From Aliiroseovarius zhejiangensis (GTDB lineage: Bacteria; Pseudomonadota; Alphaproteobacteria; Rhodobacterales; Rhodobacteraceae), in contig NZ_BNCH01000002.1 of assembly GCF_014656375.1 (NCBI RefSeq), forward strand, positions 124,001 through 188,000: a stretch of DNA of 64,000 nt, read 5' to 3'. A program made the translations under genes and the position numbers. This document shows, piece by piece, positions 1 through 64,000 of this stretch. The notes under the pieces were generated by a model. That model was not told the origin of the DNA and searched no databases. It saw only the letters and a program-made list of their open reading frames with translations. How positions within the stretch are numbered: the stretch's first letter is position 1; each line of letters begins with the position of its first letter.

Positions 1-387
1 GATGGTCTTGTCCGCGCCCGAGGACGGCGCTGACACCAGCACCCGGCGGGCGCCGTTTTCAAGATGCACCTCGGCCTTGTCGCCTTTGAAGATACCGGTG
101 CATTCCAGCACGATGTCGATATCGCCCCACGGCAGGTCGGCGGGATTGCGGATCGCGGTGACGCGGATCGGGCCGCGGCCCGCATCTATCGTGTCATCGG
201 TATAGGTCACCTCGTTCGGGAATCGTCCATGCACACTGTCGAATTGCAGAAGGTGGGCGTTCATCTCGACCGGTCCGAGGTCATTGATCGCCACCACCTC
301 GATATCCGTGCGTCCTGTTTCATGCAGGGCGCGCAGCACCAGCCGCCCGATCCGTCCAAATCCGTTGATGGCCACTTTGACTGTCAT
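1..387 (-). CDS. gap: Glyceraldehyde-3-phosphate dehydrogenase, N-terminal part (cut by window edge)
   Basis: The first 129 codons of a GAPDH; the rest lies beyond position 1. The enzyme interconverts glyceraldehyde-3-phosphate and 1,3-bisphosphoglycerate in the cytoplasm. The Rossmann signature INGFGRIGR is at residues 7-15, and the sequence VVAIND ends at Asp36, the residue that normally selects NAD over NADP. It also carries HLLQFDSVHGRFP and the ECTG motif. The ATG at 387 is preferred over the in-frame ATG at 396 because AAGGA lies about 8 bases before it. The gene lies downstream of a 47-residue ORF and a LacI-type operator-like site (446-459). It is the first of two gap paralogues in this region. 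The catalytic cysteine lies outside the window, so the integrity of the gene cannot be judged. Confidence 0.95.
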   Translation of the reverse strand, partial: MTVKVAINGFGRIGRLVLRALHETGRTDIEVVAINDLGPVEMNAHLLQFDSVHGRFPNEVTYTDDTIDAGRGPIRVTAIRNPADLPWGDIDIVLECTGIFKGDKAEVHLENGARRVLVSAPSSGADKTI

Positions 388-445
388 GTTCTTCATCCTT
401 GCATGAGGTGACACAGGTCGAAACCCGGTGCGGTCAACCGAGATG

Positions 446-459
446 TGTGAGCGCTAACA
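446..459. promoter_or_regulatory. LacI-family-like operator upstream of gap
   Basis: TGTGAGCGCTAACA is a near-perfect palindrome with one mismatch to TGTTAGCGCTAACA. It lies about 60 bases upstream of the gap start on the minus strand. Two related sites lie upstream of the second gap gene. LacI-family regulators of central carbon metabolism in Alphaproteobacteria (PckR in Sinorhizobium, CceR in Rhodobacter) are known; assigning this site to such a protein is inference. Confidence 0.55.
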
Positions 460-512
460 TCAACATTTCGCTCAAAAGGTCAAGAGAAGATCCTGACGCG
501 CCGCTGCAGTGA

Positions 513-656
513 TCAGCGCCAGAAGGCAATCCATTCCGTGAATTCAAGGAATTTTCTGGACAGAAACAACAGGCTGGCCCCGTCGGCAAGCAGCAGGTCC
601 GCCCCGATCAACCCGACGATCAATATGCCAAGGCTCAGCGCGATCTGGTTTGTCAA
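513..656 (-). CDS. 47-residue single-membrane-span protein
   Basis: A short ORF between the two gap genes. The proposed start is TTG at 656, placed 6 bases after AGGAG; no ATG is available near the start. The product begins LTNQIALSLGILIVGLIGAD and continues with a second apolar stretch (LLLADGASLLFL) and a basic/aromatic end (FTEWIAFWR). This fits a small inner-membrane protein. The terminator of the upstream gap gene (711-748) separates it from that gene. It may share a transcript with the gap gene at 1-387, although the operator at 446-459 lies between them. No function is recognised; the ORF could also be longer at its N-terminus, up to 716. Confidence 0.6.
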   Translation of the reverse strand: MTNQIALSLGILIVGLIGADLLLADGASLLFLSRKFLEFTEWIAFWR

Positions 657-710
657 AGCCTGCTCCTGCCTGTTTGGCGCATTGTTGCAATGGCGGACGG
701 GCAGGGGCAA

Positions 711-748
711 GGGCAAAAGAAAACCCCGCCACCAAAGGGGGCGGGGTT
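711..748 (-). terminator. Rho-independent terminator of the second gap gene
   Basis: A 9-bp stem, AACCCCGCC/GGCGGGGTT (722-730 with 740-748), has a 9-base loop. Read on the minus strand it is followed by a T-rich tract (TTTTCTTTT). It lies 24 bases past the stop of the gap gene at 772. Confidence 0.85.
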
Positions 749-771
749 GAAATTTCGGATGGCGCGTCGGC

Positions 772-1770
772 CTAGAACGAGCCCATTTTCACCGCGACAT
801 CGGCCATGCGGGTCGAAAACCCCCATTCGTTGTCATACCAGCCCATCACGCGCACGGTGCGGCCGCCCACAACCTTGGTCTGGTCCGGCGCGAAGATCGA
901 GCTTTGTTCGGTATGGTTGAAGTCGATCGAGACCTTGGGCTCTGCGTCATAGCCCAGCACACGGGACATGGTGCCCTCGGCGGCTTTGCGCACGATCTCG
1001 TTCACTTCGTCCACCGACGTGTCGCGCCCGGCCTCAAACGTCAGGTCGATGGCCGAGACGTTCGGGGTCGGCACACGCATCGCGGTGCCGTCCAGCTTGC
1101 CGGCAAGTTCCGGCATGACTTCGCCCAAGGCTTTGGCCGCGCCGGTCGAAGTCGGGATGATCGCCATGGCGGCTGCGCGGGCGCGATACAGATCCTTGTG
1201 GCGGCGGTCCAGCGTCGGCTGGTCGCCGGTATAGGAATGGATGGTGGTCATGATACCACGCTCGATCCCCAGCGCCTCGTGCAGCACCTTGGCCAGCGGG
1301 GCCAGCCCGTTGGTGGTGCAGGATCCGTTCGAGACCATGTTGTGATGGGCTTCAAGCTCTTTGTCGTTCACGCCCAGCACGATGGTCTTCTGCACGTTTT
1401 TTGCGGGGGCCGAGATCAGAACCTTGCGCGCACCCCGTTCGATGTGGCGCTTTGCCTTTTCACCGTCATTGAAATTGCCGGTGCATTCCAGAACCACATC
1501 ACAGCCGGACCAGTCCAGTTCGTCCAGGTCATAGGTCGACATCATCTGCATCGGGCCACGCCCCACATCCATGGTGCCATCGCCCAGGGTGATCTGGTTG
1601 GGGAAGCGTCCGTGGATGCTGTCGTATTTCAACAGGTGCGCGGCGGTCTCAAGCGGGCCGGTCGCATTGACCTTCACCACGTTGATGTCATTGCGCCCCG
1701 ATGCAGCGATTTGCGCCAAGGTGCAGCGGCCGATGCGGCCAAATCCGTTGATACCCACTGTGACGGTCAT
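772..1770 (-). CDS. gap: Glyceraldehyde-3-phosphate dehydrogenase, second paralogue (GapB-like, probably NADP-preferring)
   Basis: A complete 332-residue GAPDH. It has INGFGRIGR at residues 7-15, catalytic Cys151 in SNGSCTTNG and His178 in TTIHSYTGDQ. Two positions differ from NAD-type enzymes. The Asp after VVxxN is replaced by Ala36, so the motif reads VNATG. The Leu-Pro pair of the usual LDLPH motif is replaced by Arg189-Arg190. In Bacillus GapB and in engineered GAPDHs, loss of the Asp and change of the Leu-Pro pair are linked to NADP use. A gluconeogenic or NADPH-linked role is therefore inferred. The ATG at 1770 follows GAGGGGAAG. Two operator-like repeats lie about 105-145 bases upstream, and a terminator follows the gene. 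Confidence 0.95.
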   Translation of the reverse strand: MTVTVGINGFGRIGRCTLAQIAASGRNDINVVKVNATGPLETAAHLLKYDSIHGRFPNQITLGDGTMDVGRGPMQMMSTYDLDELDWSGCDVVLECTGNFNDGEKAKRHIERGARKVLISAPAKNVQKTIVLGVNDKELEAHHNMVSNGSCTTNGLAPLAKVLHEALGIERGIMTTIHSYTGDQPTLDRRHKDLYRARAAAMAIIPTSTGAAKALGEVMPELAGKLDGTAMRVPTPNVSAIDLTFEAGRDTSVDEVNEIVRKAAEGTMSRVLGYDAEPKVSIDFNHTEQSSIFAPDQTKVVGGRTVRVMGWYDNEWGFSTRMADVAVKMGSF

Positions 1771-1873
1771 GCGTCTTCCCCTCAGGTTTTGGCCCGATGG
1801 CCCGAAAACTTTCCGCTGATATAGCGACCCTGACGCCGTGGCCCAACCCGCAAAACGCGTTTGACACCAGTTT

Positions 1874-1917
1874 GTTAGCGAAAACATGATGGGTGAACGA
1901 GTCGTTAGCGCAAACGA
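1874..1917. promoter_or_regulatory. Tandem LacI-family-like operators upstream of the second gap gene
   Basis: Two boxes, TGTTAGCGAAAACA (1874-1887) and CGTTAGCGCAAACG (1904-1917), share the core GTTAGCGnnAAC and start 30 bp apart, about three helical turns. They lie in the region between the divergent gap gene and the DUF808 gene. The same motif occurs as a single better palindrome before the other gap gene. Cooperative binding of a LacI-type repressor is inferred. Confidence 0.55.
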
Positions 1918-2016
1918 CCTAGGGGATTTACGTGCCCGTGCCGTGATCGACAAGTGCTTCACCCCGCGCGCGAAAGTGATTAGTCTCCGTTTCAACACAA
2001 GCATAGGGGCAGGTTG

Positions 2017-2979
2017 ATGAGTGGTTTGATTGCGCTGTTGGATGACGTGGCGGGCATCGCGAAAATAGCGGCGGCATCGGTGGACGACGTGGCCGGCCAA
2101 GCGGCCAAGGCGGGGGCAAAAGCGGCTGGCGCGGTGATCGACGACGCTGCGGTCACGCCCAAATACGTGCAGGGGTTCGAAGCCAAGCGCGAGTTGCCGA
2201 TCATCGGGCGCATTGCCTGGGGATCGATCAAGAACAAGCTGATCATCCTGTTGCCGATCGGGCTTCTGCTGTCCTCTTTCGCGCCCTGGCTGATCCCGCC
2301 GCTTCTGATGCTGGGCGGAGCATATCTGTGTTTCGAAGGGGCAGAGAAAGTCTGGCATGTGCTGTTTCCACATGAACACACCTGGGATCATGCCGAACAT
2401 GAGATCGGCGATCCGGCCCATCTGGAAAAAGAGAAAGTGGCGGGTGCGATCAAGACGGATTTCATCCTGTCCGCCGAGATCATGACCATTGCCCTGGCCG
2501 CCATCCCCGAAAGCAACATCTGGATGGAGGCCGCGACCCTGGCCGTGGTGGCCATCGGCATCACGGTGGTCGTCTACGGGTCCGTGGCGCTGATCGTGAA
2601 GATGGATGACGTGGGCCTGTATCTGGCCCAAAGCGGCCGGTTGTCGGCGACCCGTGCGTTCGGGCGCGGCATTGTCAACGCCATGCCGGGGTTCTTGAAA
2701 CTGCTGACCATCATCGGCACGGCAGCAATGATCTGGGTCGGCGGGTCGATCATCATTCACGGGTTGCACGAGCTGGGTGTGCATCAGCCCTATGAAATTA
2801 TTCACGACATCGCAGTGGCCGCAGCCCAGGCAGTGCCCCGCATGCCCGGCTTCGTCGAATGGGCGGTGACGGCCACGCTGGACGGCATTGTCGGGCTGGC
2901 GCTTGGCATCCTGATCATTCCCGTCGCCACCCGGGTGATCAGCCCGGTCTGGCAATCCGTGTTCAAGGGAAAGGCGTAA
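2017..2979 (+). CDS. DUF808 (YedI-like) integral membrane protein
   Basis: A 320-residue protein matching the DUF808/YedI family. It begins MSGLIALLDDVAGIAKIAA, a characteristic N-terminus. An Ala-rich region with VDDVAGQAAKAGAKAAGAVIDD follows, then several membrane spans: near residues 72-105 a helical hairpin, then about 155-185, 225-250 and 285-305. The family is of unknown function; it is predicted to sit in the inner membrane. The ATG at 2017 is preferred over the TTG at 2014; AGGGGC lies about 8 bases upstream. It is divergent from the gap gene and shares the intergenic region holding the tandem operators, so it could be co-regulated with gap. Confidence 0.85.
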   Translation: MSGLIALLDDVAGIAKIAAASVDDVAGQAAKAGAKAAGAVIDDAAVTPKYVQGFEAKRELPIIGRIAWGSIKNKLIILLPIGLLLSSFAPWLIPPLLMLGGAYLCFEGAEKVWHVLFPHEHTWDHAEHEIGDPAHLEKEKVAGAIKTDFILSAEIMTIALAAIPESNIWMEAATLAVVAIGITVVVYGSVALIVKMDDVGLYLAQSGRLSATRAFGRGIVNAMPGFLKLLTIIGTAAMIWVGGSIIIHGLHELGVHQPYEIIHDIAVAAAQAVPRMPGFVEWAVTATLDGIVGLALGILIIPVATRVISPVWQSVFKGKA

Positions 2980-3013
2980 GATACCTGCCGATGGTACACC
3001 TTGTCTTCGCAGA

Positions 3014-3027
3014 CCGTAGTTGTACGG
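3014..3027. promoter_or_regulatory. Perfect palindrome CCGTA-N4-TACGG upstream of the sensor kinase
   Basis: CCGTA GTTG TACGG lies about 36 bases before the kinase start. The same arms and spacing recur at 5180-5193, before the hbpS-like gene. Proposed binding site of the LuxR-type response regulator encoded at 4577-5185 (inference). Confidence 0.6.
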
Positions 3028-3062
3028 ATTGGCGGCGTCCGACCTTCCTGAGATGAAAGCGG

Positions 3063-4568
3063 ATGCGGTTCACGACGTCGACACTCCGATCTGCCATGCG
3101 ATTCCTTGCCTTGTGGGCCTGCGCCATCGTCATGGTGCTTGCCACGCTGGGCATTATGGAACGTCAACGCCTGGTGCGGGAACTGACCGTCAAAAGCGAG
3201 GGACTGCACCGGCTCGCGTCGCAGCGCGCAGATCAACATGATGCGCATCTGACTGCCTTGTCCGCCATCCTCGTGGCCAGCGAAGAGGCGCGTCAGGATC
3301 TGCTGATCGAGGTGGCGGCGACGATCACGCGCTTCTATCCGCGTATCGTGTCGGTCAACGCCCTGTCACTGGAACCGGCCCGACCGGATATCCAGACGCC
3401 GTTCGCGCTTGGCGCTCAGGATGCGACACGGGTTCGAGACATTGCCCTTCAGTCCACGGGCGCTTTGCAGATCGCACCATCGACCGTCGATGTGGATCGG
3501 TATCTGCTGGTGAAGCGCAGCCCGAACTCGCAGGCGGCGCGATATGCGCTTGCCCTGAACATCAATGCTGCGGCACTGGTGGCCAGTGACGATCCGTTCT
3601 GGCAACGTCCATCGGTGTCGCATCGACTGCTGAGCCCGCAGGGGGATGTGCCGACCGGGGGGTTGGCGACAGGGGATGCGACCTTTTCAAAGACGATTGG
3701 AAGCGCGTCGCAACCCTTGATCCTGGAAACGGCGTTGCGCATCCGCACAGCGGATCTGTTGCCCAATGGCACGGTCCTTGTGGCAACAGCCTTGGCGATG
3801 CTTTAGTTTTGGCTGGTTGCGCTGGGCTTGAAACAGCGGGCCCGCCGGAAAGAGGCTGAACAACGCGCCGATCTGAGCGCCCTGGAAACCCGGCTGGCAC
3901 ACGCGTCGCGGGTCAACGCGATGGGGGAAATGGCCAGCGGTATGGCGCACGAGCTTGCCCAACCCCTGACCGCGATCCTGAGCCAGGCACAGGCCGGACG
4001 CCATTTGGTGCGGCGTGGGGATGTCGAAGGTTTGGCACGGGTGCTTGATGATACGGTCGCACAGGCGCAACGTGGCGCGGACATCCTTGAACGGCTGCAA
4101 CGATGGAGCCGCCCCAACCGTGATCTGGCGCAAGCCTGTTCCCTGAATGATGCCGCGTTACGTGTGAAGCGCCTGCTGGGCAGGGAAGCGCAGGCCAAGG
4201 GGGCGGTTGTTACCCTGGACCTGCCCAACACGCTGTTGCAGGTGAAAGCCGATCCGGTCGAACTGGAACAGGTGATCTTCAACCTTGTGCGCAATGCACT
4301 TGATGCCGCAGACCGGGCGCGCGTCCTGCTCCGTGCCCGCCGGGTGGGGGACAGGGCCGTGCTTGAGGTATCTGATGATGGTCCCGGCGTGCCCGCCGAC
4401 ATACGCGAGCGGGTCTTTGAACCTTTTGTGACAGGAAAGAAAGACGGCACCGGGCTTGGTCTGGCCCTGTGTCAGCGCCTTGTCGAGGAAATGGGCGGTG
4501 ACATGGAACTGGTTTCCGGGACTGCGCATACCACGTTTCGGTTGTCTCTGCCGATTGCTGTTTCATAA
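3063..4568 (+). pseudogene. Membrane sensor histidine kinase interrupted by an in-frame TAG
   Basis: Reads as one 501-codon kinase apart from a TAG at 3804-3806. The first half (3063-3806, 247 residues) has a membrane span near residues 11-32 and a periplasmic sensor region of about 200 residues. The TAG falls inside the second membrane span: VATALAML, stop, FWLVALGL. The second half continues in the same frame with a basic/coiled linker, a HisKA box with the phospho-acceptor His in MAHELAQPL (codon 3948-3950), then HATPase motifs NLVRNALDAA, DDGPGVP and GTGLGLALC. A TTG at 3828 could start the kinase half alone, but no good ribosome site precedes it. The response regulator follows by 8 bases. 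A recent nonsense mutation, a sequencing error or amber read-through are all possible. The ligand is unknown. Confidence 0.85.
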
Positions 4569-4576
4569 ACTGGGGT

Positions 4577-5185
4577 ATGAGCAGAACGGTTTATCTTGTG
4601 GACGACGACGAAACGGTGCGCAGCGCGCTGACGCTGTTGCTGGAAACCGTGGGCGTGACGGTCAAGAGCTTTGCCTCGCCCGAGGCGTTTTTGACACAGG
4701 CCGCAAACCTGCCGCCCGGATGCCTGATCCTTGATATTCGAATGCCCGCGATTTCAGGTCTGAAGCTGCAGGAAAAACTGTCCGCGCAGGGAATATTCTG
4801 GCCCACCGTCATCATCAGCGGCCACGGCGATATCGAAGCCTGCCGCCGCGCCTTCCGCAACGGAGCGATAGATTACCTGCGAAAACCCGTGGACGAACAG
4901 GATCTGATCGACGCCATCCAGAAGGGACAGGCAGAGCTTGAAGCCTGTCAGCAGCGCGCCGCCGAACGTGCCGAGGCGCAGGCGCTTGTCAGCGCCCTGT
5001 CACCGCGCGAAAGCGAGGTGCTTGAGATGATCGCGAAGGGCGTGACCACCAAGCAGATCGCGCACGCCCTTGGGCTGTCACCGCGCACGGTCGAAAGCCA
5101 TCGCGCCGCCATTGCGGCCAAGGCCGGCACCACATCGACGGCGGAACTGACCCGCTTCTGGCTGGAGGCGCAGGGGGATCCGTAA
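4577..5185 (+). CDS. Two-component response regulator, receiver plus LuxR-type HTH (FixJ/NarL-like)
   Basis: A 202-residue regulator. The receiver domain (about 4-120) has the acidic cluster VDDDE at 8-12, phospho-acceptor Asp53 in LILDIRMP, a Ser81-Gly pair and Lys103 in YLRKPV. The C-terminal LuxR/GerE helix-turn-helix (about 138-198) reads LSPRESEVLEMIAKG followed by KQIAHALGLSPRTVESHR. It directly follows the kinase gene, so the two form a cognate pair. The gene's own stop codon lies inside the second CCGTA-N4-TACGG palindrome. This suggests that the protein controls the downstream hbpS-like/ankyrin genes and its own operon. The regulator itself is intact. Confidence 0.93.
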   Translation: MSRTVYLVDDDETVRSALTLLLETVGVTVKSFASPEAFLTQAANLPPGCLILDIRMPAISGLKLQEKLSAQGIFWPTVIISGHGDIEACRRAFRNGAIDYLRKPVDEQDLIDAIQKGQAELEACQQRAAERAEAQALVSALSPRESEVLEMIAKGVTTKQIAHALGLSPRTVESHRAAIAAKAGTTSTAELTRFWLEAQGDP

Positions 5186-5193
5186 AACTACGG
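5180..5193. promoter_or_regulatory. Perfect palindrome CCGTA-N4-TACGG upstream of the hbpS-like gene
   Basis: CCGTA AAAC TACGG overlaps the TAA of the response regulator (5183-5185) and lies about 85 bases before the hbpS-like start. It has the same arms and spacer length as the site at 3014-3027. Confidence 0.6.
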
Positions 5194-5277
5194 ACAGGGA
5201 TGCGGGCGTTACGAATATTCCGATATGGCAGGGCAAATTAGACATGGATCATCACGCAAACAAAAGGAAACTGACCG

Positions 5278-5760
5278 ATGATCCGCAAACTTGCACTCGC
5301 TATCATAATCGCCATGCCCGCCGCGGCGAACGCACAAGAGCTGCCCACCGCGCCTTACCTGCCGCTTGATCTGGCAACCAAAGCGGCACAGACCGCGCTG
5401 GACGCCTGCGCGGGCGAAGGTCACATTGTCAGCGTCGCCATCGTGGCGCGCAGCGGCGTGACCAAAGCCCTATTGCGCGCCGATAACGCCGGTCCGCACA
5501 CGGTCGGGTCAAGCACCGGCAAGGCGTTCACCTCGGCCAGCATGGGCCGTGACACGGCGGGACTTGCCGGTTTCATCGGCTCTGCGCCTGAAAATGACGG
5601 TCTGCGCGACATGGACAGCCGTCTGGTCATTCAGGCAGGGGGCCTGCCGATCAAGATCGGTGGCGCGCTGGTTGGCGGGATCGGTGTCGGGGGTGCCCCG
5701 TCCGGTGCGATTGACGAGACCTGCGCCCGCGCGGGCCTGGACGCGATCGGCGCGGAGTAA
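5278..5760 (+). CDS. Secreted GlcG/HbpS-family (DUF336) haem-binding-like protein
   Basis: A 160-residue protein with an N-terminal signal peptide (MIRKLALAIIIAMPAAANA, cleavage about residue 19). The mature part matches the GlcG/HbpS fold: LDLATKAAQTALDAC, then VSVAIVARSGVTKALLRAD, a GSSTGKAFTSAS segment, and the Gly-rich end GALVGGIGVGGAPSGAIDE. HbpS of Streptomyces is an extracellular haem-binding protein that modulates the sensor kinase SenS, whose LuxR-type partner SenR controls hbpS. The same three kinds of gene stand together here, which suggests a periplasmic redox or haem-sensing accessory. The sequence alone does not show haem binding. An ankyrin gene follows after 60 bases, probably on the same transcript. 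Confidence 0.88.
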   Translation: MIRKLALAIIIAMPAAANAQELPTAPYLPLDLATKAAQTALDACAGEGHIVSVAIVARSGVTKALLRADNAGPHTVGSSTGKAFTSASMGRDTAGLAGFIGSAPENDGLRDMDSRLVIQAGGLPIKIGGALVGGIGVGGAPSGAIDETCARAGLDAIGAE

Positions 5761-5820
5761 TGCAAACTGCGGCCTGTTGCCGACCGTGGTGGCGGGCCGT
5801 ACCGAAAGGGAGATATACCT

Positions 5821-6486
5821 ATGCTTCGCGCTCTGACCACTGTGTTCACCTTGGCGCTCTCGACCATGGTCCATGCCCAAACCGCCCCGTCGGCATCCGA
5901 CATTGCCGGGTATTCCGGGCTGCATCTGGCCGCGCATGAAGGGAGCGCCAAGGATGTAGCGGCGTTGATTGCCGCAGGTGCCGACCCCGACGCCCGCGAC
6001 CGGCGGGGCCGCACCGCCGCCCATGTCGCGGCCTTTGCCTCGCATGACGCGGTTCTGGAGGCCCTGGCAAAAGGGGGGGCTGACATGAACGCGCTTGAAC
6101 ATGGCGTCTACGACGTCATCACCATCGCGGCCGTGGCCGATGACCCGGAGCTTGTATCCTTGGCAATCGAGTTGGGAAATCGACCGGATCTGATCACCAG
6201 TGTCTATGATGGCACCGCGTTGATCGCCGCCGCCCACCTGGGACATCACGAGGTTGTGGCCCGTCTGGTTCAGGTCGGCGCCCCGCTTGACCACGTGAAC
6301 AACCTGGGCTGGACGGCTGTGATGGAAGCCGTGGTGCTGGGCGATGGCGGACCGGACCATATCGAGACAGTGCGCATTCTTGCAAAGGCCGGCGCGGATA
6401 CCTCGATCCCCGACCGTGATGGTGTGACGCCCTTGGAACATGCGGTCGCGCGCGGGTATGACGAGATTGCGCAGTTGCTGAGGTGA
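5821..6486 (+). CDS. Secreted ankyrin-repeat protein
   Basis: A 221-residue protein with a signal peptide (MLRALTTVFTLALSTMVHAQ, cleavage after about residue 19) and about five ankyrin repeats. Repeat marks are GLHLAAHEGSAKDVAALIAAGADP, then RTAAHVAAFASHDAVLEAL, TALIAAAHLGHHEVVARLV, TAVMEAV and TPLEHAVARGYDEIAQLL. A GGAGATATACCT sequence precedes the ATG. It is the last gene before the terminator at 6505-6536 and probably shares the transcript of the hbpS-like gene. Periplasmic ankyrin proteins such as AnkB of Pseudomonas aeruginosa support catalase activity; a similar stress role is possible but unproven. Confidence 0.88.
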   Translation: MLRALTTVFTLALSTMVHAQTAPSASDIAGYSGLHLAAHEGSAKDVAALIAAGADPDARDRRGRTAAHVAAFASHDAVLEALAKGGADMNALEHGVYDVITIAAVADDPELVSLAIELGNRPDLITSVYDGTALIAAAHLGHHEVVARLVQVGAPLDHVNNLGWTAVMEAVVLGDGGPDHIETVRILAKAGADTSIPDRDGVTPLEHAVARGYDEIAQLLR

Positions 6487-6504
6487 CAACACGTGTTGCA
6501 CAGA

Positions 6505-6536
6505 AAAACGCCCCGCAATCTCTTGCGGGGCGTTTT
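6505..6536. terminator. Bidirectional terminator between the ankyrin gene and transketolase
   Basis: A perfect 14-bp stem, AAAACGCCCCGCAA with its complement, has the loop TCTC. A and T runs on both sides let it stop the convergent ankyrin (+) and tkt (-) transcripts. Confidence 0.92.
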
Positions 6537-6554
6537 GCGTTGAAAAAATAGGTG

Positions 6555-8579
6555 TTAACCCAGCAGTTCCTTGGCTTTCGCAACCACGTTTTCAGCGGTG
6601 ATGCCGAATTTCTCAAACAACACGCCTGCCGGAGCCGACGCGCCAAAGCTGTCCATGCCAACAAAGGCGGCTTTCGCCTCGCGACCACGTTCGCCCAACA
6701 GCCAGCGGTCCCAGCCGCCATCGCGCACAGCGGCCTCGACCCCGACGCGCACGGGGCCTGCGGGCAGCACCTTGCGGCGATAGGCTTCGTCCTGCTCGGC
6801 AAACAGCTCCATACAGGGCATGGATACGACGCGGGTACCGATGCCCTGGGCTTCCAGCGTTTCGCGCGCCTGCATTGCCAGCGACACTTCGGAGCCGGTC
6901 GCAATCAGGATCACCTGGCGTTTTCCAGCCTCTGCATCCGCCAACACGTACGCGCCCTGCGCAGTCAGGTTCTTCTGCTTGTACTCTGTCCGCACGGTGG
7001 GCAGGTTCTGACGGGTCAGCACCAGCGTCGATGGCGTTTCCTTTGACGACAGTGCCAGTTCCCACGCCTCCGCCGTTTCGGCGGTGTCGGCCGGGCGGAA
7101 GGTCAGGCTGTTGGGGGTGGCGCGGCAGATCGCCAGATGCTCGACCGGCTGGTGGGTCGGTCCGTCCTCGCCGACGCCGATCGAATCGTGGGTCATCACG
7201 AACACGGTCGGGATTTTCATCAAAGATGCCAAGCGCATTGCCGGGCGGGCATAGTCGGTGAAGCAGAAGAACGTGCCGCCATAGGGGCGCATGCCGCCAT
7301 GCAGGGTCATGCCGTTCATCGCAGCAGCCATGCCGTGCTCGCGAATGCCCCAATAGATGTAGCGGCCCTTGCGATTGTCCACGTCAAAGACGCCCAGATC
7401 GCCGGTCTTGGTGTTGTTTGACCCGGTCAGGTCCGCCGACCCGCCCACGGTTTCGGGCATCACCGGGTTGATCACCTCAAGCGCCATTTCTGACGACTTG
7501 CGGGTGGCGACCGTAGGTTTGCCCTCGGCCACCTGACGTTTCAAGGCGCGCACGACGCCGCCCAGTTTCTTGGGCACGTCCAGCGCATAGGCGCGGTTGA
7601 ACTCGGCCTGCTTGCGCTCGCTGATCGAGGCAAAACGGGCTTCCCATTCGGCGCGCGCTTCGGCCCCTTTGGACCCGATGGCTTCCCACGCGGCCTTCAC
7701 GTCGTCTTCAACCTGGAAGGCGCCGATGGGCGCGCCATAAACCTCTTTCGCGGCTTTCAGCTGTTCCGCGTCGGTCAGCGCACCGTGACCTTTCGATGTG
7801 TCCTGCGCAGCGTGGCCCAACGCGATATGCGTCTTGCAGGCAATCATCGAGGGCTTTTTCGTGGTCTTGGCCTTGGCAATCGCGGCGTCGATCTGTTCGG
7901 GATCATGGCCGTCGATTTCCTGCACATGCCAGCCCGACGCCTTAAAGCGTTGCACCTGATTGGTGCAGTCCGACAGAGACACCTTGCCGTCGATTGTGAT
8001 GTCGTTGTTGTCCCAGAACAGGATCAGCTTGCCCAGTTGATGACGCCCGGCCAGACCGATGGCTTCCTGACTGATGCCTTCCATCAGGCAGCCGTCACCG
8101 GCGATCACATAGGTATGGTGATCGACGATCTTCTTGCCAAACCGCGCACGCTGGATTTCTTCTGCCATCGCGAAGCCGACGGCGTTGGCGATGCCCTGGC
8201 CCAGCGGGCCGGTGGTGGTTTCCACGCCCGAGACATGACCGTATTCCGGGTGGCCCGCCGTGATCGCGCCCCACTGGCGGAAGTTCTTGATCTGATCCAG
8301 CGTCACATCTTCATAGCCGGTCAGGTGCAAGAGCGAATAGATCAGCATCGAGCCATGGCCGGCCGACAGGATGAACCGGTCCCGATCCGCCCAACGCGGG
8401 GCGGAGGCATCAAACTTCAGATGCTTTTCAAACAGCACCGTCGCCACATCGGCCATGCCCATCGGCATGCCCGAGTGACCCGAATTGGCGGCGGCAACCG
8501 CATCCAGCGTCAGCGAACGGATCGCGGTGGCTTTTTTCCAGTGATCGGGGTGATTTTTGCGAAGCGAGGCGATGTCCAA
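6555..8579 (-). CDS. tkt: Transketolase
   Basis: A 674-residue, full-length transketolase, the ThDP-dependent enzyme moving two-carbon units in the pentose phosphate pathway. The ThDP-binding part includes [21 protein letters not shown], the GDG motif in [11 protein letters not shown] and [10 protein letters not shown]. The pyrimidine-binding part has [25 protein letters not shown] and [15 protein letters not shown]. The start is TTG at 8579, preceded by AAGGA at about 9 bases; no ATG fits the conserved N-terminus. A second pentose phosphate gene, rpiA, lies at 50.4 kb. A 19-bp palindrome (8696-8714) lies in the divergent upstream region. Confidence 0.96.
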
Positions 8580-8695
8580 CGGTCAACATCCTTTGGCAAA
8601 GTTGAGGTTGGCCCCCTGATAGCAGCCATTCGCCAAGGGTCAAGCCAAGCTGAACGTCGCAGGCCAAGTGTTTGGAATTGAACGGGGGGCGAAAT

Positions 8696-8714
8696 TTAAC
8701 CGGGGGTCGGTTAA
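8696..8714. promoter_or_regulatory. Inverted repeat TTAACCG-N5-CGGTTAA in the tkt/zapA divergent region
   Basis: Perfect 7-bp arms with a GGGGT spacer. Each arm contains TTAACC, the half-site of the cell-cycle regulator CtrA. However, the arms are inverted and 11 bases separate the two TTAA words, so this is not the classical TTAA-N7-TTAA site. It lies about 106 bases before the coiled-coil/zapA genes and 117 before tkt. Confidence 0.4.
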
Positions 8715-8819
8715 GATCGGCACAGCAGGTCGCATGGCCGATTCGCGCGCAGGTCTTGCGTTGTCAGGTCGGCAGCCATGTGACAAGATCAGGCAAACAA
8801 AACTGGCTCAGGGCAGAAT

Positions 8820-9341
8820 ATGAGTGATATTTCCGAACTGGAAACCCGAATTACCACCGCGCTAGAACGGATCAGCAAAGGCCTGTCCGCGCTGCCTGCG
8901 CAGGCAACGGGGGCCGCAGACGACATCGCGCGCCTGACGACGGAACTGGAAGAAGAGCGCACGGCGAACCGTCAGTTGGCCGAACGCGTGAAAGCCTTGC
9001 AACAAAGCCGCACCGAAGAGGTGGCTGCGCTGCGCAACGAGGTTGAGCGGCTGACCGCGCAACTGACTGCAAATGAAGACGTGCTGGCAAAGCTGCGTCA
9101 GGTGAACGCTGACCTGCGCGCCAACAGCAATGCGCTGCGAGATGCTGTGGGTGGCGGGCTGGCCGATGCCGGTTTGGTCAACGCGGCCATGGCCACCGAA
9201 CTGGAAGGGCTGCGCGTCGCGCAATCCGCAGACCGAGCGGAACTGGATGCAGTGTTGGGTGAACTGGGGCAACTGATCTTCGAAAAAGGGCTGAAACCCT
9301 CGGGATCGGCCGAAACGGGGCGGGAGGGTGCAGATGCCTGA
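8820..9341 (+). CDS. Coiled-coil protein of unknown function upstream of zapA
   Basis: A 173-residue protein that is mostly heptad-rich helix. Segments include ELETRITTALERISKGLSAL, LTTELEEERTANRQLAERVK and LRNEVERLTAQLTANEDVL. It has no signal peptide or membrane span, and the C-terminus is short and Gly/Glu-rich. The stop overlaps the start of zapA by 8 bases, so the two are translationally linked, which points to a cell-division or cytoskeletal role (inference). I do not recognise a named family. Confidence 0.85.
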   Translation: MSDISELETRITTALERISKGLSALPAQATGAADDIARLTTELEEERTANRQLAERVKALQQSRTEEVAALRNEVERLTAQLTANEDVLAKLRQVNADLRANSNALRDAVGGGLADAGLVNAAMATELEGLRVAQSADRAELDAVLGELGQLIFEKGLKPSGSAETGREGADA

Positions 9342-9717
9342 TGTCAATATCACCATTGGAAGTCGCAATTTTGACGTGGCCTGCCAGGAGGGTGAAGAGC
9401 ATTTCCTGCTGACCGCTGCCAAGATGCTGGACAATGAGGCATCTGTCCTGGTCAGCCAGATGAGCAACCTGACGGAAAGCCGGATGTTGCTGATGGCCGG
9501 TCTGATGCTGGCCGACAAGACGGCGGGCATGGAAGACAAGGTCAAACTGGCAGAGAAGAAGGTCGCTGATCTGGAAGCGCAGCTTTACGCGCTGCAAAAC
9601 GCCGCCCCGCAGAAGGTCGAGGTTCCGGTGATCCCCGATGCTGTGACGGACACGCTGGCCGAAATCGCGGCGCGCGCGGAAGCCGTGGCTGCCGAGATCG
9701 AAGAACGGGCGTCTTGA
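9334..9717 (+). CDS. zapA: Cell division protein ZapA
   Basis: A 127-residue protein with the ZapA N-terminal domain: VNITIGSRNFDVACQEGEE, then LLTAAKMLDNEASVLVSQM and LMAGLMLADKT. A long helix follows that forms the coiled-coil dimer/tetramer, and then an Ala-rich tail. ZapA crosslinks FtsZ filaments at the mid-cell ring. The ATG at 9334 is preferred to the GTG at 9328 because GGGAGG lies 6-7 bases upstream. It overlaps the preceding coiled-coil gene. The 6S RNA gene that often follows zapA in other bacteria is not recognisable here. Confidence 0.88.
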   Translation: MPDVNITIGSRNFDVACQEGEEHFLLTAAKMLDNEASVLVSQMSNLTESRMLLMAGLMLADKTAGMEDKVKLAEKKVADLEAQLYALQNAAPQKVEVPVIPDAVTDTLAEIAARAEAVAAEIEERAS

Positions 9718-9737
9718 CGATCGCAGGCCGGTTGACC

Positions 9738-10082
9738 ATGCGTTCGTGTGTCACAATATTGGCGACCCTTTTGGTGACCCTAAGCGTCGCGCCCGCCTGG
9801 TCCGCCGACGGGATCGAAACCATGCAGTATGACTGCGAACGCGGGGCGCGTGTTACGGCCACCTATATCAACACGGACGGCGCTTCATACGCGGTTGTGG
9901 CGGTCGAGGGGCAGCAGATCGGCATGGTGATCAGCCCCTCCGGCTCTGGCGCCAAATACGCCCAAGCCCCTGACGGGTCTGGCTATGTCTGGTGGACCAA
10001 GGGAGATGAAGCATTTCTGGCGTGGGAAGATATCCCGAACGGCGCGGACGACATGCTTCTGACTGACTGTGTAGCGCGCTGA
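9738..10082 (+). CDS. MliC-like secreted protein (putative lysozyme inhibitor)
   Basis: A 114-residue protein. The signal peptide is MRSCVTILATLLVTLSVAPA-WSA. The mature domain matches the MliC pattern: YDCERGARVTATYIN, a central VVAVEGQQIGMV strand, SGSGAKYA and YVWWTKGDEAFL, with a closing Cys near the end (LLTDCVAR). Two cysteines could form the usual disulphide. MliC proteins inhibit c-type lysozymes in the periplasm or outer membrane. An alternative TTG start at 9714 overlaps the zapA stop, but the ATG at 9738 gives a normal signal peptide. It probably lies on the zapA transcript. Confidence 0.75.
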   Translation: MRSCVTILATLLVTLSVAPAWSADGIETMQYDCERGARVTATYINTDGASYAVVAVEGQQIGMVISPSGSGAKYAQAPDGSGYVWWTKGDEAFLAWEDIPNGADDMLLTDCVAR

Positions 10083-10114
10083 GGCGCACCAGAAATATCT
10101 AATGCACGGGGATC

Positions 10115-10152
10115 TCTGACACGCACGACGCTTCGGGTTCGCGCGTGTCAGA
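10115..10152. other. Hairpin between the MliC-like gene and grxD
   Basis: TCTGACACGC (10115-10124) pairs perfectly with GCGTGTCAGA (10143-10152), closing an 18-base loop. No T-run follows on either strand, so it may be a weak or factor-dependent terminator for the two convergent transcripts. Confidence 0.5.
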
Positions 10153-10188
10153 AAGTTTGGGCCATCGGTGATCCGAAAGGGCCGCGAT

Positions 10189-10551
10189 TTAGCCGTTGGC
10201 TTCGCGGATCTTGTCGGCAGCCTCTTTGTCATAGGCCACGCCGTTTTCGTCAAACAGCGTGTCCAGCTCGCCCGACAGGGTCATCTCGGTGATGATGTCG
10301 CAGCCACCCACAAATTCGCCTTTGACGTAAAGCTGCGGGATGGTGGGCCAGTCGGAGTAATCCTTGATCCCCTGGCGGATTTCTTCATCCGCCAGCACGT
10401 TTACATCGGCGAAATCGACGCCCATGAAGTTCAGAACGCCAGCCACGCGGGACGAGAACCCGCATTGCGGCATATCTTTCGTGCCTTTCATGTAAAGCAC
10501 AACGTCATTGGCTTTGACGGTTTCGTCGATGCGGGTTTTTGCGTCGGTCAT
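10189..10551 (-). CDS. grxD: Monothiol glutaredoxin, Grx4 family
   Basis: A 120-residue protein with the monothiol CGFS active site at Cys30 ([10 protein letters not shown]), the [17 protein letters not shown] segment that contacts glutathione, and the family's usual length. These proteins carry and transfer [2Fe-2S] clusters, often as a complex with BolA. A BolA gene lies 49 bases upstream on the same strand, which supports an iron-sulphur or iron-sensing role in the cytoplasm. Confidence 0.95.
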
Positions 10552-10600
10552 TTCAGTTCCTTGATGTCTGTTGTCGGCGGGACGTGTCGTGCCCGTCTGG

Positions 10601-10843
10601 TCATTCCGGGGCTTTGGTGGTCAGCGCCAGCGCATGAAGTTCGCCCTGGCTGCCATCCATCTTGCCTTTCAGCGCAGCATAGACGGCGCGTTGCTGCTGC
10701 ACGCGGTTCTGTCCGCGAAAGCTCTCATCCACCACTTCGGCGGCATAGTGGTTTCCATCACCAGCCAGGTCGGTGATGGTGATCTTCGCGTCCGGGAAAG
10801 CCTCGCGGATGAGGGCTTCGATTTCGGATGCTTCCATGGCCAT
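10601..10843 (-). CDS. bolA: BolA-family protein
   Basis: An 80-residue BolA protein: [34 protein letters not shown], the conserved [16 protein letters not shown] helix and the [13 protein letters not shown] end. The ATG at 10843 is preferred because GAGG lies 8 bases before it; the reading frame stays open further upstream, to 10900. BolA proteins partner with monothiol glutaredoxins to bind [2Fe-2S] clusters, and the partner gene follows directly. The conserved His in the ELHALA segment is a likely cluster ligand. Confidence 0.93.
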
Positions 10844-10903
10844 GGTCAGAACCTCGTTTCTGTTTGATTGCAATCTATGGTCGGGCACCGGGGGTCGCAA
10901 GAG

Positions 10904-11440
10904 CTAGCCGCGTGTTGCGGCATCACGAAAGCTGGACAAAACAGCGCGGGCATCCGACAGGATACCTGTCGCCTCGGCTTGGGCCAGTGTGTCGGCGGTC
11001 CATGCCGGGTCAGGCAGCAGGCGGTCCAACATGCCCTGCCGCGCCGTTTCCTGTGCGGGTGATAGCGGCAGCTTCTCGGCCACGCGAAACAGTTCGATCA
11101 TATCGCAGATGGCGCGCATTCTACGATAGGCCTCGGCAATGGCCTCAAGCGTCTCGCGATCTTTGCGCCACCGTTTGCGCGGAAAAACGTGCCGCATGAC
11201 GTACGGGCCAGCCCCCTTGCAGTCGAACCGCGCGCAGCCCGGAAAGCCTTGGTCTTCCAGTGTTTCATGGATGCGGCACAGGTTGTCGGGGCCAAGGTGG
11301 CGGCAGGGGGCCAAGGCGCGTTTGTCAAAGGCAAAATCGCCGCCCGCGTCAAAGCCCGGCGCCACGCAGCATAGCCCGGCGCAGGCGGCACAATCTGCCA
11401 CCAATGCCGACATGTCCCGTGGGTCAGGGGCGTTGCTCAT
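10904..11440 (-). CDS. Cysteine-cluster protein of unknown function
   Basis: A 178-residue protein. Its N-terminal third is very rich in cysteine: DCAACAGLCC, then APCRHL, NLCRIH, FPGCARFDC. This spacing suggests a bound metal or Fe-S cluster, as in YkgJ-like clusters or the cysteine N-terminus of some pentapeptide proteins; no pentapeptide repeats follow here. The rest is helical, with many Arg and Glu. It starts 3 bases after the purL stop and precedes bolA-grxD, so these genes may share a transcript and an iron-sulphur theme (inference). Confidence 0.75.
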   Translation of the reverse strand: MSNAPDPRDMSALVADCAACAGLCCVAPGFDAGGDFAFDKRALAPCRHLGPDNLCRIHETLEDQGFPGCARFDCKGAGPYVMRHVFPRKRWRKDRETLEAIAEAYRRMRAICDMIELFRVAEKLPLSPAQETARQGMLDRLLPDPAWTADTLAQAEATGILSDARAVLSSFRDAATRG

Positions 11441-11443
11441 GGA

Positions 11444-13603
11444 TCAACGATGCGCCTGATCGAACCCGGTCCGGAAGATATCTGCCAGTTCGTCCAGCGG
11501 GGCTTCCGAGCCGCCCATCCTGACCGTATCGCCGTGAAAGCGTCCAACGGACGCAATGGGAATGCCCAGCTTGCCGGCCTCGATCATCAGGGCCTCGGCC
11601 TGATCGAAATTGCAGGCGACCAGATAGCGCGCCTGATCCTCGCCAAACAGGGTGGGGGTGTCGTTGACGTCCAGTGTCACGCCTACGCCGCCGGCTTCCG
11701 CCATTTCGAACGCCGCCAGCGCAAGGCCGCCATCGGACAGGTCCGCACAGGCTTTGATCAAGTCGCGGTTGGCACGGATGAAATCGCCATGCGTTTTCTC
11801 GGCCGCAAGGTCGACATGCGGCGCGTCACCGTCTTCGCGGTTGAACACTTCGGCCAACAGGGCGGATTGACCCAGATGTCCGGTGGTTTCACCGATCACC
11901 ATGGCCACATGGCCGTCGCGGGCCACACCGTCGATCATGTCATCAAGGTTTTGCAGAAGTCCAACGGCACCAATCGTTGGGGTCGGAAGGATGCCTTGCC
12001 CGTCGGTTTCATTGTAGAGCGACACATTGCCTGACACGATGGGCATATCCAGCGCGGCAACGGCTGCGCCAATGCCTTTGATGGCGCCCACGAACTGGCC
12101 CATGATCTCGGGCTTTTCGGGGTTCCCGAAATTCAGATTGTCGGTGGTGGCCAGCGGCTTGGCCCCGACTGCGGTCAGGTTGCGATACGCCTCGGCCACC
12201 GCCTGCTTGCCGCCCTCAAACGGATTGGCCTTCACATAGCGCGGCGTCACGTCGGACGTGAAGGCGATGGCTTTGTCGGTGCCGTGCACGCGCACGATCC
12301 CCGCGCCCAGGCCGGGTGCGCGCACCGTGTCGGCCATGACCATGTGGTCATATTGTTCATAGACCCATTGCTTCGCCGCGTAGTTGGGCGACCCGATCAG
12401 GGCGCGCAACCCGTCGATCGGATCAATCTCGGGCACATCGGACAGGGCGTCCGGGGCAGGGGTTTCAACCCAGGGACGGTCATATTCCGGCGCGCGGCCT
12501 GACAGGGGGGACAAAGGCAGATCAGCCTTTACTTCGCCATTGTGCATGATCAGAAAGCGATCCTCGGGCAGGGTTTCACCAACGATTGCGAAGTCAAGAT
12601 CCCACTTTTCGAACACGGCGCGGGCGTCGGCCTCTTTTTCCGGCTTCAGGACCATGAGCATGCGTTCCTGGCTTTCGGACAGCATCATCTCATACGCGGT
12701 CATGTTCTCTTCGCGTTGCGGCACGTCTTCGAGGTTCAGCTTGATGCCAAGCCCGCCCTTGTCACCCATCTCGACCGCCGAACAGGTCAGGCCCGCCGCG
12801 CCCATATCCTGGATCGAGATCACGGCGCCGGTCTGCATCAGCTCGAGCGTCGCTTCCATCAGGCGTTTTTCGGTGAAGGGATCGCCGACCTGCACCGTTG
12901 GGCGCTTGTCTTCGATGGTGTCGTCAAACTCGGCCGAGGCCATCGTGGCCCCACCAACGCCATCGCGGCCCGTCTTGGCCCCAAGATAAACAACGGGCAT
13001 CCCGACGCCGGACGCGGCGGAGTAGAAAATCTTGTCGGTATCCGCCAAACCCGCCGCAAATGCGTTTACAAGGCAGTTGCCATTATAGGCCGGGTGAAAG
13101 CGCACTTCGCCGCCCACATTGGGGACACCGAAACAGTTGCCGTACCCACCGATGCCTTCGACCACACCGTTTACGAGTTGTTTGGTCTTGGGGTGATCGA
13201 CCGCGCCAAAAGACAGCGAGTTCATGGCGGCGATGGGGCGCGCGCCCATGGTGAACACATCGCGCAGGATGCCGCCTACGCCGGTGGCCGCGCCCTGATA
13301 GGGTTCGATGTAAGAGGGGTGGTTGTGGCTTTCCATCTTGAAGACCACAGCCTGACCGTCACCAATATCCACGATGCCCGCGTTTTCGCCGGGGCCGCAG
13401 ATAACCTGCGGTCCGTCGGTGGGCAGGGTGCGCAACCATTTCTTGGAAGATTTGTACGAGCAATGCTCGTTCCACATTGCGGAGAAGATGCCCAGTTCGG
13501 TGAATGTCGGCTCGCGTCCGATGATTTCGAGAAGAAGGTCATATTCATCGGGCTTCAGCCCGTGCGCTGCAATCAGGTCCGCGGTGATCTTCGGCTCGGT
13601 CAT
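11444..13603 (-). CDS. purL: Phosphoribosylformylglycinamidine synthase, subunit II
   Basis: A 719-residue PurL of the small (multi-subunit) type, which converts FGAR to FGAM using ATP and ammonia supplied by PurQ. Seen are [14 protein letters not shown] with the catalytic His, [20 protein letters not shown], the [11 protein letters not shown] segment, [15 protein letters not shown], and the second-half repeat with [12 protein letters not shown] and [19 protein letters not shown]. The ATG at 13603 is preceded by GGGGGAAACGGGC; the reading frame runs open further upstream, but that extension has no PurL similarity. No purS or purQ lies in this window. Confidence 0.96.
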
Positions 13604-13704
13604 GCCCGTTTCCCCCATAGGCTTCGGTTGGCGCCTTTTATGCGAAGCGTGCGTGATGGGAAAGAGCAAAGGCGTTGGCGCCAAAGGCCAAATGCGCGAT
13701 TGGC

Positions 13705-13731
13705 AAAAAAAAGGCCGGGCAAAGCCCGGCC
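13705..13731 (-). terminator. Strong minus-strand terminator with no adjacent protein gene
   Basis: GGCCGGGC AAA GCCCGGCC (13713-13731) is followed, on the minus strand, by eight T. No protein gene ends within 300 bases upstream of it in that direction, which suggests that it ends a non-coding RNA or the LysR transcript. Confidence 0.9.
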
Positions 13732-13915
13732 AAGTCCAACAGGGAGGTAAAAACCGACTAGAGCGAAGCTCAACCATCGGCTTTGAACAAGAATTAGGGT
13801 CCCCGAACGGGCGGATCAAGGGAATTTGCTGCATTGCAGCTATGCGACAAGTGCATAGCTGTGCCGGCAAAGTGGGACGGAATCCCGAATAAGTAGAGTA
13901 TGCCCCCGATATTCC
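13705..13915 (-). ncRNA. Candidate structured small RNA (5' end approximate)
   Basis: Reading the minus strand down to the terminator gives a chain of hairpins: GCTATGC/GCATAGC with a 7-base loop (13839-13859), GCTGC/GCAGC (13828-13840), and a CCGA-GAGC-TTC-GCTC-TCGG stem (around 13755-13780). An unpaired TTTTTACCTCCC stretch follows, which is complementary to a ribosome-binding site, and then the strong terminator. An anti-Shine-Dalgarno loop before the terminator is typical of base-pairing regulators. The 5' end and promoter are not determined. It could instead be the 3' tail of the LysR mRNA. Confidence 0.4.
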
Positions 13916-14045
13916 CTGACTTTAGAACATGTTAAGCCAAAGTTTTGGTAGACCTTGGTATACAGTATTGTGGTTGTCTCGTTTTTGGGTGTTGCTAAAA
14001 AGCATCACATTCTACTGGCTCGGCCCTGTGCCGTTTGTCGGAACC

Positions 14046-14939
14046 TCAGTCCTGTCGGCCCTTCCGGTGCTCGATGAGTTCCTCGACCACGAAATCCCGG
14101 AATGCTTCGATCCGCTTCGAGGCCCGCAATTCTTCGGGATAGGCCAGAAAAACCGGGATCTCTTTGCTTTCGACGTCGGGCAGCACGCGTTGCACCTCGG
14201 GTATGTCCTGCGTGACATAGTCGGGCAGCATCCCGATCCCGAGATTGTGCAGTACCGCCTGAAGCACGCCGAAGTAATTGTTCACGGTGAGCAAGGACTT
14301 AACGTCATAGGTCAGCAATTCACGCGCCAGGTCCGCGCCAGCCCGGACTTGCGCGGATGAAGTGTTTTGGCAGATCAACCGATGTTCCGACAGGTCTTCC
14401 AGCGTTTCGGGAATACCGTTTTCCGCAAGATAGGCGGGCGTTGCATAAAGCCGCATATGCACGTCCATCAGGCGTTTGCGGATCAGGTCGGCCTGGCTTG
14501 GCTCTTTCATGCGAATCGCAACGTCGGCCTCGCGCATGGGAAGGTCCAGCACATGTTCTTCCAGCATCAGGTCGATTTTGAGGTCGGGGTATTTCTCATA
14601 GAGCTTGGGCAGGCGCGGGGCCAGCCACAGCGATCCAAAAGCGGTCGTGGTGGTGACGCGCAGTTCGCCGAACACTTCTTCCTTGCTGTCACGTATCCGT
14701 GCAACGGCGGCTTCGATCCGTTGATTGATGGACCGCGAGGCATCGAACAGCAGCTCGCCCTGTTCGGTGAGAATCAGTCCGCGTGCATGACGGTGGAAAA
14801 GGGTGGCGTTCAGGCTTTCTTCCAGTGCCCGGATTTGCCGGGACACCGCAGATTGGGACAAATGCAGCGCATCGCCCGCATGGGTCAACGAGCCGGCATC
14901 CGCCACTGCGTGAAATATTCTGAGCTTGTCCCAATCCAT
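14046..14939 (-). CDS. LysR-family transcriptional regulator divergent from the fused IOR gene
   Basis: A 297-residue LysR regulator. The N-terminal winged HTH (about 1-60) reads MDWDKLRIFHAVADAGSLTH, then AGDALHLSQSAVSRQIRALE, and the effector domain follows from about residue 90. The ATG at 14939 is chosen for the family N-terminus; the ribosome site is weak. It is transcribed away from the indolepyruvate oxidoreductase gene and shares a 167-base intergenic region with a 23-bp palindrome. LysR regulators usually control the divergent neighbour, so a role in aryl-pyruvate or amino-acid breakdown is inferred. Confidence 0.9.
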   Translation of the reverse strand: MDWDKLRIFHAVADAGSLTHAGDALHLSQSAVSRQIRALEESLNATLFHRHARGLILTEQGELLFDASRSINQRIEAAVARIRDSKEEVFGELRVTTTTAFGSLWLAPRLPKLYEKYPDLKIDLMLEEHVLDLPMREADVAIRMKEPSQADLIRKRLMDVHMRLYATPAYLAENGIPETLEDLSEHRLICQNTSSAQVRAGADLARELLTYDVKSLLTVNNYFGVLQAVLHNLGIGMLPDYVTQDIPEVQRVLPDVESKEIPVFLAYPEELRASKRIEAFRDFVVEELIEHRKGRQD

Positions 14940-15037
14940 ACTGAAAGAACCACAATCTGTTAGCGCGTAAAACTTGCACAGTGTTATCATCAGAATTGTA
15001 ACGATTTCCAGCACGGATTGTGATGTGAAATGAATTG

Positions 15038-15060
15038 ATAGGTCATAATCTTTGACCTAT
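15038..15060. promoter_or_regulatory. Palindrome ATAGGTCA-N7-TGACCTAT upstream of the fused IOR gene
   Basis: Perfect 8-bp arms with a 7-base AT-rich spacer lie about 46 bases before the IOR start codon, in the region shared with the divergent LysR gene. The size fits a LysR or similar dimer site, but the owner is not proven. Confidence 0.5.
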
Positions 15061-15106
15061 AATCTGTTTCAAGCCAGTTTCACTGCAACGTATTGGGAGG
15101 TGCGTC

Positions 15107-18100
15107 ATGGGCAAGCCAGACATCACTCTGAACGACCGATTTGACCTGAGTAAGAAGCAGGTGCTTCTGAACGGCACGCAAGCCCTTGTCCGCCTGATGC
15201 TGATGCAGAAGGAACGCGACCGGGCGGCAGGGCTGAATACCGCCGGTTATGTGACCGGCTATCGCGGCTCGCCTCTGGGGGCGGTCGACCTGTGGATGGG
15301 GCGGTCGAAAAAGATCCTTGAGCCCAATGACATCAAGTTTCATCCCGGCCTGAACGAAGATCTGGCGGCCACTGCGCTGTGGGGCAGTCAGCAGGCCGAA
15401 CTGCGCGGCGAGGGCGCATATGACGGCGTGTTTGGCCTGTGGTATGGCAAGGGGCCGGGCGTGGACCGCACCGGCGACGTGATGCGCCATGCCAACATGG
15501 CGGGCACCAGCGCGCATGGCGGTGTGCTGATGGCGATGGGCGATGACCACACGGGCGAAAGCTCGACCGTGTTGCACCAGTCAGACTGGGCGATGGTCGA
15601 TGCCTATATCCCAGTGCTCAGCCCGGCGGGCGTGCAGGAAATTCTGGACTACGGCATTTATGGCTATGGCCTCAGCCGGTTTGCCGGGGTCTGGGCCGGT
15701 CTGAAGGTGATGAAAGACACGGTCGAGGCGACGTCGGTCGTCGATGGCGATCCGAACCGGATGCAGCTTGTCACCCCCGAGTTCGACATGCCTGAGGGCG
15801 GGTTGAACATCCGTCTTGGCGACCAGCCTGTGCCGCAAGAGGCACGGATGATCGACTATAAACGGTTCGCCGCCGAGGCCTATGCCCGCGCCAACCGGAT
15901 CGACCAGCGCAAATGGGGCAAGCCGGGCGCGAAAATCGGATTTGTGGCGGCAGGCAAGAACTGGCTGGACCTCGTGCACGCGATGGGCCTTTTGGGCATC
16001 GACGAGGCCGAAGCCGAGCGGCTGGGTCTGACCACCTACAAGGTCGGGCAGACCTTTCCGCTGGACATGGACAGCTTCCATGAATGGGCCGAGGGGCTGG
16101 ACCTGATCGTTGTCGTGGAAGAAAAGCGCAAGCTGATGGAGGTGCAGATCAAGGAAGCGATCTTTGACGATTGCGATGGTCGGCGTGTCTATGGCTGGCA
16201 CAAGGGTGACACGTGGGAACATGGCCGCCGGCTGGAGCTGTTCCCGACCCGGTACGCGCTGGATCCGATCATGATTGCCGAGAAGATCGGCGACATTCTG
16301 ATCGAAGAGGGGCGTGGCACCGAATCCGTCAAGGCGGGGCTTGCCATGCTGGCCGAGGCGAAAGGTGCCGACAACGCGCCGAACCTTGCCGCGCGCCTGC
16401 CCTTCTTCTGCTCGGGCTGTCCGCATAACACCTCGACCAAGCTGCCGGACGGGTCGCGCGCCTATGCGGGGATTGGCTGCCATTACATGGTGCAGTGGAT
16501 GGACCGCGACACGGTCGGTTTCACCCAAATGGGGGGCGAAGGCGCGAACTGGATCGGCGAGGCGCCGTTCTCGAAAACCAAGCATGTGTTCCAGAACCTG
16601 GGCGACGGAACGTATAACCATTCGGGCAATCTGGCGATCCGGGCGGCATTGGCCTCCGATGCCAACATCACCTACAAGATCCTTTACAATGACGCCGTCG
16701 CCATGACCGGCGGGCAGGCCAACGAAGGCGATCTGGATGCCCCGCGCATCGCCCGCGAAGTGCAGGCGATGGGCGTGAAGCACATCTTTCTTGTCTATGA
16801 CGACAAAGAGGACATGGACCTTGCGGCTTTCCCCAAGGGCTTGTCGCATCATACCCGTGACGAATTGCTGGAAGTCGAGAAGAAATGCCGCGAAATCGAG
16901 GGTGTATCGGTCATTCTTTATGTCCAGACCTGCGCCGCCGAGAAGCGTCGGCGTCGCAAGCGGGGGCAGTATCCCGACCCGGACAAGCGCGTGTTCATCA
17001 ACACCGATATCTGTGAAGGCTGTGGCGATTGCGGTGTGCAATCCAACTGCGTGTCCATTGTGCCGGTCGAAACCGAACTGGGCCGCAAGCGCGCCATCGA
17101 CCAGTCAAGCTGCAACAAGGATTACAGCTGTGTAAACGGCTTCTGTCCCAGCTTTGTGACCGTTGAAGGGGCCAAGCTGAAGAAGGCCGCCACGGCCGAG
17201 GTTGACCTGCCGGATATGCCCGCACCCGCATTGCCCGTGATCGACGGCACCTTCAACACCGTGATCACCGGCGTCGGAGGCACCGGCGTCGTGACCATCG
17301 GCGCCATCATGGCGCAGGCGGCCCATATCGACGGCAAGGGCGTCGGCATGATGGAGATGGCGGGCCTTGCCCAGAAGGGCGGGGCTGTCACAGTTCATTT
17401 GCGCCTTGCCAACGCACCGGAAGACATCTCGGCCATTCGTGTGGCTACTGGGGAATGCGATGCGTTGATCGGGTGTGATCTGGTGGTCTCGGCGTCCCAT
17501 ACCACGTTGGGCCTGACCAAGACCGGGCGCACCGGCGCGGTGGTGGACAACCATGAAACCGTGACGGGCGAGTTCACCCGCAACACCGATTTCGCCATCC
17601 CCGGCGACCGTTTGCAACTGTCGCTGGCGGCGCGTCTGCGCGACCGTGTGTCGATGTTCGACGCGACTGAACTGGCGCGGGTGCTGATGGGGGATAACAT
17701 CTTCTCGAACATGATGGTTCTGGGGGCCAGCTGGCAGGCGGGCATCGTGCCCCTGACCCATGACGCGCTGATGCATGCCATCGAGCTGAACGGACAGGCG
17801 ATCGAGCGCAACAAACATGCGTTCGAGCTGGGGCGCTGGGCGTTCCTGCACCCGGATGAGGCCGAAAAAATGGTCGCGGGCGACGTGGTCGAGAAACCCA
17901 AATCGCTTACCGAAATGATCAACTACCGTGCCGATCACCTGATTACCTATCAGAACAAGCGGCTCGCCAAACGCTATCGCGCCTTCGTCGATCAGATGCC
18001 CGAGGCACTGAAAGAGCCGGTGGCAAAAAGCTATCACAAGCTGTTGGCATACAAGGACGAATACGAAGTGGCGCGGATGCTGTGCGAGACTCGCGCCAAG

Positions 18101-18526
18101 GCCGAGGCCGAGTTTGATGGCGATCTGAAGCTGACCTATCACCTCGCACCGCCGATCCTGAGTGGTGAAGACCCCAACGGGCGTCCGAAGAAGCGCGGGT
18201 TTGGCGCGTGGTTTGAAACCGCGGCACCCTGGCTGGCCCGGATGAAGTTCTTGCGTGGCACGCCGTTTGATCCGTTCGGACGGGCCGCTGAGCGGCGCAC
18301 CGAACGCGCGTTGATCGCCCTATATGAGGCGGACATGAAAACCGTCCTGGCAGGCCTGACCAACGACAATCTGGCCATTGCGCAGGAACTGGCTGCCTTG
18401 CCCCTGTCGATCCGCGGTTTCGGCCCGGTGAAAGAGGCCAATGTAGAAAAAGCCGCCGCCCGTCGCGCCGAGCTGCTGGCGCAGTTCGGAGGCGGCGCGA
18501 CACCGATGGCCCACGCGGCGGAATAA
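15107..18526 (+). CDS. Indolepyruvate:ferredoxin oxidoreductase-family protein (fused alpha/beta/gamma)
   Basis: A 1139-residue fusion of the subunits that are separate in archaeal IOR. The N-terminal part binds substrate and ThDP (YVTGYRGSPLGAVD, then the ThDP half with GIGCHYMVQWMDRD, FTQMGGEGANWIGEAPF and ILYNDAVAMTGGQ). A ferredoxin-like region follows with CEGCGDCGVQSNC and further Cys at CNKDYSCVNGFC for Fe-S clusters. The C-terminal gamma part starts with TGVGGTGVVTIGAI. It oxidatively decarboxylates aryl-pyruvates to acyl-CoA and reduces ferredoxin or ubiquinone. The start has a strong GGGAGG site. The exact substrate (indolepyruvate, phenylpyruvate or branched chains) is not shown; the enoyl-CoA hydratase at 25.7 kb could belong to the same catabolism. 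Confidence 0.93.
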   Translation: MGKPDITLNDRFDLSKKQVLLNGTQALVRLMLMQKERDRAAGLNTAGYVTGYRGSPLGAVDLWMGRSKKILEPNDIKFHPGLNEDLAATALWGSQQAELRGEGAYDGVFGLWYGKGPGVDRTGDVMRHANMAGTSAHGGVLMAMGDDHTGESSTVLHQSDWAMVDAYIPVLSPAGVQEILDYGIYGYGLSRFAGVWAGLKVMKDTVEATSVVDGDPNRMQLVTPEFDMPEGGLNIRLGDQPVPQEARMIDYKRFAAEAYARANRIDQRKWGKPGAKIGFVAAGKNWLDLVHAMGLLGIDEAEAERLGLTTYKVGQTFPLDMDSFHEWAEGLDLIVVVEEKRKLMEVQIKEAIFDDCDGRRVYGWHKGDTWEHGRRLELFPTRYALDPIMIAEKIGDILIEEGRGTESVKAGLAMLAEAKGADNAPNLAARLPFFCSGCPHNTSTKLPDGSRAYAGIGCHYMVQWMDRDTVGFTQMGGEGANWIGEAPFSKTKHVFQNLGDGTYNHSGNLAIRAALASDANITYKILYNDAVAMTGGQANEGDLDAPRIAREVQAMGVKHIFLVYDDKEDMDLAAFPKGLSHHTRDELLEVEKKCREIEGVSVILYVQTCAAEKRRRRKRGQYPDPDKRVFINTDICEGCGDCGVQSNCVSIVPVETELGRKRAIDQSSCNKDYSCVNGFCPSFVTVEGAKLKKAATAEVDLPDMPAPALPVIDGTFNTVITGVGGTGVVTIGAIMAQAAHIDGKGVGMMEMAGLAQKGGAVTVHLRLANAPEDISAIRVATGECDALIGCDLVVSASHTTLGLTKTGRTGAVVDNHETVTGEFTRNTDFAIPGDRLQLSLAARLRDRVSMFDATELARVLMGDNIFSNMMVLGASWQAGIVPLTHDALMHAIELNGQAIERNKHAFELGRWAFLHPDEAEKMVAGDVVEKPKSLTEMINYRADHLITYQNKRLAKRYRAFVDQMPEALKEPVAKSYHKLLAYKDEYEVARMLCETRAKAEAEFDGDLKLTYHLAPPILSGEDPNGRPKKRGFGAWFETAAPWLARMKFLRGTPFDPFGRAAERRTERALIALYEADMKTVLAGLTNDNLAIAQELAALPLSIRGFGPVKEANVEKAAARRAELLAQFGGGATPMAHAAE

Positions 18527-18535
18527 GCCGGATCT

Positions 18536-18578
18536 GCCGCTGCGACGCCGCAATTCAGCGGATAATCGTCGCAGCGGC
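18536..18578. other. Large hairpin after the IOR gene
   Basis: GCCGCTGCGAC (18536-18546) pairs perfectly with GTCGCAGCGGC (18568-18578). A nested CCGC/GCGG stem lies in the 21-base loop. There is no T-run; it may protect the 3' end of the mRNA or act as a Rho-dependent stop before murI. Confidence 0.5.
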
Positions 18579-18650
18579 CAATCGGTGATGGATTTCCGCC
18601 ACAAACGGACCTATGGCTTGCACCAGACAACACGGACAGGACCATAGAAC

Positions 18651-19463
18651 ATGGCAGTTGGGGTATTCGATTCAGGACTTGGTGGGTTGACGGTGCTGGA
18701 CGCCGTGGCAAAACGCCTGCCGGATGTGGATTTCGTCTATTACGCGGACAGCGCCCATGCGCCCTATGGCGTGCGCGACGCCGATGACATTTACCAGTTG
18801 ACCACAACGGCTGTGCAAGCCCTGTGGGATCAGGGATGCGATCTGGTCATCCTGGCGTGCAACACCGCCTCGGCCGCCGCCCTTCGCCGGATGCAGGAAA
18901 GCTGGGTGCCGGGCGACAAGCGGGTGCTGGGCGTGTTCGTGCCGTTGATCGAGGCGCTGACCGAACGGGATTGGGGAGACAATTCGCCGCCGCGCGAAGT
19001 GGCGGTGAAGCATGTGGCGCTGTTTGCCACACCGGCCACCGTGTCGAGCCGGGCGTTCCAGCGGGAACTGGCCTTTCGTGCCATCGGTGTGGACGTCGAG
19101 GCGCAAGCCTGCGGCGGTGTGGTCGATGCGATCGAAGAAGGTGACATGATTTTGGCCGAGGCGCTGGTGCGCAGCCACGTGGATGCCTTGAAGCGTAAAA
19201 TGCCCAAGCCCGAAGCGGCCATTCTGGGCTGCACCCATTATCCCCTGATGGCCGAGGTGTTTCAAAGCGCGCTGGGCGAGGATGTGCGGGTTTACAGTCA
19301 GGCCAATCTGGTTGCCGACAGCCTGGCGCACTATCTGGACCGTCACCCTGACATGCGGGGGGCGGACACGGGGTCGAAGTTCCTGACCACGGGTGACCCG
19401 CAGCGTGTGTCCAACAGTGCGACCCAGTTTCTGCGACGAAAGATCACGTTTGACGCGGCTTGA
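18651..19463 (+). CDS. murI: Glutamate racemase
   Basis: A 270-residue enzyme that makes D-glutamate for peptidoglycan. It shows [13 protein letters not shown] with Asp7-Ser8, the first catalytic Cys70 in LACNTASA and the second Cys194 in LGCTHYPL. The start ATG follows ACAGGACC. It stands between the IOR gene and argC on the same strand, probably with its own promoter, because 124 bases with a hairpin lie before it. Confidence 0.95.
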
Positions 19464-19518
19464 TTGAAGCTGCCTGACAAAAATACTACATCTTTCGACG
19501 AACCCGCAGGAGGTCTGA

Positions 19519-20547
19519 ATGACCCACAAAATCGCTATTCTTGGCGCGTCCGGTTATACCGGCGCTGAGCTTGTCCGGCTGATCGCCACCCATCCGACGA
19601 TGGAGATCGTCGCCCTGTCTGCCGATCGAAAGGCTGGCATGGATATGGCGGAAGTCTATCCGCATCTGCGCCACCTTGACCTGCCCAAGCTGGTGACGAT
19701 GGACGAGATCGACTTTGCCAATGTCGATCTGGCCTTCGCCGCCCTGCCACACGGGTTGAGCCAGGCTCTTGTGCGCGATTTGCCTGACAGTGTGAAGGTC
19801 GTCGATCTGGGTGCCGATTTCCGGCTGCGCGATCCGGCAGAGTATGAGAAGTGGTATGGCGCCCCCCATGTGGCGACCGAATTGCAGAAAACCGCCGTCT
19901 ATGGCCTGACCGAGTTCTATCGCGACGATATCCGCACGGCACGGCTGGTGGCGGGTACGGGCTGCAACGCGGCGACGGTGCAATATGCGCTGCGCCCTCT
20001 GATCTCGGCCGGGTTGATCGACCTTGACCGGATCATATGCGACCTGAAAAACGGGATCTCGGGGGCCGGGAGGTCGTTGAAGGAAAACATGCTGTTTGCC
20101 GAACGTTCGACCGATGTGCAGGGCTATGCACAGGGTGGCAAACACCGGCATCTGGGCGAGTTCGATCAGGAGTTCTCGAAGCTGGCGGGGCGCCCCGTGC
20201 AGATCATGTTCACGCCGCATCTTGTGCCGGTGAACCGTGGCATTCTGGCCGATTGCTATGTGGAGGGGGATGCGGATAAAATTCATGCAGCCCTGTTTGA
20301 GCAATATCAAGACGAGCCGTTCGTGACCGTGCTACCGAAAGGCCAACTGCCGGGTATGGGGCATGTGACGGGGTCGAACCAATGCCATCTTGGCGTGGTC
20401 GGCGATCGGGTGCCGGGGCGTGCTTTGGTTGTGTCTGCGCTGGACAACCTGTGCAAGGGATCGTCCGGTCAGGCGATGCAGAACGCCAACCTGATGCTGG
20501 GCGAGGATGAAACGACCGGGCTGCTGCTGCCGCCGGTCTTTCCGTAA
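19519..20547 (+). CDS. argC: N-acetyl-gamma-glutamyl-phosphate reductase
   Basis: A 342-residue ArgC, the NADPH-dependent third step of arginine synthesis. It shows the nucleotide-binding [26 protein letters not shown], the catalytic Cys149 in [12 protein letters not shown] and a C-terminal [15 protein letters not shown] strong AGGAGG site lies 6 bases before the ATG. ccmE starts 21 bases after its stop, so the two may share a transcript. Confidence 0.96.
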
Positions 20548-20568
20548 GGATTTGAAAAGGAGCCTTTC

Positions 20569-21021
20569 ATGGCTGGTTTGAAAAGTCTGAAGAAAACACG
20601 ACGGATCCAGATCATCGTTCTGGCCTTCGTCGCGCTTGCGATTTCGACCGGGTTGATCGGATATGCGCTGAAGGACGGGATCAACTATTACCGGTCCCCG
20701 ACCGAGGTGCTGGCCGAACCACCCAGCGAGAACGAGGTGTTCCGCATGGGCGGCCTGGTTGCAGATGGCACCCTGACGCGCGGTCAGGGGGAAACGATCA
20801 CCTTTTCCGTAACCGATGGTGCAGCGGTCGTGCCCGTTGCTTACAGCGGGGTGTTGCCGGACCTGTTTGGCGAAAACCAGGGCATGATCGGCACCGGAAC
20901 TTACGTGGACGGCACGTTCCAAGCCACGGAAATTCTTGCCAAACACGACGAGGACTACATGCCAAAAGAGGTTCTGGACAGCCTCAAGGAAAGCGGTGTG
21001 TATGTCGAGCCGACCTCTTGA
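20569..21021 (+). CDS. ccmE: Cytochrome c maturation protein CcmE (haem chaperone)
   Basis: A 150-residue, full-length CcmE. An N-terminal anchor (about 13-34) is followed by a periplasmic beta-barrel with FRMGGLVADGTL and ITFSVTDGAA. The covalent haem-binding His126 lies in the HDEDY motif (KHDEDYMPKE) with Tyr130. CcmE passes haem to CcmF/CcmH for attachment to apocytochrome c, and both genes lie 2-4 kb downstream. A lysis cassette sits between them. AAGGAG lies 6 bases before the ATG. Confidence 0.96.
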   Translation: MAGLKSLKKTRRIQIIVLAFVALAISTGLIGYALKDGINYYRSPTEVLAEPPSENEVFRMGGLVADGTLTRGQGETITFSVTDGAAVVPVAYSGVLPDLFGENQGMIGTGTYVDGTFQATEILAKHDEDYMPKEVLDSLKESGVYVEPTS

Positions 21022-21032
21022 TTTGAGGTTTC

Positions 21033-21048
21033 TTAACGCTTCTTAACC
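21033..21048 (+). promoter_or_regulatory. CtrA-like box upstream of the lysis cassette
   Basis: Two TTAAC words in tandem, TTAA-N6-TTAACC, lie about 40 bases before the endolysin ATG. The classical CtrA site is TTAA-N7-TTAA, so the spacer is one base short. CtrA is known to be needed for gene-transfer-agent release in Rhodobacter capsulatus. A possible -10 element, TATTCC, lies at about 21062. Confidence 0.45.
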
Positions 21049-21087
21049 AGCCTGTGCCCCGTATTCCTTATGCGGGGTCAGGTGTGG

Positions 21088-21699
21088 ATGAAAAGCGTTG
21101 AAGAGATAGCAACCGACATTGTTGCCCGCGAGGGCGGGTATGTGAACGACCCGGATGATCCGGGCGGCGCAACCAAATACGGTGTGACCATTCACACCAT
21201 GCGCAGGCTAGGTCTGGATCTGGACCGGGACGGGCGCATCACGGCGGGCGATGTCAGGCGGCTGACCCGCGATCAGGCCCGCGACATTTTTCTGAAGCAT
21301 TATTTCCGAAAACCCCGGCTGGACGACCTTCCCGTGCCGCTGCAAGCCTCGGTGTTCGATATGTATGTGAATGCCGGCAGCAATGCGGTGCGTCTGTTGC
21401 AAGAGCTGTTTCGCAAGATGGGATACGAGCTGTCGGTGGACGGGGTGCTTGGCCCGCAGACGTTGGGCATTGCCCGCGACGCGATCCGTCACGCCCCCGA
21501 CCATCTGGTCGATGCCTATGGGATTGAACGGCGCAACTACTACTACCGGCTGGCGGACCGCCGACCGGCCTCGCGCAAATATGCCCGTCGCCGGAATGGC
21601 GGAAAGGGCGGGTGGATCACTCGCGCCGAGGAATTTCTGTCGGCCAGATATCACATCTCTGACAAGGAACACCGTGAAAGGACCGCCGCATGGGGCTGA
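21088..21699 (+). CDS. Endolysin, GH108-type N-acetylmuramidase (GTA-type lysis protein)
   Basis: A 203-residue peptidoglycan hydrolase. The N-terminal GH108 domain has the catalytic Glu15 in VAREGGYVNDPDDPGG and KYGVTIHT, then a DRDGRITAGDVRRLT insertion, and ends in a C-terminal peptidoglycan-binding segment (SVDGVLGPQTLG). There is no signal peptide, as for holin-dependent endolysins. Rhodobacterales carry an endolysin-holin pair of this type, used to release gene transfer agents by lysis. The ATG at 21088 is chosen; the ATG at 21070 is in frame but has a poor ribosome site. The holin start overlaps the stop by 10 bases. Confidence 0.88.
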   Translation: MKSVEEIATDIVAREGGYVNDPDDPGGATKYGVTIHTMRRLGLDLDRDGRITAGDVRRLTRDQARDIFLKHYFRKPRLDDLPVPLQASVFDMYVNAGSNAVRLLQELFRKMGYELSVDGVLGPQTLGIARDAIRHAPDHLVDAYGIERRNYYYRLADRRPASRKYARRRNGGKGGWITRAEEFLSARYHISDKEHRERTAAWG

Positions 21700-22280
21700 T
21701 TGGGAATGTCTTTACGCTTTTGTTCGGGCGCGGTGGCAACATTGTGCGCGAGACCGCTGAGGTGTTTCGCGAGAACAGCGAGGCGGCGGCGATCCGCGAC
21801 AATGATCTGCAACAAGCCGCGATCGAGGCGTTTCGGGCCGAGTTTCTGACCGTGCATAGCGGCCGCTTCAATCGCTTCATGGATGGCGTGAACCGGGTGC
21901 CGCGACCCGCCCTGGCGCTGTCGACGCTGGCCCTCTTTGCCGCCGCGATGATCAGCCCGGACTGGTTTGCCGCCCGGATGCATGGGATCGCGGTGGTCCC
22001 TGAGCCGCTTTGGTGGCTGATGGGGGTTGTCGTCAGCTTCTATTTCGGCGCGCGATACCAGGTGAAAGGGCAGGAGTTCCAGCGCGCCATCGCCGCGACC
22101 CTGATGCGCGATCTCGGTAAGCACCCGACACGCTCCAGCACCGACAAACCGGCATCTGTGTTCCGACCGACGCCGCTTGCGTCAATGAGTCCCTCGCAAC
22201 CCGAACGCAATGCCTCACGGGTCGACACCACGGACAACGCCGCGCTGGCTGACTGGCACGAGGTGTCGCGTGGCCAATGA
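21690..22280 (+). CDS. Holin family protein (GTA_holin_3TM-like)
   Basis: A 196-residue protein that begins MGLIGNVFTLLFGRGGNIV and continues with VFRENSEAAAIRD and FRAEFLTVHSGRFNRFMDG, the pattern of the 'holin for gene-transfer release' family. Apolar segments lie near residues 74-92 and 105-122. The C-terminal 60 residues are polar and Ser/Pro-rich. Holins form the membrane lesion that lets the endolysin reach the wall. It overlaps the endolysin gene, and the next small gene overlaps its stop. Confidence 0.85.
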   Translation: MGLIGNVFTLLFGRGGNIVRETAEVFRENSEAAAIRDNDLQQAAIEAFRAEFLTVHSGRFNRFMDGVNRVPRPALALSTLALFAAAMISPDWFAARMHGIAVVPEPLWWLMGVVVSFYFGARYQVKGQEFQRAIAATLMRDLGKHPTRSSTDKPASVFRPTPLASMSPSQPERNASRVDTTDNAALADWHEVSRGQ

Positions 22281-22464
22281 CATGCTGCTGAACCTGGTCG
22301 CTGAGCACGGACCATGGGTGCTGTTGGTGTTTTATCTTCTTTACCGCGACTTGCAGAAAGATCAGGCGACGCGCGCGGTTCTGGACAAGAACTCCTCGAT
22401 CCTGATCGAGATCACGACAATTATCCGCGAGCGCCTGCCAGCCGCCGGGGGGCGGGGCGGATGA
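22270..22464 (+). CDS. Small membrane protein in the lysis cassette (64 residues)
   Basis: Starts at GTG 22270, preceded by GAGG 6 bases before, inside the end of the holin gene. The product begins (M)ANDMLLNLVAEHGPWVLLVF and continues YLLYRDLQKDQATRAVLDK, giving one membrane span followed by a charged helical tail. This is the layout of small phage holin-like or antiholin proteins such as BhlA. Translational coupling with the holin suggests a role in lysis timing (inference). No named family is certain. Confidence 0.7.
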   Translation: MANDMLLNLVAEHGPWVLLVFYLLYRDLQKDQATRAVLDKNSSILIEITTIIRERLPAAGGRGG

Positions 22465-22598
22465 GGGTGGTACTCTGGCGGCTCAGATGCCGGTTGTGGT
22501 CCTTTCTGGTGGGGTCACGGTTTCAGCGGTCAATTGAACAAAATGAACACGCAGCGGCCGAATTGGACGCCGTCGTGCGAGAGGTCTTGCAGAAATGA
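22461..22598 (+). CDS. 45-residue basic protein in the lysis cassette
   Basis: ATG 22461 overlaps the previous stop (ATGA), and its own stop overlaps the next start (ATGA again). The product begins MRVVLWRLRCRLWSFLVGSR and then has an acidic helix (IEQNEHAAAELDAVVREVLQ). The N-terminus is basic and amphipathic and could insert into the membrane. Double overlap in a tightly packed unit is the main evidence that it is real. Function unknown. Confidence 0.6.
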   Translation: MRVVLWRLRCRLWSFLVGSRFQRSIEQNEHAAAELDAVVREVLQK

Positions 22599-23020
22599 AA
22601 CAGGCATTCGGTTTGATGATGGGATTGGCCGTGGTGTTGCAGCTTGGCTATCTGCTGGCGGGCTATGATGCGATGTACCAGATCGGATATGGCGCGATCA
22701 CCCTGATGGGGCTGATGATTTCGCTGACATTCCTGTGGCTTTACGTGCAGCGCGCAACGCCATTGGCGTTGGGCATGGCCTATAGCTGGTCCGGCGCCAG
22801 TCTGGTGCTGGGCTGGTGGTGGATCTTTGCCCTGACTGGTGAGCCGGCGATCATGTCGCAGAACGGCGCGCATTTCGTGCCGCTGGCCCTGTATCTGTCC
22901 GGCGCGCTTCTGCACTTCAGCGTCATCCACCGCTCGTTCGGCTGCCATGGCACCACCTTCTTGTGGCCAGTGCTGGCGGCGGTGATCGCCTCGACGATGA
23001 TTTTTCTGGCCGTATCGTGA
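22595..23020 (+). CDS. Four-span membrane protein of unknown function
   Basis: A 141-residue protein with spans near 5-24, 31-52, 60-80 and 118-138 (GLMMGLAVVLQLGYLLAGYD, ITLMGLMISLTFLWLYVQ, LVLGWWWIFALTG, LWPVLAAVIASTMIFLAV). The start overlaps the preceding small gene by four bases, so it belongs to the lysis-cassette transcript, though it may also serve the ccm genes that follow. No family is recognised. Confidence 0.75.
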   Translation: MKQAFGLMMGLAVVLQLGYLLAGYDAMYQIGYGAITLMGLMISLTFLWLYVQRATPLALGMAYSWSGASLVLGWWWIFALTGEPAIMSQNGAHFVPLALYLSGALLHFSVIHRSFGCHGTTFLWPVLAAVIASTMIFLAVS

Positions 23021-23111
23021 CCACAATGGCGTGACCTGACGCCGCAGAGGGCTAGGCCCCACCCGCGACTCCGTTTATGGTCGCCACCATAATTACGGAA
23101 TGGTCGCGAAC

Positions 23112-25082
23112 ATGATAACGGAACTTGGACATTTTGCGCTGATCCTGGCGCTGGGCGTGGCGGTCGTACAGATGATCGTGCCGCTGGTTGGGGCACACAA
23201 GGGCTGGCGGGGGTGGATGGATCTGGCTGTGCCAGCGGCGACGATCCAGTTCCTGCTGGTGCTGGCGTCCTTTCTGGCACTGACTTATGCGTTCGTGACA
23301 TCGGACTTCTCGGTGCAACTGGTCACGCTGAACTCGCATTCGGCCAAACCGATGCTGTACAAAGTGTCAGGTGTGTGGGGCAACCACGAGGGCTCGATGC
23401 TTCTGTGGGTGCTGATCGTGTCGCTGTTTGGCGCGATGGCTGCTTGGTTCGGAGGCAACCTGCCGCAACGCCTGAAAGCCCGCGTTTTGGCGGTGCAAAG
23501 CTCGATCGCGGTGGCGTTTCTGGGCTTTGTCCTGTTCACCTCGAACCCGTTCATCCGCATCGCGCAACCGCCGTTCGACGGGCGCGACCTGAACCCGCTT
23601 CTGCAAGACCCCGGTTTGGCGTTCCACCCGCCCTTCCTGTATCTGGGCTATGTGGGCCTTTCGATGGCATTTTCCTTCGCAGTCGCGGCCCTGATCGAGG
23701 GGCGGATTGATGCAGCCTGGGGCCGCTGGGTGCGGCCTTGGACGCTGGCGGCCTGGATCTTCCTGACCATCGGAATCGCGCTGGGCAGTTGGTGGGCCTA
23801 TTACGAACTGGGCTGGGGCGGGTTCTGGTTCTGGGATCCGGTGGAAAACGCGTCCTTCATGCCATGGCTTTTTGCCGCCGCGCTTTTGCATTCGGCGATC
23901 GTGGTGGAAAAGCGTGAAAGCCTAAAAAGCTGGACGATCCTTCTGGCGATCCTGGCGTTCGGCTTTTCGCTGATCGGCACGTTCATCGTGCGCTCGGGGG
24001 TCATCACATCGGTCCATGCCTTTGCCACCGACCCCGAACGCGGCGTCTTCATCCTGATGATCCTGGCGGTCTTTACGGGGGGGGCGCTGACCCTGTTTGC
24101 CGCCCGCGCCAGTTCGATGGAAGCGCGCGGTGTCTTTGGCTTCATCAGCCGCGAAAGCGCGCTGGTGGCCAACAACATCCTGCTGGCGGTGTCGTCCTTC
24201 GTGGTGTTCGTCGGCACGATCTGGCCGCTGATTGGCGAGATTTTCGGGCGCAAGATTTCCGTTGGCGCCCCGTTTTTCGAGGCGGCCTTCACCCCCTTCA
24301 TGGTGGTGCTGGCGCTGATCCTGCCGGTGGGCGCGATGCTGCCATGGAAACGCGCCAAGTTGGGCCGCGTGATCAAGCAGCTTGTACCCGCCTTTGCCCT
24401 TGCGGTGGCGGTTGGCGCACTGGTCTGGGCCATGCAAACGGGCAAGACCGCCCTTGGCCCGATTGGCATGTTCCTGGGCACCTGGCTGGTGGCCGGGGCC
24501 GTGGTGGACGTCGCCAGCCGCACCGGGCGTGGTTCGCTGTCGAACCGGGTGTCCCGGCTGACGCGTTTGCCGCGATCCGACTGGGGTAAGTTGGCCGCCC
24601 ATGCGGGCTTCGGCATCACCGTCATGGGTATCTCGGGCCTGATGGCCTGGAGCATCGAGGACATTCGCGTGGCCGAGGTCGGTCAACCCTTCACCGTCGC
24701 CAACTACGAGGTCACGCTGATGGATGTGACGCAAGAGCAGGGGCCGAACTATATGTCCACCATGGCCGAGATTCGCGTGGTGAGTGACGGCGGTGCGACT
24801 ACGACGCTTTACCCCGAAAAGCGTGTCTATCCGGTGCAGGCCATGCCGACCACCGAGGCCGCAATTGCCAACGGCTTCTGGCGCGACATCTATGTCGTGA
24901 TCGGGGATCCGCAGCAAGGTGGCGCCTGGGCCGTGCGGACCTTCATCAAGCCCTTCGCGAACTGGATCTGGGCCGGTACCATCATCATGTCGCTGGGCGG
25001 GCTGCTCAGCCTGACGGACCGCCGCTTCCGCGTGGCTGCGGGGGCAGGGAAGTCGCGCATGCAGGGGGTACCCGCAGAATGA
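23112..25082 (+). CDS. ccmF: Cytochrome c haem lyase subunit CcmF
   Basis: A 656-residue, polytopic inner-membrane protein. It begins MITELGHFALILALGVAVVQ and has the conserved GVWGNHEGSMLLWVL segment. The WWD haem-handling signature is WGGFWFWDPVENASFMPWL, and RSGVITSVHAFATDP follows. With CcmH it attaches haem delivered by CcmE to CXXCH motifs of apocytochromes in the periplasm. An in-frame ATG at 23100 is possible, but the conserved start is 23112. ccmH overlaps the stop by four bases. Confidence 0.95.
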   Translation: MITELGHFALILALGVAVVQMIVPLVGAHKGWRGWMDLAVPAATIQFLLVLASFLALTYAFVTSDFSVQLVTLNSHSAKPMLYKVSGVWGNHEGSMLLWVLIVSLFGAMAAWFGGNLPQRLKARVLAVQSSIAVAFLGFVLFTSNPFIRIAQPPFDGRDLNPLLQDPGLAFHPPFLYLGYVGLSMAFSFAVAALIEGRIDAAWGRWVRPWTLAAWIFLTIGIALGSWWAYYELGWGGFWFWDPVENASFMPWLFAAALLHSAIVVEKRESLKSWTILLAILAFGFSLIGTFIVRSGVITSVHAFATDPERGVFILMILAVFTGGALTLFAARASSMEARGVFGFISRESALVANNILLAVSSFVVFVGTIWPLIGEIFGRKISVGAPFFEAAFTPFMVVLALILPVGAMLPWKRAKLGRVIKQLVPAFALAVAVGALVWAMQTGKTALGPIGMFLGTWLVAGAVVDVASRTGRGSLSNRVSRLTRLPRSDWGKLAAHAGFGITVMGISGLMAWSIEDIRVAEVGQPFTVANYEVTLMDVTQEQGPNYMSTMAEIRVVSDGGATTTLYPEKRVYPVQAMPTTEAAIANGFWRDIYVVIGDPQQGGAWAVRTFIKPFANWIWAGTIIMSLGGLLSLTDRRFRVAAGAGKSRMQGVPAE

Positions 25083-25543
25083 GAAAGACAGTCCTATCCG
25101 CGCTTCTGTCGCTGGCATTGGTCGCCAGCCCGGCTTTGGCGGTCAATCCTGATGAAGTGCTCAGCGATCCGGCGCTTGAACAGCGCGCGCGCGACATTTC
25201 GGCGGACCTCAGATGTGTGGTGTGCCGGGGCGAGAATATCGACGAAAGCAACGCCGCGATTGCGCGTGACCTGCGCCTTTTGGTGCGCGAACGTCTGGTG
25301 GATGGAGACAGCAACGAAGAGGTCGTGGATTTCATCGTCGAACGCTATGGCGAATATGTTCTGATGAAACCTAACACCAGCGGGGCGAACGTGATCCTGT
25401 GGGCGGCTGGCCCTGCGCTGTTTCTGATCGCGCTGATATCAGGTGCGCTGTATCTGCGCCGCCGGTCACAGGCCCGGGAGGGGGCTGTGGCCCTGTCTTC
25501 GGACGAAGAGGCGCGATTGAAAGAACTTTTGAAAGACAGCTAA
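25079..25543 (+). CDS. ccmH: Cytochrome c maturation protein CcmH (thiol-reducing subunit)
   Basis: A 154-residue CcmH/CcmL. It has a signal peptide (MRKTVLSALLSLALVASPALA), the redox pair Cys46-Cys49 in LRCVVCRGENIDES, and a C-terminal membrane anchor (about 101-121). It keeps the apocytochrome CXXCH thiols reduced for CcmF. ATGA overlap with ccmF shows translational coupling. The second CcmI-like domain found in some fusions is absent. Confidence 0.95.
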   Translation: MRKTVLSALLSLALVASPALAVNPDEVLSDPALEQRARDISADLRCVVCRGENIDESNAAIARDLRLLVRERLVDGDSNEEVVDFIVERYGEYVLMKPNTSGANVILWAAGPALFLIALISGALYLRRRSQAREGAVALSSDEEARLKELLKDS

Positions 25544-25618
25544 GCAAAGCTGTTCCGGCGCTTGACCCGGTTTCAAGACACTGTTTTTCACTGGCGTGAC
25601 GGGGCGTCCATCTTTACC

Positions 25619-25645
25619 TGACCGTATGGTCGGGTAAACTACCCG
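25619..25645. promoter_or_regulatory. Overlapping inverted repeats upstream of the enoyl-CoA hydratase
   Basis: TGACCGTATGGTCGG (25619-25633) resembles the TetR-type PaaR site (core ACCGACCGGTCGGT) in its outer arms. It overlaps a perfect repeat, CGGGTA-AAC-TACCCG (25631-25645). The ATG follows 19 bases later. The regulator is not identified. Confidence 0.4.
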
Positions 25646-25664
25646 AAATTTGCGGGAGGACCGA

Positions 25665-26441
25665 ATGAACTATGAAACGATTACGCTGGACGTCACCGAC
25701 GATCTGGCAGTACTGACCCTGAACCGCGCTGACGTGATGAACGCCCTGAACACGCAGATGCGGGCCGAAATAACCCACGCGGTGAAAGAGGCGGGCCAAA
25801 CCGCACGGGCGCTGGTCATCACCGGGGCCGGACGGGCGTTTTGTTCGGGTCAGGATCTGGGCGACCGGGCCAATGCCGCCCATGTGGATCTGGAACGCAC
25901 CTTGCGCGATGAATATGAACCGTTGCTTCAGGCAATCTATAACTGCCCCATTCCCACCATCTCGGCGGTAAATGGTGCCGCGGCTGGGGCCGGGGCGAAC
26001 ATCGCGCTTGCAGCCGATGTTGTCATTGCTGCGGAAAGCGCGTTTTTCATGCAGGCCTTTTCCCGCATCGGCCTGATTCCGGATGCCGGCGGCACCTATT
26101 GGATGCCGCGTCAGATGGGGTTTGCCAAAGCGATGGGGGCGGCGCTTTTTGCAGAGAAGATGTCCGCGCGCGATGCAGCCGATCTGGGGCTGATCTGGGA
26201 ATGCGTCGCGGATGACGATTTTGCCGACACCTGGCGCAAACGGGCCGAGCAACTGGCGAAAGGGCCGACCCTGTCCTATCGCAACATCAAGAAAGCCCTG
26301 CGCGCCTCGATGAGCAACACTCTGGACGAGCAACTGGCGCTTGAGGCGAAGTTGCAGGGCGAATGCGGCAATTCGCGTGATTTCAAGGAAGGTGTGCTGG
26401 CGTTCCTTGAGAAACGAAGCCCGAAATACGAAGGTCGGTAA
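25665..26441 (+). CDS. Enoyl-CoA hydratase/isomerase family protein (PaaG-like)
   Basis: A 258-residue crotonase-fold enzyme. The oxyanion-hole segments are GAGRAFCSGQDL and NGAAAGAGANIALAADVV; the catalytic region FSRIGLIPDAGGTYWMPRQ carries Asp rather than Glu. This pattern, together with GQDLGDR and a C-terminal LAKGPTLSYRNIKKAL, is typical of PaaG, the isomerase that turns epoxyphenylacetyl-CoA into oxepin-CoA. Other short-chain enoyl-CoA substrates cannot be excluded. GGGAGGA precedes the ATG at 25665. No other phenylacetate gene is in view, and the gene stands alone after ccmH. Confidence 0.85.
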   Translation: MNYETITLDVTDDLAVLTLNRADVMNALNTQMRAEITHAVKEAGQTARALVITGAGRAFCSGQDLGDRANAAHVDLERTLRDEYEPLLQAIYNCPIPTISAVNGAAAGAGANIALAADVVIAAESAFFMQAFSRIGLIPDAGGTYWMPRQMGFAKAMGAALFAEKMSARDAADLGLIWECVADDDFADTWRKRAEQLAKGPTLSYRNIKKALRASMSNTLDEQLALEAKLQGECGNSRDFKEGVLAFLEKRSPKYEGR

Positions 26442-26644
26442 ACGCTCTTCACGGCTGCGGTAATTCCGCCTTCCACGCCCCATCACCAACGACGCACAGT
26501 CTTGGGGATCGGCGCGTGAGCGTTTGACATCGCAGCCGGTAATACACGCTTAGTTGCTGTCCCGAGCAACCCGTGCGCAGACACTGCCGGGGCTTGAAAA
26601 ATAGGCCTGAAGTTTCACAGATGCATCTCTTGACGGAGGGGGGA

Positions 26645-27019
26645 TCAGCCGTGGTCCCAGGATTGCCGCCCGCTCTCGAACACATCTTCGCCGCGTTGAT
26701 ACAAGGATGGATCGTCCAGTGCGCCTGCGTAAATAGCAATGCTGTCCGGCATTCGCGTTGTGGCCTTGAGCAGGGGTGACCCGCAGTCCCGGCAGAATAT
26801 GAATTCCAGCATCGAGCCGGAATCAGCCCTCTGACGATAGGTTTTGGTCGGTCCCTTGGTCATCAGCCTGCTGCGATCGACAATCAGCTGCGGGGCGTGG
26901 CCTGCCCCTGTGACGTGCTGGCAATCACGGCAGTAGCATTGAAAGGTGAACCGGAGTTCGCCGGTATAGTCGAACTGACACGCGCCGCACAGACATTTTC
27001 CCGAGATATACTGAGACAT
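26645..27019 (-). CDS. GFA-family zinc protein (CENP-V/GFA domain)
   Basis: A 124-residue protein with the GFA zinc-binding cysteines: KCLCGACQF at the N-terminus, CYCRDCQHVTG, and FCRDCGSPL. It has the central beta segments and the AIYAGALDDPSLYQ motif typical of 'glutathione-dependent formaldehyde-activating enzyme' annotations. Most members have no proven glutathione or formaldehyde activity, so the function stays open. The ATG at 27019 has a GGGGGG ribosome site. Confidence 0.9.
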   Translation of the reverse strand: MSQYISGKCLCGACQFDYTGELRFTFQCYCRDCQHVTGAGHAPQLIVDRSRLMTKGPTKTYRQRADSGSMLEFIFCRDCGSPLLKATTRMPDSIAIYAGALDDPSLYQRGEDVFESGRQSWDHG

Positions 27020-27077
27020 GCCACCCCCCTTCGGGAAGCAGACTAGCCCGTCACTCTGCCTGCGCCAGCAAAACAAA

Positions 27078-27104
27078 AAAAGCCGCCGGGTTTCGGCGGC
27101 TTTT
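27078..27104 (-). terminator. Terminator of gltA
   Basis: A perfect 11-bp stem, AAAAGCCGCCG/CGGCGGCTTTT, has the loop GGTTT. Read on the minus strand it ends in a T-tract. It lies 17 bases beyond the gltA stop. Confidence 0.93.
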
Positions 27105-27120
27105 CTCTGGTTCTCTGGTC

Positions 27121-28416
27121 TTAGCGGTTTTCCACGTCTACATAATCGCGCATCGTTTCGCCCAGATACAACTGGCGCGGACGGCCGATTTTCTGGCCCG
27201 GATCACCCAGCATTTCCTTCCACTGCGAAATCCAGCCGACGGTGCGCGACAAGGCGAAAATCGGGGTGAACATCGAGGTGGGGAAGCCCATCGCCTCAAG
27301 AATGATGCCCGAATAGAAATCGACATTCGGATACAGCTTCTTCTCGACGAAATAAGGATCTTCCAGCGCGATGCGCTCCAGCTCCTTGGCGACCTTCAGG
27401 GTTTCGTTGTTGTCGATACCCAGCAGGCCCAGCACCTCGTCGGCGCTTTCCTTCATGACTTTGGCGCGCGGGTCGAAGTTCTTGTAGACGCGGTGGCCAA
27501 AGCCCATCAGGCGGAACGGATCGTTCTTGTCCTTCGCGCGTTCGACATATTCGGGGATACGGTCGACGGTGCCGATCTCGCGCAGCATTTCAAGGCAGGC
27601 CTGGTTGGCGCCGCCATGGGCCGGACCCCACAGGCAGGCGATACCGGCCGCGATACAGGCGAACGGGTTGGCGCCCGACGACCCGGCCAGACGCACGGTC
27701 GAGGTCGAAGCGTTCTGTTCGTGATCGGCATGCAGGGTGAAGATGCGGTCCATCGCTTTGGCCAGGATCGGGCTGACCTCGTATTCTTCACACGGCACGG
27801 CAAAGCACATGCGCAGGAAGTTAGAGGCGTAGTCCAGATCGTTCTTCGGATAGACGAAGGGCTGACCGACCGAATATTTATAGGCCATGGCGCAGATCGT
27901 CGGCAGCTTGGCAATCATGCGGATCGCCGCCACTTCGCGCTGCCACGGGTCGTTCACGTCGGTCGAGTCGTGATAGAAGGCCGACATCGCCCCCACCACG
28001 CCGGTGATGATCGCCATCGGGTGCGCATCACGGCGGAAGCCCGAGAAGAACTTGATCATCTGCTCGTGTACCATGGTGTGATTGGTCACGCGGCTTTCGA
28101 AATCGACCAGCTCGGTTTCGGTCGGCAATTCGCCATAAAGCAGCAGATAGCACACTTCGAGGTAATGCGATTTCTCGGCCAACTGGTCGATGGGATAGCC
28201 GCGATACAGCAGCTCGCCCTTGTCGCCGTCGATGAAGGTGATGGTCGAATCGCAGCTGGCGGTCGAGGTGAAGCCGGGGTCATAGGTGAACACGTCGCCC
28301 TTTGCATAAAGCTTGCGGATGTCGATCACGTCAGGCCCTGCCGTGGGCGAATAGATCGGTAGCTCAAGCTCTTTGTCACCAAAAGTGAGCTTTGCTGTTC
28401 CGGTTGGTTTGGCCAT
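27121..28416 (-). CDS. gltA: Citrate synthase
   Basis: A 431-residue, type II (hexameric, NADH-sensitive class) citrate synthase. It shows the N-terminal beta segment, the [20 protein letters not shown] region, and catalytic residues in [28 protein letters not shown] and [15 protein letters not shown]. It condenses acetyl-CoA with oxaloacetate to start the TCA cycle. It lies just downstream of gltX on the same strand with a 69-base gap, and is followed by its terminator. Confidence 0.97.
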
Positions 28417-28485
28417 TTTGTGTATCCCTTCGTGTTCGTATCCTGTCGCGCCGATCCCGGACGGATCGGTCGCGGTTTGCTTATT

Positions 28486-29889
28486 CTATGCGCTTGCGTC
28501 CTTCAGGCGGGCAACGGTTTCGTCACGTCCAAGCACAAGCATCATGTCGAAAACGCTGGGGGTTACGGCGCGGCCGGCAAGGGCTGCCCTTAGAGGCGCA
28601 GCCAATTTGCCAAATTTTGTCCCGTGCGCTTCGGCCAACCCGTTCAGGATCCCTTCCAGCGTGTCGCGGTTCCAGCTAGCATTTTGCAGCTGCGGCGTCA
28701 ATTCTTTCAGTATACCACGGGATACTTCATCAAGGGATTTCGCGGATTTTTCGTCCGGTTCGATGGGGCGGCTGGCGGTTGCAAATGTTGCCTTTTCAAG
28801 AAGTTGCGGGAATGTCTTCGCCCCTGTCTTCAGCACGGGCATGGCATCGGATAAAAGTTGACGTTGCTGCGACTGCAAAGGGTTTTGCCCGGTTGCGGCC
28901 AGAAAGGCGTCCAGCTCGGCCAGCACCTCGTCATCGTCCATCACTGCCAGGTGTTGCCCCGATAGGTTGTCGAGCTTCTTGAAGTCGAACCGCGCGGGGC
29001 TTTTGCCGATTCCCTTCAGGTCGAACCACGCCAGCGCCTGTTCGTCGGTGAAGAACTCATCATCCCCGTGGCTCCACCCAAGACGCGCCAGATAGTTGCG
29101 CATCGCGCGGGCGGGATAGCCCATGGCCTGATATTCCTCGACTCCCAGCGCGCCGTGGCGTTTCGACAGTTTCTTGCCGTCAGGGCCGTGGATCAGCGGG
29201 ATATGCGCCCAGACCGGCACGTCCCAGCCCATCGCCTCGTAAACAAGCTGCTGGCGCGCGGCGTTGTTCAGGTGATCGTCGCCCCGGATCGCGTGTGTGA
29301 CGCCCATGTCGTGATCGTCGACGACCACGGCCAGCATATAGGTGGGTGTGCCGTCAGATCGCAGACAGATCATATCGTCCAGTTGGTCATTGCGGATCGT
29401 CACGTCACCCTGCACCTGATCGCGGATCACGGTCACGCCCTCGCGCGGCGCCTTCAGGCGCACGACGTAAGGCGCATCCGGGTGGGTCGCCGGGTCGGCA
29501 TCGCGCCACGGGCTTTGATACAGCGTCGATTTGCCTTCGGCGCGGGCAGCATCGCGGAAGGCCTGGATCTCGTCCTGCGTGGCAAAACACTTATAGGCAT
29601 GACCGCTTGTCAGCATCTGGTGCGCCACTTCGGCGTGACGGTCAGCGCGATCAAACTGGCTGATCACCTCGCCATCGTAATCCAGCCCCAGCCAGTCCAG
29701 ACCTTTCAGAATCGCCTGTGTCGCCTCGGGGGTTGAGCGGGCGCGGTCGGTATCCTCGATTCTCAGCAGGAATTTCCCGCCACGGCCACGGGCATACAGC
29801 CAGTTGAACAGCGCGGTGCGCGCGCCCCCGATATGCAGATAACCGGTGGGCGAGGGGGCGAAGCGGGTGACGATCTGATCGGTGCTCAT
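28486..29889 (-). CDS. gltX: Glutamyl-tRNA synthetase
   Basis: A 467-residue class I synthetase. The HIGH-like motif is [11 protein letters not shown] and the KMSKS-like motif is [10 protein letters not shown]. Also seen are [11 protein letters not shown], the GDDHLNN segment and the C-terminal anticodon-binding helices. It charges tRNA-Glu, and possibly tRNA-Gln for later amidation, since Alphaproteobacteria usually use the transamidation route. It is divergent from comEC. Confidence 0.96.
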
Positions 29890-30042
29890 GGGACGTTAAC
29901 CTTTTGGAAACCATACGGGCGTTACTCAGGTCTCAACACGCGCGGCGCGCATTGACACCCCGAACGGGCTGATTGTGCGGTCAAACCGCAGGCCCGTGCG
30001 TGTCCCGACAGGCTTTACGCAAAAGGGAGGCCGTGAACAAGG

Positions 30043-32097
30043 GTGCTGGTCCAAACCTTCCTGACCCGTATCGAAGAAGAACGCGGTCGTCTGCTGCACT
30101 GGGCACCGTTGTTTCTGGGAACGGGCATTGGCCTGTATTTCGGCGTGAGCCGCGAACCGACGATGACGGTCTATGCGGGTTTGGTACTCGCGATCCTTGC
30201 TTGCCTGACGAGTGCAAGGCTCTGGCCCTGGGGAATCGGACCGGTGGCAATCGGCGTGGCACTGGTCGCAACCGGGGTCTGTCTGGCCGGGGCGCGGGCG
30301 CATCTGGTGGGCCAGCCCGTGCTTGGGTTTCGGTATTACGGCCCGGTCGAGGGGCGGATCGTCAAGATCGACCGCTCGCAATCCGACGCGGTGCGCCTGA
30401 CACTGGATCAGGTGCGGCTGGATGATGTCGGTCCGCGCAACCGCGCCACCACTGTGCGCGTATCGCTGCATGGCGATCAACGCTTTCTCGCGCCCGCCAT
30501 CGGTCAGCGTATCGCGCTGACCGCACATCTTTCCGGCCCAAACGGTGCGGTCGAACCGGGGGGCTTCGATTTCCAGCGCATGGCGTGGTTTCGCGGCATC
30601 GGCGCGGTGGGATACACCCGCGTGCCCGCCCTGTTGCTGGCCCCGCCCGAGCCGGGGTTTGCCCTTGTGGTGGGGCGGATGCGACAAGCCATCGGTGCCT
30701 GGGTGCAACGGGTTCTTCCGGGCGAAACTGGTGCCTTTGCTGCCGCCATCACCACCGGCGACCGATCTGCGATGAGCCGCGACACGATCGACGCGCTCAG
30801 GGCCTCAAACCTTGCGCACCTTCTTGCGATTTCCGGGCTGCATATGGGGCTTTTGACAGGCTTCATCTTTCAGGCCATGCGCATGGTGCTAAGCCTTTGG
30901 CAAAGCGTCGCCCTTCGCTATCCCATCAAAAAACTGGCGGCTTGTGCAGCCATACTCTCGGGCGCGTTTTATCTGGCGCTGTCAGGCGGCAATATCGCAA
31001 CAGAACGTGCCTTTATCATGGTTGCCACCATGTTTGTCGCCATCCTGTTCGATCGCCGCGCACTATCTTTGCGCGCGGTCGCCATGGCAGCGCTGATTGT
31101 CTTGACCTTGCATCCCGAGGCGCTGGTCGAGCCGGGGTTCCAGATGTCCTTTGCCGCGACCACGGCGCTGGTCGCGGTGTTCGGCTGGTTGCGCGACAGG
31201 GCACGCAATGACGGCGCATGGCGCGCGCCGAAATGGGCACGGCCGGTTCTGGCGGTCGTCATCTCCTCCTTCGTGGCAGGGCTGGCGACCGCACCCATCG
31301 GGGCTGCGCATTTCAACCAGATCAGCCATTACGGCCTTGTGGCGAACCTGCTGTCCGTGCCGGTCATGGGGGCTTTGATCATGCCGCTGGCGGTGCTGGC
31401 AGCGGTGTTGTCCCCGATCGGGCTGGGCTGGCTGCCTTTGAAGCTGATGGGGCCAGCAATTGACTGGATCATCGGGGTGGCGCGCGTGGTGTCGTCGCTG
31501 GACGGCGCAACCGGGCAGGTGCCCGCGCCGCCCGATATGGTGCTGCCGCTGGTGGCGATTGGCGGCATCTTCGCAACGCTTCTCAGGGCGCGCGCCCGTT
31601 GGCTGGCACTGGTGCCGTTTGTTCTGGCGGGGCTGATGTGGACACAGGTCACGCGCCCCCCGGTTCTGATCAGCGCCACGGGCGGGCTGGTCGGTGTGAT
31701 GACGCCCGAGGGCCGCGCCCTGTCCAAGCCGCGCGGCGAAGGCTTCGCCGCGCTGTCATGGCTGGAGAACGACGGCGACCCGGCAGATCAGGACACCGCG
31801 TTCGCGCGTGCGGGCTTCACCGGCGCCAAGGGCCGGATGCGGGCCGAGGTTTCGGTTGCCACGCTGATCCATCTGACCGGGCGCGGGGCAGGGGATCGAT
31901 TGGCCGATGCCTGTGCGGCGGCGGATCTGGTGGTGTTGTCGGTCAAACGGACCACGCCACCGCCCCCCGGCTGCACCGTTCTGGACCGCGCGACGCTGTC
32001 TGATACGGGGGCGGTGGCCTTGTGGCCGGACGCGGCGGGCGGCTTTCGCCTCCAGACCGCGCGCGCCCGTGCAGGTGACCGGTTATGGACCCGCTGA
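30043..32097 (+). CDS. comEC: ComEC/Rec2-family membrane protein
   Basis: A 684-residue polytopic protein. N-terminal spans and a soluble DUF4131-like segment with GRIVKIDRSQSDAVRLTL come first. The competence core follows, with GETGAFAAAITTGDRSAMS and LRASNLAHLLAISGLHMGLL, the family signature. The C-terminal soluble part is short and shows no metallo-beta-lactamase HXHXDH motif. ComEC forms the DNA channel in natural transformation and may support GTA DNA uptake. The start is GTG at 30043; a TGA three codons upstream rules out a longer form. Confidence 0.9.
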   Translation: MLVQTFLTRIEEERGRLLHWAPLFLGTGIGLYFGVSREPTMTVYAGLVLAILACLTSARLWPWGIGPVAIGVALVATGVCLAGARAHLVGQPVLGFRYYGPVEGRIVKIDRSQSDAVRLTLDQVRLDDVGPRNRATTVRVSLHGDQRFLAPAIGQRIALTAHLSGPNGAVEPGGFDFQRMAWFRGIGAVGYTRVPALLLAPPEPGFALVVGRMRQAIGAWVQRVLPGETGAFAAAITTGDRSAMSRDTIDALRASNLAHLLAISGLHMGLLTGFIFQAMRMVLSLWQSVALRYPIKKLAACAAILSGAFYLALSGGNIATERAFIMVATMFVAILFDRRALSLRAVAMAALIVLTLHPEALVEPGFQMSFAATTALVAVFGWLRDRARNDGAWRAPKWARPVLAVVISSFVAGLATAPIGAAHFNQISHYGLVANLLSVPVMGALIMPLAVLAAVLSPIGLGWLPLKLMGPAIDWIIGVARVVSSLDGATGQVPAPPDMVLPLVAIGGIFATLLRARARWLALVPFVLAGLMWTQVTRPPVLISATGGLVGVMTPEGRALSKPRGEGFAALSWLENDGDPADQDTAFARAGFTGAKGRMRAEVSVATLIHLTGRGAGDRLADACAAADLVVLSVKRTTPPPPGCTVLDRATLSDTGAVALWPDAAGGFRLQTARARAGDRLWTR

Positions 32098-32157
32098 GGT
32101 CAAGCCTGTTGCCCGCCACGCCCAAAGCCCATAGCTTTCCCGGCAAAGGAGTTGGGA

Positions 32158-33120
32158 ATGGTCGAAACAGCCGGGCGCATCACCCTGTGGGGGGTCGAGG
32201 TCTTCGTCGCCGCCGCCGATGAACGCTCGATCTCGGTCGCGGCGCGCAGGCTGGGGGCGAGCCCGTCCTCGGTCAGTCAGCAACTGACCAACCTCGAAGC
32301 CGCACTTGGTGCAACCTTGCTGGACCGGTCGGCCCGTCCGATGGATCTGACCCCCGCCGGGGCGCTGTTCTTGAAACGCGCGCAAGCCATCCTGAACGAG
32401 GCCGAACAGGCGCGCGCCGAACTGGCGCTGGGGGCGATGTCGCAACTGTCCCGCCTGCGTCTGGGGATGATCGAAGATTTCGACGCCGATGTGACGCCGC
32501 GCCTTCTGTCCGAGCTTGCTGGCGACATGCCCTCCACGCGGTTTCTTTTGGAAACGGGCGCGTCACACCGGCTGCATGACCAGTTGGACGCCCGCGCGCT
32601 GGACGTGATCATCGCCGCCGACACCGGGGCGTCGGCGGATTGGATGGAGGTGCACGCATTGATGGAAGAGCCGTTCGTCGCTGCCGTGCCAAAGGGCGTC
32701 AGCGGCGCAGACGACCCCGCCCAAACCCTGCGGGACCTGCCGTTGGTTCAATACACCGCACGCCATCACATGGGACGGGTGATTTCGGATCATCTGGCAC
32801 GTCAGAACATCCACCTGAACAACCGGTTCGAACTGGACAGTTATCACGCGATCATGGCGATGGTGGCGGCAGGTGCGGGTTGGACGATCATTACGCCACT
32901 TGGCTATTTCCATGCGCAGCGGTTCCGCGCCCGGACCACGTTGATGAAGCTGCCCTTCGCCCCGATCAGCCGCCGCATCAACCTGACCGCCCGCGAAGGG
33001 GTGTTGGGCAAGCTGCCCCAGGACATGGCAGATCGGGCGCGCAGGATCCTGACCGAGATGGTCGTGGAGCCCGCCGCGACGTCCTATCCGTGGCTGCGCG
33101 ACAAGCTGGTTGTGATGTAG
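32158..33120 (+). CDS. LysR-family transcriptional regulator
   Basis: A 320-residue LysR regulator. The HTH (about 10-70) reads GVEVFVAAADERSISVAARR and ASPSSVSQQLTNLEAALGA. The effector domain follows, with DVIIAADTGASADW. The ATG at 32158 follows AAGGAG at 7 bases. It is convergent with the DegT-aminotransferase/glutamine-synthetase-like/ABC transporter unit, and only 14 bases separate the stops. It may regulate that unit, but this is inference. Confidence 0.9.
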   Translation: MVETAGRITLWGVEVFVAAADERSISVAARRLGASPSSVSQQLTNLEAALGATLLDRSARPMDLTPAGALFLKRAQAILNEAEQARAELALGAMSQLSRLRLGMIEDFDADVTPRLLSELAGDMPSTRFLLETGASHRLHDQLDARALDVIIAADTGASADWMEVHALMEEPFVAAVPKGVSGADDPAQTLRDLPLVQYTARHHMGRVISDHLARQNIHLNNRFELDSYHAIMAMVAAGAGWTIITPLGYFHAQRFRARTTLMKLPFAPISRRINLTAREGVLGKLPQDMADRARRILTEMVVEPAATSYPWLRDKLVVM

Positions 33121-33134
33121 CGCCAGCGCGTGGT

Positions 33135-34355
33135 TCAGGCGGCGTTGGTCCCCGCCGACGGCGCTTTGACATCCGCCGCCGCCGCAACCAGTGCATCGGC
33201 GATGAAGTCCAGCTCTGGCTTTTGCAGACGAACGGGCAGGCGCGTGTCACAGGCGCGCATCAGCATGTCGCGGGTCTGCGGCAGCGGCCCCTGATCGCCA
33301 ATGAACTGCCAGTTCCAGAAAGCACGCGCGTTGTCCGTGCTCATCCCGAAGACCTGCACCGAGACGCCCCGTTGCTTTGCGGCGTCCTGAAAGGCGCGGG
33401 TGTCCGCGTCGCTCATCCCGACCAGATTGAACTGGATCGAATCGGGCGCGCGGGTTTCAGGCGCCAGCGGGGCAGGCACGTCGATCCAAGGGCTTTTGTT
33501 CAGTTTTTCAGCCACATAATTATGGTTCCTCAACCCGTCTGTGACCCGCCGCTGCAATTCGCCCAATTGCGGCCGGATCACCGCCGCCGACAGGTTCGAC
33601 AGCCGGGTGTTGTAAAGCGGCAGTTGGTTCTGCCAGCGCGCAAACGCATCTTGCAGCGCCGATGTGTTGTCGCCGCGCGGGCCTTTGTGCTTTTTCCAGT
33701 TGTGCTCATAGGCGCCCGACATGATCACGGCGCGGGCGATCAGATCGGCATCATCGGTGATCAGAATCCCACCTTCACCCGCGTTCAGCATCTTGTAGGA
33801 CTGGAACGAGAAACAGCCGATCTTGCCGATCGTCCCGATCTTGTGCCCATGCCACAGGGTGCCCAGCGAATGGGCGGCGTCCTCGATCACCGGCACACCG
33901 GCGGCGTCGCACATCGCCATGATGGCGTCCATGTCAGACGTATGCCCGCGCATGTGGCTGATGATCACCGCCTTCACGTCGCTTGTCAGCTTGGCGGCGA
34001 AATCATCCATGTCGATGCGATAGTTGTCTTTGACCTCGACCAGAACCGGCTGGCAGTCCGCATGTACGACCGCGCTTGGCACGGCGGCGAAGGTAAAGGC
34101 CGGAATCAGAACCTTGGCGTCGCGCGGCAGATCCAGCGCCTTCAGCGACAGAAACAGCGCCGCCGAGCAACTGGCCACGGCCAGCGCGTATTTCGCGCCC
34201 ATCATCTCGGCAAATTCGGCTTCCAGCAGGCTGACCGGCGCATCTTCGGGCGCGGTGTAGCGAAACAGGTCGCCCGATTGCAACAGCCGGTCAATCTCGG
34301 CGCGGGCAGTTTCGGGGATGGGTTCGGCGTCATAGACGTTGGGGGCAAGGGTCAA
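33135..34355 (-). CDS. DegT/DnrJ/EryC1-type PLP aminotransferase
   Basis: A 406-residue fold-type I aminotransferase. It has the cofactor region ALAVASCSAALFLSLKAL, the Asp of PVIEDAAHSLG and the Schiff-base Lys in CFSFQSYKMLNAGEGG. Sugar aminotransferases of this family act in glycan synthesis, but the neighbours here are a gamma-glutamyl-ligase-like enzyme, an amidotransferase and an amino-acid transporter, so an amine or amino-acid substrate is as likely. A GTTTCG-N6-CGAAAC repeat lies 36-53 bases upstream. Substrate unknown. Confidence 0.85.
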   Translation of the reverse strand: MTLAPNVYDAEPIPETARAEIDRLLQSGDLFRYTAPEDAPVSLLEAEFAEMMGAKYALAVASCSAALFLSLKALDLPRDAKVLIPAFTFAAVPSAVVHADCQPVLVEVKDNYRIDMDDFAAKLTSDVKAVIISHMRGHTSDMDAIMAMCDAAGVPVIEDAAHSLGTLWHGHKIGTIGKIGCFSFQSYKMLNAGEGGILITDDADLIARAVIMSGAYEHNWKKHKGPRGDNTSALQDAFARWQNQLPLYNTRLSNLSAAVIRPQLGELQRRVTDGLRNHNYVAEKLNKSPWIDVPAPLAPETRAPDSIQFNLVGMSDADTRAFQDAAKQRGVSVQVFGMSTDNARAFWNWQFIGDQGPLPQTRDMLMRACDTRLPVRLQKPELDFIADALVAAAADVKAPSAGTNAA

Positions 34356-34390
34356 AACCGGCTCCTGCTCATAGGGGCGAGAATCGGCGC

Positions 34391-34408
34391 GTTTCGATTT
34401 GCCGAAAC
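34391..34408. promoter_or_regulatory. Inverted repeat GTTTCG-N6-CGAAAC upstream of the DegT gene
   Basis: Perfect 6-bp arms lie in the 171-base gap between the glutamine-synthetase-like gene and the DegT gene. This may be a regulator site for a separate DegT promoter; no factor is assigned. Confidence 0.35.
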
Positions 34409-34526
34409 TCTTCTTCGGAGAATCCGTAAATTACCCGCCCCCAAAAAACCAGAGGAATGTTGTCAGACCGACGGCTTGCACATTCTTCTGCCGACCACAG
34501 ATCGACGAGAGCCCTGTGGCGTTGTC

Positions 34527-35906
34527 CTAAACGTTCAGCAGCAGGTGCTCACGTTCCCACGGGCTGATGACTTGCAGGAACTCGTTGTATTCCGTGTGTT
34601 TCACAATGGAATAGACGCGCGCGAATTCCGGCCCCAGCACGTCGTGCAGGCTTTTGGCTTCGTCAAACAGTTCCAGCGCGTAACCCAGATCGCGGGGAAT
34701 ATCCTCTTCGCCTTCATAAGCGTCACCGCGATACTGGGGGGTCGGGCGTTTTTCTTCCATTAGGCCGAGGTAACCCGCAGCCAAGCTGGCCGCGATCCCA
34801 AGGTAAGGGTTGCAATCCATGCCTGCGATGCGGTTTTCCACCCGCCGCGCCTTGGGTGACGACAGCGGCACGCGGATGCCCGTCGTGCGGTTGTCGCGAC
34901 CCCATTCCAGATTGATGGGGGCGGCGTTGTCTTTCACATAACGGCGATAGCTGTTCACGTAAGGCGCCAGCACCGCGACCGCGCTGGGCAGGTGGTTCTG
35001 CATTCCGGCGATGAAATGGAAGAACGCGTCCGTGTCGCCGCCTTGTGGGCCGGCAAAGATGTTTTCACCGGTCTTGCGGTCCAGCACCGAATGGTGAATG
35101 TGCATCGCCGATCCCGGTTCCTCGGCAATCGGTTTTGCCATGAAGGTGGCAAAGCAATCGTGGCGCAGGGCGGCTTCGCGGATCAGACGTTTGAAGTAAA
35201 ACACCTCGTCCGCCAGCTTGATCGGGTCGCCGTGGATCAGGTTGATTTCCAACTGACCCGCACCGCCTTCCTGGGTGATGCCGTCAATCTCGAAACCCTG
35301 CGCTTCGGCGAAATCATAGATGTCGTCAATGACGGGGCCAAACTCATCAACCGCCGTCATTGAATAGGCCTGACGCGCCGCAGCCGGGCGGCCCGAGCGG
35401 CCCATCATCGGCTTGATCTTCTCAGCCGGGTCTATGTTGCGCGCGACCAGATAGAATTCCATTTCAGGCGCGACGATAGGTTCCCACCCCTGGGCGTGAT
35501 ACAGACCGACCACGCGCCGCAAGACGTTGCGCGGGCTGAACGGGATCGGGTTCTTCTTGCGGTCATAGGCGTCATGGATCACCTGAAGCGTCCAGTCGCC
35601 CGTCCAAGGGGCTGCGGTGGCGGTGGACATGTCCGGCACCAGCGTCATGTCACGTTCGATGAACCCTTCATCACCCGCGGCTTCGCCCCAGTCGCCGGTG
35701 ATGGTTTGGTAAAACACGCTGTCAGGCAGGTGGAAATAGTCCTGCCGCGCGAATTTGCCCGCTGGCACGGCCTTGCCGCGCGCGATGCCGGGCAGGTCGG
35801 AAATGATGCATTCGACCTCGTCCAGCCGTTTGCCGTCAAGATAAGCCTGTGCCGCCTCGGGCAGGTTTTGCATCCACGCGTTGGGACCCGGGTTTGAACT
35901 GTCCAT
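34527..35906 (-). CDS. Glutamine synthetase-family ligase (PuuA-like)
   Basis: A 459-residue GS-fold enzyme, shorter and more divergent than GlnA. It shows EMEFYLVARN for the metal-binding Glu, GAGQLEINLIHGDP, GSAMHIHHSVLD with the catalytic His/metal ligands, and NRTTGIRVPLSSPKARRVENR for ATP and phosphate. No adenylylation Tyr motif is evident. Members of this clade gamma-glutamylate amines such as putrescine. The ATG at 35906 overlaps the upstream amidotransferase stop (TGATG), with GGGA 7 bases before. This suggests a paired gamma-glutamylation/hydrolysis route for an imported amine or amino acid. Confidence 0.88.
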   Translation of the reverse strand: MDSSNPGPNAWMQNLPEAAQAYLDGKRLDEVECIISDLPGIARGKAVPAGKFARQDYFHLPDSVFYQTITGDWGEAAGDEGFIERDMTLVPDMSTATAAPWTGDWTLQVIHDAYDRKKNPIPFSPRNVLRRVVGLYHAQGWEPIVAPEMEFYLVARNIDPAEKIKPMMGRSGRPAAARQAYSMTAVDEFGPVIDDIYDFAEAQGFEIDGITQEGGAGQLEINLIHGDPIKLADEVFYFKRLIREAALRHDCFATFMAKPIAEEPGSAMHIHHSVLDRKTGENIFAGPQGGDTDAFFHFIAGMQNHLPSAVAVLAPYVNSYRRYVKDNAAPINLEWGRDNRTTGIRVPLSSPKARRVENRIAGMDCNPYLGIAASLAAGYLGLMEEKRPTPQYRGDAYEGEEDIPRDLGYALELFDEAKSLHDVLGPEFARVYSIVKHTEYNEFLQVISPWEREHLLLNV

Positions 35907-36586
35907 CACTTGTTCCCTTTGTTCAGGATTGCGGCCATCTGATTGGCGAAGGCTTCAGCGTCTGTGGCCTGTGTCAGCCCGTCCTGGGCGCCGGACAGAA
36001 TGTCCTCGGATATATTGCCGCGCCCGCGATATTTGATCAAAGCGTCGATCATCTTGGCGGTAAACTCCGGATGAGGCTGGATCGTCATGATCCTGTCACC
36101 GATCATCAGCCCGGCATTCTCGCAGAAATCGTTCGAGGCAAACACCCGCGCCCCTTCGGGCAGCTCGGTCACCTGATCCTGATGCCATGCGTTCAGGGCG
36201 ATCTTATCACCGTTCATGTCATAGACCTGACGCCCCACCGCCCAGCCACCGTCGAATTTCTCGACCTTGCCGCCCAGGGCTTGCGCGATGATCTGATGGC
36301 CGAAGCATACACCGACAAGGGGCCGGTCCGCATCGCGGATCGCGCGGATCAGATCTTCCAGCGGTTCGATCCAATCGTGGTCTTCGTAAGCGCCGTGCTT
36401 GGAGCCGGTGATCAGCCAGCCATCCGCAGCTTCTGGGCCATCAGGAAACTCGTTGTCCACCACGCTGTAGATCGTGAAGTCATAGCCATGCCCGTCCAGA
36501 AGCCGCGTGAACATCTGGCCATAGTCGCCCAGATCATCGCGCACCTCGTCAGGCGAGTGGCCGGTTTGAAGGATGCCGATCCGCAT
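35906..36586 (-). CDS. Class I glutamine amidotransferase-like protein
   Basis: A 226-residue triad amidotransferase: nucleophile Cys94 in VGVCFGHQIIA, His in IQPHPEF with the nearby Glu, and an oxyanion Gly in WLITGSKHGAYEDHDW. Such stand-alone domains can hydrolyse gamma-glutamyl amides. Its overlap with the GS-like ligase suggests that the two act in sequence, as PuuA and PuuD do. A perfect 14-bp palindrome (36596-36609) lies just before its start. The ribosome site is weak. Confidence 0.88.
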   Translation of the reverse strand: MRIGILQTGHSPDEVRDDLGDYGQMFTRLLDGHGYDFTIYSVVDNEFPDGPEAADGWLITGSKHGAYEDHDWIEPLEDLIRAIRDADRPLVGVCFGHQIIAQALGGKVEKFDGGWAVGRQVYDMNGDKIALNAWHQDQVTELPEGARVFASNDFCENAGLMIGDRIMTIQPHPEFTAKMIDALIKYRGRGNISEDILSGAQDGLTQATDAEAFANQMAAILNKGNK

Positions 36587-36595
36587 GAATCACCG

Positions 36596-36609
36596 AATTT
36601 GATCAAATT
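36596..36609. promoter_or_regulatory. Perfect palindrome AATTTGATCAAATT before the amidotransferase gene
   Basis: A 14-bp perfect dyad lies 10 bases upstream of the amidotransferase start, in the 88-base gap after the permease genes. Its position over the promoter or ribosome-site region suggests a repressor. The regulator is unknown. Confidence 0.5.
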
Positions 36610-36674
36610 ACGAGATGGACACTAAACGAGCCGCCAAGTCGGGGCAAGGGGGGAAATCGAAGGTCCGCGCCCCG

Positions 36675-37481
36675 TCACCGCATGATGGTGCGCAGGAAGT
36701 TGGGGCGCCGGATGGCCGCTTGCGGCAAATGCCGGTTCAGGTGCTTTCCGATCTGACCGAAAATCGTGATCACCACCAGGGTCAACAGGATGAAGAACCC
36801 CGCCAGAATGGGGTAGGGCACGAAGGGGTTGAACGTCTTGTCGGCGAAATAGCTGGCGTAATACAGCGCGTCCCCGCGTTGACCCCACACGGGAAAGCCC
36901 GAGAAAAAGACCAAGGCGGTGGCGTGAAACAGAAAGATCGCCTCGTTCGTATAGGCGGGCCAGGCAAGACGCAGCATCGACGGCCAGACGATCCGTGTGA
37001 ACCGCGGGCGTCCCGTGATGCCATAGGCATCTGCCGCCTCAAGATCGCCCTTGGGGATGGATTGCAGCGCGCCATAGAAGATCTCGGCGGTGTAAGCGGT
37101 CGTGTTCAGGAACAAAACCAGCGTCGCCCCCAGCCACGCCGAGGTGAAGGGGGCAAAGAACGGCATGTTCTGTTTCAGCACCACAAAGACCGCATAGGCA
37201 AAGAACATCTGAATAAACAGGGGCGAGCCGCGAAAGACATAGATGAAGAACTCGGCCGGTTTTTGCAGCCATTTGTTCTGGCTGTTCTTCGCCAGCGCCA
37301 TCCCGGTGGCGGCAAAGAAGCCAAGCGCAATGGCAATCAGGCCGAAATAGATGTTCCAGATCATGCCCGACCCGATCAGCGTCACCTGTTCGCACAGGGT
37401 GAAATCGGTGCGCGGCAACAGTCGTTCGCCAATTCCAATGGAGCGCAGGGCGTAATCTTGAATGGTCTGAAGGCAACTCAT
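36675..37481 (-). CDS. Polar amino-acid ABC transporter permease (HisM-like)
   Basis: A 268-residue inner-membrane permease with about five or six spans. The EAA loop is LEAADAYGITGRPRFTRIVW, and FRGSPLFIQMFFAYAV is also typical of the HisM/ArtM/OccM group. It starts inside the end of the previous permease (ATGA overlap). Together the two form the channel for a basic amino acid or opine-like substrate. Confidence 0.9.
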   Translation of the reverse strand: MSCLQTIQDYALRSIGIGERLLPRTDFTLCEQVTLIGSGMIWNIYFGLIAIALGFFAATGMALAKNSQNKWLQKPAEFFIYVFRGSPLFIQMFFAYAVFVVLKQNMPFFAPFTSAWLGATLVLFLNTTAYTAEIFYGALQSIPKGDLEAADAYGITGRPRFTRIVWPSMLRLAWPAYTNEAIFLFHATALVFFSGFPVWGQRGDALYYASYFADKTFNPFVPYPILAGFFILLTLVVITIFGQIGKHLNRHLPQAAIRRPNFLRTIMR

Positions 37482-38362
37482 TGGACAGCCTTTCGTTGCG
37501 CTTCACCGGCGGCGGTGGCCTGTCCGTGGGACAATCGGCGGGTGATGCGCTTGAAGATGCGTTCGCTGACCGATGTCAGCATCAGGTAAAACACCAGCAG
37601 CCCAAAGAAATAGATCGCGTGCCAGTTGCCATGCGGATAATCCGAAAAGCGCGCCGTCTTGGTGCCGCCCAGCTCGCGCGCCCAATAGACGATATCCTCG
37701 ACCCCCAGCAGGAACAGAAGCGGCGTGGCCTTCACAAGGATCATCCACAGGTTCGACAGGCCGGGCAGGGCATAGATCCACATTTGCGGCACAAGGATAC
37801 GCCAGAAGGTCTGGCGCGTGCTCATGCCATAAGCCTCGGCGGTTTCAAGCTGAGCGCGGGGCACCGCCCGCATGGCGCCGTAAAGCACGTTGGCCGCAAA
37901 CGCGCCGAACACGATCGAAAAGGTCAGAACCGCCAGCGCAAACCCATAGGTCTCATGCACCCATTGCGGGCTTGTGGACAGGGGCAGCTTGGCCTGCGCG
38001 CACACTACGAAGTCATTGCCCTGCCGGACCGGTTCCGACCAGTCGGGGCATTTGACCTTGTGGCGCAGATATTCAAACGCCTGATCCAGCGCAATGACGA
38101 AAAACATGAAAAAGGCTATGTCGGGCACGCCACGCACAATCGCCGTATAGGTCTTGCCCAGAAGGCTGAGCGGCAGGAACCGCGACCGGGCAGCGGATGC
38201 CCCGGCAAAACCGAACAACAGCGCCACGGGCGCGGTGATCAGCAGGAGCACGATCACCGTCACGAAGGACAGGTAGAAGCCCATGTGCTTGCCTGTGGTC
38301 AGGTAGCAGCTCAGCCAGGTCAGGCCCTCAAGCGTGGACGGATCAGTGCAATAGGAAAACAT
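37478..38362 (-). CDS. Polar amino-acid ABC transporter permease (HisQ-like)
   Basis: A 294-residue permease, longer than HisQ because of an extra periplasmic loop (about residues 95-130, with CPDW and a second Cys in VVCAQAKL, perhaps a disulphide). It has IVRGVPDIAFFMFFVIA and the EAA loop LETAEAYGMSTRQTFWRILV. It partners the HisM-like permease that follows. The gene is separated from the binding-protein gene by a hairpin (38424-38454). Confidence 0.9.
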   Translation of the reverse strand: MFSYCTDPSTLEGLTWLSCYLTTGKHMGFYLSFVTVIVLLLITAPVALLFGFAGASAARSRFLPLSLLGKTYTAIVRGVPDIAFFMFFVIALDQAFEYLRHKVKCPDWSEPVRQGNDFVVCAQAKLPLSTSPQWVHETYGFALAVLTFSIVFGAFAANVLYGAMRAVPRAQLETAEAYGMSTRQTFWRILVPQMWIYALPGLSNLWMILVKATPLLFLLGVEDIVYWARELGGTKTARFSDYPHGNWHAIYFFGLLVFYLMLTSVSERIFKRITRRLSHGQATAAGEAQRKAVQ

Positions 38363-38423
38363 CGCGATTACCGATTGGGGGTGCCAGGATGCGCCGGACT
38401 GGGCGCATCAAACAGGCACAGAA

Positions 38424-38454
38424 TTGGCCCGCACGGCAGATAAGTGCGGGCCAA
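38424..38454 (-). terminator. Intra-operon hairpin after the binding-protein gene
   Basis: TTGGCCCGCA (38424-38433) pairs perfectly with TGCGGGCCAA (38445-38454) across an 11-base loop, 10 bases past the binding-protein stop. No T-run follows. Such hairpins raise the yield of the binding protein relative to the permeases by partial termination or 3'-end protection. Confidence 0.6.
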
Positions 38455-38463
38455 AGGCTCAGA

Positions 38464-39186
38464 TTACCACTGCGAAGCGACTTCCCATTTGGCAATCATC
38501 TCGTTCAGCGTCCCGTCGTCCTTCATCGACTGGATCGCCGCGTCGAACATGTCGCGCAGTTCCGCGTCGCTTTCGCGGAAGCCCATGCCGACGCCGCCAC
38601 CGATGGCTTCCATCCGCTCCAGCATCACCAGCCCGTCCGAGCCGACCATGGTGTCCAGGAAGCTCTTGTCGGCCAGAACCGCGTCCGCTTCACCGCTTTT
38701 CACGGCGGCGACGGTTTCCTCGGGGGTCGGAAACTCGACCACGGTCCAGCCTTGTTCGGCCACGAACGCGGCCTGAATGGTGGTGGCCTGAGCCGCGATC
38801 ACGCCGTTTTCAAGGTCCACATCCGGCGACATGGCAAGATAGGCCGAGGGGTCTGGTGGGGTGTAGGGCTGGGTGAAATCGATGACCTCGTCGCGTTCGT
38901 CGGTGATCGACATGCCGGCGATGATCGCGTCATAGTTGCCGGACACAAGGTTCGGGATGATCGTGTCCCATTCGTTCTTGACCCATTCACAGGTCAGTTC
39001 GGCGCGCTTGCACAGCTCATCGCCCAGTTCGCGCTCGAAGCCGTCAATCTCGCCGGCATCGTTCACGAAGTTCCACGGGGCATAGGCGCCTTCGGTGCCA
39101 AGCCGCACGGTTTTTCCGTGATTGTCGGCAAAGGCGACGCCTGCCGAAACCGCGAGGGCCGCGGTCGAAAGGATCAGCTTTTTCAT
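38464..39186 (-). CDS. Polar amino-acid ABC transporter substrate-binding protein
   Basis: A 240-residue periplasmic protein with a signal peptide (MKKLILSTAALAVSAGVAFA). The SBP family 3 pattern follows: VRLGTEGAYAPWNFVNDAGE, GFERELGDELCKRA, YDAIIAGMSITDERDEVIDF and FRESDAELRDMFDAAI. The TEGAYAPWN and GMSIT motifs are those of Lys/Arg/Orn or octopine binding proteins. It is the substrate-recognising part of the transporter, and its gene is followed by a hairpin. Confidence 0.93.
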   Translation of the reverse strand: MKKLILSTAALAVSAGVAFADNHGKTVRLGTEGAYAPWNFVNDAGEIDGFERELGDELCKRAELTCEWVKNEWDTIIPNLVSGNYDAIIAGMSITDERDEVIDFTQPYTPPDPSAYLAMSPDVDLENGVIAAQATTIQAAFVAEQGWTVVEFPTPEETVAAVKSGEADAVLADKSFLDTMVGSDGLVMLERMEAIGGGVGMGFRESDAELRDMFDAAIQSMKDDGTLNEMIAKWEVASQW

Positions 39187-39227
39187 CAGTTAACTCCCTT
39201 TAGGTGTTGGTTTCTTGGTTTTTCAAA

Positions 39228-40067
39228 TCAGCCGGGTTGGGTGGCTGACAGAAACTGTTTGAGCCGCTCGCTCTTGGGCGATCCAAAGAGCGCATCCGGC
39301 GGGCCTTCTTCCTCGATCAGACCATGATGCAGAAAGATAACATGGTCCGACACATCCGCGGCCAGCCGCATGTCATGGGTGACGATCACCATGGTGCGCC
39401 CTTCGGCGGCCAAGTCCTTGATGACCTTCACGACCTCTTGTTCCAGTTCAGGGTCCAGCGCCGAGGTCGGTTCGTCGAACAACAGCGCCTTGGGTTCCAT
39501 GCACAGCGCGCGCGCGATGGCGGCGCGTTGCTGCTGGCCGCCCGACAGTTGCGCAGGCCAGACATCGCATTTGTCGCCGATCCCAACCTTGGCCAGATAG
39601 GCGCGGGCCTTTTCTTCGACCTCGGCCTTGTCGCGGCCTAGCACGGTGACGGGCGCTTCCATCACGTTTTGCAGGATGGTCATGTGGGACCAAAGGTTGA
39701 ACTGCTGGAACACCATCGACAGGTTGGTGCGGATGCGCGTGACCTGGGCACGGTCTGCCGGGTGCCGGTGCAGCGCATGGCCGCGCCAGGCAATCGGCTC
39801 GCCTTCGAACAGGATCTCGCCTTGCTGGCTGTCCTCAAGCAGGTTGGCACAACGCAACAGCGTCGATTTCCCTGACCCGGACGACCCGATCAGCGACACG
39901 ACATGCCCGCGTTCGGCCACCAGATCGACGCCTTTCAGAACCTCAAGCGCACCGTAACTTTTGTGAAGGTCACGGATTTCGATCACAGGCGTGGCTGTGG
40001 CGGGGTCTGGGGACGTTGTGTCGAATGGCACGCAAGAAACCTGATTGTGGAACAAGTGGTGTGACAT
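39228..40067 (-). CDS. Polar amino-acid ABC transporter ATP-binding protein
   Basis: A 279-residue ABC ATPase. It has Walker A GSSGSGKST, the Q-loop VFQQFNLW, signature LSGGQQQRAAIARAL, Walker B LLFDEPTSALDPE and the switch His in VTHDM. The first 28 or so residues precede the usual start (VIEIRDLHKSYG). The ATG at 40067 lacks a ribosome site and a GTG at 40031 is an alternative, so the N-terminus is uncertain. This is the first gene of a seven-gene minus-strand unit ending with the DegT aminotransferase. Confidence 0.93.
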   Translation of the reverse strand: MSHHLFHNQVSCVPFDTTSPDPATATPVIEIRDLHKSYGALEVLKGVDLVAERGHVVSLIGSSGSGKSTLLRCANLLEDSQQGEILFEGEPIAWRGHALHRHPADRAQVTRIRTNLSMVFQQFNLWSHMTILQNVMEAPVTVLGRDKAEVEEKARAYLAKVGIGDKCDVWPAQLSGGQQQRAAIARALCMEPKALLFDEPTSALDPELEQEVVKVIKDLAAEGRTMVIVTHDMRLAADVSDHVIFLHHGLIEEEGPPDALFGSPKSERLKQFLSATQPG

Positions 40068-40212
40068 CGGAGTAGGGCGCATATTTATCCGAAATGCAAC
40101 GGCGAAAAGGCGGGGAAGTCGCGTAAATCCGGGCGGATAGACGGTCTGGCGGGGCAGATTGCACGGGTGGCGCCCGGTCATACGCGCTGTGGTTGACGGC
40201 CCTGTCGTATGG

Positions 40213-40680
40213 TCAGACGCGGTCGCCGTCTGCGGTGCCGTCCAGGGCACGGGCGGCGCGCAGGCGTGCCTCGTTGCTTTCGCGGTCGGTGATGCCAAGA
40301 AAGCGCGGGATCATCCGCATCAACGCATCTTCTTCCGCCGTGCGCACCCCATCGGCCAGCACGACGGACCAAGCCGCTTCGATCACCGCGATCCGGTCGT
40401 CCAGCGGCACACCGTCTTTCACGGCATTGGTAAAGCGCACGGTATCGGGGGCTTCGGCCTCGATTTTCTCTGCGTCCTGCCGCAGGGCGACGGCACCATC
40501 TCCCGTCAATCCATAGCGGCGGGACAGGATGCGGGTGATTTCGTCCACCTCGGTCGCGCCATAGGCGTGGTCTGACCGTGCCAGCCGCACCAGAAGCGCG
40601 GCAATCGCCAGGCGCGCATCGTCATCGCCCAGCGGGCTGGGGGTCGGTTGGCTGAGTTTGCTGAGAAGGGATCGGATCAT
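40213..40680 (-). CDS. TerB-family (tellurite resistance-like) protein
   Basis: A 155-residue, all-helical protein. It has the TerB pattern: LAIAALLVRLARSDHAYGAT, EVDEITRILSRRYGLT, and VIEAAWSVVLADGVRTAEED with paired acidic residues that may bind metal. No signal peptide. Despite the name, most stand-alone TerB proteins have no shown role in tellurite resistance. Located upstream of, and on the same strand as, the transporter unit, but 145 bases away. Confidence 0.85.
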   Translation of the reverse strand: MIRSLLSKLSQPTPSPLGDDDARLAIAALLVRLARSDHAYGATEVDEITRILSRRYGLTGDGAVALRQDAEKIEAEAPDTVRFTNAVKDGVPLDDRIAVIEAAWSVVLADGVRTAEEDALMRMIPRFLGITDRESNEARLRAARALDGTADGDRV

Positions 40681-40770
40681 GTCATCAACTTATGGAAATT
40701 CTGTGGAAATACCAGCCTGCCAATCCTGCTTCGGGTCACAACCCTGTCAGGACCAAACACACTGCTCACC

Positions 40771-41448
40771 TCAGTTGACCAGGCCGGGTATGGAAAACCG
40801 GATGTCGTCAACCGCGATGCCGCCCGGGTCGCGATGGGTCACGGTGATGGCCTGCGCGGCAGGCGTGATCAGCACGGCAACTTCGTTCACGCCATGGTCG
40901 GGAAGAAGTGTGTGTTGCCCGATCACGTCACCGGCTTGGTCGAAAAAAGAAAAGGTCACACGCCCCGGCTTCGGACGGGTGCCCAGCGGGTCCGGATAAT
41001 CTGCATGCAGTCGAATGGCGAATGCTGGCGTTGCCTGTTCAAACACGAAGGCAAGCGCACCTTCCCCGCGACCCGAAAGGCGTTCAAACCCATCGGGTCC
41101 AATCGGAAAAGCCGCGTTAGATCCAAACGCGGCATGAAATGCCACCGCGATGGGGGCGGCTTTGTTGCCCGTCTGCGCGGCAAGCGGTTGCGACGGATGG
41201 CCGGTCAGCATCTCGAAACCCTCGGCAACATGTCGCGTCTGTCCGGCAAGCATGGACCCAAGTGTCACGCCGTGAAAGTGCACCAGACCGGGCAATGGTT
41301 GTCCCGGTTCCGGCAGGGGTGCAAACCCCTCGAAATCGACAAGGCCGGGCAAATGCCCGGCCAGTTCCGCGTAATCGACTGATGTAACCTCACCCCCCCA
41401 AAGCGGGGTTGCGCTCAAGGCCAGACATATGGCCCAGACCTTGGTCAC
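40771..41448 (-). CDS. Secreted protein of unknown function
   Basis: A 225-residue protein starting at GTG 41448, which overlaps the pyrG stop (GTGA). The signal peptide is (M)[18 protein letters not shown]. The mature part is beta-rich: [20 protein letters not shown], then [20 protein letters not shown], and a C-terminal [14 protein letters not shown]. That ending resembles secreted lectin-like proteins with a carbohydrate-binding beta-sandwich. No named family is certain. It is translationally coupled to pyrG, an odd pairing. Confidence 0.7.
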
Positions 41449-43088
41449 ACCAGCCGCTCGATCTCTTTCGCGGCGCGCACGAAGTCGGCAAACAAGGGGG
41501 CCGGGTCGAAGGGCTTGGATTTCAGTTCCGGGTGAAACTGAACGCCGATGAACCACGGATGGTCCTTCCATTCGACGATTTCGGGCAGGCGACCGTCCGG
41601 CGACATGCCGGAAAAATGCAGGCCGCAATCTTCCAACTGATCACGATACTTGGTGTCCACCTCATAGCGGTGACGGTGGCGTTCTTCGATGGTGGTGGTG
41701 CCATAGATCTCGGCGACCTTGGACCCTTCGGCCAGTGTCGCGGTATAGGCGCCCAACCGCATCGTGCCGCCCTTGTCATCGGAGACCTTGCGCTTGACCC
41801 GATAGTTGCCCTGCACCCATTCCTTCAGGTGATACACCACGGGAGTAAACCGGGTTTCACCGGCCTCGTGGTCAAATTCCTCGGACCCGGCGTCCTTGAT
41901 CCCCGCGACGTTGCGCGCCGCTTCCACGACGGCCATCTGCATGCCCAGGCAGATCCCCAGATAGGGGATCTTGCGTTCACGGGCAAACTGCGCCGCCTTG
42001 ATCTTGCCCTCGGTGCCGCGTTCACCGAACCCGCCGGGCACAAGGATCGCGTGGAACCCGGCCAGATAGGGCGCGGGGTCTTCGTTGTCGAACAGTTCGG
42101 CATCCACCCATTCCAGTTTGACGCGCACCCGGTTGGCCATGCCCCCATGCATCAAAGCCTCTTTGATCGACTTATAGGCATCCTCAAGCTGGATATACTT
42201 GCCGACCACGGCCACGCGCACCTCGCCTTCGGCGTTGTGAATGCGATCTTCCACGTCTTCCCAACGGCGCAAGTCAGGCTTGGGGGCAGGGGCGATCTGG
42301 AACGCATCCAGCACCGCCTGATCCAGCCCGACATTGTGGAACGCCATTGGCGCTTCATAGATCGACTTCAGGTCATAGGCCGGAATGACCGCATCGGGGC
42401 GCACATTACAGAACAGCGCGATCTTGCCGCGTTCCTTTTCGGGGATCTCATGCTCGGCCCGGCAGACCAGCACATCGGGTGCGATACCGATCGAGCGCAA
42501 TTCCTTGACCGAGTGCTGGGTCGGCTTGGTCTTCAATTCGCCCGAGGCGGCAAGAAACGGCAGCAGTGTGAGATGCATGAAGATACACTGACCGCGCGGG
42601 CGTTCCTGGCTGAACTGGCGGATCGCTTCAAAGAAGGGCAGGGCTTCGATGTCACCGACGGTGCCGCCGATTTCACAGAGCATGAAATCAACCTCGTCGT
42701 CGCCGATCTCGATGAAGTCCTTGATTTCGTTGGTGACATGCGGGATCACCTGAATGGTTTTGCCCAGGTAATCGCCGCGGCGCTCTTTCTCCAGCACATT
42801 GGTATAGATGCGCCCCGAGGAAACGGAATCGGTCGCGCGTGCTGCCACCCCGGTGAAGCGTTCATAGTGGCCGAGATCCAGATCGGTTTCCGCGCCATCG
42901 TCGGTGACGAACACCTCGCCATGTTCAAACGGGCTCATCGTGCCGGGATCGACGTTCAGGTAAGGGTCAAGTTTGCGCATCCGCACCGAATAGCCGCGCG
43001 CCTGCAACAGCGCACCCAAGGCCGCCGCCGTCAGCCCCTTGCCCAAAGAAGAAACCACACCGCCGGTGATGAAAATGTAACGTGCCAT
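41445..43088 (-). CDS. pyrG: CTP synthase
   Basis: A 547-residue enzyme that makes CTP from UTP, ATP and glutamine. The synthetase half begins with [20 protein letters not shown] and has [15 protein letters not shown]. The glutamine amidotransferase half has nucleophile Cys380 in [17 protein letters not shown] and the His-Glu pair in [10 protein letters not shown]. Full family length. secG lies about 200 bases upstream on the same strand. Confidence 0.97.
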
Positions 43089-43286
43089 GCGTCAGGCTGC
43101 CCCCGTGAAACCGGCGCCATCGCGCCTTTGAATATTGGCTTTCGAACCCTGCACACGGCCATGAAAAAGGCCCCGGCGAATCCGCTGTCCACGGGATTAA
43201 AGATATAACCGATTCCGGTCCCCCGCGCAACCGGATCGCAAGATGATGGGGCGGGAAATCCGCCCGTCCTCAAGGTGTTGTGGGTG

Positions 43287-43664
43287 TCAGTCCGCGCGCG
43301 GCGGGGTCAGGCTGTCATCTGCGCTGGTGGGCGGCAGAAGGTCCGAAACATCCGGTGTCACCGGCGCGTCGGGGGCGGCGGCGTCATCTGCCACAGGCGC
43401 TTCGATCCCCAGCGTATCAACCACCGAACTGTCGGCCGAGTTTTTCGCGGCAATCACTGTCAGGGTGATCGAGGTGCACAGAAACGCGATGGCGAAGATC
43501 CAGGTCAGCTTGCCAAGGGCCGTGGCCGCCCCGCGCGACGACATCACGCCACCACCGCCGCCACCACCAATGCCAAGTCCGCCACCTTCGGACCGCTGCA
43601 ACAGCACGATCCCGATCAGCCCAAGGGCCAGGATCAGGTGAATGACGAGGATGACGTTTTCCAT
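43287..43664 (-). CDS. secG: Protein-export membrane protein SecG
   Basis: A 125-residue SecG with two spans: near 2-22 (ENVILVIHLILALGLIGIVL) and 52-72 (WIFAIAFLCTSITLTVIAA). The usual LLQRSEGGGLGIGGGGGGG loop lies between them. The C-terminal 45 residues are Ala/Pro/Asp-rich and cytoplasmic or periplasmic, longer than in enterobacteria but normal for Rhodobacterales. It is part of SecYEG. Confidence 0.93.
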   Translation of the reverse strand: MENVILVIHLILALGLIGIVLLQRSEGGGLGIGGGGGGGVMSSRGAATALGKLTWIFAIAFLCTSITLTVIAAKNSADSSVVDTLGIEAPVADDAAAPDAPVTPDVSDLLPPTSADDSLTPPRAD

Positions 43665-43860
43665 AAGGGACGCTTCCGTGGCTGGGGTTCGTTCGATCTG
43701 CGGGGCTATGTAGGGGAAAAGCAGAAGGGGTGCAAGCAGCGCGGAGCTCCAATCTGCATTTCTGTCCGCGTTTCCCCGATCTCATGCGAATTACGGGTTT
43801 CACACGCGGGTAAGTGCCGCTATGACCCTAGCGGGTTTTCTTTGAGACAGGAAAAAGATC

Positions 43861-45156
43861 ATGGCCAATGTAGTCGTCGTAGGTGCCCAGTGGGGCGATG
43901 AGGGAAAGGGCAAGATCGTTGACTGGCTCAGCGAACGTGCCGATGTGATCGCGCGTTTTCAAGGGGGGCACAATGCGGGCCATACACTGGTCGTGGACGG
44001 CAAGGTTTACAAGCTGCACGCGCTGCCCTCGGGCGTGGTGCGCGGTGGCAAGCTGTCGGTGATCGGCAATGGCGTCGTGCTGGACCCGTGGCACCTGCTG
44101 AAAGAGATCGAGACGATCACCGGACAAGGGGTCGAGATTTCGCCCGACACGCTGATGATTGCCGAAAACACGCCGCTGATCCTGCCGTTCCACGGTGAAC
44201 TTGACCGCGCGCGGGAAGAGGCCGCATCGAAAGGCACCAAGATCGGCACCACCGGGCGCGGCATTGGCCCGTGTTACGAAGACAAGGTGGGGCGTCGCGC
44301 CATCCGCGTGGCCGATCTGGCCGATCCGGTCACGCTTGAAACCCGGGTGGATCGCGCGCTTCAACACCATGACCCGCTGCGCAAGGGGTTGGGGATCGAC
44401 CCGATCGACCGCGACGCCCTGATTGCGCAACTGAAAGAGGTCGCCCCGAAAATCCTGCGCTTCGCCGCCCCCGTCTGGAAGGTCCTGAACGAAAAGCGCA
44501 AGGCCGGTAAACGCATTCTGTTTGAAGGGGCACAAGGCGCGCTTCTGGACATTGATTTCGGCACCTACCCCTTCGTCACATCCTCGAACGTGATTGCCGG
44601 TCAGGCGGCGACGGGCGTGGGGATCGGCCCCGGCTCGATCGACTATGTGCTGGGGATCGTGAAGGCCTATACGACCCGCGTGGGCGAAGGTCCGTTCCCG
44701 ACCGAGTTGGACGATGCAGATGGTCAGCGTCTGGGCGAGCGTGGACACGAGTTTGGCACCACCACCGGGCGCAAGCGCCGCTGTGGCTGGTTCGATGCAG
44801 CCCTTGTGCGTCAGACCTGCGCGACCTCGGGCGTGTCGGGCATTTCGCTGACCAAGCTCGACGTGCTGGACGGGTTTGAAACCCTGAAGATCTGCGTTGG
44901 CTACGAGCTGGACGGCAAGCAGTTGGATTACCTGCCCACCGCCGAGAACGAACAGGCCCGCTGCACCCCGATCTATGAAGAAATGCCCGGCTGGTCGGAA
45001 ACCACCGAAGGCGCGCGCAGTTGGAACGATCTGCCTGCCAACGCGATCAAATACGTGAAACGCGTGGAAGAGCTGATCGAGTGCCCCGTCGCCCTTCTGT
45101 CCACCAGCCCCGAACGCGATGACACGATCCTTGTCACCGACCCGTTCGCGGATTGA
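43861..45156 (+). CDS. purA: Adenylosuccinate synthetase
   Basis: A 431-residue enzyme of the first committed step from IMP to AMP. It has the GTP-binding [14 protein letters not shown], the NAGHTLV segment, [20 protein letters not shown] and the [13 protein letters not shown] motif. It is divergent from secG, with a 196-base gap. A DUF2842 gene follows by 13 bases, probably on one transcript up to the terminator at 45474-45507. Confidence 0.97.
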
Positions 45157-45169
45157 TCGGGGGCAGGCC

Positions 45170-45448
45170 ATGGCACTCAGTTACAAAGCACGCAAGCGGC
45201 TGTCGCTGCTGGTTTTGGTGGTCGGGCTTCCGCTTTATATCCTTGTGGCCGTGAAAGTGGTCAGCCTGTTTGATCGCCCGCCGATCCTTGTGGAGCTTTT
45301 GGTGTATGTGGTGCTGGGGTTTCTTTGGATGATCCCGCTGCGCAAGGTGTTCCTGGGCGTGGGCAAGCCCGACCCGGATGCCGACCCGGACAGCTATCCG
45401 CGTGATCCGGTGGACCCCGACACGAAATCGCGCGGCCCGAAACGCTGA
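45170..45448 (+). CDS. DUF2842 small membrane protein
   Basis: A 92-residue protein that begins MALSYKARKRLSLLVLVVGL. Spans lie near 12-32 and 40-58. PLRKVFLGVGKPDPDADPD and a polar tail end it. This is the pattern of the Alphaproteobacteria-only DUF2842 family, which has no known function. It starts 13 bases after purA with a GGGGGCAGG site. Confidence 0.88.
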   Translation: MALSYKARKRLSLLVLVVGLPLYILVAVKVVSLFDRPPILVELLVYVVLGFLWMIPLRKVFLGVGKPDPDADPDSYPRDPVDPDTKSRGPKR

Positions 45449-45473
45449 GCCCCTTCAGCCTGACCGCCAAAAC

Positions 45474-45507
45474 AAAAAGCACGGCCCGAAAATGGCCGTG
45501 CTTTTTT
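45474..45507. terminator. Bidirectional terminator between DUF2842 and the acidic-protein gene
   Basis: A perfect 13-bp stem, AAAAAGCACGGCC/GGCCGTGCTTTTT, with a 7-base loop ends in T6. It serves the purA-DUF2842 transcript and the convergent gene at 45525. Confidence 0.93.
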
Positions 45508-45524
45508 AGTTAAATTTTAGCAGG

Positions 45525-47558
45525 TTAGGCTGTCTGACGTCCGCTTTCGTCGGTGTCTTCGCCTTCCGCCAGGGCAAAGCGGCCCGGTGCGATCTTGTTG
45601 ATCCGGCCTTCGCGCAGCAGACGGCCAAAGGCGCGCAAGGCTTCCTCGCGCGAGATGCCGCCACTCACATTCAGCCCGACCACCAACCGCATCACATGCG
45701 GGCGGCTGAATTGCGGCAGGCCCTGAACTTTCGTGGCATAGGTCGCGGCGGCTTCCATCAATCCGGTCATGTCCGACGCATCCGCCCCGTTGACATAGGC
45801 GGCAAACCCGTCCTGCGACGGGTCGGCGGATACCGCGCCAATGGTCTTGCCGGCAATGTCGGCGGAGCCCTGACCGGCAACGGTTTCGGCCTTGCTGCCG
45901 GGTTTGCGGCTGACGCGGCGTGGGCGCACGATCCGCACCGCCTTGTTGCCCTTGGCATCGGCCGTATCATCATCTTCGTCTTCCACCGGGGCATCGACCC
46001 GCTGTTCGGACACCAGAACCAGCGGGGCCATCCGCAGACTGCTGCCTTTCGCTTCGGTCGGTTCCGGGCGTTTCGGGCGCACGGCGCGGGCCAGATCTTC
46101 GCGGTACGGATCTTCTTCGTGATCGCCGTCGTCAAGTTCGCCTGCGTCCTCATCGGCGCGCTTGGCTTGCACCGCGGCTTTCAGATGCTCGATCGAGTTG
46201 CGGCGGCGCGACGCTTCCTGGCTGTCCATCTTGTCGTTGGTTTCGGCCAGGATGCGGTTCAGCGTCTCGTCGCTTTGATCGGCGGCGCCGTTGTCGAAGA
46301 CCTGTTCGCGGCGTTCCCGGCGTGCTTCGGTCTTTACCTCGTGGTCGATCATGTTCAGCAGTTTCAGGGCCGACGGATCGTCCTGATCCTCGTCCGAGGC
46401 GCTTGTGTCGTCCCGATCCGCTTCGTCGTCATCCAGAATGGTCGCGTCTTCCACATCCTTGGGCGTGACGGCCAGTTCTTCGACCCCGTCTTCGCGGCGC
46501 ATCCGCTTCACGCGCACAACGCGGTTCACGGGACGCAGCGGTTCGGGTTCGTCGTCGAAACTGTGTTCCAGAAGGTTGGTGACACCATCTTCGATGTCCA
46601 GATCGGCATCGCCTTCGTCGTCATAGTCCGCGGCCTGTTGGGCACCGTCGTTGTCCGCGGCATCGCCCTGGGCGTTCAACTGTGACAGGATGGCATCCAC
46701 GTCTTCATCCGTGTCCGCAGGTGCCTTTGCCTCGTCAGACAAAACCAGCGGGCCGTTCGCTTCGGCATCATCGTCAGACGCGGCGGGCGTGGCGTCCTTG
46801 GCATCATCCGATGCGTCGGCACCATAGAACGGTTCGGCATCCGGATCATCGGCATAGCCGTCCTGATCGGTGTCGTTGGCCACCGCGCGGATCCGTTCCA
46901 GCTTGGCCTCGGCACTGTCGCCATCAACCGTGTCATCCGAGGCTGCATCCAGCTGTGCCGGGTCGTGGGTGGCGGCTTCTTCTGCCATATGTTCGAAATT
47001 GTCATGCGCGTGGGGATCGGTGGCGACGGGCTGATCCTCGGCACCCGGCCCTTCTTCTTGCTTGTCCTCTTGCTCAGCCTTCACGGGGTCGGCTTCGGCG
47101 GGTGTGTCTTCTGCCGGCGCGGCGTCGCTCGTGTCTGGCGCAGCTTCACCTTTCACGGCCTCGGGCGCATCCGTTGCGGCGTGTTCGCCCGTCGGGGCAT
47201 CGGCCTGATCTTCGTCTTCGGCCTGACCTTCACTGTCCTCGTCCAGCAGCGCCTGACCGGCCACCAGCGTGGCGCCGGTTTTTGTAACTGCGGGCAGGGC
47301 CGTGCCTTCCTGACGCAACACCACGCCATCGTCTTCCACACGGGCCTGAACGCGTTTCTGAATCTCGCGTTCGGCAATGCGATGCAGAACTTCGGCATCG
47401 GGGGTCGGGGGTTCCGCTCCGAAATAGCGGTCATCCGCCGCAAGGTCGCGAAAATACTCCGCGATCGACTTCATGGTGCCGAATGGTTCGTCGAATCCCT
47501 CAAGCGTGCACGAAAAGGTGCCATAGGATACAGTGAGGATTTTGCTGTTGCTCACCAT
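45525..47558 (-). CDS. Very acidic, largely disordered protein with folded ends
   Basis: A 677-residue protein. The N-terminal 80 residues look folded ([36 protein letters not shown]). The C-terminal 95 look like a small winged-helix domain ([40 protein letters not shown]). Between them lie some 400 residues dominated by Asp, Glu and Ala, with short basic patches ([26 protein letters not shown]). Such a layout suggests a scaffold, DNA-mimic or chromosome-associated protein. I do not recognise a functional family. The ATG at 47558 is used; GGAGGAG lies some 12-15 bases upstream, a loose spacing. Confidence 0.8.
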
Positions 47559-47694
47559 TGATAACTCACTTTCTCCTCCGAAACTGCGCAGGTATACACA
47601 GCCTACATCGTTCCGGGAGCTTAAACAAAACTGTGCAAAACACAGCATTTTTAACCGGATAAAACCGTTCCTAAGCCCAGATTGGGAGACAATT

Positions 47695-48384
47695 GTGTCC
47701 ATAATGAGATATTTTCGCCAATTTTCTCACAATGTGACCATGTTGGGTGGCGGGGCGGTCACACCACAGACGCTTGCGCAGTGTTTGCAGCTTGCGCCCG
47801 ACCTGGTGGCCGCCGATGGCGGGGCGGATCAGGCGCTGGAACTGGGGCATATGCCCGTGGCGGTGGCGGGTGATATGGACAGTGTGTCCGACCGGGCGCG
47901 CAAGACCATTGGCGCAGACCGGTTCATCGAGACCCCGGACCAGAATCGCACCGACTTTCACAAGACGCTGGACCTGATCGACGCGCCGCTGGTCCTGGGC
48001 GTGGGGTTCATGGGCAAGCGGCTGGATCATGAACTGGCCTGCTACAACACCCTTGTGCGGCTGCCGGAAAAGCGTGTGATTCTGGTGGGCGAGGTGGATA
48101 TCTGTTTTCACCTGTCCCGCCCGCTGAAAATGTCCCTGCCGGTTGGCACGCGGTTTTCGCTGTTTCCCATGGCGCAGGTGACGGTGCAGGCGACCGGGCT
48201 GGTCTGGCCGGTCGAGGACCTTCAGATGTCGCCCTGGGGCATGATCGGCACGTCAAACGAAACCAACGCGCCCGGGGTCACGGTTGCGGCGGATGGTCCG
48301 GGGCTTCTGGTGATCCTGCCGCGCGCCCATCTGAAGGATGCCATTGCGGCGTTGACCACCGGCGGTGACGCGACCGAAGCCTAA
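47695..48384 (+). CDS. thiN: Thiamine diphosphokinase
   Basis: A 229-residue enzyme that converts thiamine and ATP to ThDP, the cofactor of the transketolase and IOR encoded in this window. It shows [24 protein letters not shown], the [14 protein letters not shown] segment, [19 protein letters not shown] and the C-terminal thiamine-binding [12 protein letters not shown] at 47695 follows GGGAG at 6 bases and is preferred to the in-frame ATG at 47704. It is divergent from the acidic-protein gene; its stop overlaps that of the convergent sdaA gene by a few bases. Confidence 0.9.
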
Positions 48385-49760
48385 CAGTTCGGGACATTCA
48401 CGGCCAAACCGCCCAGCGAGGTCTCTTTATACTTTTCCGACATATCCTGCCCGGTCTCGAACATCGTCTTGATGCAGGCGTCCAGCGGTACAAGATGGGT
48501 GCCGTCGCCGCGCAACGCCAGCGAGGCCGCGGACACCGCCTTGATCGCGCCCAGCCCGTTGCGTTCGATGCAGGGCACCTGCACCAGTCCCCGCACCGGG
48601 TCGCAGGTCAGGCCAAGGTGGTGTTCCAACGCGATCTCGGCCGCGTTCTCGATCTGCATGGGGCTGCCGCCCATCACGGCGCACAGCCCGGCTGCAGCCA
48701 TCGCACTGGCCGATCCGACCTCGGCCTGGCACCCCGCTTCAGCGCCCGAGATCGAGGCGTTGTGCTTCACGATCCCGCCGATGGCCGAAGCGGTCAGCAG
48801 AAACTCGTGCACCCGTGACGGCACCGCGCCGGGCACGTGGTTCAGCCAGTATCGCACCACCGCCGGCAGAACGCCCGCCGCGCCATTGGTCGGGCTGGTC
48901 ACGACCTGACCGCCCGCGGCGTTTTCCTCGTTCACCGCCATGGCATAGACGCTCATCCAATCGTTGATGATGTGCGGGGCGGACAGGTTCATCCCCTGTT
49001 CGGCCATCAGGCTGTCATGGATCGCCTTCGCGCGGCGGCGCACCAGAAGACCTCCGGGCAAGGTGCCATCGGTGGACAGCCCCCGCTCGATACAGGCATT
49101 CATCACCTCCCAGATCCGGTCCAGCCCTTCGGCCAGTTCGGCGGGTCCCATATGCTCCAGTTCGTTAGCGCGCTTCATCTCGGCGATTGTTTTGCCCGAC
49201 TCGCGCGCCATCTCAAGCATCTGGGCGGCGGTATCGAACGGATAGGGATGCCGTTTTGCATCGCGCGCGTCCATCACGGCCTCGCGCGCCTGTTCCGCTT
49301 CGGTCACGACGAAGCCGCCACCGATGGAATAATAGGTCTCGCGCACCACCACATCGCCCTGCGCGTCGGTGGCCATCAGTTGCATCCCGTTGGCATGGCC
49401 GGGCAGGGGTGTTTCATAGTCAAACAAAAGATCCGTCTTGGGTGCGAATGCCAGCGGGTCCAACCCTTCGGGATGCACGGTTCCGGTGCGCGCGATTTCG
49501 GCCAGGGTGGTTTCGGCGCGCGCGTGGTCGTAGGTGTCGGGCAGGAACCCGGCCAATCCCAGGATAGTAGCCCTGTCGGTGGCATGTCCCACACCGGTAA
49601 ACGCGAGCGACCCATGCAGAGAGGCGCGCAACCCATGCACCTTGAAGGGCTGCGCCCGCAGATGGTCCAGAAACCGTCCGCCCGCCACCATCGGACCCAT
49701 CGTATGGGACGAACTGGGGCCAACCCCGATTTTGAACATATCGAAGACAGACAGGAACAT
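48381..49760 (-). CDS. sdaA: L-serine dehydratase (Fe-S, single chain)
   Basis: A 459-residue enzyme that deaminates L-serine to pyruvate. The N-terminal beta region has FDMFKIGVGPSSSHTMGPM. The alpha region carries the cluster cysteines, with ASISGAEAGCQAEVGSASA and LGLTCDPVRGLVQVPCIERN. The ATG at 49760 has GAGG 5 bases before it; the in-frame ATG at 49775 has no ribosome site. Its stop overlaps thiN's stop on the other strand, with no room for a terminator between them. Confidence 0.95.
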   Translation of the reverse strand: MFLSVFDMFKIGVGPSSSHTMGPMVAGGRFLDHLRAQPFKVHGLRASLHGSLAFTGVGHATDRATILGLAGFLPDTYDHARAETTLAEIARTGTVHPEGLDPLAFAPKTDLLFDYETPLPGHANGMQLMATDAQGDVVVRETYYSIGGGFVVTEAEQAREAVMDARDAKRHPYPFDTAAQMLEMARESGKTIAEMKRANELEHMGPAELAEGLDRIWEVMNACIERGLSTDGTLPGGLLVRRRAKAIHDSLMAEQGMNLSAPHIINDWMSVYAMAVNEENAAGGQVVTSPTNGAAGVLPAVVRYWLNHVPGAVPSRVHEFLLTASAIGGIVKHNASISGAEAGCQAEVGSASAMAAAGLCAVMGGSPMQIENAAEIALEHHLGLTCDPVRGLVQVPCIERNGLGAIKAVSAASLALRGDGTHLVPLDACIKTMFETGQDMSEKYKETSLGGLAVNVPNC

Positions 49761-49840
49761 GGCGACCTCGTGCATTTGCAGGTTGGATCAGGTTGATCAA
49801 TTCGCGCGCGCATGTCCGCGCAAAAACGACGCTTTTTGCG

Positions 49841-50203
49841 TCAGTCCGGCCGGGTCAGCACGAAAGCCGCCCCCGCGCCCATCAGAACCGCCTGTGCCAG
49901 CAAGACCAGAGGCGGCGCGCCAAGGATCAGAGACACGACAAAAACCAGCGTCATCATGAAGACCGCCAGCATTTTCGCCCGGCGCGAGATCGCGCCGCGC
50001 TCCTCCCAATCCTTGATCGCCGGGCCGAAATGGGCGTGGTCAATCAACCAGGCGCGCGCCTTTGGACTGCCCTTGCCGAAGGCAAAGGCCGCCACCAGCA
50101 GGAAAGGCGTGGTGGGCAAGACGGGCAGGATCACTCCGATCAGCCCCAGCGCCACCGCGCACCACCCCAGCGCCATATAGACATATCTGCTCATCCGATG
50201 CAT
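49841..50203 (-). CDS. DUF454 (YbaN-like) membrane protein
   Basis: A 120-residue protein with the DUF454 core: MALGWCAVALGLIGVILPVL, PTTPFLLVAAFAFGKGSPKA, WLIDHAHFGPAIKDWEERGA and ISRRAKMLAVFMM, plus a final span near 85-110. The ATG at 50203 follows AAGGG by 4 bases; ATG 50194 is too far from it. In other Proteobacteria ybaN-like genes are often found near haem or iron genes. Function unknown. Confidence 0.88.
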   Translation of the reverse strand: MHRMSRYVYMALGWCAVALGLIGVILPVLPTTPFLLVAAFAFGKGSPKARAWLIDHAHFGPAIKDWEERGAISRRAKMLAVFMMTLVFVVSLILGAPPLVLLAQAVLMGAGAAFVLTRPD

Positions 50204-50388
50204 GCAGCCCTTGCCGGAAATCGTTGCGCCAGCATTGGGCGATGAGGGGGGGAATGTCCACCCGGTGGCGCCGGCGGTCTCCAGGCGGCAAAAATTGGCG
50301 ATGTGCTGTGTTCCCCTCTCGCCAGTCCGGACCATGCGTTTTATAACGCTGACAACTCGAAACATGCGCCACAAGGGGAATCGCTGCC

Positions 50389-51171
50389 ATGTCCGGAGAA
50401 CTCTCACCCATCGACACCGCCAAATTCGTCGCAGCCAAGCGGGCGGTTCAATATGTCGAAGACGGGATGCGCGTGGGGCTGGGCACCGGGTCCACCGCCG
50501 CCTGGATGGTGCGCTGCCTGGGCGAACGGGTGCGCAGCGAGGGCCTGAAGATCACCGGCGTGCCGACCAGCACCCGCACCGCCGAGCTGGCGCAGCAGGT
50601 GGGGATCACCGTCACCACGCTGGACGAGGCCAAGTGGCTGGACCTGACCATTGACGGCACCGACGAATACGACCCCGACCTGTGCCTGATCAAAGGCGGC
50701 GGCGGGGCGCATTTGCAGGAAAAGATCGTTGCCACCGCGTCCGACCGGATGGTGGTGATCGCGGACCCGACCAAGGGCGTTGACGTGCTGGGCGCCTTCC
50801 CCTTGCCGATCGAGGTCATCCCTTTCGGCCTGCAAGCCACCAAGGGACTGGTCGAGGAACTGCTGGCCGCGATGGACGTTCTGGACAGCAAGGCGGTGCT
50901 GCGCGAAAAGGGCGGCGTGCCCTTTGTCACCGACGAGGGCAACCACATCATCGACCTGCATCTGAAGCGCATTCAGGATCCGCGCAAGCTCTCGATGGTG
51001 TTGAACCAGGTGCCGGGGGTGGTCGAGAACGGGTTGTTCATCGACATTTGCGATGCGGTTGTCATCGGCCATGGCGATGGCCGGGTCGAGGTGATCGACA
51101 TCAACGAAGGCACCCACGAGGAAGAGCGGATCGAGTTTGCTGACAGTGCAAACATTTTTGCAGATATCTGA
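50389..51171 (+). CDS. rpiA: Ribose-5-phosphate isomerase A
   Basis: A 260-residue enzyme that interconverts ribose-5-phosphate and ribulose-5-phosphate. The signature motifs are GLGTGSTAAWMVRCLGER, LDLTIDGTDEYDPDL with the catalytic Asp pair, LIKGGGGAHLQEKIVA with the catalytic Glu, and KGGVPFVTDEGNHIIDL. AAGGGGA precedes the ATG. A separate 137-base gap leads to gor. Works in the same pathway as the transketolase at 6.6 kb. Confidence 0.96.
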   Translation: MSGELSPIDTAKFVAAKRAVQYVEDGMRVGLGTGSTAAWMVRCLGERVRSEGLKITGVPTSTRTAELAQQVGITVTTLDEAKWLDLTIDGTDEYDPDLCLIKGGGGAHLQEKIVATASDRMVVIADPTKGVDVLGAFPLPIEVIPFGLQATKGLVEELLAAMDVLDSKAVLREKGGVPFVTDEGNHIIDLHLKRIQDPRKLSMVLNQVPGVVENGLFIDICDAVVIGHGDGRVEVIDINEGTHEEERIEFADSANIFADI

Positions 51172-51307
51172 CACTTCTACACGGCTTCGACACGCGCAAA
51201 CGTGAACCATGTGACATTTCCGGCTCTGGAAACCCGGCGGCGTTGCCCATAGCTTCTGCCGCAATGTGATTTGCACCCTGACGATATGGTCGGGGCAGGA
51301 AAGGTGA

Positions 51308-52678
51308 ATGGATATGAGCGGATTTGACTATGACCTCTTCGTGATTGGTGGCGGATCGGGCGGTGTACGCGCGGGCCGTTTGGCGGCGGAAGGCGGGGCC
51401 AAGGTCGCGCTGGCCGAAGAGTTTCGCATGGGCGGCACCTGTGTCATCCGGGGCTGTGTGCCGAAGAAGCTGATGGTGTTCGCCTCGCAATACGGTCCCG
51501 CTGCCGATGCAGCCCGTGCCTATGGCTGGCAGGGCAATGCGCGGGGTGAGTTCGACTGGGCCGGCACCTTCCGCCCGGCCCTTCACGCCGAGCTTGAGCG
51601 GCTGGAGGGGGTCTATACCAAGAACCTTGGCAATTCGGGGGCCGATATCTTTCACGCCCGCGCCAAGCTGACCGATGCGCATACGGTTGAACTGTCGACG
51701 GGCGAGACATTTTCCGCAAAACACATCCTGATCGCCACTGGTGGGCGTCCCTTCGTGCCGGATCTGCCGGGGGCCGATCTGGGCATCACGTCGAACGAGA
51801 TTTTCGATCTGGACGAGTTTCCCGCGCGTATCCTGATCATCGGTGGTGGCTATATCGCGATGGAGTTCGCCTGCATCTTCAACGGGTTGGGCAGTCAGGC
51901 AACGCTGTGGTATCGCGGCGCACAAATCCTGCGCGGCTTCGATGATGAGGTGCGCGGCCTGCTGGCCGAGCAGATCCGCGAAAACGGTGTTGACCTGCAT
52001 GTTGGTCTTGAAATCGAGCGCATGGAACGCCGGGACGGCGCGATCTGGGTCAAAGGCACGGACGGGCGCGAGCAGATGTTCGATCAGGTTCTGTTTGCCA
52101 CCGGGCGTGATCCGAACACCGAAGGGCTGGGGCTGGAAGATCTGGGTGTCGAGCTGTCGCAAAATGGTGCGGTCGTGGTGGACGACTACAGCCAAACCGC
52201 AGTGCCGTCGATCTATGCGGTGGGCGATGTGACCGATCGCATCGCGCTGACCCCCGTGGCGATCCGTGAAGGCATGGCTTTCGTCGAAACCGTTTTCAAG
52301 GGCAACCCCACCAAACCCGATCACGACAACGTCGCCTCGGCCGTGTTCACGCAGCCCGAATACGGCACCGTGGGCCTGTCCGAGGAAGACGCCCGCGCGC
52401 GCGAAAAGATCGACGTCTACAGCGCCGTTTTCCGCCCGATGCAGAAAAGTTTCATCGACGCGCATGAACGGGTGCTGTTCAAGCTGGTGGTCAGCCAGAA
52501 AACGCAGAAGGTGCTGGGCTGTCACATCGTGGGTGAAGGGGCCGGCGAGATGATCCAGTTGGCGGCAGTCGCGATCAAGATGGGGGCGACCAAGGCCGAT
52601 TTCGACCGCACCGTCGCCGTTCACCCCACGATGTCCGAAGAAATCGTGCTGATGAAGTCGCCAACCCGCAGCGACTAA
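51308..52678 (+). CDS. gor: Glutathione-disulphide reductase
   Basis: A 456-residue flavoprotein. The FAD-binding motif is VIGGGSGGVRAGR, the redox disulphide is Cys45-Cys50 in GGTCVIRGCVPKK, the second nucleotide-binding motif is IIGGGYIAMEFACI, and the active-site His-Glu lies in AVHPTMSEEIVL. It has WYRGAQILRGFDDEVR in the NADPH pocket region, as in plant and bacterial glutathione reductases. It keeps glutathione reduced, which links to the monothiol glutaredoxin in this window. ATG 51308 follows AGGAAAGG. Confidence 0.95.
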   Translation: MDMSGFDYDLFVIGGGSGGVRAGRLAAEGGAKVALAEEFRMGGTCVIRGCVPKKLMVFASQYGPAADAARAYGWQGNARGEFDWAGTFRPALHAELERLEGVYTKNLGNSGADIFHARAKLTDAHTVELSTGETFSAKHILIATGGRPFVPDLPGADLGITSNEIFDLDEFPARILIIGGGYIAMEFACIFNGLGSQATLWYRGAQILRGFDDEVRGLLAEQIRENGVDLHVGLEIERMERRDGAIWVKGTDGREQMFDQVLFATGRDPNTEGLGLEDLGVELSQNGAVVVDDYSQTAVPSIYAVGDVTDRIALTPVAIREGMAFVETVFKGNPTKPDHDNVASAVFTQPEYGTVGLSEEDARAREKIDVYSAVFRPMQKSFIDAHERVLFKLVVSQKTQKVLGCHIVGEGAGEMIQLAAVAIKMGATKADFDRTVAVHPTMSEEIVLMKSPTRSD

Positions 52679-52819
52679 GCCCCGATTGGGGGGCGAAATG
52701 TGAAAGCACAGGAAATTCAACTCAAAAGGGGACAGATCGCGCGCCCTTTGCCTTGAAATCCGGCCCTTAAAGGGTCAGGTATGACGACGAAACCATTAAC
52801 GTGGAAGGAACAGGACCAG

Positions 52820-53980
52820 ATGGCCAGCGATAATGGCGGCCCCTGGGGCGGCGGTGGAAACCGTGGCGGCTCTGGCGGGCGTCCCCCCTCGAACGGTGGC
52901 GGCAACCGTGGCGGCAAGGATCAGCCGCAAATGCCCGAAATTGACGAGTTGATGAAAAAGGGACAAGAGCAGTTGCGCGTCCTGATGGGTGGCCGTGGCG
53001 ACAGACGCCGTGGCGGTGGGGCAGGCGGCGATGCCGGTGGCCCCAGCTTCGGGCGCGGGTCGGTGCTGCTGGTCGCGCTGGTTGCCGTTGCAGTCTGGGT
53101 GTTTGCCAGCTTCTATCGCGTCGACACCTCGGAACAATCGGTCGAACTGCTGTTCGGGGAACGCTATGGCGTTGGGCAGGAAGGTCTGAACTTCGCCCCA
53201 TGGCCGATCGTCACCAAGGAAATCTATCCGGTGACGCGCGAGAACATCATCAACATCGGTGACGGCCCGAACGAAGGGCTGATGCTGACCGGGGATGAAA
53301 ACATCGTTGATATCGATTATCAGGTGGTCTGGAACATCTCGGATGTCGAGAAATTCGTGTTCAACCTGGCCGACCCGGAAAACACCATCCGCGCCGTGTC
53401 CGAATCCGCCATGCGCGAGATTGTGGCGCGCTCGCGGCTGGCACCGATCCTGACCTCGGATCGGGGCATCATCCAACAGGATCTGGAAGCCCTGATCCAA
53501 TCGACGCTGGATGCCTATCAGTCCGGCGTGAACATTGTTCGTGTTAACTTTGACAAGGCCGACCCGCCCGAAGACGTGATCGACAGCTTCCGAGAAGTGC
53601 AGGCCGCCGAACAGACTCGCGACACGCTGCAAAAGCAGGCCGATGCCTATGTCAACCGCGTGGTTGCCGCAGCCCGTGGTGAAGCGGCGCAACTTCTGGA
53701 ACAGGCCGAAGGTTATCGCGCCCGCGTGGTGAACGAAGCCGAAGGTGAAGCCGCCCGTTTCATCGCGGTCTATGATGAATTTGCCAAAGCCCCCGACATC
53801 ACCCGCAAGCGCCTGTATCTTGAGACGATCGAGAAGGTGATGCGCGGTGTGGATAAGGTCATCCTTGACGAAAGCGTCAGCGGTGAAGGCTCGGGTGTCG
53901 TGCCCTATCTGCCGCTGAATGAACTGTCGCGCAAACCGGCGCAGACCACGAACCAGACCACAGACGGGGGGGCGAACTGA
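52820..53980 (+). CDS. hflK: FtsH protease modulator HflK
   Basis: A 386-residue SPFH-domain protein. The N-terminus is Gly- and Asn-rich (GGPWGGGGNRGG), with one span near 82-100. The SPFH region follows, with SVELLFGERYGVGQEGLNFA, then a helical part with ARGEAAQLLEQAEGYRARVV. It forms a membrane-anchored cage with HflC around FtsH. The ATG at 52820 gives the family N-terminus; an in-frame ATG at 52781 also has a good ribosome site and cannot be excluded. hflC overlaps by one base. Confidence 0.94.
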   Translation: MASDNGGPWGGGGNRGGSGGRPPSNGGGNRGGKDQPQMPEIDELMKKGQEQLRVLMGGRGDRRRGGGAGGDAGGPSFGRGSVLLVALVAVAVWVFASFYRVDTSEQSVELLFGERYGVGQEGLNFAPWPIVTKEIYPVTRENIINIGDGPNEGLMLTGDENIVDIDYQVVWNISDVEKFVFNLADPENTIRAVSESAMREIVARSRLAPILTSDRGIIQQDLEALIQSTLDAYQSGVNIVRVNFDKADPPEDVIDSFREVQAAEQTRDTLQKQADAYVNRVVAAARGEAAQLLEQAEGYRARVVNEAEGEAARFIAVYDEFAKAPDITRKRLYLETIEKVMRGVDKVILDESVSGEGSGVVPYLPLNELSRKPAQTTNQTTDGGAN

Positions 53981-54849
53981 TGAAACGCACTCAGATCATC
54001 CTTGTGGCCGTTGTTGCGCTGCTGTTTGGCGCGTTGCAGGCGGTCTATATCGTCGACGAGCGCGAGGTCGCGCTGCGGCTCTGGTTCGGTGAGGTGCAGG
54101 CCGAGATCACCGATCCGGGTCTGTATTTCAAGATCCCGGTGCTGCACGAAATCGTCAAGTATGACGGGCGCATCCTGCCCCTGGAAACCAGCAAGCTCGA
54201 GGTCACTCCGGCCGACAGCCGACGGCTTGAGGTTGACGCCTTCGCCCGCTGGCGCATCTCGGACGCCAAGCAGTTCCGCCGCGCGGTGGGCGCAAGCTCG
54301 ATCGCCGGGGCGCAGCCGCGCCTTGAGCGGATCCTGAACGCCGAACTGCGTGAGGTTCTGGGTAAGGTGGACAGCGATGCGGTGCTGTCGGCGGACCGGG
54401 TTCTGCTGATGAACCAGATCCGTGATCAGGCCCGCACTCAGGCGGCATCGCTGGGCGTCGAAATCATCGACGTGCGCATCAAACGCGCCGACCTGCCCAA
54501 GCAGAACCTTGAAGCCACGTTCGAGCGGATGCGCGCCGAACGCCAGCGTCTTGCGGCGGATGAAATCGCCCGCGGTAACGAGGCCGCGCAGCGGCTGCGG
54601 GCCACCGCCGACCGGACCGTTGTGGAAACCGTGTCCGAAGCGCGCAAGCAGGCACAGATCATCCGTGGTGAAGCCGATGCCCGCCGCAACGCCATCCTGG
54701 CCGAGGCGCTGGGCCGCGATGCCGAGTTCTTCGCCTTCCTGCGCTCGCTTGAGGCGTATGAAAATTCGTTGGTCGGGGGCAACTCGTCGATGGTCCTGTC
54801 ACCAGACAGCGAGTTCTTCGACTATCTGAAATCGGACACGGGTCGGTGA
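53980..54849 (+). CDS. hflC: FtsH protease modulator HflC
   Basis: A 289-residue SPFH protein. It has an N-terminal signal-anchor (about 5-22), YIVDEREVALRLWFGEVQAE, and the long helical region with ERMRAERQRLAADEIARGNE. It partners HflK; the ATG overlaps the hflK stop (TGATG), as usual for this pair. A DUF2065 gene overlaps its end and degP follows 1.5 kb later, forming a membrane quality-control block. Confidence 0.95.
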   Translation: MKRTQIILVAVVALLFGALQAVYIVDEREVALRLWFGEVQAEITDPGLYFKIPVLHEIVKYDGRILPLETSKLEVTPADSRRLEVDAFARWRISDAKQFRRAVGASSIAGAQPRLERILNAELREVLGKVDSDAVLSADRVLLMNQIRDQARTQAASLGVEIIDVRIKRADLPKQNLEATFERMRAERQRLAADEIARGNEAAQRLRATADRTVVETVSEARKQAQIIRGEADARRNAILAEALGRDAEFFAFLRSLEAYENSLVGGNSSMVLSPDSEFFDYLKSDTGR

Positions 54850-55034
54850 TCTCGACCATTGTGTTGGGGATCGGGCTTGTGCTCGTGATCGAGGGGCTGG
54901 TGTTCGCACTGGCCCCTTCGCGTCTGGACGATCTGGTCGCGATGATGGCCGCCATGTCGCGCGATCAGCGCCGGTTGATCGGGCTGCTTGCGTTGGCGCT
55001 GGGCGTCGTGCTGGTCTGGCTGTCGCGGATGTAA
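54846..55034 (+). CDS. DUF2065 small membrane protein
   Basis: A 62-residue protein with a GTG start overlapping the hflC stop (GTGA). It has two spans: ISTIVLGIGLVLVIEGLVFA and LIGLLALALGVVLVWLS, with LAPSRLDDLVAMMAAMSRDQ between. This is the YjeT/DUF2065 pattern; the family is commonly found next to hflKC and may interact with the complex (inference). Confidence 0.88.
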   Translation: MISTIVLGIGLVLVIEGLVFALAPSRLDDLVAMMAAMSRDQRRLIGLLALALGVVLVWLSRM

Positions 55035-55150
55035 TCGCGCACAGGGCCGGGTTTCCCGCTTTACGTGTCACTTTGCGGTGTTTTGCACAATTCGCTTGCC
55101 ATGCCGGGCAGGTCGTATATCGCTGCCCGAGTTCTTAGCAAAGCAGGCCC

Positions 55151-56185
55151 ATGAAACATATCCCGGACTTTCCGCACGCCACCGACGACACGAAAACCGC
55201 GAAAGACTGGGTCAAGACCCTGGCCGCCTATCGCGAGCCAAGCACCTGGCGCAGCAGTTTCGAGCTTGCCGTCAGCATCGGACCCTTCCTTCTGTTGTGG
55301 GGGCTGGCCTGGATGTCGATGTCAATCAGTCCCTGGCTGACCCTTGCCCTTGCTGCCGTGAACGCCCTGTTTCTGCTGCGCCTGTTCACCATCCAGCACG
55401 ATTGCGGTCACGGGTCGTTTTTCCGGCAGCGCGCGCTGAGCGACTGGGTCGGGCGGGTAATCGGCGTTCTGACCCTGACGCCCTATGCGGTGTGGCGGCG
55501 CACCCATTCGATCCATCACAGCTCGGCGGGCAATCTGGGCAAGCGGGGGATCGGCGATATCGTGACCCTGACGGTGGACGAATACAACGCGCTGTCGCGG
55601 TTCGAGCGCCTCAGATACCGTTTCTATCGCAATCCGCTGATCCTGTTCGGGTTTGGGCCGGGCTATCTGTTCCTTCTGCAAAACCGCCTGCCGTTTGGCC
55701 TGATGAACAGTGCCCGATACTGGGCCAGCGCGATGGGCACCAACCTTGCCATCGTCGCGGCGCTGGGCGCGATCTGGTATTTCGGCGGTTTCGCGGCGCT
55801 TCTGCTTATTTTCCTGCCGACCACAATACTGGCGGCCACGGCTGGCATGTGGCTGTTCTATGTGCAGCATCAGTTTGAAGACACGCATTGGAGCGTTGAG
55901 GCGGACTGGCACTTGCATGATGCGGCGCTTGAGGGCAGTTCGCATTACATCATGCCGCCGATCCTGCAATGGTTCAGCGCCAATATCGGCATTCACCACG
56001 TGCATCACCTTTATAGCCGCATCCCCTTCTATCGCCTGACCGAAGTCCTGCGCGATCATGCAGAACTGGCCCAGGCCAACCGCATGACCATCCCTGAAAG
56101 CCTGTCCTGCGCGCGGCTGCACCTGTGGGACACGCAGCGCCAACAGCTTATGTCCTTTGCCCAGGCCCGCGCGCTCTATGGCTAG
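55151..56185 (+). CDS. Fatty acid desaturase family protein
   Basis: A 344-residue membrane di-iron enzyme with the three histidine boxes: HDCGHGS (near residue 84), HSIHHSS (near 120) and HHVHHL (near 284). Several membrane spans lie between the boxes. It introduces double bonds into acyl chains of membrane lipids; the acceptor (acyl-CoA or phospholipid) and position cannot be read from sequence. It stands alone, with 116 bases before and about 170 bases after. Confidence 0.9.
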   Translation: MKHIPDFPHATDDTKTAKDWVKTLAAYREPSTWRSSFELAVSIGPFLLLWGLAWMSMSISPWLTLALAAVNALFLLRLFTIQHDCGHGSFFRQRALSDWVGRVIGVLTLTPYAVWRRTHSIHHSSAGNLGKRGIGDIVTLTVDEYNALSRFERLRYRFYRNPLILFGFGPGYLFLLQNRLPFGLMNSARYWASAMGTNLAIVAALGAIWYFGGFAALLLIFLPTTILAATAGMWLFYVQHQFEDTHWSVEADWHLHDAALEGSSHYIMPPILQWFSANIGIHHVHHLYSRIPFYRLTEVLRDHAELAQANRMTIPESLSCARLHLWDTQRQQLMSFAQARALYG

Positions 56186-56354
56186 GTCCGGCTGCATGGC
56201 CGGTGCGCGCGTTGCCGCGCGTCACGCCGCATTACAGGCGTTCACATGGCAGTGAATACAGTTCAGGAACTTTGCGTTGCGCTTTAGGGTTCCTATCTAG
56301 ACACTATTCTTTGTCGGGCGAAGGTCCGAAACAGTTTCTTGAAAGGAGAGAGGT

Positions 56355-57842
56355 GTGAAAGTGCAGGCAATTTCCCCCACCCAAAACCAGATGTGGGGCA
56401 TGCGCGCTTTTGTCGGGCTGATCATGGCGCTGGCCGTGGTCCTGGCATCCGGTCTGCGGGCCGAGGCGCGCGGCGCCCCCGACAGCTTTGCCGATCTGGC
56501 CGAACAGGTCAGCCCGGCGGTGGTGAACATCACCACATCAACCATCATCGCCCAACGGACCGGCAATCAGCCGATGATCCCCGAAGGCAGCCCGTTCGAG
56601 GATTTCTTCCGCGATTTCCTGGATCGCAACCACCCGGGCGGGCCGAATGACAACGCGCCCCGCCAGCGCCGCAGTCAGGCGCTGGGGTCGGGGTTCGTGA
56701 TTTCCGAAGACGGGTTCATCGTGACCAACAACCATGTCATCGAAGGCGCGGACGAGATCATGATCGAGTTCTTTGGGGACAGGGGCGAACTGCCTGCCAC
56801 CGTGATCGGGACTGACCCGAACACGGACATTGCGGTTCTGAAAGTGGAAAGCGACAAGCCGCTGCCCTTCGTCAGCTTCGGCGACAGCGACATCATGCGT
56901 GTCGGCGATTGGGTGATGGCGGTCGGCAATCCGCTGGGGCAGGGTTTTTCGGTGTCGGCCGGGATTGTGTCTCAGCGCAACCGCGAATTGTCGGGCGCTT
57001 ATGACGACTATATCCAGACCGATGCGGCGATCAACCGGGGCAACTCGGGCGGGCCGCTGTTCAACATGGATGGTGAAGTGGTCGGCGTGAATACGGCGAT
57101 CCTCAGCCCCAATGGCGGTTCGATCGGGATCGGATTCGCGATGTCGTCTGCGGTTGTGAAACGTGTGGTGGACCAACTGAAGGAATTTGGCGAAACCCGT
57201 CGCGGCTGGCTGGGTGTGCGCATCCAGGACATCACCGATGACATCGCCGAGGCGATGGGCCTGGACAGCACCAACGGCGCGCTGATCACCGACGTGCCGG
57301 AAGGACCGGCGAAAGAAGCCGGCATTCTGCCCAACGACATCATCCTGTCCTTTGACGGGACCGAGGTGACGGACACGCGCGAGCTTGTGCGCATCGTCGG
57401 CAATGCACCCGTGGGCAAAGCCGTGCGCGTGGTGATCCTGCGCGATGGTCAGACCGAGACCCTGAAGATCACATTGGGTCGTCGCGAAGACGCCAGCACC
57501 GCGTCCGGGGATGCTCCTGACGCGCCCACGCCTGAAGCGCCCGCAGAAGGCAAGGTGCTGGGCATGACTTTGGGCGAGCTGGACGACACCCGCCGCATGG
57601 ACCTTAATCTGCCCCCGGCAGCCGAAGGTCTTGTGGTGCTGGACATCGACGAAGACAGCGAAGCCTTTGAAAAGGGCATTCGGGCGGGCGATGTGGTGGC
57701 CGAAGCCGGGCAGGAGGCCGTGACCTCGATCGAGGCGCTGGAAGACCGGCTGGAGGCCGCAAAGGACGGGGGTCGCAAATCGGTGCTGCTTTTGGTGCGC
57801 CGCGATGACAATCCGCGTTTCGTTGCGCTGACGCTGGACTAG
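56355..57842 (+). CDS. degP: Do/DegP-family periplasmic serine protease
   Basis: A 495-residue protease-chaperone. A signal peptide of about 36 residues ends near GLRAEARG. The trypsin-like domain has the triad His127 (TNNHVIEG), Asp158 (NTDIAVLKV) and Ser231 (GNSGGPL). PDZ1 contains RRGWLGVRIQDIT and PDZ2 contains GLVVLDIDEDSEAFEKGIR. An acidic/Ala-rich linker separates the PDZ domains. The start is GTG at 56355 after AGGAGAGAGG. It acts on misfolded envelope proteins, which fits its position after hflKC. Confidence 0.95.
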   Translation: MKVQAISPTQNQMWGMRAFVGLIMALAVVLASGLRAEARGAPDSFADLAEQVSPAVVNITTSTIIAQRTGNQPMIPEGSPFEDFFRDFLDRNHPGGPNDNAPRQRRSQALGSGFVISEDGFIVTNNHVIEGADEIMIEFFGDRGELPATVIGTDPNTDIAVLKVESDKPLPFVSFGDSDIMRVGDWVMAVGNPLGQGFSVSAGIVSQRNRELSGAYDDYIQTDAAINRGNSGGPLFNMDGEVVGVNTAILSPNGGSIGIGFAMSSAVVKRVVDQLKEFGETRRGWLGVRIQDITDDIAEAMGLDSTNGALITDVPEGPAKEAGILPNDIILSFDGTEVTDTRELVRIVGNAPVGKAVRVVILRDGQTETLKITLGRREDASTASGDAPDAPTPEAPAEGKVLGMTLGELDDTRRMDLNLPPAAEGLVVLDIDEDSEAFEKGIRAGDVVAEAGQEAVTSIEALEDRLEAAKDGGRKSVLLLVRRDDNPRFVALTLD

Positions 57843-57860
57843 GCACCCCATAAAAGAAAA

Positions 57861-57920
57861 CCCCGCGCGGCCAAGGCCGGGCGGGGCAGAAAGCCCGCAG
57901 CCGATAGGTGCGGGCTTTTC
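57861..57920. terminator. Tandem terminators between degP and the DUF1127 gene
   Basis: Hairpin 1 (57861-57886) is CCCCGC/GCGGGG with an inner GGCC/GGCC. On the minus strand it is followed by TTTTCTTTT. Hairpin 2 (57890-57918) is AAAGCCCGCA/TGCGGGCTTT with a T-run on the plus strand. Together they stop the convergent degP and DUF1127 transcripts. Confidence 0.88.
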
Positions 57921-57934
57921 GTTTGAGTGGTGGC

Positions 57935-58132
57935 CTACAGCGAATAAATATCCGCGCGGCACAGCCCGATATCGTCCAGTTCGCGGTCGCTGAGCTTGTT
58001 CAGCGCATTCCGGGTCATGCGCGCGTCGTTCCAGGCGGTGACGGTGGCCACCAGCTTGTGGAACACAGCGGTCAAACGGCCGCCGAAGGACGCACCGTTC
58101 ACAGGGATATATGTCGTTTCGAAAGCAGCCAT
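57935..58132 (-). CDS. DUF1127 small protein
   Basis: A 65-residue protein with the DUF1127 C-terminus: AWNDARMTRNALNKLSDREL followed by DDIGLCRADI. In Rhodobacter sphaeroides a DUF1127 protein (CcaF1) binds RNA and influences stress small RNAs, and these genes are often controlled by alternative sigma factors. A similar RNA-related role is possible here. It is transcribed away from ruvC, with a 363-base upstream region. Confidence 0.88.
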   Translation of the reverse strand: MAAFETTYIPVNGASFGGRLTAVFHKLVATVTAWNDARMTRNALNKLSDRELDDIGLCRADIYSL

Positions 58133-58495
58133 TTTTCTGCTCCTTCATTGGTTGGATTGCGGCGGTTCGCCTGATTGCTTCGGCGGGCATCTAGGCCCGA
58201 TTTTTCGGGGCAGCAAGCCCACAAATTGCATGACTCCTATGCGTTTTCTGCAACGGGTCGCAATCGGGATATGCGGGGTCGAAAACAGGCCGGGTTGGTC
58301 GCTTTCCGACCCGCGACATTCTGTCCGGTGACCCACGCTGTGGCATGAAAGCCGCAGTTTATTGCTCCTCGTCCGATGGATAAGAAACGTTAGGCTGCGC
58401 AAAAGATTCTGGTGCATGTTCTTGTTTCGTGCTAGTCCGGTTGGCAACAAAAGCACCGCACAGGCGTGCGGGCAACGAGCAGGGCAGGACACAAC
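58133..58495. other. Intergenic region between the DUF1127 gene and ruvC
   Basis: A 363-base divergent region holding the promoters of both genes. I see no conserved protein, RNA gene, repeat or clear operator in it. Confidence 0.6.
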
Positions 58496-59002
58496 ATGCG
58501 TGTAATCGGGATTGATCCGGGACTTCGCAACCTTGGTTGGGGTGTGATCGACACGGATGGCACGCGGATGTCGCATGTGGCCAATGGGATCTGCCATTCA
58601 CGCACCGGCGAATTGGCGGCGCGGCTCTTGTCGCTTTACGACCAGTTGTCGGATGTGCTGACAGAATTTGCGCCCGATACGGCCGCTGTTGAGCAGACCT
58701 TCGTGAACAAGGATGCTGTCGCCACGCTGAAACTGGGGCAGGCGCGCGGGATCGCCCTTCTGGTGCCTGCAAAGGCCGGGTTGCCCATCGGGGAATACGC
58801 GCCCAACGCAGTCAAGAAAGCTGTGGTGGGGGTGGGACATGCCGACAAGGTGCAGGTGGAACATATGGTCAAGATGCAACTGCCCGGCGTGAAGATCACG
58901 GGCGCGGACGCCGCTGATGCGCTGGCCATCGCGATCTGTCATGCGTTCCACGCGCAGAATGCAGGACGGCTGGATGCGGCGCTCAGAAAGGCCAGCGCAT
59001 GA
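58496..59002 (+). CDS. ruvC: Holliday junction resolvase RuvC
   Basis: A 168-residue endonuclease. The acidic active-site residues lie in [15 protein letters not shown] (Asp7), [11 protein letters not shown] (Glu) and [14 protein letters not shown] (Asp pair). It cuts four-way junctions in homologous recombination. AGGACACAAC precedes the ATG. It overlaps ruvA by four bases, starting a ruvC-ruvA-ruvB operon. Confidence 0.96.
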
Positions 59003-59673
59003 TTGGGAAAATCGCGGGACGGATCGACTATCGCGCCGAAGACCACGTGCTGATCGACGTGCGCGGGGTGGGCTATCTGGTCTATGTCTCGGATCGGACC
59101 ATGGCCAGCCTGCCGGGTTCGGGCGAGGCGGTGGCACTTTATACCGAGCTTTTGGTGCGCGAGGATAATCTGCAACTCTTTGGCTTCACCACGTTGGTCG
59201 AGAAAGAATGGCATAGGTTGTTGACGAGCGTTCAGGGCATTGGCGCAAAAGCGTCGATGTCGATCCTGAGCACGCTGGGACCCGACGGGGTCAGCCGCGC
59301 GATTGCGCTGGGGGACTGGAACGCGGTGAAGGCTGCAAAGGGATTGGGGCCTAAAACGGCGCAGCGCGTTGTGAACGAACTCAAGGACAAGGCGGCGTCG
59401 GTCATGGCGCTGTCGGGTCAGGTCGGGGCAGCGTCAGTTGATGCGATGCCGGATGACGTGATTGAACCGGCAGCTCCCGCCGCCCCTGTTGCCCCGCCCG
59501 CGCCAACGGGCAACGCCGCCGCCCAGTCCGAGGCGCTGTCGGCGCTGACCAATCTGGGTTATGCTCCTGGCGAAGCAGCGTCCGCAGTCGCGCAGGCTTT
59601 GGGCAACGATCCATCGCTTGACACGTCCGGCCTGATCCGCGCGGCGCTGAAACTTCTTGCGCCGAAAGGGTAG
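58999..59673 (+). CDS. ruvA: Holliday junction DNA helicase subunit RuvA
   Basis: A 224-residue protein. An N-terminal OB-fold ([20 protein letters not shown]), helix-hairpin-helix motifs ([34 protein letters not shown]) and a C-terminal RuvB-binding domain ([20 protein letters not shown]) are present. The Ala/Pro-rich linker before the last domain is longer than in E. coli. It tethers RuvB to the junction. The start overlaps ruvC. Confidence 0.96.
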
Positions 59674-59690
59674 GGGGCTAGAAAGAACCC

Positions 59691-60758
59691 ATGACCGCCT
59701 CTGACCCGCTCAATGCTCCTGATCCCACGCTGCGCCCCGCACCGCGCCCGGAAGACGCAACCGAGGCCGACCGCGCCCTGCGCCCGCAAACACTGGGCGA
59801 TTTCATCGGGCAGGCCGAGGCGCGGGCGAACCTTCGTATCTTCATCGAAAGCGCACGCAAACGCGGCGAGGCGATGGATCATGTGCTGTTCCATGGCCCG
59901 CCGGGGCTGGGCAAGACGACGCTTGCGCAGATCATGGCGCGTGAATTGGGCGTGAACTTCCGCATGACATCCGGCCCCGTGCTGGCGAAGGCCGGTGATC
60001 TGGCGGCGATCCTGACCAATCTGGAAGCCAATGACGTGTTGTTCATTGACGAGATTCACAGGCTGAACCCGGTGGTCGAAGAAGTGCTCTATCCCGCGCT
60101 GGAAGATTTCGAACTGGATCTGGTGATCGGCGAAGGGCCTGCGGCCCGCACCGTGCGGATCGAATTACAACCCTTCACGCTGGTGGGCGCGACGACCCGT
60201 TTGGGTCTTTTGACCACGCCATTGCGCGACCGGTTCGGCATTCCGGTGCGGCTGCAATTCTATTCCGTCGACGAACTGCACGAGATCGTCACCCGCAACG
60301 CTGTCAAACTTGGCGCACCGGCTGATGAGGATGGCGCGCGCGAGATTGCCCGCCGCGCCCGTGGCACACCGCGCATCGCCGGGAGGCTGTTGCGGCGCGT
60401 GGTTGATTTCGCGGTGGTCGAAGGCGACGGGCGCATCACCCGCAATTTGGCCGACAATGCGCTGACCCGGCTGGGCGTTGATCATCTGGGGCTGGACGGG
60501 GCCGACCGGCGCTATCTGGGCCTGATGGCGGAACACTATGGCGGCGGCCCGGTGGGCATTGAAACCCTGTCCGCCGCCCTGTCCGAAAGCCGCGATGCGC
60601 TGGAAGAGGTGATCGAGCCGTTTCTGCTGCAACAAGGTCTGATCCAACGCACCCCGCGCGGGCGGATGCTGGGGCAGATTGCGTGGCGGCATCTGGGCCT
60701 GACCGCGCCGATCTCGCCCTCGGATGGCACGGCGCAAGGGCAACTTTTCGACGGTTGA
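59691..60758 (+). CDS. ruvB: Holliday junction DNA helicase subunit RuvB
   Basis: A 355-residue AAA+ motor. Walker A is GPPGLGKTT, Walker [11 protein letters not shown], with sensor 1 in [11 protein letters not shown] and the arginine finger in the RDRFGI segment. It powers branch migration with RuvA. The N-terminal tail ([20 protein letters not shown]) is slightly longer than in model species. 17 bases separate it from ruvA. Confidence 0.97.
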
Positions 60759-60814
60759 CCCTTGAAACGCGCGCCCGTTTGCGGGACATCACCCCGCAGA
60801 TCAGGAGACGCCAG

Positions 60815-61477
60815 ATGACCGCCCCCCTTATGACCCCGGAAGACGTGACCGCTCATTTCACCCGTGCAAGCGGTGACTTCACCTTTGCCCGCTGGGGCCG
60901 CCCGATCGTGCCGGTGGTGTTCGGGGTGGATGACGCCACGCTTGAAATCGTGAAAGGTGCGATCGAGGCGGTGGTGTCGCTGGCCGGTCACAAGATGGCC
61001 GAGACCGACCCGGAACTGGGTGCCAATCTGATGGTTTTTTTCTTCCGCGATTGGGACGAGCTTCTGGGCGTGCCGAAGCTGGGCGAAATGATCCCCGATC
61101 TGGACCCGTTGGTCGCCCGCCTGAAAGCAGGTGGTGCGACGAACTACCGTGCCTTTCGGTTTGATGATCAGAACGCCATCCAGGCCTGTTTCACCTTTGT
61201 GTGCATGCAGGGCGCGATGGTGGATCAACCGGCGGAAACGATTGCCCTGACGCAGGCTGTTCAGGCGATCCTGTTGTGGAGCGATACGGCTTTCGCCACC
61301 AAAAGCCCGCTGGCGCTTCTGCCCGAGGGGCAGACCATCCTGCGCCCGGAAATCGCGGGGCTGATCAAGGCGGCCTATGATCCGGTCTTGCCGGTGGCAG
61401 CAGATGATGCGTCCCATGCGCTCAGGATATTCGCGCGAATGCAGGTGCACGCGACTTCGGACACGACGCCACACTGA
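60815..61477 (+). CDS. Conserved hypothetical protein between ruvB and thpR
   Basis: A 220-residue soluble protein that begins MTAPLMTPEDVTAHFTRASG. It contains FTFARWGRPIVPVVFGVDDA, FFFRDWDELLGVPKLGEMIP and FVCMQGAMVDQPAETIALTQ, and ends in a C-terminal helical part with SDTAFATKSPLAL. No signal peptide, no membrane span. AGGAGACGCCAG precedes the ATG. I do not recognise a family with a known function. The next gene starts directly after its stop, so it is part of the ruv-thpR transcript. Confidence 0.8.
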   Translation: MTAPLMTPEDVTAHFTRASGDFTFARWGRPIVPVVFGVDDATLEIVKGAIEAVVSLAGHKMAETDPELGANLMVFFFRDWDELLGVPKLGEMIPDLDPLVARLKAGGATNYRAFRFDDQNAIQACFTFVCMQGAMVDQPAETIALTQAVQAILLWSDTAFATKSPLALLPEGQTILRPEIAGLIKAAYDPVLPVAADDASHALRIFARMQVHATSDTTPH

Positions 61478-62014
61478 ATGCGCTGTTTTCTGGCCCTTCC
61501 CCTGCCGGATGATCTGGCCGCACAGCTTGCCGGTTTTGCCGCCCGGCTGCGTGTCGGGCGCCCGGTGCCCGAGGAAAACATCCACCTGACACTTGCGTTT
61601 CTTGAGGAACAGCCCGTCGAGGCGCTTGAAGACCTGAACACTGAACTGGAGGTGCTGCGTGCCCCTTCCATTCCGGTTGATCTGGCCGGTCTGACGACCA
61701 TGGGTGGGGCTGTGCCTTCTGTTCTGGCGATCCGTGCCGAAGGCGTGGACGCGCTGCACAAACAGATTGCACAAGCGGTGCGCCGCGCGGGTATCACGCT
61801 GCCTTATCGGCGGTTTCGTGGGCATGTGACGCTGGCACGCCTGCCGCGCACGCCCACGGCTGACGATCTGTCTGCATTGGGCCGCGCGCTGGAAGCCCAT
61901 GGCGCCATCCGCTACCCGACCGTCACGCTCGACACGCTGTCGCTCTATCGTTCCGACCTGCGCCCGGATGGCGCGCGATATGAGCGGTTGGCAGACTATC
62001 CCCTGCGCGGCTAG
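61478..62014 (+). CDS. thpR: RNA 2',3'-cyclic phosphodiesterase (2H family, ThpR/LigT-like)
   Basis: A 178-residue 2H phosphoesterase. It begins MRCFLALPLPDD and has both catalytic HXTX motifs: HLTL in ENIHLTLAFLEEQ and HVTL in RGHVTLARLP. It opens 2',3'-cyclic phosphates on RNA. The ATG follows the previous stop with no gap. ybgC follows after 30 bases. Confidence 0.9.
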   Translation: MRCFLALPLPDDLAAQLAGFAARLRVGRPVPEENIHLTLAFLEEQPVEALEDLNTELEVLRAPSIPVDLAGLTTMGGAVPSVLAIRAEGVDALHKQIAQAVRRAGITLPYRRFRGHVTLARLPRTPTADDLSALGRALEAHGAIRYPTVTLDTLSLYRSDLRPDGARYERLADYPLRG

Positions 62015-62044
62015 GGTCGGGCAAAGCAGAACCACGAGGCCCCG

Positions 62045-62428
62045 ATGCACCGTTTTCCCATCCGCGTTTATTATGAAGACACCGACATGGCCGGGATCGT
62101 CTATTACGCCAACTACCTGCGCTATATCGAACGGGCGCGGTCAGACTGGGTGCGCGAGATCGGGATCGATCAGAACGCGATGCGTGAGGACGGGTTGGTG
62201 TTCGCCGTTCGGCGCATCGAAGCCGACTACCTGTCCCCGGCGCATTTTGACGAAGAGTTGCAGGTTGAAACATCTGTTCAGCAGGTCACCGGCGCGCGGT
62301 TGGTGATGGAACAGGTGGTGAAACGCGGGCAAGAGCGTTTGTTTGAAGCCGTCGTCACCGTTGTCTGCGTGTCTGACACCGGCCAACCCGCCCGGCTTCC
62401 GGCAAATATCCGCCGTTTGGTCCACTGA
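62045..62428 (+). CDS. ybgC: Tol-Pal-associated acyl-CoA thioesterase
   Basis: A 127-residue hot-dog fold thioesterase. It has the active-site YYEDTDMAGIVYYANYLRY with the catalytic Asp, and ERARSDWVREIG. GAGG lies 5 bases before the ATG. It is the usual first gene of the tol-pal cluster, and tolQ follows after about 110 bases. Confidence 0.94.
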   Translation: MHRFPIRVYYEDTDMAGIVYYANYLRYIERARSDWVREIGIDQNAMREDGLVFAVRRIEADYLSPAHFDEELQVETSVQQVTGARLVMEQVVKRGQERLFEAVVTVVCVSDTGQPARLPANIRRLVH

Positions 62429-62538
62429 CCCCACGACTTTACTGCCGATGACGCGGTTTTGATGGCATTCCCCGTGGCAATCCGCTATGAAACATGCAGA
62501 AAAGCTGCCCAGAGAGGTGGCGGTACAGAGGCAGACAT

Positions 62539-63234
62539 ATGGAAACGGAAACGCTTCAGGCGGCGGCGGAGATCGACTTCTCCTTTTTCGCCCTATTTCT
62601 TCGCGCAACTTTCACGGTCAAATTGGTCATGCTGTTGTTGATCGCGGCGTCGATCTGGTCGTGGGCGATCATCATCACGAAACACATGGCCTATCGGCGC
62701 GCCCGCGCGGATGCCGAGGACTTCGACCGCAAGTTCTGGTCGGGCGAGCCGCTGGACGAGCTTTTTGACCAGATCGGCCCCAATCCCGGCGGGTCGGCGG
62801 AAAAGGTCTTTGCCTCGGGCATGCTGGAATGGCGCCGCTCGCACCGCCCCGATGGCGGGCTGATTGCCAACGCGCAGTCCCGCATCGACCGGTCGATGGA
62901 TGTGGCGATCGCCAAGGAAGGCGAGGAACTGAACAAGGGGCTGAGCTTTCTGGCAACCGTGGCTTCAACCGCGCCCTTCGTGGGTCTGTTCGGCACCGTC
63001 TGGGGCATCATGCACGCCTTTGTCGAAATCGCGCAGCAGCAGAACACCAACCTGGCCGTTGTCGCCCCCGGCATTGCCGAGGCGCTTCTGGCGACGGGTC
63101 TGGGGCTGCTCGCCGCCATTCCCGCGGCGGTGTTCTACAACAAGCTGAGCGTGGACAGCGACAATATCCTTGCAAGCTATGAGGCCTTCGCCGACGAGTT
63201 CGCCACCATCCTCAGCCGTCAGTTGGACAGCTGA
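62539..63234 (+). CDS. tolQ: Tol-Pal system proton channel subunit TolQ
   Basis: A 231-residue inner-membrane protein with three spans: about 28-47 (LVMLLLIAASIWSWAIIIT), about 140-160 (VASTAPFVGLFGTVWGIMHA) and about 178-198 (GIAEALLATGLGLLAAIPAA). With TolR it forms the proton-driven motor that energises TolA during cell constriction. The ATG at 62539 has AGAGG 7 bases upstream. Confidence 0.95.
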   Translation: METETLQAAAEIDFSFFALFLRATFTVKLVMLLLIAASIWSWAIIITKHMAYRRARADAEDFDRKFWSGEPLDELFDQIGPNPGGSAEKVFASGMLEWRRSHRPDGGLIANAQSRIDRSMDVAIAKEGEELNKGLSFLATVASTAPFVGLFGTVWGIMHAFVEIAQQQNTNLAVVAPGIAEALLATGLGLLAAIPAAVFYNKLSVDSDNILASYEAFADEFATILSRQLDS

Positions 63235-63235
63235 T

Positions 63236-63718
63236 ATGGGCGCGGGTGTGCAACAAAGCGGGGGGGCGGATCGCCGCGCCCGTCGCGGGCGGCGTCGCGG
63301 CAAACATCGCCGCGTGATGGCCGAGATCAACATTACCCCCTTCGTGGACGTGATGCTGGTGCTGCTGATCATCTTCATGGTTGCAGCCCCCCTAATGGTT
63401 GTCGGCGTGCCGGTCGAGCTGTCCAAGACCGCCGCCAAATCACTGGACGCGCCAGAAGAAGAGCCGTTGGCGATCACCATCACCGAAGAAGGCCAGATCT
63501 TTCTGCAAACGACCGAGATTGCGCGTGACGAGCTGATCACCAAGCTGCGCGCCGTGGCCGCTGAACGCTCGGACAACAAGGTGTTCCTGCGCGCGGATGG
63601 TCAGGTTGAATGGGACGCGATCGCCAAGGTAATGGGCGCGCTGAATGCGGCTGGCTTCACCTCGATCGGGTTTGTGACCGAAGGTGGCGGGCCAAGTCTG
63701 ACTGGCACGGACAACTAG
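63236..63718 (+). CDS. tolR: Tol-Pal system protein TolR
   Basis: A 160-residue protein. A basic N-terminal tail (RRARRGRRRGKHRRVM) is followed by one span with the proton-carrying Asp in NITPFVDVMLVLLIIFMVAA. A periplasmic domain with LAITITEEGQIFLQ and VFLRADGQVEWDAIAKVMGA ends it. It starts one base after the tolQ stop. Confidence 0.95.
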   Translation: MGAGVQQSGGADRRARRGRRRGKHRRVMAEINITPFVDVMLVLLIIFMVAAPLMVVGVPVELSKTAAKSLDAPEEEPLAITITEEGQIFLQTTEIARDELITKLRAVAAERSDNKVFLRADGQVEWDAIAKVMGALNAAGFTSIGFVTEGGGPSLTGTDN

Positions 63719-63727
63719 GGCAGGCAT

Positions 63728-64000
63728 ATGCGCAGAGGTCTTTACATCTCGGCATCTGTCCACGGGATCCTGATCCTGTGGGTGCTGTTCGGCGGGGCCT
63801 TCAATTGGTCCAGCGACGAGCAGCTTGTGCAGGTGTCCGATGTGTCGATCATCTCGGAAGACGAATTTGCCGCGCTCAGCGCGCCGAAGGGTGAAGCTGA
63901 TGTCGGAGGCGACACGCCGCCTGCGCCACGTCCGACACCCGAGCCAGAACCCGCGCCCGCGCCTGCGCCTGAACCGGAGCCTGCGCCCGAGCCAGAACCC
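63728..64000 (+). CDS. tolA: TolA N-terminal part (cut by window edge)
   Basis: The first 91 codons of a TolA/TonB-like protein. It has a membrane anchor near residues 7-25 (YISASVHGILILWVLFGGAF), a short acidic periplasmic stretch, and then a Pro/Glu/Ala repeat (PEPEPAPAPAPEPEP). The C-terminal domain that binds Pal lies outside the window. Position after tolQR supports the name. Rigid proline-rich spacers that cross the periplasm are typical of this family. Confidence 0.88.
   Translation, partial: MRRGLYISASVHGILILWVLFGGAFNWSSDEQLVQVSDVSIISEDEFAALSAPKGEADVGGDTPPAPRPTPEPEPAPAPAPEPEPAPEPEP

Follow-up and report, generated by a model that had tools for sequence, protein, structure and literature searches.

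The locus and its relatives

The window analysed here, a 64-kb stretch of the Aliiroseovarius zhejiangensis genome, contains downstream of a DUF808 gene a cluster of four genes encoding a sensor histidine kinase, a response regulator, an HbpS-like protein and an ankyrin-repeat protein (Table 1). Near its left end, positions 1-414 and 772-1770 of the minus strand read by eye as two adjoining glyceraldehyde-3-phosphate dehydrogenase-like genes, the first of which is cut by the window edge.

Table 1. Genes and putative control elements of the module, in window coordinates
Feature	Position	Strand	Remarks
DUF808 gene	2014-2979		
Putative operator 1	3014-3027	.	CCGTAGTTGTACGG; upstream of kinase; right arm 30 nt before -10-like element
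Predicted extended -10 of kinase promoter	3049-3057	+	TGA-GATGAA; lineage consensus CTGCGATGAA; weak match to -10 consensus
Sensor histidine kinase	3063-4568	+	membrane helix, dCache periplasmic sensor, HisKA, HATPase_c
FixJ/StyR-type response regulator	4577-5185	+	REC and LuxR HTH; phosphoacceptor Asp53; recognition-helix Glu173
Putative operator 2A	5180-5193	.	CCGTAAAACTACGG; predicted centre near -64.5 of hbpS promoter
Putative operator 2B (half-site)	5209-5216	+	TTACGAAT here, consensus CTACGAAT; 29 nt from operator 2A start; predicted -42 to -35
Predicted hbpS -10	5239-5244	+	TAGACA; predicted +1 = A5251 in CATCA
HbpS-like protein	5278-5760	+	apparent signal peptide (by eye)
Ankyrin-repeat protein	5821-6486	+	apparent signal peptide (by eye)

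The HbpS-like protein belongs to family PF03928, against which it scores 94.3 bits (gathering threshold 25 bits), and its best structure matches, 4bmw and 3fpv, are extracellular haem-binding proteins that we take to be Streptomyces HbpS. The regulator joins a receiver domain (PF00072, E 2.1e-24) to a LuxR/GerE helix-turn-helix (PF00196, E 3e-18), the architecture of FixJ/NarL-type regulators, and Asp53 is present in all 101 aligned rows, which represent 94 distinct proteins. It is not FixJ proper, reaching 181 bits against NCBIfam NF006900 and so staying under the curated cut-off of 255; its best relatives among solved structures are 1yio, the closest, and FixJ. Presumably 1yio is StyR; in the alignment it has K, V and H at positions 175, 176 and 179, which are the residues given for StyR in the excerpt of PMC5874301. 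As for the kinase, its N-terminus matched no Pfam family, and the model of its sensor domain (pLDDT 91.7) adopts the tandem PAS-like periplasmic fold of dCache domains; the ten best matches of this model (E 1.3e-5 to 3.6e-5; TM by query, 0.49-0.55; ~10% identity) were KinD, Mlp24, Mlp37 and a dCache diguanylate cyclase domain, and several of these structures contain small ligands.

Two palindromes with identical arms and a four-base spacer occupy the positions given by the original prediction, which had placed one upstream of the kinase gene, the other upstream of the HbpS-like/ankyrin genes and a LuxR-type response regulator gene between them; the gene contents agree on all three counts. Palindrome 1 ends 35 nt before the kinase ATG, and palindrome 2 overlaps the stop codon of the regulator gene (TAA 5183-5185), a point the prediction had missed. 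No further match to CCGTANNNNTACGG occurs in the window, where the two compare with a mean of 0.02 in 100 dinucleotide shuffles, none of which (0/100) contained two. Across the whole genome (3,419,431 bases, 19 contigs) there are three CCGTA-N4-TACGG palindromes, as against nine for the reversed control pattern, and the third, at C4:324792, lies inside an ORF that by eye resembles an exported solute-binding protein.

For comparison, the best 80 of 419 relatives from a search of the genome collection were taken as loci, and a family sample yielded eight high-scoring loci besides the window's, four of which repeat genome-collection loci. The detailed 88-locus set consists of the window, L028-L107, and L145, L147, L149, L150, L151, L154 and L156, with 87 distinct regulator genes; L144, L146, L148, L152, L153, L155 and L157 were left out, their genomes being already represented, and eight loci of the set share their regulator genes with L005-L012. 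Gene order was read in 88 rows (80 collection and 8 family-sample loci, 4 rows repeating others), the hbpS promoter was profiled in 86 distinct sequences, and the structure alignment comprised the window and 79 of 83 relatives. Of 13 further loci, five (L158, L160-L163) repeat regulator genes of the 88-locus set and eight are new. In every one of the 88 rows the kinase, regulator and HbpS genes follow each other in this order on one strand, an adjacency and orientation like that of HbpS-SenS-SenR.

Conserved elements of the predicted hbpS and kinase promoters

Comparison among relatives supports the view that the palindromes are operators of the regulator itself, with amendments to the original prediction: the putative site is larger than CCGTA-N4-TACGG, the full form being T-CCGTAG-WW-CTACGG-A, and the kinase-side copy is specific to certain lineages. 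Measured against the wider family form CCGTAGNNCTACGG (CCGTAG-NN-CTACGG), which neither window copy matches exactly, each being off by one base, 75 of the 88 loci have a palindrome with at most one mismatch upstream of hbpS and 85 have one with at most two; in the other three (L041, L068, L097) there is no site within two mismatches before hbpS. When the upstream regions were base-shuffled, none of 20 rounds produced a site at one mismatch or fewer in any locus (0/88 each time). Furthermore, the palindrome lies within one mismatch in all eight new loci, exactly so in five, and is kept alongside regulators of 60% (L159) and 54% (L168) identity, the half-site being one base later in the former and absent from its usual place in the latter.

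The profile of the hbpS promoter consists of T-CCGTAG-WW-CTACGG-A, a G at 22, CTACGAAT at 29-36, TA at 59-60 (97% and 95%) and, at 70-74, CATCA as the majority sequence (65-83% per base), with variable sequence between the elements and no conserved -35 hexamer. The TACGAAT-like half-site follows the palindrome at an offset of 30 in 81 of the 88 loci and of 31 in three, and is unrecognised in four. With the TA as the beginning of the -10, the start of transcription is predicted on the A of CA, the centre of the palindrome near -64.5 and the half-site from -42 to -35. Palindrome, half-site, -10 and start at fixed spacing, with the -35 missing, would make this an activator-dependent layout.

In 75 of the 88 loci the palindrome overlaps the regulator stop codon, always in the same register, and in the remaining 13 it is uncoupled from it. 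Coding constraint on the regulator C-terminus is insufficient as an explanation of the palindrome, because 12 of these 13 uncoupled copies keep 86-91 nt between their centre and the hbpS start.

Conservation upstream of orthologues, well borne out at hbpS, extends to only half of the kinase genes: a kinase-side site (at most two mismatches, within 200 nt upstream) was found in 44 of 88 loci, compared with 0-2 of 88 in 20 shuffles, and the other 44 have none at this stringency. Where present, it takes two forms, one in 29 loci, window included, at 43-61 nt before the aligned kinase start, and one in 15 loci at 95-111 nt. In the consensus of both forms the right arm is separated from a -10-like element (GATGAA after TGC; TATGCT) by 29-30 nt, matching the distance from half-site to -10 at hbpS. 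Our reading of this spacing is that the kinase-regulator operon would be activated by its own product, and transcription of the first form may start at or next to the kinase ATG, giving a leaderless message. The predicted autoregulation and activation are in this respect favoured at both promoters by the distance between site and -10-like element.

Regulon breadth and alternative readings

Fifteen regulator-bearing genomes contain 51 sites that depart from the 12-base form by at most one mismatch, 26 of them in the module and 25 elsewhere by position, and 15 genomes without the regulator contain 27, which with rounded genome sizes amounts to ~0.43 (regulator-bearing, elsewhere) against 0.49 per Mb. 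The genus alone gives 10 such elsewhere-sites in seven regulator-bearing genomes against 14 in the 11 without. Since sites outside the module are no commoner than in genomes devoid of the regulator, the strong-site regulon looks confined to the module at one-mismatch stringency, small as had been proposed, and weaker targets may exist beside it. Nor is the motif frequent in the genome, which has three exact copies, with near-matches outside the module at about the background rate of regulator-less genomes. A wider regulon was considered and set aside on the strength of the same background rate, and we claim no further target. Nine of the 25 non-module sites were read, of which eight lie inside a called ORF and one (L138) between ORFs, the ORF calls being longest-frame only.

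The exact form CCGTAGNNCTACGG occurs in six of the 149 genomes of the family sample, in four of them at the regulator stop codon, and is absent from five of the nine regulator-bearing genomes of that sample, this one included. In G045 and G100, which have no regulator match at E 1e-35, it falls between called ORFs and is taken as chance. Likewise taken as chance is a perfect CCGTAGGACTACGG at L140:1971-1984, which lies between ORFs ~0.8 kb ahead of a DUF808-like gene; that genome, too, has no regulator match.

Whether the right arm is CTACGG or CTACCG is predicted better by residue 173 of the regulator, in the recognition helix, than by any other of its 202 positions. Residue 173 aligns with StyR Lys175, one of three residues proposed as DNA contacts in the excerpt of PMC5874301. 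Over 101 rows the base is C in 13 of 14 with Asp and in 4 of 87 with Glu (81 Glu rows once repeated genes are removed). This covariation, striking by count, is suggestive and not significant once relatedness is allowed for, because the tree holds too few independent pairs: ~3 changes of residue 173 against 6-7 of the base, with one or two well-supported independent pairs. The compact operator also makes a good test case for which recognition-helix residue reads which base.

Could the operators serve repression instead, the regulator, phosphorylated or not, shutting off its own transcription and that of hbpS? For R. palustris, repression of nif genes by unphosphorylated FixJ is reported (excerpt of PMC13327599), and only 35 nt separate the end of the kinase-side site from the kinase start. 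However, at both promoters a half-site stands 29-30 nt upstream of the -10, in the place of the -35, which is the layout of an activator, and no operator-like sequence is conserved over the -10 or +1; we regard repression as unlikely. An RNA hairpin that ends the regulator transcript, as a terminator or a processing site, would also be palindromic and lie at the end of the gene, and pairing would equally be expected to produce the joint change of both arms seen in 6 of 88 loci (the CGG..CCG group). Yet no terminator-like site is predicted there and no Rfam match was obtained, a symmetry-breaking variant is common (sites beginning CA with a GG end, 19 of 88 loci), and the palindrome both recurs upstream of the kinase and is followed at fixed spacing by a direct half-site, all of which makes a hairpin extremely improbable.

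It is, finally, very unlikely that another regulator binds the operators and that their linkage to the encoded one is incidental. Such a reading would gain from the interruption of the kinase here and from the fact that binding by the encoded regulator is deduced from sequence comparison, but the sites accompany the regulator gene through different orders and on plasmids, and occur at background rate in genomes without it. Moreover, in 14 of the 15 loci with paralogous regulators (L013-L027) nothing comes within one mismatch of CCGTAN4TACGG, and the single match, in L017, is far from the stop codon of its regulator. We thus hold it highly probable that the palindromes are operators of the FixJ-family regulator encoded between them and that its regulon nearly coincides with a mobile cassette. 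The comparison demonstrates the motif, its placement and conservation, its confinement at one-mismatch stringency and the mobility of the module; binding, activation and the arrangement of dimers are what the sequences lead us to expect.

A mobile module and its relation to known systems

The module has a patchy distribution. Matches to the regulator, this genome counted, are found in seven of 21 genomes of the genus, nine of 149 of the family sample (E below 1e-80), four of 385 of the class sample and six of 398 of the phylum sample. In the 88 stretches that hold the loci (up to ~11 kb), the largest non-module, non-overlapping gene family is present in nine loci. At E 1e-50 the regulator has matches in twenty plasmid records; one conjugative plasmid (L163) carries all four genes, and its regulator gene is base-for-base identical to those of Roseobacter sp. 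MED193 (L042) and Thalassobacter stenotrophicus (L046), that is, across three genera. The kinase, regulator and HbpS genes are plasmid-borne in L163, L164, L165 and L166, with generic annotations only. In the genus, DUF808 is followed by transketolase at 0.2-1.4 kb with no module gene between (17 measured of 20 relatives). Here the module sits in that interval (window 2980-6554), the gap being 3.6 kb, and in the six other module-bearing genomes of the genus it lies at other places. Its location between these two neighbours here and at other places in other members of the genus points to horizontal movement, as do the plasmid copies and the identical regulator gene in three genera.

In the window, an in-frame TAG (3804-3806), also missed by the prediction, splits the kinase gene into open halves at 3063-3803 and 3807-4565. 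The kinase frame is open in 85 of the 88 loci, the other breaks being in L041, a metagenome-assembled genome, and L093. Of 21 compared, the window has the most divergent kinase, regulator and HbpS, by a narrow margin for HbpS and by the widest for the kinase sensor (mean identity 56.7% versus 62.4-74.7%). A sequencing error, recent decay or a late stop on a deep branch could each account for this state, and the module may be decaying in the A. zhejiangensis genome, where the kinase is interrupted and both operators are one base off the family form.

In the mechanism that we propose, a regulator dimer would bind T-CCGTAG-WW-CTACGG-A. Two such dimers would act at the hbpS promoter, the first occupying the palindrome (~-64.5) and the other, two helical turns further downstream, the CTACGAAT half-site (~-43.5), and would recruit polymerase to a -10 that lacks a conserved -35. 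In front of the kinase gene, the -43.5 position would be filled by the palindrome, resulting in positive autoregulation. The regulon would then nearly equal the mobile cassette, comprising the kinase, the regulator, the HbpS-like protein and, in most copies, the ankyrin protein. The periplasmic dCache domain would be the sensing part of the kinase and the exported HbpS-like and ankyrin proteins the output, which, more speculatively, as with the nature of the signal, may feed back on the kinase. For the HbpS-like protein such feedback is a natural guess by analogy with Streptomyces, whose exported HbpS modulates the kinase SenS (excerpt of PMC4991794).

This arrangement is reminiscent of the redox system HbpS-SenS-SenR of Streptomyces, in which a secreted HbpS, a membrane kinase and an HTH response regulator are likewise encoded together. 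However, the order here is kinase-regulator-HbpS and not hbpS-senS-senR, the kinase has a dCache sensor with HisKA/HATPase_c, the regulator is of FixJ/StyR type, an ankyrin protein is added, the host is proteobacterial, and the palindromic operator is unlike the SenRc consensus CGGGCCGCGTCCCG reported in the excerpt of PMC4991794. According to this 2016 paper, clustering of hbpS-like genes with senS/senR is restricted to a number of actinobacteria. The association of an HbpS-like gene with two-component genes described here is a different one, and proteobacterial.

Rhizobial FixL-FixJ offers a second comparison. At fixK of S. meliloti, FixJ occupies -69/-44 and -57/-31, and the sites that it selects contain GTAG (excerpt of PMC4999443), so that promoter positions are similar and the GTAG core is common, whereas the regulator here falls below the FixJ model cut-off and operator, sensor and targets differ. 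With the StyR/TodT boxes (ATAAAC-N4-GTTTAT; excerpt of PMC5874301) the sites share the arms-N4-arms geometry but not the arm sequence; here the kinase is a membrane dCache protein, and, unlike in StyR/TodT, no aromatic catabolism genes were seen beside the module. Among the matches listed in the open-licence PMC literature, we found no paper on the cassette or its operator. The present comparison provides this scattered two-component system with an operator precise enough to be tested, with a predicted arrangement of its promoters and with a closed regulon, and it links exported proteins of the HbpS type with proteobacterial two-component signalling.

Whether the likeness to HbpS-SenS-SenR goes further is a matter on which we are tentative, leaning slightly to the sceptical side: the module could be a four-part mobile cassette whose regulator controls almost only its own genes, with exported HbpS and periplasmic ankyrin protein acting back on the dCache kinase, hence an independently assembled proteobacterial counterpart of HbpS-SenS-SenR whose main product is the sensor apparatus. 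If HbpS/ankyrin feedback were true, sensing through accessory proteins of the HbpS-SenS-SenR kind would not be only actinobacterial.

An ankyrin gene follows hbpS in 62 of the 88 gene-order rows, was not found in 23 and lies elsewhere in three. Ankyrin-repeat genes also lie near the module at L166:1237-1917 and L165:7960-8550; in Martelella, one such gene precedes the kinase gene and hbpS has none immediately behind it.
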